This document shows positions 1 through 33,110 of a stretch of 33,110 nt of DNA, one piece after another. Below the pieces are notes generated by a model. The model was given only the letters and a program-made list of their open reading frames with translations, was not told the origin of the DNA and ran no database searches. The DNA is from Candidatus Fermentibacterota bacterium (GTDB lineage: Bacteria; Fermentibacterota; Fermentibacteria; Fermentibacterales; JCC-6), in assembly GCA_003644925.1 (NCBI GenBank), contig QNDS01000008.1, positions 1 through 33,110 of the forward strand, written 5' to 3'. The position numbers were made by a program, and so were the translations under genes. Each line of letters starts with the position of its first letter. Position 1 is the first letter of the stretch.

Positions 1-93
1 CATGTATTTCTTACAACCGAACTCGGAAATAATCGTACAATATGCTAGGATATTAATGTGTGGGTGTATGATAAATGTCAATGTCAACAGAAC

Positions 94-188
94 ACCTAGT
101 GGGGTCGTATCTTGAATTTTGGCACCAAAGAATCTTCAGAATAATCAATAGAGAAAACACCAAAATTCAAGATACGACCCCATTAGGT
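94..188. repeat. Long inverted repeat, REP/MITE-like (copy 1)
   Basis: The arms 101-122 and 160-181 are perfect reverse complements (22 bp) around a 37-base spacer. With one mismatch the pairing extends outward to 94-100 and 182-188. The arm core reads GTCGTATCTTGAATTTTGG. The same core forms the arms of a second element at 22792-22868, while the spacers differ. It ends one base before the stop codon of the receiver gene, so it may also act as a transcription end for the hydrogenase operon. No transposase is encoded in the window. A non-autonomous element moved by a Y1 (REP-associated) transposase elsewhere in the genome is an inference. Confidence 0.85.
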
Positions 189-189
189 A

Positions 190-591
190 TCAGCCGATGA
201 GTCCCTGCACCTTTTCGATGAGAGCCCTTGGTGCGATCGGCTTCTCGACAAATTCATTGACCGGCAGGAAATCTTCGTCCTTCTTAGGATCAAAGAACAT
301 TTTCTGCTCGGAGGATACAGCTGATATCATCAGGATAGGAATATCCCTGAAGTCCTTGAATCGGCTGTTCTCGTCTGTACTTCTGATTTCCCATGCGGCG
401 TTGAAACCCTCTGTGATAGTGGTCATCATCACATCAAGGATCACGAGGTCCGGTTTGAATTCGAGCAGTTTAACAAACCCGTCATCACTATCTCCCGCAG
501 ATTCGATCTCGTAACCAACAGATTCGAGTGCGATCTTCATCGCCTCAACGACATCAACATCGTCGTCTATTATCAGTACTTTCTTGCTCAA
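190..591 (-). CDS. Stand-alone response regulator receiver protein
   Basis: This is a 133-residue CheY-like receiver domain with no output domain. The acidic pocket is D9-D10-D11, the phospho-acceptor is D53 in a LVILDVMM strand, the switch Ser is S90 in MISA, and the conserved Lys is K117 before Pro in VEKPI. The start codon is TTG, preceded by a strong AAGGAGG Shine-Dalgarno at the proper distance. It overlaps the stop of the upstream hydrogenase protease gene by 4 bp, so it is co-translated with the hydrogenase operon. No histidine kinase lies nearby. A role in signalling tied to hydrogenase expression or activity is inferred from position only. It is about 10 residues longer than a minimal CheY, through an insertion between beta-3 and beta-4 (about residues 70-83). 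Confidence 0.9.
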   Translation of the reverse strand: MSKKVLIIDDDVDVVEAMKIALESVGYEIESAGDSDDGFVKLLEFKPDLVILDVMMTTITEGFNAAWEIRSTDENSRFKDFRDIPILMISAVSSEQKMFFDPKKDEDFLPVNEFVEKPIAPRALIEKVQGLIG

Positions 592-1058
592 TCTGTTTCC
601 TCCTTACCGAAACTCATTATTGTGTTGTGGACGTGGTCAACATATTCATTGAAATTTTTTCTCAGTGTACCTGTAAGTTCATTGCCATGCTCGATGCTCT
701 CCGGCTGGATACCTATTATCCTGATGGGGGGAAGAGTGGCGATGATACCGCCAAGTGCGATTGTTTCCGCGAAAGTAAGGTCATGAAGGGAGTAGTTCGG
801 AAAATGGGCTCCGTCTTCGATCTCCGAAATCCCGAATGTCCTGTATTCACCTGCAGAAACATCCATTTGCGCAGAGTCGACGATAATAACCCTGTCTGAT
901 TCCAGAATATCGTTCAATAGATCAACCCCCATGGTTGCGCCATCCATCAACGTAACGTCTTCGGGCAATGGACGATCCCGAAGGGAGTTGACTACATGAA
1001 CGCCCACTCCCTCATCCTTAAGCAGAATATTCCCCAGGCCTACAACCAGAAGTCCCAC
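588..1058 (-). CDS. [NiFe] hydrogenase maturation protease (HyaD/HybD/HycI family)
   Basis: This 156-residue endopeptidase should remove the C-terminal peptide of the hydrogenase large subunit after nickel insertion. The N-terminus has the family motif GLGNILLKDEGVG. Residues E16, D61 and H92 line up with the nickel-sensing triad of E. coli HybD (Glu16, Asp62, His93). The start is GTG, directly after the TAA stop of the large-subunit gene. Its 3' end overlaps the receiver gene by 4 bp. The large subunit next door ends DPCxxCxxH plus seven residues, which is the expected substrate, so context and family agree. Confidence 0.93.
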   Translation of the reverse strand: MGLLVVGLGNILLKDEGVGVHVVNSLRDRPLPEDVTLMDGATMGVDLLNDILESDRVIIVDSAQMDVSAGEYRTFGISEIEDGAHFPNYSLHDLTFAETIALGGIIATLPPIRIIGIQPESIEHGNELTGTLRKNFNEYVDHVHNTIMSFGKEETD

Positions 1059-2363
1059 TTACTTGAATCTCACATTCAGCTGATGTGTAGAACAGGAGAT
1101 GCACGGGTCATACGCGCGAACAAGCATTTGAAGCAGAAGTGAAATCTCCTCCTCGGATTTATCAAGGATTGTCGGTGCGAGCTTCCTGAAATCCTGATCG
1201 ATGTTCTCGAGATTCTGGGTAGTTGGAATAACGCAATCCGCGTACTCGATTCTTCCTTTGCTGTCGTACGTGTAATGATGGAACAGGATTCCTCTGGGAA
1301 CCTCTACTGCACCTGATCCGGTTCCAGCCCTTGGCTGGTAGGTGTAATCCTCATCCTTTATTCCGCGCCTGATGATCTTATCTATAATCTCAACTGTGTC
1401 ATGCATGATATGGATGGTCTCGATGAGCTGCGCAAGAGTTATCATGTATGGATTATGGACGGGCGCGATCATACCGAGTTTCTCTGCCGCCTTTTTCGCT
1501 TCGGGGTGGAGCAGGTCAGAGTTGTTATTAAATCTGGCTAATGCGCCAACCATGTACGAATCACGCAAGTGCTTGCAATGTTTGGCAGTAGAATCCGGGA
1601 TGATGAACTCGTTAGTCACTTTCCTGTATTCAGCCGGGTAGTAAGTGATACCCTCCGATGACTTTATAACGCCATCGTAGAATGGATATTCGGTACTCCC
1701 GCTCACAGGTCCGAGCGAAATGTATTCGGTTTCTCTTGTGAAGTCAGGGATTCCACCTGCAACAGACGCTATCAGGTCAACCGTGTCTACAACTTCCGGG
1801 ATCATTTCAATGATCTGTTTCTGCACATCCGCGAGAGCGGAAACTGATGGAAGAACGGTAAATCCCTTGATATCCAGCGTGATCGGATGGACATGTCTGC
1901 CGACAATTACGTCCGAAACATCGTTTCCAAGCTTCTTAAGCTTAAGAGCTCTGACGACGATGTCTCTGTGAGTGGTGGCAAGCGGCAGTACGGATTTAAC
2001 ACCAAACAGATCGGGTGCAACCAGGAAGAAAATGTGTAGAAAGTGGGAGGAAAGGTTTTCACCGGCAAGCACGATCTTTCGGAGGTCGACCACCTGTTCG
2101 CTTGGCTCGATACCAAGCGCCGCCTCGGATGCGCGAACTGAAGCGAGCGCATGACCGCAGGCACAGATACCGCAGATCCGTGATACGATCTCCCGAACCT
2201 CATAATGTGCACGCCCCCTGAGCATTCCTTCAAAAAACCTCGGGGCCTCAACAATATTCAGAGCGACATGCTCGACCCTGCCATCCTTCACATTCAGCAA
2301 TACATCCCCATGGCCCTCAACCCGGGTAACATGATGGACATGAATATCAATATTCTTACTCAT
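1059..2363 (-). CDS. hydA: Group 3b-type [NiFe] hydrogenase large (alpha) subunit
   Basis: This 434-residue catalytic subunit carries the NiFe(CN)2CO centre for reversible H2 oxidation in the cytoplasm. The N-terminal nickel motif is RICGICACGH (C64, C67, H71), and the C-terminal motif is DPCISCSTH (C421, C424, H427). The seven residues after H427 are the peptide expected to be clipped by the protease encoded next. There is no Tat signal or membrane segment. The ATG overlaps the small-subunit stop by 4 bp and has a GGAGGATAT Shine-Dalgarno. Gene order hydB-hydG-hydD-hydA matches the NADP-linked soluble (sulf)hydrogenase of Pyrococcus furiosus, which supports group 3b. Groups 3a and 3c are less likely because of the flavoprotein and ferredoxin partners. 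Confidence 0.95.
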   Translation of the reverse strand: MSKNIDIHVHHVTRVEGHGDVLLNVKDGRVEHVALNIVEAPRFFEGMLRGRAHYEVREIVSRICGICACGHALASVRASEAALGIEPSEQVVDLRKIVLAGENLSSHFLHIFFLVAPDLFGVKSVLPLATTHRDIVVRALKLKKLGNDVSDVIVGRHVHPITLDIKGFTVLPSVSALADVQKQIIEMIPEVVDTVDLIASVAGGIPDFTRETEYISLGPVSGSTEYPFYDGVIKSSEGITYYPAEYRKVTNEFIIPDSTAKHCKHLRDSYMVGALARFNNNSDLLHPEAKKAAEKLGMIAPVHNPYMITLAQLIETIHIMHDTVEIIDKIIRRGIKDEDYTYQPRAGTGSGAVEVPRGILFHHYTYDSKGRIEYADCVIPTTQNLENIDQDFRKLAPTILDKSEEEISLLLQMLVRAYDPCISCSTHQLNVRFK

Positions 2364-3103
2364 TGTATATCCTCCGGTCTGAAGGCGTTGAAGATAGTCA
2401 TGTAGCTTTTTATGTCCTCAACTGTCAGACCATTTTCAGCCAGAACATCCATTGCAGCATTCTCGTTCGGATCGTCCACAAGACCCCGGCAACCGGTACA
2501 TGGATGACCGAACGTGGGATCGATAGCACCGCATCCGCCTCTTGTTATCGGACCCATGCAGGGTTTTCCGAGAGTGAGAAGGCACTCGTTTTCCTTAAGT
2601 CTGCACTCAACACAGACAGGATCATTGTGTCTCAGGGTCATTTTGCCCTGAAGAATGAGCTGAACATTCTTAAGGAAATCGTTTCGATCTATCGGGCATC
2701 CGTATATGTACCCATCAACCTTGATTACCTGATCGATCGGCCTTGTAGGAAACGTCGGGAACCAGTCCTTCTTATCACCGTAAACATCCGCCCTGACATC
2801 CTCCAGAGGACGTGTGTTCTTGATGGCATTCACACCTCCGGTGCATGCGCATGCACCGAGCGCGATAACGACCTTTGAGTTCTCCCGGATCTCTTCGAGC
2901 CTGGGAATATCCTGTTCCCGGGTGATTGATCCTTCTACGAATGACACATCGATATCCCATTCGGCTTCAGTTATTGCTTCCCTGAACTGAACAATATCCA
3001 CATGTCCAAGCAGTACAAGGAATTCTTCAACGAAATTTATCGCTTCAAGCTGACAACCCTCACAGGATGCAAAATCGAAGAAAGCGATACGCGGCTTGCT
3101 CAT
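2360..3103 (-). CDS. hydD: Group 3b-type [NiFe] hydrogenase small (delta) subunit
   Basis: This 247-residue iron-sulfur subunit passes electrons between the NiFe site and the flavoprotein. The proximal [4Fe-4S] ligands are visible: C14 and C17 in ASCEGCQLE, C85 in GACACTGG, and C136 in YGCPIDR. A C-terminal ferredoxin-like part has further cysteines (C164, C167, C174, C182, C191, C202, C205), enough for two more clusters. There is no signal peptide, so it acts in the cytoplasm. It overlaps the genes on both sides by 4 bp. Length and Cys pattern fit the HydD/FrhG-type small subunits. Confidence 0.94.
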   Translation of the reverse strand: MSKPRIAFFDFASCEGCQLEAINFVEEFLVLLGHVDIVQFREAITEAEWDIDVSFVEGSITREQDIPRLEEIRENSKVVIALGACACTGGVNAIKNTRPLEDVRADVYGDKKDWFPTFPTRPIDQVIKVDGYIYGCPIDRNDFLKNVQLILQGKMTLRHNDPVCVECRLKENECLLTLGKPCMGPITRGGCGAIDPTFGHPCTGCRGLVDDPNENAAMDVLAENGLTVEDIKSYMTIFNAFRPEDIQ

Positions 3104-3927
3104 AATGCCTCCTCAAGGTTTCTGACCTGGTTGAAGGTAAACACCGGACCGTCCTGGCATGTGTAGACTCCGTTGATCTGGCAGTGACCGCACTTACCAA
3201 GACCGCATTTCATGTGTCTCTCAAGGGAAACCAGGATCTGTTTATCCGGGATTCCTCTGCCCAGACACTCAAGAATGACAAATCGGTACATGACGGGCGG
3301 TCCGCAGACCAGGGCATAAGTCCTGCTCGGATCAACTGTCAGACCTTTGAAAAGTGTAGTTATAACACCGGAATGTCCGCTCCAGCTCTCGTCCGGATGA
3401 TCTACAGTTTCAAGCAGGTTGATCTCGGAGGAATCAGCCCATCTTGAAAGCTCATCCTTGAAGAGTCTGTCAGATGGTGTCCTTGCCCCGTGAAGGATGG
3501 TGAATTCACCATACTCAGTACGGTTTGCAAGGATGTATCTAATCACGGAACGCAGAGGGGCAAGCCCGATTCCTCCGGCGATGATCAAAACGTCGTTGCC
3601 TTTCATCTCTTCAACAGGAAAGCCATTCCCAAAAGAACCGCGGATGCCGACTTTGTCGCCTTCCTTCATGTTGTGGATGGCGGTTGTAACATCACCCACG
3701 CGCCTTATTGTAAGATGGAAATTGTTATCCGTCGGTGAAGAGCAGATCGATATGGGAGCCTCACCGATACCCGGAACAAGAAGCTGAACGAACTGACCGG
3801 GGTCATGATTGAGCTGCCTGCCGCCTGGAAGCTCTACCTCAAAAACCTTCTCGGTCGGAGTAAGGTCCTGTACCGATTTGATGGTAGAGATCAAAGGCAC
3901 ATAGGAATTCTCTGTGATAGCAGGCAT
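3100..3927 (-). CDS. hydG: Hydrogenase gamma subunit, FAD/NAD(P)-binding oxidoreductase
   Basis: This 275-residue ferredoxin-reductase-type subunit links the hydrogenase to NAD(P)(H). Residues 1-100 form the FAD barrel (DPGQFVQLL, then ISICSSP). Residues 112-225 form the nucleotide domain, with AGGIGLAPLRS near 117 and CGPPVMY near 208. The C-terminal segment binds a [2Fe-2S] cluster of the dihydroorotate dehydrogenase B type (C241, C246, C249, C257). The ATG sits in a TAATG overlap with hydB and has a very strong GAGGAGGTGG Shine-Dalgarno. It should not be confused with the HydG maturase of [FeFe] hydrogenases, which is a radical SAM protein. Confidence 0.93.
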   Translation of the reverse strand: MPAITENSYVPLISTIKSVQDLTPTEKVFEVELPGGRQLNHDPGQFVQLLVPGIGEAPISICSSPTDNNFHLTIRRVGDVTTAIHNMKEGDKVGIRGSFGNGFPVEEMKGNDVLIIAGGIGLAPLRSVIRYILANRTEYGEFTILHGARTPSDRLFKDELSRWADSSEINLLETVDHPDESWSGHSGVITTLFKGLTVDPSRTYALVCGPPVMYRFVILECLGRGIPDKQILVSLERHMKCGLGKCGHCQINGVYTCQDGPVFTFNQVRNLEEAL

Positions 3928-4955
3928 TATTCCACCTCCTCTGAGGACAGTGCGTTTGCTATCTCAACAAGGTTAATTTCTGAGGGACAGGTTTCCCAGC
4001 ATCTGCCGCAGCCTGTACAGAAGATCTCGGAGAATACATCCAGATGGTATTTGAATTTCCTGTGGAACCTGTGTCTTATCCTCGCGGCTGCATTGTCTCT
4101 GAAGTTCTCTCCGTGTCCGACAAGGGTAAAGTCCGCAAGCTGACATCCGTCCCAGTGTCTGGTTCTGGTGCCTTCTTCCATGGACAATGCCATGTCATCT
4201 GTAACATTGAAACAGTAACAGGTTGGGCAGACAAGAATACACTGACCGCAGGAAAGGCATTTCCTGCCCATTTCCTCCCAGATCGGGTGGTCCCATTTTC
4301 CTTCAAGGGCCAGCGGAAGAAGTTTCGCCTGGATGTCAATTCTGGCAGTGAACATCTCTCGCTGTGAATTGAGAGTGTTTTCCCGAAGATTGAGATATCT
4401 TTCAGTTGCAGGTTCATGTTCGATGGAATTGATGATCTTCATTCCCTCTTCGGTTGCAACATCCACAAGGATCATGTTTCCAAGGTCGGTCATGAAGATA
4501 TCAAAACCCTCTTCGACCTTAAGGTCCATAACGGAATCCTCGTAGCTGTATTCATCAGGGATGCCATCAATACCGATGATTATGGTGTTCTCCCGCCTTG
4601 CGATGTAATTTCTATCCTTATTCCGGTTCATCATCACATCATCAAGGAGTTTGATAGCTCTTATGTCTCCTGGACGAACACCGAGGATCACCTGTCTGTC
4701 AGTAACAAGTTCCTCTTTGAACTCGAGATTCTCCGTCAGCGTGAAATTCACCAGAGCTTCATGCTGAGGCATGAGATATTTTTTGGGAGGAAGTATCGTT
4801 CTTATGTATTTAAACTCCACGTTCGAGGGATCTGTGATTTTGTCAAAAACAAAATGCTTCCCCCTGGGAACGGGCGCATAAACACTTGGATACGCGCTTA
4901 TCAGGTATGAAATAAGTTCTTTCAACCTCGATTTCTGAAATATGAATTGCTTCAT
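3927..4955 (-). CDS. hydB: Hydrogenase beta subunit, 4Fe-4S ferredoxin-type
   Basis: This 342-residue first gene of the hydrogenase operon carries two [4Fe-4S] motifs near its C-terminus: C233-x2-C236-x2-C239-x3-C243 and C313-x2-C316-x2-C319-x3-CP. Extra cysteines C246, C248 and C271 lie close by, as in other HydB/anaerobic sulfite reductase subunit A proteins. The first 200 residues are the cluster-free domain of that family. It starts at ATG with an AGGCAGGT Shine-Dalgarno and ends in a one-base TAATG overlap with hydG. In P. furiosus sulfhydrogenase the HydB-HydG pair forms the electron-transfer half of the enzyme. Sulfur reductase activity here is possible but not shown. Confidence 0.93.
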   Translation of the reverse strand: MKQFIFQKSRLKELISYLISAYPSVYAPVPRGKHFVFDKITDPSNVEFKYIRTILPPKKYLMPQHEALVNFTLTENLEFKEELVTDRQVILGVRPGDIRAIKLLDDVMMNRNKDRNYIARRENTIIIGIDGIPDEYSYEDSVMDLKVEEGFDIFMTDLGNMILVDVATEEGMKIINSIEHEPATERYLNLRENTLNSQREMFTARIDIQAKLLPLALEGKWDHPIWEEMGRKCLSCGQCILVCPTCYCFNVTDDMALSMEEGTRTRHWDGCQLADFTLVGHGENFRDNAAARIRHRFHRKFKYHLDVFSEIFCTGCGRCWETCPSEINLVEIANALSSEEVE

Positions 4956-5058
4956 ATCAACCTGCCTTAGTTAGGATTGCTTCAGATCGTAGTAACGCAT
5001 TTGACTATCCTACGATATGGATTACTCGAAGTCACCAGTTTGTAATTTCATCTGTGAT

Positions 5059-6402
5059 TTACGGTGTAAGTCTTTTAACATCGCGGGGAAACATGGTGGT
5101 AAGCCGGATATTGTCAACTCCCAGTATTCTTGCGGTTAGCCGCTCAAGGCCGATAGCAAGACCACCGTGGGGAGGAAGACCGTACTTGTGAGCCTGCAGG
5201 TAGCTCTTGAAGGACTCCGGATCAAGCCCGAAGGCTTTCATTTTCTCGACCTGGACATCGTAATCATGTATCCGCTGCCCGCCGGTTGTCACTTCAAGAC
5301 CCCGAAACAGCAGGTCAAAACCGAGAGTTGTGCCCGGGTTATCAGGATCATCCATGGTGTAGAAGGGTCTTTTCTCCGTCGGGAAATGGGTAACGAAAAG
5401 GAATTCGGAATTCCATTTCTCAAGTGACCAGGCACAGAGTAATTTCTCTTCCTCAGGATCAAGGTCCGGCTCTCCGGTGTTATCCTTCCCGCTGATCTCC
5501 TTCGTGATACGGTGCGCCTCCTCAAGGGTTACCGATGGAATGGTTTCCGATATCACCGGGAGATCCGCACCCAGCATTTCAAGTTCAACGGAGCACTCTC
5601 TTTTCAATGCTTCCATACAGTCTCTTAAAATAGCTATTTCAACGGACATAATCTCTTCAAAACCTGATATGAAACCCATCTCAAAATCAAGGGATGTGTA
5701 CTCGTTGATATGCCTTGATGTCTGATGAGGCTCCGCCCTGAATACAGGTCCTACTTCGAATACACGCTCGAAGATCCCTACTCCCATCTGCTTGTAGAAC
5801 TGGGGTGACTGGGCCAGGAACGCTTCGCGGTCGAAGTACTGTATCTTGAAAATGTTCGCTCCGCCTTCAGCGCCTGCCGAGCAGATCTTCGGGGTTCTTA
5901 TTTCGGTGAAACCCATCCCGGTCAGGCTGTTTCTGAAAGCAGACGCCAACGTTTCCGCAACTTTCAGTCTGGCCCTCTCCATCGGATGTCTGAGACTGAG
6001 GGGTCGCAGATCGAGATTGGTATCGATATGAAGATCCAGCACTTTCTTAGTCATATCCACAGGGGGCAGTTCAGCGGGCAGGGAGATGAATTCAATAGAA
6101 TCCAGATGCAGCTCGACGGTATTGGGATGAATTGAGGTATCCTTTATTCGAGCCTTTTTCACAGTTCCTGTAACCTCAACCGACTGTTCAACTTCCAGTT
6201 TGTCGAGGATTTCCTCGTTGCCCTCGTTTCCCATTACGCACTGCAGAAGACCGTCATGCCGGCGTAGAATGATGAACGCGCCCCAGCCCAGACGGCGTAT
6301 CCTCTGAATCATACCGTGAATCGTTACGATCTCCCCGGTCATATTTTCCAGCTCCGCCGCCGATACAGGACCTCTCAGACCATTATCACTTATGCTCTTC
6401 AT
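5059..6402 (-). CDS. aspS: Aspartate--tRNA ligase, archaeal/eukaryal type
   Basis: This 447-residue class IIb synthetase charges tRNA with aspartate. It has an N-terminal OB-fold anticodon-binding domain (about 1-125) and a catalytic domain with motif 2 FRAEPHQTSRHINEY and motif 3 GGLAIGLERL. FPTEKRPFYTM and TTGGQRIHDYD mark AspRS rather than AsnRS. It lacks the roughly 110-residue GAD insertion of standard bacterial AspRS, hence its short length. This archaeal form occurs in some bacteria and often also charges tRNA-Asn. The start has an AAGGGA Shine-Dalgarno. It is 103 bp upstream of the hydrogenase operon on the same strand, so read-through is possible. Confidence 0.93.
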   Translation of the reverse strand: MKSISDNGLRGPVSAAELENMTGEIVTIHGMIQRIRRLGWGAFIILRRHDGLLQCVMGNEGNEEILDKLEVEQSVEVTGTVKKARIKDTSIHPNTVELHLDSIEFISLPAELPPVDMTKKVLDLHIDTNLDLRPLSLRHPMERARLKVAETLASAFRNSLTGMGFTEIRTPKICSAGAEGGANIFKIQYFDREAFLAQSPQFYKQMGVGIFERVFEVGPVFRAEPHQTSRHINEYTSLDFEMGFISGFEEIMSVEIAILRDCMEALKRECSVELEMLGADLPVISETIPSVTLEEAHRITKEISGKDNTGEPDLDPEEEKLLCAWSLEKWNSEFLFVTHFPTEKRPFYTMDDPDNPGTTLGFDLLFRGLEVTTGGQRIHDYDVQVEKMKAFGLDPESFKSYLQAHKYGLPPHGGLAIGLERLTARILGVDNIRLTTMFPRDVKRLTP

Positions 6403-6467
6403 GGGAATCCCTTCAAATGCTTTCGTGTTTGGAAGCGGTAATATACTGAAACAAACAGGAACGGAGA

Positions 6468-6866
6468 TTACCCGCCCGCTTTGTAAATACGAATCAGTCT
6501 GTTGGGTGTCGACACCAGATGCGCGAAAAGGCTCTCACCTTCTTTCCTGCACAGCTCAGCGAGGTCATCGGCTGCCTCCATTCCCGACTGATCCGAAGTG
6601 ATGAGGAGCTTCAGCCTTCTTACATCTCTCAAACACTCGGCGATCTCCATCTGATAGACGGATTTTGAGCGTTCCCTGAGCTTCTCCAGCGCTTCTGCGT
6701 CCGGATCCTCAAGGGCACTCTCTTTTGATAGCCTGAAGCTTTCTCCCAGCCTCTCCATACGCTTCCGGACAAGCTTCAATTCATCAATGACTGCAGAATT
6801 GTGGATTTTCATATTCTTGGCAATACAGCTTCCGTGAGTTAGTATTCTGCTGGAGTATATACGCAT
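6468..6866 (-). CDS. Small unknown protein, helical and charged
   Basis: This is up to 132 residues and I recognise no family. The body is rich in Leu, Glu, Lys and Arg and looks alpha-helical (about residues 25-110), with no signal peptide or membrane segment. The start is uncertain: the first ATG (6866) has no Shine-Dalgarno and lies inside the likely buk promoter, and an ATG at 6812 would give a 114-residue protein beginning MKIHNSAV. It lies 65 bp upstream of aspS on the same strand and diverges from buk. The coding call rests on an open frame with ordinary amino acid composition and the lack of a competing gene. Confidence 0.6.
   Translation of the reverse strand: MRIYSSRILTHGSCIAKNMKIHNSAVIDELKLVRKRMERLGESFRLSKESALEDPDAEALEKLRERSKSVYQMEIAECLRDVRRLKLLITSDQSGMEAADDLAELCRKEGESLFAHLVSTPNRLIRIYKAGG
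6817..6845 (+). promoter_or_regulatory. Possible sigma-70-type promoter for buk
   Basis: TTGGCA (6817-6822) and TAGTAT (6840-6845) are 17 bp apart, which would start transcription near 6852, about 30 bp before the buk ATG. The -10 box is a weak match. It lies within the 5' part of the divergent unknown gene if that gene starts at 6866. Confidence 0.35.
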
Positions 6867-6883
6867 ATTAAGATAGGAGTAGA

Positions 6884-7978
6884 ATGCCAGACACCTACAG
6901 GATACTAGCCATCAACCCCGGTTCCACCTCAACAAAGATATCTGTTTTTGAGAATGAAAGGGAAGTCTGGTCAACCAAGCTTACCCATTCACAGGATGAG
7001 CTTTCGGAGTACGGTCATATCTTCGACCAGTACGAATTCCGAAAAGGCGTTATACTGAACGCCCTGCGGAACGCCGATTTCGAAATTTCAGCATTCGATG
7101 CCATAGTCGGACGGGGAGGGGTTCTATACCCTATTGAAGGGGGAACCTATTCCATAGATGACAGGCTTATCGAAGATCTGCATAAAGGGGTTCAGGGAGA
7201 GCATGTTTCCAACCTCGGAGCTCCTATCGCAAGGGAGCTTTCGGTTACTGCCGGGTGTCCCGCTTTTATCGTTGACCCTGTTGTTGTCGATGAGATGGAA
7301 CCGCTCGCCAGGTTCTCCGGTCATCCTGATCTTCCCAGAAGATCGATCCTCCATGCACTGAACCAGAAAGCAGTCGCAAGAATGGCAGCAGCCGATCTCG
7401 GCAGAGATTACAGCGATCTGAATCTGATAGTGGTTCACCTTGGCGGAGGGATTTCAGTCGGGGCTCACAGGGGGGGCAGAGTGATCGATGTCAATAATGC
7501 TCTCAACGGAGACGGACCTTTTACTCCGGAACGGTCAGGAGGCCTCCCGGTCGGAGATCTGGTTGAACTCTGTTTCAGCGGCAGGCGGACCCATGCAGAG
7601 ATCAAACGCATGATCAAAGGCGCAGGCGGGATAGTGGCTTACCTGGGAACCAACGACATGATGAAAGTCGAAGAGGAAGTTAAGAATGGTAACAGCAGGT
7701 ATGAATTGGTTTACAGAGCAATGGCATACCAGATCTCCAAGGAGATAGGCGCTCTCTCGGCAGTTCTCGAGGGAGATGTTGATGCAATAGTAATTACAGG
7801 CGGTATTGCTTATGATAGGAGCTTCATCGACTGGATAACCGGGCGCGTTAAATTCATAGCTGATGTGCTTGTATATCCGGGTGAGAAAGAGATGGAGGCC
7901 CTGGCTCTCGGGGCCCTTCGTGTTCTCCTGGAACAGGAAACAGCAAAGACCTACAATCCCGAAGGACTGGTTCGTTAA
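6884..7978 (+). CDS. buk: Butyrate kinase
   Basis: This 364-residue member of the acetate/butyrate kinase (ASKHA) fold interconverts butyryl-phosphate plus ADP with butyrate plus ATP. The N-terminal phosphate loop is [11 protein letters not shown] (near residue 8). The family signatures [11 protein letters not shown] and [13 protein letters not shown] are present, and the length is normal. An AGGAG Shine-Dalgarno precedes the ATG. The stop overlaps the mutase start by one base (TAATG), so the two are translationally coupled. Branched-chain kinases in this family accept isobutyrate or isovalerate, and the sequence alone does not settle the substrate. No phosphotransbutyrylase (ptb) gene is adjacent, which is unlike the clostridial ptb-buk operon. 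Confidence 0.94.
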
Positions 7979-9642
7979 TGAGTAAAAGCGGTTTTGATAA
8001 GGAGAAAAAGGCCTGGGAGGAGAATATCCTCAACCCCGGACTTGAAAAGTTCCCCGAAAGGAAGGAAGTTTTCACAACAGGCTCCGGAGATCCCGTTGAG
8101 AGGGTTTATTTCCCGGATAGCCCCGGGGATGAATATCTTGAGAAGCTTGGATTTCCCGGGGAGTATCCCTATACAAGGGGAGTTCAGCCAACTATGTACC
8201 GGGGCCGTTTCTGGACCATGCGCCAATATGCCGGTTTCGGAAGTGCAGAGGAATCCAACAGACGATACCGCTACCTGCTGGGACAGGGACAGACGGGGCT
8301 TTCAGTAGCCTTCGACCTACCGACGCAGATAGGATACGATTCCGATCACCCGCTCTGCGCTGGAGAAGTAGGGAAAGTGGGCGTTGCTATCGACAGTCTG
8401 GCTGATATGGAGTTACTATTCAAAGATATTCCACTGGACAGCGTTTCAACATCCATGACCATCAATGCGCCGGCGGCTGTTCTGCTGGCGATGTATATAG
8501 CCGTCGCTGAAAAGCAGTCCATTTCCCCCGGAAAACTCAGAGGTACAATTCAGAACGACATACTAAAGGAATACATGGCCAGAGGAACTTACATTTTTCC
8601 CCCCGGTCACTCCATGAGACTTATCACCGATATTTTCAGTTTCTGCAACAGGAATATTCCGATGTGGAACACTATCAGCATTTCAGGCTACCATATCCGG
8701 GAGGCAGGATGCACAGCCTCGCAGGAAGTTGCCTTTACCATAGCGGATGGAATCGCATACGTTGACGCAGCGATGGAAGCGGGGCTTGCGGTGGATGATT
8801 TCGCACCAAGGCTCAGTTTCTTCTTTAACGCTCACAATGATCTTCTGGAGGAGGTTGCGAAGTTCAGGGCGGCTCGGAGACTCTGGGCAAAGATAATGAG
8901 AGAAAGGTTCGGCGCACGCAAAGCAAAAAGCCTGATGCTCCGGTTCCATACGCAGACGGGCGGTTCAACACTTACTGCTCAGCAACCCGATAACAATATT
9001 GTAAGGGTGGCAATACAAACCCTGGCGGCTGTGCTCGGCGGGACTCAGAGCCTTCATACGAACAGCAGGGATGAAGCCCTTGCGCTGCCATCGGAACACG
9101 CTGTGCGCATTGCTCTGCGAACCCAGCAGATCGTCGCTGAGGAGTCAGGGATATGCAATACGGTAGATCCGCTGGCAGGCAGTTACTTTGTAGAGGAGAT
9201 GACGGAAAGGATAGAAACCGAGGCAATAGATTATATAGAAAAAATAGATTCTCTGGGCGGAATGGTTCAGGCAGTGGAAGAGGGATACCCGCAGCGTCAG
9301 ATCCAGGATGCGGCCTATACATACCAGCGGGAGATCGAGAATTCCGAGCGGATAGTTGTAGGGGTAAACAGTTTCGTTGTTAAAGAACAGCCGCCGGAGG
9401 GACTGCTGAGGGTTGATCCCTCGGTTGAGAAATCCCAGTTCGCTAAACTGAAAAACACCAGGGAAAACCGTGATAACCGCGCGGTATCCGATTGCCTGAA
9501 TGCTCTTGAGCAGGCCGCAAATTCATCTCTTAACCTCATGCCTCCCATATTGGATGCCGTGAGATCCTACGCTACGCTTGGTGAAATATGCGGTGTACTC
9601 CGTGAAGCGTTTGGCGAGTATAGACCAAACACAGTCCTCTGA
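7978..9642 (+). CDS. Methylmalonyl-CoA mutase, large (catalytic) subunit
   Basis: This 554-residue TIM-barrel subunit interconverts methylmalonyl-CoA and succinyl-CoA using adenosylcobalamin. Motifs include [33 protein letters not shown], the catalytic His region [10 protein letters not shown] (H239) and [17 protein letters not shown]. The C-terminal cobalamin-binding domain is absent, so a separate small subunit (McmB type) must be encoded elsewhere. Y84 and R202 match the carboxylate-binding Tyr89 and Arg207 of the Propionibacterium enzyme. Isobutyryl-CoA mutases have Phe and Gln there, so methylmalonyl-CoA is the likely substrate despite the buk neighbour. The gene is coupled to buk by a TAATG overlap. 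Confidence 0.93.
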
Positions 9643-9695
9643 TGCAGCCTGTATACAGATCGTTGCGAAGCGGACATACTGGAAAGGTGGAAATA

Positions 9696-11297
9696 ATGAG
9701 ATTTATTAGTCCATCGGCAGCAGCATTTATTACGATAACTATCCTGCTACTTACCGCAGGATGCGGCGGTCCAAACGTCGACAGGACAACATGGCTCATC
9801 GTGGTCGGGGAAGACACGATTTCTGTTGGTGAGGCCGGTGAAGCCTGGAACCAGCTTGGCGACAGTCAGAGAGATCAGTTCAATTCCAAGGATAATACCA
9901 TCGGTGAGTACATAGTTACCTACGGCCGAAAAGTCCTTCTCCAGCTGGAACTTGCGGACTCGGGATACATGGATGATCACCTTCTGCTCTTATCCAGAGC
10001 GGCCTGGCTGAATGCGAAGCTGGGCGAAGCAGGAAGGAAACTGCTTTACGAGAGGGAACTGGAAACCATCGGAGATGATGAAATAGATTTCTTCTTAAGC
10101 TACCTTGGCAGACATGTCCTTTATACGATAAATCCCGGCACCGATTCCGAGGCAACGTTAGGCCCCGTCCACTTCCCGCTCCTGCCGGCAGATCTGATCA
10201 GACTGCTTGATTCCCTTTCATTCGGTGAAGCCGGAATAATGGAAAGCGGAATGGAGATAAGACTGGATTCCATCGTGACAGCGGATTCTTCGCTTATTCT
10301 CCAGGCTCTTTCGGATACAGTGATGGTTCGATCAAGTGCAGCATCTGCGATAGCAACCAGAAGATACCAGGAAATGGAGGATAGCCTTAAACAGTCCTTC
10401 CATACCGATTACAATCTCAGCCTGGATTCAATGGTTCTGGAGCAGTTAGTGCTTTATTACTCCGGGGAGGCTGAATTCCCGAATGGAGAAACCGTTGTTT
10501 TCTCCTCAGACCTTGGCAGCATAACAGCTGAAGAGATGAGGGGCGAGATTTCTTACAGCCAGAATCATCAAATGTTGAGTCCTGCCAATACGGTCTGGAT
10601 GGATGGATTCGTCGACCTCCTGCTTTTCAACTTCTACAGCCTTGATCTTCTCGAAAACGAATCTCCTGAATTCGTCAATGCCCTCCGCGAAGAATCGGAG
10701 AAGTATCTCCTTGAGATCGCATCCGAAGAATTCTACACAGACAGGATTCAGTCCACAGTGACAGTTACCGCCGAGTACATGGAAGATCTGTTTGAAAATC
10801 TGGAGGAACCCTTCACTGTTCCGGAAAAGAGAATTCTTCAGGCTATCTATATGCATGAGGATTCCGCCAGAGTATATCGCCATCTGACCCAGGATGAAAA
10901 GTATGATTTCCGGCTCAGAATGCCTGGATTCGTGAACCTTGCTGCCGATTCAGCTTATCCTCAGATAACCGGGCCTTTGTCCGTCACTCAGGTTCCCGGA
11001 TTCTACGGTGAGGATATTTTCCTTATCGATCCTGCAGATACCACAACCTGGATGGGACCTCTTGCTCTATACGATAGAGATCTCATGTGCATGTTCCGGC
11101 TGATCGAAGTGATCCCCGAAAGGAATTCTACATTTACCGAAGTTGAGGATCAACTGCATCTGATGGCCAGGAACAGGCTGGAGGAGCAGGCCACGATTGA
11201 CGTTATTCGTGAGCTTGAGGAGAAGTTCGGACTGCTCATCAATGAGGACATTCTTGAACAGCTGCCTGAGGACCCCGGCAGCTGGGCTGAACTTTAA
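9696..11297 (+). CDS. Lipoprotein with PpiC/SurA-like architecture (putative peptidyl-prolyl isomerase)
   Basis: This 533-residue lipoprotein has a signal peptide ending in the lipobox LTAGC, so lipidation is expected at C23. The ATG at 9696 is preferred over an in-frame ATG at 9642 because it has an AAAGGTGG Shine-Dalgarno and places the signal peptide at the very N-terminus. The region just after the signal (VGEDTISVGEAGEAW, then EYIVTYGRKVLLQLELADSGY) resembles the SurA/PrsA chaperone N-domain. The segment PEKRILQAIYMHEDSA and the tail FRLIEVIPE followed by a helical end resemble parvulin-family proteins. The assignment is by overall pattern; an intact catalytic parvulin domain is not certain. 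It follows the mutase closely but is functionally unrelated. Confidence 0.65.
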   Translation: MRFISPSAAAFITITILLLTAGCGGPNVDRTTWLIVVGEDTISVGEAGEAWNQLGDSQRDQFNSKDNTIGEYIVTYGRKVLLQLELADSGYMDDHLLLLSRAAWLNAKLGEAGRKLLYERELETIGDDEIDFFLSYLGRHVLYTINPGTDSEATLGPVHFPLLPADLIRLLDSLSFGEAGIMESGMEIRLDSIVTADSSLILQALSDTVMVRSSAASAIATRRYQEMEDSLKQSFHTDYNLSLDSMVLEQLVLYYSGEAEFPNGETVVFSSDLGSITAEEMRGEISYSQNHQMLSPANTVWMDGFVDLLLFNFYSLDLLENESPEFVNALREESEKYLLEIASEEFYTDRIQSTVTVTAEYMEDLFENLEEPFTVPEKRILQAIYMHEDSARVYRHLTQDEKYDFRLRMPGFVNLAADSAYPQITGPLSVTQVPGFYGEDIFLIDPADTTTWMGPLALYDRDLMCMFRLIEVIPERNSTFTEVEDQLHLMARNRLEEQATIDVIRELEEKFGLLINEDILEQLPEDPGSWAEL

Positions 11298-11315
11298 ATC
11301 TGCCTTAACAAAGAT

Positions 11316-11342
11316 GGGGACATGTGTTTTGCACATGTCCCC
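11316..11342. terminator. Hairpin between convergent genes
   Basis: The arms 11316-11326 (GGGGACATGTG) and 11332-11342 are a perfect 11-bp inverted repeat with a 5-base loop TTTTG, followed by TTAATTTA. It sits 18 bp after the lipoprotein stop and 19 bp before the end of the convergent C25-like gene, so it can serve as a two-way terminator. The U-tract is poor. The GGGGACATGT arms could also mark a REP-type palindrome. Confidence 0.65.
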
Positions 11343-11361
11343 TTAATTTACCCGTCTGAAG

Positions 11362-12858
11362 TTATTTTAGAATTACTACAGTAGCGGATGCTGTGGCACC
11401 ATCCTCAGATGTAACCCGGACAATGTAATAACCTGCGTTCAATGAATTTACCTGCAATGTGCATTCTGAATCCTCAAGGTTTCCGGTAGCAACAAGTCTA
11501 CCCGAGGTGTCGTAGAGATCCAGAGTGCCGTTATCCGCAGGATAGGAAACGGAAAGTGATCCGTAGCAGGGATTCCCGGCAACTGTAATCTCCGGAAGAC
11601 TGATCCCGCTGCCGGAGCCTTCAATCCCAAGCATATGCATTGCGGGCATAAGTGTAGGGTCGCCCAGCACAACCATCCCGAGATGCCATGACAGCTCACT
11701 CGGAGAAAGACCGCCCTGGGAAATGTAAACCCACCAGTCCTGGTAGGCTTCGCCCAGTGACGAACCTGAACCAAGGGGGGAATAGAAGGGTGTGAATTGC
11801 AGCATTGCTCCGCTTTTGGTGCTTCCCACCGATGCAAGGCTGGATGCTGTGCAGTAAGCGTATACCGCTCCCATGCTGTGTATGGTCGTGAAGCGGGCGT
11901 TCGAACAGGCGAAAAGGTTGTAGAAGTGAGCCTGCGGCAATGCGGGAATCAGTTCATCGTATGTCGTTGTCGGTCCCGGACTCCAGAAGTGGGTGCTGGA
12001 GCTCGAGTGAACAAAGGGGCTTATCCAGACGTAGTTGCCGGGCAGCCTGTTTTCGAGATAATCGGTGCCGTTAGTAGCGGATGCATTACTCACAAGTTCG
12101 GTATTGGGATAGAGATATTGCATGGAGGCCTTGTATTGAGATGCCCAGGGAATCCAGTCGTCATCCACGTAGCAGAGCGCGTTAAGGGGTTCCGGGTCGC
12201 CGTTCAGTCTCCATTCATGAATCCTCTCCAGGTAATCGTTCAGGATCTCGGTGGGGTCACCCACCGCAGTCAGGTTATCGACCTTGATCCGCCCGACGTA
12301 AATCTCCGGGTCGAGGCTTCCGTAGAATGTATCGTAAATCCCGTCGGAACCGGGGACAGCCAGGAATGGGTATCCGATCCAGTTATCCTCCCAGTCGCCG
12401 TCAAGATCCATGTAGAAGTAATCACTCGGAAAGGTTTCCGAACCCTTCCCATCTGTCTCGCCCAGAGCACTCCATGGTGCCGGAAGGTTTCCAACAAGCA
12501 CCGCGCCCTCAAGACCATCGTTGTATCTGTCTGTGAGGTACGCTTTCATCTCTTGGGGCGTGCTGTATGTAACCTCGATAACTTCGGTGGAAAGCCCCTG
12601 TGAAGCGATATCCGCCGTCCACTGGTCAAGCAGACCGGCATCAAGGCTGTCCGTAAGTCCCTCTTCGAAGATCAGGATAAAATCGGCTCCATCGGTCCCT
12701 GAGATAGAGGTGACAATGAGGGGCAGGTATTGGGGCTGACCTGAAATCCACTCCTCGTAAGTCCCCTCTACAAATGTCGGGTCGGGATTGATGGTCAGGG
12801 GTGTTTCATCGTAGACACCCCCTGTAAGAACCAGAAATATCAGAGTCAAACCAATCAT
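11362..12858 (-). CDS. Secreted gingipain-like (C25) cysteine peptidase with C-terminal sorting domain
   Basis: This 498-residue protein begins with a short hydrophobic signal sequence (residues 1-14). Residues 50-405 resemble the peptidase C25 (gingipain) caspase-like fold: GAVLVGNLP near 118, PEIYVGRI near 184, a candidate catalytic His in SPFVHSSSS (H284), a candidate catalytic Cys in NLFACSNAR (C318), and the family motif VLGDPTLMP near 397. Residues 424-498 form a beta-sandwich tail (LDLYDTSGRLVATG, then LNAGYYIVRV) typical of type IX secretion (Por) type A sorting domains. Surface or secreted proteolysis is inferred. The catalytic pair is assigned by motif position, so activity is not certain. 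Confidence 0.82.
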   Translation of the reverse strand: MIGLTLIFLVLTGGVYDETPLTINPDPTFVEGTYEEWISGQPQYLPLIVTSISGTDGADFILIFEEGLTDSLDAGLLDQWTADIASQGLSTEVIEVTYSTPQEMKAYLTDRYNDGLEGAVLVGNLPAPWSALGETDGKGSETFPSDYFYMDLDGDWEDNWIGYPFLAVPGSDGIYDTFYGSLDPEIYVGRIKVDNLTAVGDPTEILNDYLERIHEWRLNGDPEPLNALCYVDDDWIPWASQYKASMQYLYPNTELVSNASATNGTDYLENRLPGNYVWISPFVHSSSSTHFWSPGPTTTYDELIPALPQAHFYNLFACSNARFTTIHSMGAVYAYCTASSLASVGSTKSGAMLQFTPFYSPLGSGSSLGEAYQDWWVYISQGGLSPSELSWHLGMVVLGDPTLMPAMHMLGIEGSGSGISLPEITVAGNPCYGSLSVSYPADNGTLDLYDTSGRLVATGNLEDSECTLQVNSLNAGYYIVRVTSEDGATASATVVILK

Positions 12859-12890
12859 GGTATCATTCCAATCATGTTAGTTGAATCGTA

Positions 12891-13520
12891 TCAGAGCTTG
12901 AGGTACTGGTAGAGATCAAGATGACGGACGGCAAAATTCAGCGCAGGGTAAAGGATACTTGAGATAACTCCGAGGTACAACAGTCCAAACACTATGAAGA
13001 TTCCAAACCTTTCAAGCTTCCTGTAATTGTGGAGAGCCTGTCCCTTTAAGAACCTCGCCACGATCCTGCTGCCGTCAAGCGGAGGGATAGGCATGAGGTT
13101 GAAGACCATAAGCACGATGTTCATAAGTGCGCCCATCGCAAGGCTGTGCACCAGTATCGAAGGCAGGATGCCGCCAGCGAGATGAAGGAACAGAGTAAGT
13201 ACGATAGCTATCGCGAAGTTTGTGGCAGGTCCTGCAATAGCGACCCACATCATGCCTGTCTTCGGGTTTCTGAAGAATCCCGGATTAACCGGTACAGGCT
13301 TTGCCCATGCCAGCATGATGGGGCTGTTGCTGATGAGGAAAAATGCGGGAAGCAGGATCGTTCCCACTAAATCAATATGGGGAACAGGGTTGAATGTCAG
13401 TCTACCCATCTTGTAAGCGGTGGGATCTCCAAGTTTAAGCGCAACGTACCCGTGGGCGATCTCATGACAGACCACGCTGAAAAAGACGATAATTATTATG
13501 AACGGAGTTTCTATACCCAT
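12891..13520 (-). CDS. Site-2 protease family membrane metalloprotease (M50)
   Basis: This 209-residue integral membrane protein has the zinc motif HEIAHG (H19, E20, H23) in its first membrane segment. The third ligand region is NLMPIPPLDGSR (N141, D149), the usual S2P pattern. Hydrophobic segments cover about 7-30, 52-72, 92-115, 123-142 and 170-190. It belongs to the short S2P group without a PDZ domain, like Bacillus YwhC. The ATG overlaps the upstream metallopeptidase stop by one base (TAATG), so the two membrane proteases are co-expressed. The substrate is unknown. Confidence 0.92.
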   Translation of the reverse strand: MGIETPFIIIIVFFSVVCHEIAHGYVALKLGDPTAYKMGRLTFNPVPHIDLVGTILLPAFFLISNSPIMLAWAKPVPVNPGFFRNPKTGMMWVAIAGPATNFAIAIVLTLFLHLAGGILPSILVHSLAMGALMNIVLMVFNLMPIPPLDGSRIVARFLKGQALHNYRKLERFGIFIVFGLLYLGVISSILYPALNFAVRHLDLYQYLKL

Positions 13521-14209
13521 TACCTTCTCCGCCCTGCAAGCAGCAGCCAGACCATCTGCCCTAAGGATGCAAGCGCTGCGGCTACATAGGTCATGGATGC
13601 AGCGCTCAGAACTTTCTTAACGCCTGCCAGTTCGGCTCCGGTCATGTTACCGCTTCTCTCCAGATATACTACCGCACGTCTGCTGGCGTCGAATTCAACA
13701 GGAAGTGTGACCAGCTGAAAAAGCAGAGCAGCACCGTAAAGCGCGGCTCCGAGATAGTACAGCGCGGTCATGTGAAAGAACAATCCGCCTATTATCAGCG
13801 GAAAGAGCATCTGGGAGCCAAGGTTTGCAACAGGCACCAGCTTCTGGCGAAGCTTGAAGGGACTGTAGCCCGTAGCGTCCTGAACGGCATGCCCTGCTTC
13901 ATGGGCGGCCACGCCTACAGACGCTATGGAATTGCCGCTGTACACATTGCGGGAAAGGCTCAGCATATTGTTACGGGGATCGTAATGATCTGTAAGGTTT
14001 CCGGCTATTTCCTGAATACCGATATTCGCAAGCCCGTAGCTGTCCAGTATTTCCCGCGCGACAGAGGCGCCGGATAGCCCTCTTTCCGTACTTACCTTGC
14101 TGAAGCGCTTGTAGGTGCCGCTGACCTTCGATCTGGCTATCAGACCTATGATCATTGCGGCAATAATAATCAGGAAACCAGCATTCATGTCCAAAAATCC
14201 CAGGTACAT
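13520..14209 (-). CDS. Neutral zinc metallopeptidase, YugP-like (PF04298 type)
   Basis: This 229-residue membrane protein has the signature SVGVAAHEAGHAVQDATGYSP, containing a HExxH zinc site. A hydrophobic N-terminal anchor (about 8-25) and later membrane segments (about 148-185 and 205-225) flank the catalytic part. Length and motif fit the YugP/Zn_peptidase_2 family, whose role is poorly known. An AGAGGA Shine-Dalgarno precedes the ATG. It is first in a two-gene set with the M50 protease. The 126-bp gap upstream probably holds its promoter, but no convincing boxes were found. Confidence 0.92.
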   Translation of the reverse strand: MYLGFLDMNAGFLIIIAAMIIGLIARSKVSGTYKRFSKVSTERGLSGASVAREILDSYGLANIGIQEIAGNLTDHYDPRNNMLSLSRNVYSGNSIASVGVAAHEAGHAVQDATGYSPFKLRQKLVPVANLGSQMLFPLIIGGLFFHMTALYYLGAALYGAALLFQLVTLPVEFDASRRAVVYLERSGNMTGAELAGVKKVLSAASMTYVAAALASLGQMVWLLLAGRRR

Positions 14210-14335
14210 TTTCAGTCCTCTTTCAAGCCGTAACTATCTGATTCATTCCTCATGCACGAATATAAGCAAGATTATTACCCCTGAAGACCGCGCTTATAGG
14301 GCCTCCGGAACTCCTCATCAAGCTTCCGGGTGACA

Positions 14336-15088
14336 TTATGGCACAGAGGGCAGTTCGCTGAAACTGACCGTTTGCCGTTTTGCCAGAAGGGCTTTCAATC
14401 GTTTCATGACCGCTCCCCGCACTGCATCGTTCTCGAAATCGCAGGGATGGATGGCGAATCTTACAGTTTGGGAACCTCGCAGAAACACACCGGAAACAGT
14501 TACCCAGAATGCCGCAAGAGTTCTTTTTACATAGCCTCCACCCGCGTAATTCACAGCAGGCATTCTAAGGACAGTCCGCCCTGTTCGGGGGTCCCAGATA
14601 CGCCACCTGTTCTCTGCAAAGGTAAATCCGGTTTTTGCTAAAGCTGCTACCGTTCCTCTGCTGTACAGCCATGCCGGAGCTGTAAAACCACTGACTTCCA
14701 GAGCAAGAGTCCGTTTAAAAGCCGCACAACCCTCCTGCAGAAGTTTTTCCGCCGCTTTTTCATCAAGTCCCAGAAATTCACCTTCGCCCCTCGTGTATAG
14801 AGCCGACCTGATCCTCTCTGAGATAGACAAAGGGGAGCTGCCGGCTATATGCTTAAAACCGTGAAGAACCATCTCAACTCCATTTTTTTCCAGCTCTGAA
14901 AGCCATCGGCAGAAATCAGGGAATTCGTCCAGCGGCCACCTTCCGTGGTAGTCCGGAACAACCAGCATGCTGTATCTTCCGGCCCCGAGTTCCGCAAGAG
15001 CGGAGTGTATCTTTCTCAGAGTCACTTCATGAGCCGGCGTCACATCATGCACGGTCAGCTGCAGTCGTTTCACGATTATTTCCACCAC
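14336..15088 (-). CDS. Predicted polysaccharide deacetylase (DUF2334-like)
   Basis: This 250-residue protein has the NodB-like metal motifs of the DUF2334 group: VHDVTP (H14, D15) and LHGFKH (H76, H80), plus VVPDYHGRWPLD near 43 and a late FAIHP. The family is expected to be a metal-dependent carbohydrate deacetylase; the substrate is unknown. The long start is a GTG at 15088, overlapping the glycosyltransferase by 13 bp. A GTG at 15073, just after that gene's stop and behind a GGTGG sequence, would begin MKRLQLTVHD and is at least as likely. The pairing with a GT4 enzyme suggests surface glycan or glycolipid modification. Confidence 0.85.
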   Translation of the reverse strand: MVEIIVKRLQLTVHDVTPAHEVTLRKIHSALAELGAGRYSMLVVPDYHGRWPLDEFPDFCRWLSELEKNGVEMVLHGFKHIAGSSPLSISERIRSALYTRGEGEFLGLDEKAAEKLLQEGCAAFKRTLALEVSGFTAPAWLYSRGTVAALAKTGFTFAENRWRIWDPRTGRTVLRMPAVNYAGGGYVKRTLAAFWVTVSGVFLRGSQTVRFAIHPCDFENDAVRGAVMKRLKALLAKRQTVSFSELPSVP

Positions 15089-16281
15089 CTGTCCGGTGAA
15101 ACCAGCCTCTCAAGGTCCTTCTCATCGAAGGCATCCATTATCCTTTCGTAGAAACTCTCAATTTTCCTGAAAACATCCTCCCAGGAATGCCTCTCAACGG
15201 CGTACTTCCTGAGATATTCAGTGGTTTCTTTATTGGATATTGCTGCAGCCTGAGAAATGGAGTCAGCCAGGCTTTCAGGGTTGCCGGACTCGAAGGGAGG
15301 AAGAAGACCAAGAGACACTGCCATTTCACCCGAAGCGGATACATCGGGAAAGACGGGAACGGTACCGGACGCAATCGCCTCAAGGCCTGCGAGTCCGAAT
15401 GTCTCATACCGGCCCAGGGCCAGAAAGACATCGGCGGATGCCATAGCTTGTGCAACGTCATCTCTGCCGCTGAGAAAGGGCAGACGATGGATCTCAGGGT
15501 ACTTATCGATGAAATCACTCACGATACCTTCGTGCGGACCGCGGCCCCCTATAACAAGCTTGATCCTGCGGGGATCTCTGAAAAGCGGGTAAGCCTCCAT
15601 CAGAAGATCCAGCCCCTTTTCCCAGTGAAGCCTTGCAAGGTACAGAACGATACTGCACCCTTCGGATGCGTCGACTTCCCTTCGGAATCCGTTTGAGAAT
15701 GCAGCCGGGGAAAACCTGTCCGTGTCAACTCCCAGAGGAGTATGAAAGAGTCTTCTTATACCGGCTTTGTACAGCTTCTCGAGCATGCATTCTGAAGCGG
15801 CAAAAACTGCTGTCATACGGCTGTAGTGCCTGCTGACATGGTTTACAGCAATCCTGCGAAGCCGCTCGGCAAACTTCGCGGGAAATATCTTCCCGGCGTA
15901 GGGACCTATATAACTGTCCGGAAAATCCGAATGGTAGAGACCTACCGTTGGAACCGGGGAAGCGCCCATAGCCCTGACCGTAAGAGCCGGAAGAAGATAG
16001 GGGCTTCCAATCTCTATAATGTCAGGCCTGAAATCGAGAAGGGCGGAATTTAGACCTCCGCTGTCTACTATCATGCGGTACCCGGATTTGAATAGAGGTA
16101 CGGATCGCAGTGTATATATCCTCGTGCCGCCCCTGAGGGTGAGGCTGTCATCCTTTCCGGGGATAACCAGAGCAGCGGTGTGACGGGGATGTTCGGAGAA
16201 GTATTCAAGCTTCCTGTCATGGTAAACCCGTATTCCTCCACCGACACCGGAATACAGACTGTTCACATCACAGATTCTCAT
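15076..16281 (-). CDS. Glycosyltransferase family 4 (GT-B)
   Basis: This 401-residue retaining glycosyltransferase has an N-terminal acceptor domain with a Gly-rich loop (SGVGGGIRVYH). The C-terminal donor domain carries LARLHWEKGLD, IGGRGP and the E-x7-E motif ETFGLAGLE near residue 300. The closest general resemblance is to PimB/MgtA-like mannosyl or glucosyl transferases. No membrane segment is visible, so it probably acts at the cytoplasmic face of the membrane. It lies 6 bp after metG and overlaps the deacetylase gene. Donor and acceptor cannot be told from sequence. Confidence 0.92.
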   Translation of the reverse strand: MRICDVNSLYSGVGGGIRVYHDRKLEYFSEHPRHTAALVIPGKDDSLTLRGGTRIYTLRSVPLFKSGYRMIVDSGGLNSALLDFRPDIIEIGSPYLLPALTVRAMGASPVPTVGLYHSDFPDSYIGPYAGKIFPAKFAERLRRIAVNHVSRHYSRMTAVFAASECMLEKLYKAGIRRLFHTPLGVDTDRFSPAAFSNGFRREVDASEGCSIVLYLARLHWEKGLDLLMEAYPLFRDPRRIKLVIGGRGPHEGIVSDFIDKYPEIHRLPFLSGRDDVAQAMASADVFLALGRYETFGLAGLEAIASGTVPVFPDVSASGEMAVSLGLLPPFESGNPESLADSISQAAAISNKETTEYLRKYAVERHSWEDVFRKIESFYERIMDAFDEKDLERLVSPDRWWK

Positions 16282-16287
16282 AGACTT

Positions 16288-18309
16288 TTAATGAATGCCA
16301 TCACCCGGACTGGCATCACTTCCCGGCTGAAGAAGATAAACGCCGCCCTTTCCATCATCTGATGCCAGAACCATTCCGTTGCTTTCAACCCCCCTTATCC
16401 TGATCGGCTGAAGATTGACCAGAACCACTACTTTCCTGCCGATCAATTCTTCCTTCGAATAGAAAGGTTTCATCCCGGCAACCAGTTGACGTGTATGATC
16501 ACCCATATCCACCATAAGCCTGAAAAGTTTGTCGGCGCCTTCTATATCATTGACCTCTTTAACAACACCTGCTCTCATGTCGATCTTCATGAAATCATCG
16601 TAGGATACCGTTTCTTTGATAGCAGGCTTATCAGTTTCCTGTTCGGCTGATTCGGATTTACCGCCCTCCTGCTGCATAACTTTCTCAAAACCCTTCTTGA
16701 GCTTCTCAAGCAGTATTTCAGGCTCTCCCAGCTTTCGTCCGACCGGAATATTCTCGCCGCCGGCATCCTTCCACAGCAGCGAATCGCTGCCAAGCATCCT
16801 GCCGGTTCTCCCGCAGGTGAACGGAATGAAAGGGGCGAACAGTATCCGGAGTGTGTCAGCTAACTGAATGCTGTAATAGATGGTTGTTGCGCACTTATCC
16901 CTGTCTGTCTTCGCGGTTTTCCAGGGCTCGGACTGATCGAAGTATCTGTTGCCCTCTCTTGCCAGGTCCATTACCCGAAGACATGCTGCCTTGATTTTGA
17001 AATTCCGCAGCAGCTCCTCCATCTCGTCACGGGCGGCGGCAGCGGATGTCATGAGCTTTGTCTCCTCCGGTCCCGCTGTTCCGGGCACCGGCACCTTTCC
17101 TTCGAAAGTCTTATGAGCGAACTTCATTATCCTGTTTACATAATTCCCGAAAACATCTGCGAGCTCATTATTCTTATGCCGGAATTCATCCCATGTGAAG
17201 TCGGCATCACGATTCTCCGGTGCGTTTATTGCAAGGGCGTACCTCATGGGGTCAGGGGGGAAGTTAGTCAGGTAATCCGTCAGCCATATCGCAGTTCCCC
17301 TGCTTGTTGAAATTTTCTGTCCATTGATGGTAAGATATTCGTTGGCAGGAATATTCCATGGAAGAACGTAGTTGCCGAGACCATGAAGAACGGAGGGTTC
17401 AATGAGCGCGTGAAAGACTATGTTATCCTTCCCGATGAACTGCACAAGGCGGGTCTCGGGGTCAAACCAGTAATCCTTCCAGCCCTCCGGTTCTCCCCTT
17501 TTCGCGAACAGTTCAATAGTACTGCTCACGTAACCGAGAAGAGCTTCGAACCACACGTAGAGAACTTTTCCCTCAGCCTCCTTCAGGGGGACAGGGACGC
17601 CCCAGTCAAGATCCCTAGTGATAGCCCTCTCCCGAAGACCATCTTTAAGCCAGCCGCTACAGTAGTTAAGCACGTTGTTCTTCCAGCCGGCGTGGGATCC
17701 CAGCCATCCTTCCAGCCATTCCTGAAAAGCATTCAGCCTGAGGAACCAGTGTGTAGTTTCCCGTGGGTCGGGTGAGGAACCGCATATTTCACAGGTCGGA
17801 TTCAGCAGATCGAGTGCGTCCAGCCATGAACCGCAGTCTTCACACTGATCTCCTCTGGCGCCCTCCGAGCCGCACTGCGGACAGGTACCTCCCACGTACC
17901 TGTCGGGTAGAAACCGATTACACTTATCACAGTAGAACTGCTTCATGGATCTCTCAACTATGTATCCCTTTTCAAGCAGTTCCAGAAAGACTTCCTGTGT
18001 AAACTTGTAGTGCTCCGGCTTTTCGGTTCTGGAGAAATTATCGAATGATATTCCGAAACGCTCAAAATCCGTTTTGATGATATCATGGTACCTGTCAACA
18101 ACCTCACGGGGAGTTATTCCCATCTGCTCAGCCTTGATGGTTATGGGAACACCATGCTCATCTGTGCCACAGATGTACAGTACATCCTCCTCGCACATTC
18201 TGAGAAAACGGACGTATATATCAGCCGGCAGGTATGCCCCGGCCAGGTGCCCCAGATGTGACGGACCGTTTGCGTATGGCAGCGCGCTTGTTACCAGATA
18301 TCTTGACAT
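16288..18309 (-). CDS. metG: Methionine--tRNA ligase with C-terminal tRNA-binding domain
   Basis: This 673-residue class I synthetase has the HIGH-type motif HLGH at 18-21. Four CxxC pairs (CDKC, CPQC, CEDC, CEIC) in the connective peptide bind two zinc ions, and the KMSKS-type motif is KISTS. The last 110 residues form an EMAP-II/Trbp111-like tRNA-binding domain (DFMKIDMRAGVV to NGMVLASDD). The ATG at 18309 is chosen over an in-frame start at 18423, because it has a GGAG Shine-Dalgarno, matches the normal MSRYLVTSALPYANG start and does not overlap yaaT. It follows yaaT by 31 bp. Confidence 0.96.
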   Translation of the reverse strand: MSRYLVTSALPYANGPSHLGHLAGAYLPADIYVRFLRMCEEDVLYICGTDEHGVPITIKAEQMGITPREVVDRYHDIIKTDFERFGISFDNFSRTEKPEHYKFTQEVFLELLEKGYIVERSMKQFYCDKCNRFLPDRYVGGTCPQCGSEGARGDQCEDCGSWLDALDLLNPTCEICGSSPDPRETTHWFLRLNAFQEWLEGWLGSHAGWKNNVLNYCSGWLKDGLRERAITRDLDWGVPVPLKEAEGKVLYVWFEALLGYVSSTIELFAKRGEPEGWKDYWFDPETRLVQFIGKDNIVFHALIEPSVLHGLGNYVLPWNIPANEYLTINGQKISTSRGTAIWLTDYLTNFPPDPMRYALAINAPENRDADFTWDEFRHKNNELADVFGNYVNRIMKFAHKTFEGKVPVPGTAGPEETKLMTSAAAARDEMEELLRNFKIKAACLRVMDLAREGNRYFDQSEPWKTAKTDRDKCATTIYYSIQLADTLRILFAPFIPFTCGRTGRMLGSDSLLWKDAGGENIPVGRKLGEPEILLEKLKKGFEKVMQQEGGKSESAEQETDKPAIKETVSYDDFMKIDMRAGVVKEVNDIEGADKLFRLMVDMGDHTRQLVAGMKPFYSKEELIGRKVVVLVNLQPIRIRGVESNGMVLASDDGKGGVYLLQPGSDASPGDGIH

Positions 18310-18340
18310 TGTTTCTCCAGGTTCGGTGAATAGTGCTGTT

Positions 18341-19270
18341 TCATTCCTTCTGGTCAAGAGGTTTCTTGAGAGGTTTCTTTCTCCTGTGGAACTTCTCGAT
18401 GTCCATAACCTTTTCTTCTTCATCCTCCAGCTGAATGGTTACCGTCTCTCTGAATATGTCAACTGCGATGATCTTTCCCTCCCTCTTTCCGATCCTTGTT
18501 CGAGAACCGAGCTGAGGGTAGAGTTTGGAGGCCTTTCTGTAAAAATCAGTTTCGTAATTCAGGCAGCACATCAGTCGGCCGCAGACACCCGATACTTTGG
18601 ACGGATTTGGCGCCAAATCCTGCTCTCTTGCTGTCTTGAGGGTAATCGATCTGAAATGCGACAGATAGGAAGCACAGCATAACCTCTTTCCGCACAAACC
18701 CATGCCGTCCTTCTGCCTGGCATCGTCCCTTACACCTATCTGCCTCATCTCTATTCTTGCATGGAACTTACTTGCAAGATCCCGGACCAGACCTCTGAAA
18801 TCCTTCCGCTGGTCAGCCGTGAAGTAAATCCGCAATTTTCTTCTGTCCAGCTGTGATTCACAGCTGGTAAGCTTCATATCCATGCTTCTTGTTGAGACTC
18901 TTTCCATGCAGAATTTCAACACTTTTTTCTCGAATTCCCGATTCTGCTGATCCTTCTGAAGGTCATCAGGCGTAGCTTTCCGCACAAAATGGCCGTTGAT
19001 GGAAGCTACAGGATCCCTTGGATCGTATTTGGCTACGACCATCCCGAGATCTTCCCCTCTGTCCGCGGAAACAACGACCAGATCTCCAACAGAAATAGGC
19101 TTTTTTGAAAGGTTGATGAAGGTGTCAAGCCTTCGCGAACTGAACAGAAGCCGGAAAAGCTCAATGGCACTGGATCTCTCCTTATCGTAATTATCACTGC
19201 TTCCGTTTTCGTTCTCACTCACATAACTCAATTCAATGATTCCTTTCCAGATCTGATTATACTCTTCCAC
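18341..19270 (-). CDS. PSP1/YaaT-like regulatory protein
   Basis: This protein of up to 309 residues has the PSP1 C-terminal domain. The Cys-rich signatures are GLCGKRLCCASYL and GVCGRLMCCLNYE, and the N-terminal part has GDLVVVSADRGEDLGMV. In Bacillus YaaT is a multifunctional RNA-turnover and phosphorelay accessory protein; the function here is not shown. The longest frame begins at a GTG (19270) inside holB with no Shine-Dalgarno. A GTG at 19222, 5 bases after the holB stop, is an alternative giving 293 residues. The holB-yaaT-metG order recalls the Bacillus holB-yaaT region. Confidence 0.9.
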   Translation of the reverse strand: MEEYNQIWKGIIELSYVSENENGSSDNYDKERSSAIELFRLLFSSRRLDTFINLSKKPISVGDLVVVSADRGEDLGMVVAKYDPRDPVASINGHFVRKATPDDLQKDQQNREFEKKVLKFCMERVSTRSMDMKLTSCESQLDRRKLRIYFTADQRKDFRGLVRDLASKFHARIEMRQIGVRDDARQKDGMGLCGKRLCCASYLSHFRSITLKTAREQDLAPNPSKVSGVCGRLMCCLNYETDFYRKASKLYPQLGSRTRIGKREGKIIAVDIFRETVTIQLEDEEEKVMDIEKFHRRKKPLKKPLDQKE

Positions 19271-20316
19271 ATACCGGTGAATGCCGCTGCCAGAACTACT
19301 CCAGGCATACCGTTTCCAGCAATCCTGGTTTCAGCCATTCGGAACAGTTCCACACCGCAGCCGCAGGCATGTTCGTCTATACTGAAGCCCTGAAGGATCC
19401 CGGGCGGATGAACAACAGGCTCCTTATCAAAAGTGCATCTCCTGAGATCATGAATGAATGTCTGCATGATTCTGCAGAACTCAAGGGATCTCTCCCTGCC
19501 CAGTTTCCGTGCAACCTCAGTGGCCAGGGCTACCGCTGACCATCCTGACCTGCATTCGGTTATCATCCGCAGGACATTTTCCGGTCCGTACTTGAACTCC
19601 GCCTCTGACGGGTTTAGAGCATTCAGAAGGGCGATACCGGGTCTTCCATCGCAAGCCCTTGCGATATCGCGGGCATCCTCTTCTCCCAGAGCCAGCCGAT
19701 CCATCAGAATACCTCTGATAGTGTCCTCATTAAGCCTCCTGAACCTTACGAGGTGTGAACGGGACCTTACGGTAGGAAGCAGGGCAGACCATTTTGAACT
19801 GATAAGTATTATTACGGTTTCGTCTGGAGGTTCCTCAAGTGTTTTCAGCAATGCGTTCGCAGCCTCCACTCCCATTGTATCCGCATAAGTGATGATCTCT
19901 AAATGCCCTTTGTTCTCGAAAGCCTTTTTTGAGAGCCGCTCTCCCATTTCCCTTATCCGGTCAATGCTTATCCTGATGTTCCCCGCAAGCCGAAGCGGCG
20001 AAACGCCGTCATCCACTCTTGATTTGAGAAGCTTTGCGATCTCTTCGGGCTTGGTGCTTCCAAGCTCGGGAATAGTGAGTCTCACATCAGGATGCTCGAA
20101 TCTGAATACTCTTATGCAATCCCTGCACTCGCCGCAGTAACCGTCCTTGTCCTCCTCGCACATCCAGGCTGCCGCAAGCTCAAGCGCAGCGGTAAGCCTG
20201 CCGACACCGGAGGGACCGGCGAAAAGGTACGAATGGGCAAGCCGTCCTTTTGAATATGACCTGCTCAAAAGCTCATCCGCTCGATCCTGACCTGCGACCT
20301 TTTTCAATATACCCAT
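19228..20316 (-). CDS. holB: DNA polymerase III delta' subunit
   Basis: This 362-residue clamp-loader subunit has an AAA+ domain with a P-loop-like GPSGVGR near 34-40, where Arg replaces the usual Lys. The Cys4 zinc module is C53, C61, C64, C67, and sensor 1 is LISSKW with the TVRSR sequence (SRC-like) just after. The C-terminal collar domain is diverged. Loss of the Walker A Lys suggests it does not hydrolyse ATP, as in E. coli delta'. It starts 2 bp after the stop of the EnvC-like gene with no clear Shine-Dalgarno. Confidence 0.92.
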   Translation of the reverse strand: MGILKKVAGQDRADELLSRSYSKGRLAHSYLFAGPSGVGRLTAALELAAAWMCEEDKDGYCGECRDCIRVFRFEHPDVRLTIPELGSTKPEEIAKLLKSRVDDGVSPLRLAGNIRISIDRIREMGERLSKKAFENKGHLEIITYADTMGVEAANALLKTLEEPPDETVIILISSKWSALLPTVRSRSHLVRFRRLNEDTIRGILMDRLALGEEDARDIARACDGRPGIALLNALNPSEAEFKYGPENVLRMITECRSGWSAVALATEVARKLGRERSLEFCRIMQTFIHDLRRCTFDKEPVVHPPGILQGFSIDEHACGCGVELFRMAETRIAGNGMPGVVLAAAFTGMWKSIIRSGKESLN

Positions 20317-20318
20317 AT

Positions 20319-21434
20319 CTACTGCAGATACTCCACGGGATTCAAAGGTTCTCCTCCCCTGCGGATCTCAAAATAATATCCCGGCCGGCCTCCAGGTACC
20401 GATCCGGATCTGCCAAGCGCAGATCCCGGATTAAGCGCATCACCGACGCTGACCATGACCTGCCCAAGATAACCGTATATCGTGTAATAACCATCCTGGT
20501 GATCAAGAACAACCATATACCCCATGCTCAGGTATTCACTGGCGAACATTACCTCTCCGGGTGCCGATGCGCTGACATCCTGCGATGGAGCAGTAACAAC
20601 AGTTATTCCATCACTTACGGTCTCGGTCCCGTACTGCGGATTCGTCTGTATTCCAAATCCCCTGATCACTTCTCCCGCCGCAGGCCAGGTTATGCTGCCC
20701 CGCTGGCGCTCTATGAAGCTGTTCATGTCCGGTTCAGTAAGAGGTACAGAGGCAGAAGAAGGGCTTGAACGGGTACTGAGCTGAGTTACAAACTGAGCCC
20801 TGCTTACTCTCCTGTCTTCAAGTACGGCCAGAGACTCCTGCGCAGCGGCGATCCTTCCCATTATCTGATTCCTCATCGTAACCTGGCGCGCCTCTTCAAT
20901 GTATATGCGCTCCTGCGTTTCCTCCATCTGATGCCTGAGCTGCTGCACGTTGACAAGCAGGATTTCAAGTGAATCACAGAAGCTGCCAAGCGAATCCTGG
21001 CTGATCGAGAGCATGAACACTTCACCCGCTGCCTTTGATGCAAGATAATCCACGTAAGCCTGCCGGTGCAGCATCCTGCTGAATCCTCCCTCCACGAAAA
21101 AGCTGCCTATCCCTCCGAGGTTCCGATGAGAGTACAGGTAGACCATGTATGACGAAAGGCTTTCAACCAGGGCTTCCCGCAACGAATCCTCAGAGGTGAA
21201 CACACCGGAAACAGTGCTTAACTGCTGGAGTATTTCCGCCTCTTCCAGCGCCAGCTCGTTGTAATAACTTCTGGAGGTGAGAATGTGCTGGTGGATGGCA
21301 TCAAGGATAGTGGATACATTCGCTCCCTCCTCCTCAAGGAGGGCTATCTGCTCCTGAGTTTCCTGCACGCAGGCATCAAGGCTGTCAAGTGAGCTGGCAG
21401 AAATCAGTGCCGCAAATAGCATCAGTGCAGTCAA
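20319..21434 (-). CDS. EnvC-like murein hydrolase activator (degenerate M23/LytM)
   Basis: This 371-residue exported protein has an N-terminal signal (ALMLFAALISAS) and a long coiled coil (about 15-215). The C-terminal LytM domain (about 250-371) includes GRSGSVPGGRPGYYFEIRR. The zinc ligands of active M23 peptidases are missing: the HxxxD His is replaced in VSDGITV, and the HxH before FEIR reads G352-Y-Y354. That is typical of EnvC/NlpD-type activators of amidases rather than active endopeptidases. The start is TTG with a GGGAGG Shine-Dalgarno. It lies 21 bp after metK and 2 bp before holB. Confidence 0.88.
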   Translation of the reverse strand: MTALMLFAALISASSLDSLDACVQETQEQIALLEEEGANVSTILDAIHQHILTSRSYYNELALEEAEILQQLSTVSGVFTSEDSLREALVESLSSYMVYLYSHRNLGGIGSFFVEGGFSRMLHRQAYVDYLASKAAGEVFMLSISQDSLGSFCDSLEILLVNVQQLRHQMEETQERIYIEEARQVTMRNQIMGRIAAAQESLAVLEDRRVSRAQFVTQLSTRSSPSSASVPLTEPDMNSFIERQRGSITWPAAGEVIRGFGIQTNPQYGTETVSDGITVVTAPSQDVSASAPGEVMFASEYLSMGYMVVLDHQDGYYTIYGYLGQVMVSVGDALNPGSALGRSGSVPGGRPGYYFEIRRGGEPLNPVEYLQ

Positions 21435-21455
21435 CTGCGCCTCCCGTCCTGAGGT

Positions 21456-22613
21456 TTACAGAAGCCTTGAAGCCAGTTCCTCGGCTCTGTCGGTTTTCTC
21501 CCAGGAAAAGAACCCGCCAGCTTCAGGTTCCCTGCCGAAATGCCCGAAGGAGGATGTGCATGAAAAAATTGGCTTCCTGAGCCCAAGATACTCAATAATC
21601 CTGTAGGGGCGAAGGGGGAATATATCCCTTATCGCTTTTTCAATGGAACCGTTATTGCTGGTTTTTCCTGTTCCGAAGGTCTCTACCATAACCGAAACCG
21701 GATCTGGTCTGCCTATTGCGTAGGCAAGCTGAATTTCGCATCTGTCAGCAACACCTGCTTTTACAATGTTCTTTGCAATATGCCGGGCCATATAGGCAGC
21801 CGAACGATCGACTTTCGTCGCGTCCTTACCTGAGAACGCTCCGCCCCCATGCCGGCCTGAACCGCCATACGTATCAACAATGATCTTTCTTCCTGTCAGC
21901 CCTGCGTCTCCGTGAGGTCCGCCTATAGCGAACCGGCCGGATGGATTGAACAGGAGCTTCCCGTTCCATTTCAGAATCGGTTTGCATCTTTGCAGCACGG
22001 GTGTGATAACCTTTTTCAGTATATCATCTTCCATATCACCTCTTTGGGCATCAGGCGCATGATGAACGGATATGAGGATCTCATCAATGGAAACGGGTGT
22101 ATGTCCTTCGTATTCGACGGTCACCTGGCTTTTCGCATCGGGTCTTGCCCATGGGATATCCCCCGCTTTGCGTGATTCCCTTAATTGCTCCAGAAGCCTG
22201 TGCGCCAGCTGAACAGGGTAGGGCATAAGGACTTCCGTTTCTCTGCATGCGAAACCGAACATCAATCCCTGATCCCCTGCACCCTCGTTATCAACCACAC
22301 CATGATCGATATCGGGTGACTGAGAATGTATTCTGATTCTGTATGTATTCTCGCTGAAATGAAAACCCAGATCCGGGATTTCGTAACCTATCGAGCGGAT
22401 AGTATCCCTTGCAACCTTCTCATAATCCACACTGGAGTGGCTCTTCACTTCACCCGCCAGAAGGCAGAAATTGGTAGTTACTAGGGTTTCGCAGGCAACG
22501 TGTGCATTCGGGTCATCTTTGAGATGCGCGTCAAGCACAGCATCCGAGATCTGGTCACAGATCTTATCGGGATGACCATCCGAAACGGATTCACTGGTAA
22601 ACATTGTACCCAT
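21456..22613 (-). CDS. metK: S-adenosylmethionine synthase
   Basis: This 385-residue enzyme makes S-adenosylmethionine from ATP and methionine in the cytosol. The start region FTSESVSDGHPDKICDQISD, the GAGDQGLMFGFA hexapeptide region and the GGGAFSGKD loop are all family signatures, and the length is normal. The ATG at 22613 has a GAGG Shine-Dalgarno 11 bases upstream. The transcript appears to start near 22741, giving a leader of about 128 bases that contains a stable fold (22638-22700). Downstream are the EnvC-like gene and holB on the same strand. Confidence 0.97.
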   Translation of the reverse strand: MGTMFTSESVSDGHPDKICDQISDAVLDAHLKDDPNAHVACETLVTTNFCLLAGEVKSHSSVDYEKVARDTIRSIGYEIPDLGFHFSENTYRIRIHSQSPDIDHGVVDNEGAGDQGLMFGFACRETEVLMPYPVQLAHRLLEQLRESRKAGDIPWARPDAKSQVTVEYEGHTPVSIDEILISVHHAPDAQRGDMEDDILKKVITPVLQRCKPILKWNGKLLFNPSGRFAIGGPHGDAGLTGRKIIVDTYGGSGRHGGGAFSGKDATKVDRSAAYMARHIAKNIVKAGVADRCEIQLAYAIGRPDPVSVMVETFGTGKTSNNGSIEKAIRDIFPLRPYRIIEYLGLRKPIFSCTSSFGHFGREPEAGGFFSWEKTDRAEELASRLL

Positions 22614-22637
22614 GATAAGATAAACCTCGTCAATTCT

Positions 22638-22700
22638 AGTGCCGAAAAAGGAAAACCGCCTGCCGGCGGCCTGAGGGTGAGCTATCGGCTTTTTAGCACT
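22638..22700 (-). promoter_or_regulatory. Structured metK 5' leader, candidate riboswitch of unassigned class
   Basis: Read as RNA on the minus strand, 22700-22689 pairs with 22650-22638 (AGUGC-U-AAAAAG with CUUUUU-C-G-GCACU), giving about 12 base pairs with one bulge and one wobble. Inside is a second hairpin, CCGCC/GGCGG (22656-22669). The loop between them holds CCUC (22673-22676), which can pair with the GAGG Shine-Dalgarno at 22625-22628. It does not match the SAM-I, SAM-II or SMK-box consensus that I know. The opposite strand also reads as a hairpin followed by seven T (22700-22706), so a plus-strand terminator or a repeat is an alternative. Confidence 0.5.
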
Positions 22701-22748
22701 TTTTTTAGTGTGGTTGCAATAATCCCCAAATCATTCCACATAAAAGTA

Positions 22749-22776
22749 ATGATACACTAAATCCTGTCGAAGTCAA
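22749..22776 (-). promoter_or_regulatory. Probable sigma-70-type promoter of metK
   Basis: On the minus strand TTGACT (22776-22771) and TATCAT (22754-22749) are 16 bp apart, close to the vegetative consensus. Transcription would start near 22741 and include the folded leader. Confidence 0.6.
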
Positions 22777-22791
22777 CATCTGATGGGGGGC

Positions 22792-22868
22792 AGGGGGTCG
22801 TATCTTGAATTTTGGCATTCGTCAATGTCTTAGCAAATCAAATGCCAAAATTCAAGATACGACCCCCT
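22792..22868. repeat. Long inverted repeat, REP/MITE-like (copy 2)
   Basis: The arms 22792-22819 and 22841-22868 are perfect 28-bp reverse complements around a 21-base spacer. The core GTCGTATCTTGAATTTTGG is identical to the arms of the element at 94-188, while spacers and outermost bases differ. It lies between the divergent promoters of metK and the TPR-like gene. No coding capacity is present. Confidence 0.88.
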
Positions 22869-22892
22869 AAAACTCTCCGTCCCAATTAGCAC

Positions 22893-22921
22893 TTGTGAAC
22901 GGGAATCCTTGTGGATATACT
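22893..22921 (+). promoter_or_regulatory. Probable promoter of the TPR-like gene
   Basis: TTGTGA (22893-22898) and TATACT (22916-22921) are spaced exactly 17 bp. Transcription would start near 22928, downstream of the first ATG of the frame (22895). This supports the TTG start at 22982. Confidence 0.6.
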
Positions 22922-22981
22922 GCCATGGTTCCCGAAAGGTCCGAAGTTGTATTATCTTTGAGCCAATCTGCGGAGGTAGTA

Positions 22982-23980
22982 TTGAATAAGAACGTTAAGG
23001 TTATTGCCAGCCTTGTCAGAAAAGCCAAGAAGAAACTCCTCCAGGACCAGAGGGAAGAAGCCCTCGAGTTCATGAGGAAAGCGGTCAATGTTGACGATAA
23101 CAATGGTGTACTTGTCCAGGTAATACAGGCTATCGGCAGAAAAACTCTGATCACGGAATCTGAAGACCCGCCGCCGGCAGCTCAGGAGGCTCCTGTACCG
23201 GAACTGCTGGCAACCCCGGAGGTCGCCGATGCAGAACTGGAAGAGGAGAAACAGCCGGCACCTAAAAAGGCTCCGATAAGGAAACGGGTTGAACCGGAGC
23301 TGCTGGTAACCCCGGAGGTCCCCGCAGCAGCAGAAGAAGAAGAGGAGGAGGAACCGGTAGAGGTTCTGGAGGAAGCCTGGATAGTGGAAGAACAGCCCCC
23401 GGAGAAACCAGAGCCAGAGGCGGAAGCTATGGAGAACAACCAGGAAAGGATACCATCGATGCCCCCCGAGGATCAACTCACTAAACTGTTTGAAGCATCA
23501 GACAGAGAATACGATAATGGTAATCAACAGAAGGCCATTGCCTATCTGAAGAGAGCCAGAAAATTAGATCCGGATAATCCCGAAGTCGGTTCAAGGATAG
23601 AAATTCTCAAAACAAAGATCAAATCGGCCAACCTTATCCGGATAGCCGGAAAAAGGCTCGCGCTTGGGGAAACTGCAAGAGCAATCACTCTGGTACGTCA
23701 GGCTTTCGATCTGAGACCTGATTCAGCAGGTCTGGATGAACTGCTTTCTGACCTTGAGAGTATGCCTGTAACTACTTCCCCTGCAGCTGAAGTCGCTGAT
23801 TCGAGAGAGACACGATCCGGTGCCAGTGATGAATACATATCACAGATACGTCAGCTTGTTCAGGATAATGCTCTGGAAAGGGCGGCATCTATTGCAGAAG
23901 ATGCTCTCCATATCTTTCCCGGTGATGAGCTGGTAGTGGAGTTCGTCGAAAATTTCAAGAAACTCGGACTGCTGGAATAA
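22982..23980 (+). CDS. TPR-like repeat protein with acidic, Pro/Glu-rich linker
   Basis: This 332-residue protein, from the preferred start, has no signal peptide. An N-terminal helical repeat (LVRKAKKKLLQDQREEALEF) is followed by a low-complexity linker rich in Glu, Pro and Ala (about 60-165). Helical TPR-like repeats follow (EASDREYDNGNQQKAIAYL, then RLALGETARAITLVRQAFDL and a C-terminal pair). The frame opens at ATG 22895, but the likely promoter lies after that codon, and GGAGGT at 22972-22977 points to TTG 22982. The linker holds two near-copies of a short unit (PELLATPEVADAE and PELLVTPEVPAAA). A scaffold role is typical of such proteins; the partner is unknown. Confidence 0.85.
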   Translation: MNKNVKVIASLVRKAKKKLLQDQREEALEFMRKAVNVDDNNGVLVQVIQAIGRKTLITESEDPPPAAQEAPVPELLATPEVADAELEEEKQPAPKKAPIRKRVEPELLVTPEVPAAAEEEEEEEPVEVLEEAWIVEEQPPEKPEPEAEAMENNQERIPSMPPEDQLTKLFEASDREYDNGNQQKAIAYLKRARKLDPDNPEVGSRIEILKTKIKSANLIRIAGKRLALGETARAITLVRQAFDLRPDSAGLDELLSDLESMPVTTSPAAEVADSRETRSGASDEYISQIRQLVQDNALERAASIAEDALHIFPGDELVVEFVENFKKLGLLE

Positions 23981-23991
23981 GGGCAGACCTG

Positions 23992-24168
23992 CTAACCGGA
24001 AAAGAAATCCGGAACGCATGTAAGAAGGGTACCAAGGACAAGAGCGATTATTCCTGTCAGAAATATCAAGCCGGTAATCACCGGATGCAGTTTCTTCCCC
24101 AGCATTACAAATCCTGCCACTGCAAGCAGGAACCCCGGGATCAATAGTACGAGATAATTGTAGTTCAA
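23992..24168 (-). CDS. Small two-helix membrane protein
   Basis: This predicted 58-residue protein starts at TTG 24168, behind an AAGGAGAT Shine-Dalgarno with ideal spacing. The longer frame to 24309 overlaps dnaJ and has a poor N-terminus. Two hydrophobic segments (about 6-23 and 30-49) are joined by a short loop, MLGKKLHPV. It ends CVPDFFSG. It follows dnaJ on the same strand by 61 bp and converges with the TPR-like gene. I recognise no family. The Shine-Dalgarno and clean membrane pattern argue for a real gene. Confidence 0.65.
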   Translation of the reverse strand: MNYNYLVLLIPGFLLAVAGFVMLGKKLHPVITGLIFLTGIIALVLGTLLTCVPDFFSG

Positions 24169-24229
24169 AAAGATCTCCTTACAATCGGTGTCAAGTATAC
24201 TGCTGGAATAATATGCGGTAGTGCCCGCG

Positions 24230-25237
24230 TCAAGCTTTTTTACCTGAAAGCTGCTCCCAGATAGCCTTTTCCTCTTCAGATAAGGACAAGGGCAGCGAAA
24301 CCTCCACATGAACCAGCTGATCGCCTTTCGTTCCTCTGTAGGGAACTCCCTTTCCGGGGATTCTCAGAACCGTTCCAGGCTGTGTTCCGGGATGGATCTT
24401 CAGGACGATCTTCCCGTCCAGCGTGCGTATCTTCAATTTCGTTCCAAGAACTGCCTGAGGAGCGGTGACTTTAACCGTACAGTGAATATTTCTCCCATCC
24501 CTCCTGAAAAAATTGTCAGGGTTGATCCTTAGTTTCACCATGACTGTCTTCCGGGAAGGTGTTGCGAGGCGAAGCACCGATCCATCATCCGAACCAGGCG
24601 GTATGTTCAGGTCAACAGTCTCCGAGGAAATGACCTCTCCGGTTCCATGACAACTTGAACAGACATCTCTGAAAGTTTTACCTGCGCCGGAGCAGGAAGG
24701 ACATGGCATGACCATCTGACCCTGCTGCAATCTGCCCGAGCCGCCGCATTGACTGCAGGTTTCCTCGCCCGATCCGCCTGCTCCCATGCATACAGTGCAC
24801 ATTGAGGGCATTTCCAGGTTTGCTCGTACAGTTCCGCCAAGTGCTGCGGTTGTGAATGGGACGGATACAACAACGGTGTGCTTTGAGGTTCTTCTCTGTC
24901 CAAACCCGCCGCCGGTACCGAAACCTCCGCCGCCAAACATGGATCGAAGAATATCCGCCAGACCGCCGCCGCCGAAAGAGCTTCCGGTCTGACCGGCGGC
25001 ATCACTCCATGAGAAGTCACCGCCGCCCTTCCGGATCTGATCGTACTTATTTCTCTTCTCTTCATTACCAAGGATATCGTATGATTCGGAAATTTCCTTG
25101 AAACGTTCCTCGGCTTTCTTATCTCCGGGGTTTGCATCGGGATGATACTTCTTGGCCAGCTTTCTGTAAGCTTTCTTCAGTTCATCCTGTGATACGTTCT
25201 CATCTACCCCCAGGGTCGAATAGAGATCTTTATTCAC
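24230..25237 (-). CDS. dnaJ: Chaperone protein DnaJ
   Basis: This 335-residue Hsp40 delivers clients to DnaK and stimulates its ATPase. The J-domain has HPD at 32-34. A Gly/Phe-rich region (about 78-115) follows, then four CxxCxGxG zinc repeats (CTVCMGAG, CSQCGGSG, CPSCSGAG, CSSCHGTG) and the C-terminal beta domains. It is about 40 residues shorter than E. coli DnaJ. The start codon is GTG, 6 bp after grpE, with a distant GGGGGAG as the only Shine-Dalgarno candidate. It is the third gene of dnaK-grpE-dnaJ. Confidence 0.96.
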   Translation of the reverse strand: MNKDLYSTLGVDENVSQDELKKAYRKLAKKYHPDANPGDKKAEERFKEISESYDILGNEEKRNKYDQIRKGGGDFSWSDAAGQTGSSFGGGGLADILRSMFGGGGFGTGGGFGQRRTSKHTVVVSVPFTTAALGGTVRANLEMPSMCTVCMGAGGSGEETCSQCGGSGRLQQGQMVMPCPSCSGAGKTFRDVCSSCHGTGEVISSETVDLNIPPGSDDGSVLRLATPSRKTVMVKLRINPDNFFRRDGRNIHCTVKVTAPQAVLGTKLKIRTLDGKIVLKIHPGTQPGTVLRIPGKGVPYRGTKGDQLVHVEVSLPLSLSEEEKAIWEQLSGKKA

Positions 25238-25243
25238 TGGTTT

Positions 25244-25906
25244 CTATTCTCCCCCTCCGGTTTCAGGCTGTTCCCCGGTTACAGAAGATGAAAGAGGTTT
25301 ACCTACCCTGACCCTTGCGGGGCGGAGAAGATCCTGTCCGAGAGAGTAACCCCTCTGGAAAATTTCCAGAACTGTATCCTGATCAAGTCCATCCCTGCTT
25401 TCGGCCAGCATGGCTTCATGGATATTCGGGTCGAAGGGATCACCCTCGGCTACCTCCAGCTCTTTGAGGCCCTCCTGTTTCAGTATACTGACCAGCTGTT
25501 CGGATGTTTTCATCAGGCCATCGGTTATCTCCTCTACAGAATGACCTCCTTCCTCTACGAGCTGCTCTGCCCTGTGATAATTATCCAGAACTGCAAGGAG
25601 TTCCTGTATCAGATCCTTCTTGCCCTGCTCGCAGAGCCGTCTGAAATCCCTTGCCTGACGTTTCCTGTAATTGTCGAATTCCGCCTGGAGCCGCAGGAGT
25701 TTCTCCTGAAACTGAAGTCTGACCGAATCGGGTTCAAACCTCTCTGCACGATCCTGATTCTCCGTACCGATCTTTTCAGCCATGTTTTCCGCTTCCGGAA
25801 CTTCCTGAATGCCGATCGGCTCCTCCTGGGATTTGGGGATAGGATCTCTTTTCCTGGTGGAAGTTCCGTTCCTTCTCTTCAGCGTGCTTCTTCTTGGATC
25901 AGCCAT
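25244..25906 (-). CDS. grpE: Nucleotide exchange factor GrpE
   Basis: This 220-residue protein has a charged N-terminal tail (1-70), a long coiled coil containing FDNYRKRQARDF, and the C-terminal beta-wing with PNIHEAML and the VLEIFQRGYSLGQDLLRPARVRVG signature. It releases ADP from DnaK. The ATG at 25906 overlaps the dnaK TGA by one base; a TTG one codon upstream is less likely. It lies between dnaK and dnaJ rather than upstream of dnaK as in most bacteria. Confidence 0.95.
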   Translation of the reverse strand: MADPRRSTLKRRNGTSTRKRDPIPKSQEEPIGIQEVPEAENMAEKIGTENQDRAERFEPDSVRLQFQEKLLRLQAEFDNYRKRQARDFRRLCEQGKKDLIQELLAVLDNYHRAEQLVEEGGHSVEEITDGLMKTSEQLVSILKQEGLKELEVAEGDPFDPNIHEAMLAESRDGLDQDTVLEIFQRGYSLGQDLLRPARVRVGKPLSSSVTGEQPETGGGE

Positions 25907-27825
25907 CAATCATCAACTACTTCATAATCAGCATCGACGGTGTTGGCTTCGTCTCCGCCGGAATCGGCCGCTCCCGCAGCTTCTCCCGTCTGTCCTTCAG
26001 GACCGGCAGCCTGCTGCTGAGCCTGCTGCTGCTTGTAGAAGGCTTCCCCGAACTGTTTCCAGGTTTCCTGAAGACTGTCGAATTTCTGCTTTATCAGATC
26101 GTCATCCTGACCCTCAAGAGCTTTCTTCATATCTGATACTGCCGAATCGAGGCGGGATTTGTCATCGGGAGTTACCTTGTCTCCGTATTCCTTCATCTGC
26201 TTCTCTATTTCAAAAACCATCGCGTCGGCATGGTTACGCCTCTCGATAATCTCCTTCTTCTTTTCGTCTTCCTCGGCATGAGCTTCAGCATCGTGCAGCA
26301 TTTTCTCGATCTCATCCTCGGAAAGTCCGCTGGATGCTTCAATTGTGATCTTCTGTTCTTTACCGGTGGCTTTATCTTTTGCCGCAACGTGGAGAATTCC
26401 ATTGGCGTCTATATCAAATGAAACTTCTATCTGCGGCATTCCTCTTGGAGCTGGCGGAATTCCGTCAAGAACGAATCTTCCAACAGTTCTGTTGTCAGCT
26501 GCCATTTTCCGCTCACCCTGAAGTACGATGATCTCGACCTGAGGCTGATTGTCAGCGGCGGTACTGAACACCTGGCTTTTCTTGGTGGGAATAGTTGTGT
26601 TCTTCTCGATGATGTGTGTCGCTACTCCGCCGAGGGTTTCGATGCCAAGCGTAAGCGGAGTTACATCGAGGAGCAGAACGTCTTTGACATCGCCTGAAAG
26701 CACTCCAGCCTGGATGGCCGCCCCTACTGCAACCACTTCGTCAGGGTTAACACCCTTGTGAGGCTCCTTGCCGAATATCTCGGTAACTTTCTTCTGAACA
26801 AGCGGCATACGTGTCTGTCCGCCCACCAGAATGACATCGTCGATGCCGGATGCGCTCAGACCCGCATCTTTCAATGCTGTCCTGCATGGTTCTACGGTCA
26901 TGTCCACGAGGTCATCTACCAGCTGCTCGAGTTTTGATCTTGAAAGGGTCATATCCAGGTGCTTTGCTCCTGCAGAATCGGCTGTGACGAACGGCAGGTT
27001 TATGTTAGTGCTCTGCGTTGTTGAAAGCTCGCACTTGGCGATCTCAGCAGCTTCCTTGAGCCTCTGAAGAGCCATCATGTCAGCGGACAGGTCGATACCC
27101 TGCTGCTTCTTGAATTCGGCAACCATCCAGTTGATTATGGCGTGATCGAAATCGTCTCCGCCGAGGTGAGTGTTGCCGTTTGTTGACTTAACCTCAAAGA
27201 CACCATCGCCTATTTCGAGTATTGAAATATCGAAGGTTCCGCCGCCGAGGTCGTATACAGCTATCGTTCTGTTGGAGGCTTCCTTGTCCAGTCCATAGGC
27301 AAGGGCGGCAGCCGTTGGTTCGTTTACTATCCTCTCCACTATCAGGCCGGCTATCTTCCCTGCATCCTTGGTGGCCTGCCTCTGGCTGTCGTTGAAATAC
27401 GCCGGAACGGTCACAACCGCTTTTTCAACCTTCTCTCCAAGGTAATCCTCGGCAGTCTGCCTCATCTTCTGGAGGATCATTGCCGATATCTCAGGAGGAG
27501 AGTACTTCTTACCAAGTATTTCAACCCAGGCATCGCCGTTCTTTCCCTCAACAACTTTGTAGGGAACCCTCTTTATCTCTTTTGTCATCTCACTGTATTT
27601 ACATCCCATGAACCTCTTTATGGAGAATATGGTATTCTCGGGGTTCGCCACTGCCTGCCTGTGGGCTACAACACCCACAAGCCTCTCTCCTTTGTCATTG
27701 AAGGCAACTACCGAAGGCGTTGTTCTATTACCTTCAGCGTTTGGTATTACGGTAGGTTCACCACCTTCCATAACTGCCACGCACGAATTTGTGGTTCCCA
27801 GATCAATTCCAATTATCTTTCCCAT
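25906..27825 (-). CDS. dnaK: Chaperone protein DnaK (Hsp70)
   Basis: This 639-residue ATP-driven chaperone has an N-terminal ATPase domain opening [17 protein letters not shown] and containing [12 protein letters not shown] and [10 protein letters not shown]. The linker is [14 protein letters not shown]. The substrate-binding domain and lid are followed by a Gln/Gly/Ala-rich tail ending in acidic residues. Length is standard. The ATG has an AGAGGA Shine-Dalgarno. Upstream on the same strand lies a consensus sigma-54 element (27931-27946). No CIRCE inverted repeat is visible in the 300-bp upstream region. Confidence 0.97.
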
Positions 27826-28127
27826 TAGTTATCCTCTCGTGTTTTTTCCAAATTCTTCTGATACTTTATAAACCCGCTTTGAACCTTCCACAGTTCCTTC
27901 TGCTCGGGCATTGATTCCTAGTAGCTATCGAGCAATCATCGTGCCAAAAATACCTCTACCTGCAGAATATTGCCCCGCAGTACCTTACAAACTACCCAAA
28001 GCGGTCCTGTTTCGTCGGGCGTACAGCGGGCGTGCTATTGTGGCACATTCCATGTCCTCTCTTATGCTTTATAGTATATGGTTGCATGAAGTGACACGAG
28101 GATGATTCCCTGTACGGAAAGGAAGAT
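27826..28127. other. Divergent control region between dnaK and uvrA
   Basis: This 302-bp stretch without a gene separates two divergently transcribed genes. It contains the sigma-54-like element facing dnaK, two direct copies of CGGGCGT exactly 11 bp apart (28016-28022 and 28027-28033), and CTGT-N12-ACAG (28007-28026). An A/T-rich TATAGTATAT (28070-28079) could be the -10 region for uvrA, with no good -35 box. No small RNA or convincing small ORF was seen. Confidence 0.6.
27931..27946 (-). promoter_or_regulatory. Sigma-54-type promoter upstream of dnaK
   Basis: On the minus strand the sequence TGGCACGATGATTGCT matches the sigma-54 consensus TGGCACG-N4-TTGCW at every fixed position, with the -24 GG and -12 GC ten bases apart. 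Transcription would start about 95 bp upstream of the dnaK ATG. Such promoters need an enhancer-binding activator, which is not encoded in this window. Confidence 0.65.
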
Positions 28128-30956
28128 GTGGACAGAATAATCGTACGGGGTGCCGCGGAGCATAACCTGAAGAACATCACTGTTGAGTTTCCCAGAAATA
28201 AGCTGGTTGTTCTTACAGGGGTCTCCGGCTCGGGGAAAAGTTCCTTTGCATTCGATACTCTCTACGCGGAGGGTCAGCGAAGGTACGTTGAGTCGCTTTC
28301 AGCATACGCGAGACAGTTCCTCGGTCAGCTTGAAAAACCCCTTTACGAAAGCATCGAAGGGCTTTCTCCGGCGATTTCCATTGAACAGAAAACGGTAAGC
28401 CACAATCCCAGATCTACGGTAGGCACCGTTACGGAAATATCAGATTACATGAGAGTTCTCTTCGCAAGGGTGGGTATTCCCCATTGCCCCGAGTGCGGCA
28501 GGAAAGTATCGGGCCAGTCACCGCAGCAGATGGTTGACCGGATTCTGGAATTCTCCGAAGGGACCAGACTGCTGATAACCGCTCCGCTCCTGCGGAACAG
28601 AAAGGGAGCCCACGCGGACCTCTTCCCGGCATTGAGGAGAAGAGGCTATGTAAGGGTTCTTATCGATGGAGAAAGCAGGAGCCTCGAAGAAAACATCGAA
28701 CTGAACAGCAGGAAAAAGCACAGTATTCATCTTGTGGTCGACCGGGTAGTGTCCAGCAGGAGTATCGCCAGCAGGCTCATGGATTCCGTTGAAACAACCT
28801 TGAGGGAAGGTGATGGCATACTTTCTGTCATAAATGCTGATTCGGGAGAAGAAACCCTGATGAGCGAACACAGTGCCTGCGCATGGTGCGGTATCAGTAT
28901 GCCTGACCTCACTCCCCAGCTTTTCAGTTTCAACAACCCGCTGGGAATGTGCCAGGAATGCTCCGGGCTTGGGTACGAACTCAAGGTTGACCCTCTGCTC
29001 GTAGTTCCAAGAAAAGCGCTGTCCATCAAAGATGGAGCCGTTGGCCCCTGGGGGATGCCGTCGGGTCATGGGAAGAACCTGGCACGGGCACTTGCCAGGG
29101 AGCTTGATTTCAGCCTCGGAGCTCCATGGCAGAGCCTGTCTTCGAACGTACAGGATGAGATCCTCTACGGCTGCGGCGGCAGAAAGATCAGTATAACATG
29201 GTCCTCCAGTAACAGTTCCGGGACATGGGAGACGAACTGGGAAGGCGTTATACCCCGGCTTGAGAGGCTTTATCGCGTAACGGCAAGCCAGGCGGCAAGG
29301 AAATTCTACGAGAAGTTCTTCAACAAATCCGACTGCGAAGGGTGCTCCGGAACAAGGCTTAACAGGGAAGCCAGGGCGGTAACTGTAGAGCGCAGAGGTA
29401 TTCATGAATTGAATTCCATGACCGTCAAAGGCCTTCACGAATTCTTCTCCAGTCTCGAACTCGACCCATGGAGGATGGAGATCGCGACGGAGCTCCTGAG
29501 GGAGATCAGAAACAGACTTGATTTCCTTGTTAATGTCGGGCTTCACTACCTCACACTGGACAGGGCGTCACCAACCCTTTCCGGCGGAGAAGCTCAGAGG
29601 ATAAGGCTTGCCAGTCAGATAGGAAGCGGACTTACAGGGGTTCTATACGTGCTTGATGAACCCACAATCGGCCTTCATCAGAGAGATAACGTACGGCTCC
29701 TCTCTACTCTTGCAGAACTCCGGGATCTCGGCAACACCGTTCTTGTTGTGGAACACGATCATGATACTATTCTTGCTGCTGATCATGTGGTGGATTTCGG
29801 CCCGGGCGCAGGCGTTCACGGAGGAAATGTTGTCGCGACGGGAACCCCCGCCGAGATAATGGCATCGAAGGATTCCCTTACCGGCGACTACCTCTCGGGA
29901 AGGAAATTCATACACCGAACCGTACCTGTTTTTGGGGAGGACAGCGATCTTCTTACACTGAAGAAGGCAAGCCTTCATAACCTGAAGGATATCGATCTCA
30001 GTATTCCTCTTGGAAAATTCATCTGCGTTACGGGTGTGTCGGGGTCGGGCAAGAGCTCTCTTATCAGCCAGACCCTTTACCCGGCACTCGCGGCGGCTAC
30101 CGGGAATTCCACGAAACTCCGCCCCGGCCCTTACGGCTCCCTCGAGGGGGTGAACAGGGTGGACAAGGTCATCAACATCTCCCAGGATCCCATTGGAAGA
30201 ACACCGAGGTCCAACCCCGCAACCTATACGAAAGTTTTTGATCTCATAAGAAAGCTGTTCGCTCAGACATCCCAGGCAAAGATCCGCGGGTACAAACCCG
30301 GAAGATTCAGTTTCAACGTCAAGGGCGGCAGATGCGAGGAGTGCAGAGGCGCAGGTGTTATAAAGATAGAGATGCATTTCCTTTCCGATGTCTTCATAGA
30401 ATGCAGAACATGCCGCGGGCGCAGGTTCAACCGCGAAACACTGAAAGTCACATACGGAGGGCTGAATATCGCGGAAGTGCTCGATCTCACCGTCAGCGAA
30501 GCACTTCTTCAATTCGAGAGAATTCCCGCCATTTACCGCATTCTCAAAGTACTGGACGATGTGGGTCTCGGATACGTTCAGCTAGGGCAGCAGGCGACAA
30601 CGCTCTCGGGCGGTGAAGCGCAGAGGATTAAACTTGCAAAGGAGCTGTCGCGCCCCGGGTCAACCCATACAGTTTACATTCTGGACGAACCGACCACAGG
30701 CCTTCATTTTCATGATGTGAAGAAACTCCTGATAGTCCTTGGAAGGCTGGTCAAAGCGGGGAACACCGTAATAGTCATCGAACACAACCTCGATGTCATC
30801 AAGAACGCAAGCTGGATAGTCGATCTTGGTCCGGATGGAGGCGACGCCGGGGGCTGGATAATTGCAACCGGTACACCCGATCAGCTGGCCGAAAACGGAG
30901 ATTCGTATACGGGCAGTTTTCTCAAGGCTGTTCTGGAGAAGGAGGAGCGGGAGTAA
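28128..30956 (+). CDS. uvrA: Excinuclease ABC subunit A
   Basis: This 942-residue DNA damage sensor of nucleotide excision repair has two ABC ATPase modules. Walker A motifs are GVSGSGKSS at 31-39 and again in the second half (VTGVSGSGKSSLIS). The two ABC signatures are TLSGGEAQRIRLA and TLSGGEAQRIKLA. Zinc modules include CPECG, CAWCG with CQECSGLG, CEGCSGTR, and CEECRGAG with CRTCRGRRF. The start is GTG, supported by a GGAAAGGAAG Shine-Dalgarno. The last 35 bp overlap the end of the convergent gene. Confidence 0.97.
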   Translation: MDRIIVRGAAEHNLKNITVEFPRNKLVVLTGVSGSGKSSFAFDTLYAEGQRRYVESLSAYARQFLGQLEKPLYESIEGLSPAISIEQKTVSHNPRSTVGTVTEISDYMRVLFARVGIPHCPECGRKVSGQSPQQMVDRILEFSEGTRLLITAPLLRNRKGAHADLFPALRRRGYVRVLIDGESRSLEENIELNSRKKHSIHLVVDRVVSSRSIASRLMDSVETTLREGDGILSVINADSGEETLMSEHSACAWCGISMPDLTPQLFSFNNPLGMCQECSGLGYELKVDPLLVVPRKALSIKDGAVGPWGMPSGHGKNLARALARELDFSLGAPWQSLSSNVQDEILYGCGGRKISITWSSSNSSGTWETNWEGVIPRLERLYRVTASQAARKFYEKFFNKSDCEGCSGTRLNREARAVTVERRGIHELNSMTVKGLHEFFSSLELDPWRMEIATELLREIRNRLDFLVNVGLHYLTLDRASPTLSGGEAQRIRLASQIGSGLTGVLYVLDEPTIGLHQRDNVRLLSTLAELRDLGNTVLVVEHDHDTILAADHVVDFGPGAGVHGGNVVATGTPAEIMASKDSLTGDYLSGRKFIHRTVPVFGEDSDLLTLKKASLHNLKDIDLSIPLGKFICVTGVSGSGKSSLISQTLYPALAAATGNSTKLRPGPYGSLEGVNRVDKVINISQDPIGRTPRSNPATYTKVFDLIRKLFAQTSQAKIRGYKPGRFSFNVKGGRCEECRGAGVIKIEMHFLSDVFIECRTCRGRRFNRETLKVTYGGLNIAEVLDLTVSEALLQFERIPAIYRILKVLDDVGLGYVQLGQQATTLSGGEAQRIKLAKELSRPGSTHTVYILDEPTTGLHFHDVKKLLIVLGRLVKAGNTVIVIEHNLDVIKNASWIVDLGPDGGDAGGWIIATGTPDQLAENGDSYTGSFLKAVLEKEERE

Positions 30957-31857
30957 CAGGGGCGCTCTGAACGAGAAAGCCCAGCCTGTGCCCGAGAACC
31001 AGATCACCCTCATCGGAGATACAGCAGCATATAAATCCCGCCGGGAGCGGAGCGCCCGGAAGGAAGGAAACGAAAACATCACTGAACAGCGAAGCGATAA
31101 CGATGCTGTCACCGCGGCACCAGATGTCCTTCGGTCCGCTTAGAGATTCGTCTATCGGATGGAATTCCCATCTGTCATACGTACCACCGGGATTTCCCCA
31201 CCAGCCGGCGCCCCCTTCCGCGCATGCAATACCGGCCACATCCATGAGGGAATCCCCGTCCATATCAACTGCAAAGCACCTTTTTACTCCAGCGCCGATC
31301 GTACCGACGCGGTGAACAACCGGAAGAGAGGCTCGATTCTCAATAGCGATCACACCGCTTCGGCAGCCTGAGGCGAACAGATCCATATCTCCGTCTCCAT
31401 CCATATCACAGGAAAAAACTGATTTGGCTCCCGGCAGCTTCACAAGAGTCGATACCGTACCATCCTCCTCCACAAGTGCAACCATTCCCGGGTCGAAAAG
31501 AGCCACAGCCAGTGCAGGAGCGGAAGAGGTGTCCCAGAGCACCTCGCATATCCCGTCCGGTCTTCCCCTAAGCGGAATCACCCGATCTCTCATGACAATG
31601 GATTCACCTGCAAAGTCCGAAACAGCAAGCTCTCCGTTCCACAGGCAGATATCACGCGGTTCGGACACTTTGCACGGCAGAACGTCAACCGTATGACCAG
31701 TATCCGCAATGCACACCACGGATGGATCAGCACATACTGCCGCTATCCCTCCATCCAGAGGATGAATGGCGACCGGAATACCGGGCAGCGGAATTACCCG
31801 TACTGCAGAACCAAGAAGACTGAGACAACTGATAAGATCAAGAACGATACGTATCAT
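30922..31857 (-). CDS. Exported VCBS/FG-GAP-like repeat protein
   Basis: This 311-residue protein has a hydrophobic N-terminus (IRIVLDLISCLSLLGSAV) that could be a signal peptide. The body is built of short beta-strand repeats like a beta-propeller, with two calcium-loop motifs, DMDGDGDMDLFA and DMDGDSLMDVAG, typical of FG-GAP/VCBS repeats. A Pro-rich tail ends the protein. The ATG overlaps the stop of the CDP-alcohol phosphatidyltransferase gene by 4 bp, so it belongs to that operon. The 3' end overlaps uvrA by 35 bp in convergent orientation. The function is unknown. Confidence 0.8.
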   Translation of the reverse strand: MIRIVLDLISCLSLLGSAVRVIPLPGIPVAIHPLDGGIAAVCADPSVVCIADTGHTVDVLPCKVSEPRDICLWNGELAVSDFAGESIVMRDRVIPLRGRPDGICEVLWDTSSAPALAVALFDPGMVALVEEDGTVSTLVKLPGAKSVFSCDMDGDGDMDLFASGCRSGVIAIENRASLPVVHRVGTIGAGVKRCFAVDMDGDSLMDVAGIACAEGGAGWWGNPGGTYDRWEFHPIDESLSGPKDIWCRGDSIVIASLFSDVFVSFLPGAPLPAGFICCCISDEGDLVLGHRLGFLVQSAPVTPAPPSPEQP

Positions 31858-32612
31858 ACCGGTCTTTCGAAGTTCGATATCCTGAATCCGCTACGAACCT
31901 TCCTGACCGTGTTAATGATCCATAGAAGGCAGTAGCTCCAGAAAAAAACTTCAAAGAGGACCGGGAAGAAAGAGAGCGCAGCAGCCGCTGCGGCCATGTT
32001 CATCCAGGGGCTCCACAGCGCGGAAAGCAGGTATTCTATCCTGCCGCGATCAGAATTTCTGACAAACAGCATTGCAAGAGATCTCTGTTCATCCTGACCG
32101 GCTGGAGTCCCGGTGTGATTGGAGAAGCTCTCGAGGAGGGTCTCAACCGCGCAGAACCGCACCACGAGCCAGAGACCGGCCATAATAGTTCCGGCCATAA
32201 CAGCTCTGATATCGCCGTTCAGGTTATAAACACCCCATCCCCAGGCACCGTAGAAGAGGCCTCGCGAACCGGCGTCCCCGATCTTATCAAGAAACTCTCC
32301 ACCCGCTGTGCGGCTGCTTCCGGTGAATCTGGCCACCTCTCCGTCGCATGCGTCAAGAACGAAGGAGAGCTGAAGAAGAAAAGCGCCCGCGATGAAATAT
32401 GCAGGTCTGCCAGGAGCGAAGAGAGCGGCTCCGGCGCAGGCAAGAATACCTTTGAACACGGAAACACTGTTCGCGGAGAGCCCCGCGCGAAGGAAAAAAG
32501 CTGTCAGATAAATGGAGAATCGGCGGATTATCAGCTTCCTGTAAAGACATATATCCAGATCGGCCGGCTGACAGACGGCTCTGAGGCTGGCAGCATCAGG
32601 AATATTCTTCAT
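31854..32612 (-). CDS. CDP-alcohol phosphatidyltransferase family protein
   Basis: This 252-residue membrane enzyme transfers a phosphoalcohol from a CDP-linked donor in lipid synthesis. The active-site motif is LDACDGEVAR followed by GGEFLDKIGD. It fits D-x2-DG-x2-AR-x(n)-G-x3-D-x3-D, but with n=9 instead of the usual 8. Several hydrophobic segments follow. The ATG at 32612 is preferred: it forms an ATGA overlap with the methyltransferase stop and has a GGAG Shine-Dalgarno. An in-frame ATG at 32666 would overlap that gene by 58 bp. The alcohol acceptor is not identifiable. Confidence 0.88.
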   Translation of the reverse strand: MKNIPDAASLRAVCQPADLDICLYRKLIIRRFSIYLTAFFLRAGLSANSVSVFKGILACAGAALFAPGRPAYFIAGAFLLQLSFVLDACDGEVARFTGSSRTAGGEFLDKIGDAGSRGLFYGAWGWGVYNLNGDIRAVMAGTIMAGLWLVVRFCAVETLLESFSNHTGTPAGQDEQRSLAMLFVRNSDRGRIEYLLSALWSPWMNMAAAAAALSFFPVLFEVFFWSYCLLWIINTVRKVRSGFRISNFERPV

Positions 32613-33110
32613 TCTTTCTCCACAGTGGTCACGAGTATTGCGCCGGGCAGCCGGTTCAGGGGCCATAGGAGGATTGAAAACAGCAGATAAGCGGTATGAT
32701 ACACCCTTCGGATCAACCCGTATCTCTCGAAAAGATAAGAAACAAACCTGAACTGAAAAAGGGCTCCCATGGCCCGCTCATCAATAAGATTCCCCCTCTG
32801 CGGCAGAAACGGTACAAGTGTCGCGAAGGTCCGCTTGGGTCCGTAACGCCAGCGTTCCTTTCCGATCAGGTGCTCCTTGATCGCCTCATGCAGGCGGCAG
32901 CCTGCCCACGCGGTTATAACCACAATCCGCCCGCCCGTACCCGCAACCCTTACCATCTCTTTCAAGATAGCGGCAGCTCCTGCATCATCAAACAGGTCGA
33001 CAACACCGGTGCTGTAAATCAGATCGAAACTTCCATCTGTAAAGGGAAGCGCGCGGGCGTCGGCTACCGATGTTCCCGCTCCTGCCTCTTTTGTCAGTTC
33101 CGCCGCAGTC
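32609..33110 (-). CDS. Class I SAM-dependent methyltransferase (N-terminus cut by window edge)
   Basis: The open frame runs off the right edge, and about 166 residues are visible. ADARALPFTDGSFDLIYS and then LKEMVRVAGTGGRIVV are motifs II and III of Methyltransf_11-type (UbiE-like) enzymes. The SAM-binding glycine loop must lie beyond the edge. An internal start near 32965 would leave only the C-terminal half and is not credible. The C-terminal part has a hydrophobic stretch (AYLLFSILLWPL). It is coupled by an ATGA overlap to the CDP-alcohol phosphatidyltransferase gene, so a lipid or lipid-linked substrate is possible. Confidence 0.82.
   Translation of the reverse strand, partial: TAAELTKEAGAGTSVADARALPFTDGSFDLIYSTGVVDLFDDAGAAAILKEMVRVAGTGGRIVVITAWAGCRLHEAIKEHLIGKERWRYGPKRTFATLVPFLPQRGNLIDERAMGALFQFRFVSYLFERYGLIRRVYHTAYLLFSILLWPLNRLPGAILVTTVEKE

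Follow-up and report, generated by a model that had tools for sequence, protein, structure and literature searches.

A Sigma-54-Type Promoter with a Common Upstream Dyad at the Chaperone Genes of Fermentibacterota

Results

The dnaK–uvrA Intergenic Region

The window analyzed here, 33,110 nucleotides of contig QNDS01000008.1 (GenBank assembly GCA_003644925.1), belongs to a fragmented MAG of 3.6 Mb that is 86.6% complete with 7% contamination. The closest named relatives of its DnaK are found in Candidatus Aegiribacteria MAGs (94–96% identity), followed by Candidatus Fermentibacteraceae, and from these relatives we take the phylum name to be Fermentibacterota, a group that to our knowledge is little studied and apparently uncultured. 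Aegiribacteria have been placed in the FCB group (PMC4846661). The features of the locus are as follows.

24230–25237, minus strand: dnaJ-like gene, the last of the chaperone operon (PF00226 and PF01556)
25244–25909, minus strand: grpE, overlapping the dnaK stop (PF01025, 123.5 bits)
25906–27825, minus strand: dnaK (Hsp70), 639 aa (PF00012, 902 bits)
27920, minus strand: inferred dnaK transcription start, 12 nt downstream of the −12 C by standard sigma-54 geometry
27931–27946, minus strand: sigma-54 −24/−12 element TGGCACGATGATTGCT of dnaK-grpE-dnaJ, an exact match that is kept in relatives
28032–28046, minus strand: activator dyad (putative enhancer) GTGCCACAATAGCAC, centered near −119 from the inferred start
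28128–30956, plus strand: uvrA (UvrA domains), the divergent neighbor that bounds the intergenic region, outside the regulon

A preliminary description of this DNA had proposed a perfect sigma-54 site in front of dnaK, and match, spacing and distance are all borne out. The element lies inside the dnaK/uvrA divergent intergenic region with its 3′ end 105 bp from the dnaK ATG (27825); it fits YTGGCACG-N4-TTGCW with no mismatches, the GG and GC dinucleotides being 10 nt apart. Given standard sigma-54 promoter geometry, the dnaK 5′ leader would be about 95 nt long. A conserved TATAGTATAT-like block at 28070–28079 on the plus strand is probably the −10 element of the divergent uvrA promoter.

The scan for further copies proposed earlier, run as a pattern search for exact TGGCACG-N4-TTGCW over the 3.6-Mb assembly, returned TGGCACGATGATTGCT before dnaK as the sole occurrence. 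The argument that a chance match is improbable holds for 33 kb but not genome-wide, where we estimate about 0.9 matches by chance for 11.5 fixed bases on both strands of 3.6 Mb. A lone match to the motif is weak evidence at that scale; conservation and position carry the weight. A second site that is exact for the pattern TGGCAY-N5-TTGCT (TGGCATTTGATTTGCT) lies at 22832–22847 on the minus strand, 219 bp upstream of metK (21456–22613, minus strand). The same 16-mer occurs at the end of contig C15, and since the site is not among the exact matches of the relatives, it is probably a chance or strain-specific occurrence.

Sigma Factors and Other Heat-Shock Controls

The preliminary description had made its reading depend on the presence of rpoN. 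The gene is present in the window genome, where NCBIfam TIGR02395 scores 320 bits against a cut-off of 277, and is cut at its 5′ end by a contig edge. The sigma-54 activator domain is found in five proteins of the window genome at E < 1e-20, four of which carry the GAFTGA-type loop expected of enhancer-binding proteins; the fifth, on contig C3, is without it.

Bacterial heat-shock control is usually taught as a matter of sigma-32 or of CIRCE/HrcA. These systems have the same target genes as those considered here, and their elements, which the preliminary description had also failed to see, prove to be absent or below cut-off. In the window assembly, the one genome searched for hrcA (86.6% complete), PF01628 is absent, and the loss of HrcA is accordingly a statement about this genome. 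Best matches to the CIRCE consensus, TTAGCACTC-N9-GAGTGCTAA, have 7–9 mismatches in 18 positions upstream of dnaK in the named relatives, and 6–9 mismatches at groES in Fermentibacterota. Two long sigma-70-type proteins were tested as RpoH and rejected by the curated cut-off, the better TIGR02392 score being 158 bits against 323.

Conservation of the dnaK Site

Upstream regions of dnaK were compared in 29 cases, the window genome and 28 relatives. TGGCA-N7-TGCT is present in 27, at 79–190 bp before the ATG, so that the conservation in relatives on which the earlier reading was also staked is observed. The DNA flanking the −24/−12 sites diverges among relatives, whereas the site is kept across genera: when the 27 regions are anchored on the site, mean information over its 16 bp is 1.57 bits per base, as against 0.54 bits in the 40 bp upstream and 0.32 bits in the 40 bp downstream. 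In the two exceptions, L039 (G020) and L053 (G037), an apparently hsp20-like coding region directly precedes dnaK. The promoter stands about 490–550 bp upstream of dnaK in G037, G038, G039 and G041, and the gene between promoter and dnaK is confirmed as HSP20 in G038 and G039. At the dnaK of G020 no dyad-plus-promoter composite was found in the stretch examined.

A second, divergent DnaK paralogue of 623 aa (G000:C102:3873–5600, about 53% identity) occurs in the window genome and in nearly all genomes of the order.

Sites before groES and hsp20

The search for groES recovered the gene from 22 Fermentibacterota genomes of the set, and a sigma-54-type site is present in every one, 88–129 bp before the Cpn10 domain match. 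In three (G020, G037 and G040) the −12 element reads TATGCT or CATGCT. The window genome's own groES is missing from the assembly. Some hsp20 genes are also preceded by a −24/−12 site. Exact TGGCAY-N5-TTGCT occurs 89 times in 28 Fermentibacterota genomes, 33 of these within 250 bp before dnaK or groES; G001 (97% complete, 3 Mb) has just two, one before each gene. An apparent sigma-54 match at groES of the outgroup genome G044 was rejected as a CIRCE element that accidentally fits the pattern.

A Common Upstream Dyad

Within the phylum, dnaK, groES and hsp20 are preceded at near-constant spacing by dyads of the class GTGYCA-N3-TRRCNC. At dnaK, the distance from the first base of the dyad to the T of TGG is 99–101 bp in all 27 regions that have the site, while the distance from promoter to ATG varies over the range given above. 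At groES, on contigs long enough to show it, the interval is 110, 113 or 121–123 bp, with the dyad centered about −142 from the inferred start. Both positions would suit an upstream activator sequence, which typically lies 80–150 bp before the start, and the steps in spacing, close to one and two helical turns, would fit an activator that binds the dyad and loops the DNA. The dyad's second half is more variable than the promoter. Some groES dyads of genus g5 are perfectly palindromic in both the outer and the inner half-sites, for example GTGCCAAACTGGCAC.

Dyad and promoter were combined into one composite pattern, and 60 genomes were searched with it and with the reversed pattern as control. 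Of these, 42 belong to the Fermentibacterota order (the window genome together with genomes of the same genus, family and order) and 18 are outgroups. Seventy-six composites were found in 40 of the 42 Fermentibacterota genomes, against a single match of the reversed control, an excess of about 70-fold; the outgroup genomes gave two matches and one control match. Coordinates and a reading of the flanking genes place 69 of the 76 before dnaK, hsp20-dnaK, groESL or hsp20; the hsp20-like gene behind one of the composites (G036:C206) is cut by the contig end. The other seven, most of them inside long reading frames, were treated as chance matches:

G006:C62 and G003:C200: inside a long, apparently cysS-like reading frame
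G009:C224, G022:C74, G031:C261, G025:C163:3238 and G035:C8: other off-target composites

Candidate Activators

EBP-A of the window genome (G000:C12:25008–26357, 449 aa) is an NtrC-type protein with an AAA+ domain (PF00158) and a Fis-type HTH domain (PF02954). Its Response_reg match is weak (33.9 bits, Pfam). The receiver aligns with those of its paralogues, and in nine aligned orthologues Ser or Ala replaces the phosphoacceptor Asp that is kept in EBP-B, EBP-C and EBP-D. All 30 orthologues read have the GA[FY]TGA loop, and their recognition helix, GRRTLQR, is invariant. The N-terminal region of EBP-A is present as a single copy in 38 of the 42 Fermentibacterota genomes and in none of the 18 outgroups; three of the four genomes that miss it are 61–79% complete, and the fourth (G038) is 92% complete. 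EBP-A is followed by two Band_7 (HflK/HflC-like) proteins in the window genome and in most neighborhoods examined. Ten genomes outside the genus (G020, G021, G022, G024, G027, G029, G030, G031, G036 and G039) have it within about 1–12 kb of a dnaK or hsp20 promoter.

The gene order that is conserved in the neighborhoods L262 to L267 is M23 peptidase, glycosyltransferase, carbamoyltransferase, EBP-A, two HflK/HflC-like proteins and a sugar-nucleotide epimerase-like protein. EBP-C, a second response-regulator activator, is a few genes away from EBP-A in most of them.

Both promoters are kept in G004 (98% complete), whose only enhancer-binding proteins are EBP-A and EBP-B; this narrows the choice to these two if the assembly is complete. 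EBP-C, absent in G004, and EBP-D, found in neither G004 nor the window genome, were judged less likely activators, as were the C3 protein, which is without GAFTGA, and the C399 protein, a possible contaminant. The last of these (G000:C399; L136) is an NtrC-type activator with the loop GVFTGA, has no similar counterpart among the activators of the relatives examined, and may be contamination in the window MAG. EBP-A is favored over EBP-B because its helix is invariant and because it is linked to chaperone promoters. On this comparative evidence the orphan EBP-A is the most likely activator of the dyad, and probably the correct one.

dnaK and groES in Other Lineages

A GGCA[CTA]-N5-TTGC site precedes dnaK in 10 of 12 Gemmatimonadota (named outgroups), in 8 of 11 KSB1/Calditrichota/Zixibacteria-like or unnamed records, and in none of 37 Nitrospira; the reversed control gave no match in this outgroup survey. 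Many of the outgroup records with the site also have a related dyad, CTGCC..GGCAG, upstream, though in several Gemmatimonadota it is only 23 bp upstream and its role may differ. Eight Gemmatimonadota records (L073, L077, L083, L084, L097, L101, L119 and L132) combine GGCAY-N5-TTGC at dnaK with a CTGCC..GGCAG dyad 23–66 bp upstream, and in two of these eight genomes groES has CIRCE. We are aware of no report of such mixed control in Gemmatimonadota, sigma-54 at dnaK and CIRCE at groES. A CIRCE element with 1–2 mismatches is found at groES in seven Gemmatimonadota/KSB1-like-type relatives.

A further record, a MAG that bears the name Candidatus Fermentibacteria (Zod_Metabat.355; L103, L314), has a DnaK of only 67% identity. 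It carries a sigma-54-type site and CTGCCAAAGTGGCAG before dnaK and CIRCE at groES, and is either a mislabeled record or an intermediate state.

Discussion

The comparisons extend the site first described at dnaK by an enhancer dyad, by matching promoters at groESL and hsp20, and by a candidate activator. The dnaK promoter recognized in the preliminary description is almost certainly real. That it works as a sigma-54 promoter within a phylum-wide chaperone regulon we would put at a probability of about 0.85.

A mechanism may be envisaged in which sigma-54 RNA polymerase would sit at the −24/−12 element as a closed complex, while an AAA+ enhancer-binding protein would bind GTGYCA-N3-TRRCNC about 100 bp (dnaK) or 110–123 bp (groES) upstream. 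Under protein-folding stress the bound activator would loop to the polymerase and open the promoter. The same unit of promoter and dyad would also drive groESL, as well as hsp20 or hsp20-dnaK in certain lineages. Because its receiver has lost the phosphoacceptor aspartate, EBP-A is probably controlled by protein–protein contact, in the manner of PspF, rather than by a kinase. PspF is a sigma-54 activator that is not controlled by phosphorylation and has no receiver domain at all, whereas EBP-A keeps a degenerate one. Possible inputs to EBP-A are titration by chaperones or the neighboring HflKC-FtsH membrane system.

It is conceivable, if unlikely, that promoter and dyad are real and that another enhancer-binding protein is the activator. 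EBP-B would be the first choice, and the chaperones would then answer a kinase signal. It is a two-component response regulator whose receiver is intact, occurs in each of the six genomes examined, among them G004 with its two activators, and in the window genome is directly preceded by a kinase-like gene (a neighboring histidine kinase). Against this, EBP-B and dnaK lie on different contigs in G021 and G039, and the EBP-B helix is changed in G039 (SRQTLSSK versus SYRTLLSR) where the dyad is unchanged, while the helix of EBP-A is invariant.

The trigger, too, may be something other than heat, with sigma-54 control real and the chaperones forming part of a growth-phase response or of a response to nitrogen, envelope or anaerobic stress. 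Sigma-54 is better known for nitrogen use and motility, and one groESL copy of Bradyrhizobium is under NifA/sigma-54. The location of EBP-A beside hflK-hflC suggests membrane stress. The regulon that was found is made up almost entirely of general chaperones, however, and no other heat-shock control was detected, so that we give a non-heat signal perhaps one chance in several.

Two further readings fare much worse. The dyad lies 82–96 bp before uvrA, near the conserved TATAGTATA-like −10 of that gene, and might thus be a LexA/SOS operator of uvrA, with the −24/−12 site free of an enhancer or separately regulated; this reading was rejected and is mostly refuted, since dyads of the same class recur, with near-constant spacing, before groES, hsp20 and hsp20-dnaK, and it is now very improbable. 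Least probable of all is a chance match or decoy, with dnaK transcription driven by a sigma-70 promoter and some other role for the conserved bases: by our estimate each genome should hold about one match by chance, and accidental ones do exist, as in the CIRCE-overlapping match at G044 groES, but no sigma-70-like promoter was found within 27800–28160, and conservation far above the flanks, recurrence of the arrangement at groES and hsp20, and the excess of composites over control all mark TGGCACGATGATTGCT as more than chance.

The preferred reading, a sigma-54 promoter served by a common enhancer, has partial parallels elsewhere. In Myxococcus xanthus, HsfA, like EBP-A an NtrC-like protein tied to activation of a heat-shock gene, activates lonD; it is described as phosphorylated by the hybrid kinase HsfB and as controlling secondary metabolism in addition to lonD (as cited in PMC9109919). 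EBP-A differs in being without the phosphoacceptor and in being tied to core chaperones. In Chlamydia, a sigma-54 promoter likewise contributes to the dnaK operon, hrcA-grpE-dnaK being served by tandem sigma-66/sigma-54 promoters (PMC8762339). That operon is subject to HrcA/CIRCE and to the primary sigma factor as well, whereas neither HrcA nor CIRCE was found in the window genome.

Sigma-54-type promoters have been predicted, and found enriched, before groEL, groES, grpE, dnaJ, dnaK and ibpA in Bacteroidota and Planctomycetota (PMC12316311, 2025). That prediction was made with scoring matrices at class level; the text makes no mention of Fermentibacter, and the passages considered here name no common enhancer or activator, in contrast to the common dyad and candidate activator of Fermentibacterota. 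The study calls groES/grpE of B. thetaiotaomicron sigma-54-dependent, citing a reference (number 80) that is a Blattabacterium nitrogen-recycling paper, and no experiment could be traced through it. The earlier remark that sigma-54 is unusual at a main Hsp70 operon thus stands in relation to CIRCE/HrcA or sigma-32, but must be tempered by the similar sites in Gemmatimonadota and KSB1/Calditrichota-like lineages and by those predicted in Bacteroidota and Planctomycetota. The kind of system is known; the arrangement of shared enhancer, chaperone regulon and activator candidate is new. A search of the open-access literature, with subscription journals largely outside its reach, found nothing on heat-shock control in Fermentibacterota.

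The simplest reading of the distribution is that sigma-54 control of dnaK would predate the phylum, with groES and hsp20 having joined it upon loss of CIRCE/HrcA. In its fullest form the proposal is tentative, and we hold it with less than even confidence: the whole phylum may have replaced HrcA/CIRCE with a dedicated sigma-54 heat-shock system, in which a single orphan activator, its receiver dead and its activity tied either to HflKC-FtsH or to titration by chaperones, would bind one dyad and open dnaK, groESL and hsp20. This system would have its origin in an earlier sigma-54 control of dnaK that the phylum has in common with Gemmatimonadota and KSB1-like lineages; in those lineages groES remains under CIRCE.

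The core chaperones of Fermentibacterota thus seem to be governed by a sigma-54 switch that depends on an activator, consumes ATP, is phylum-wide and acts through a common enhancer, and the analysis provides a defined DNA target together with one strong activator candidate. That Gemmatimonadota and KSB1-like lineages have dnaK promoters of the same type suggests an old form of control that is widespread in the FCB group, and comparison with these lineages suggests that one branch lost the control of groES by CIRCE.
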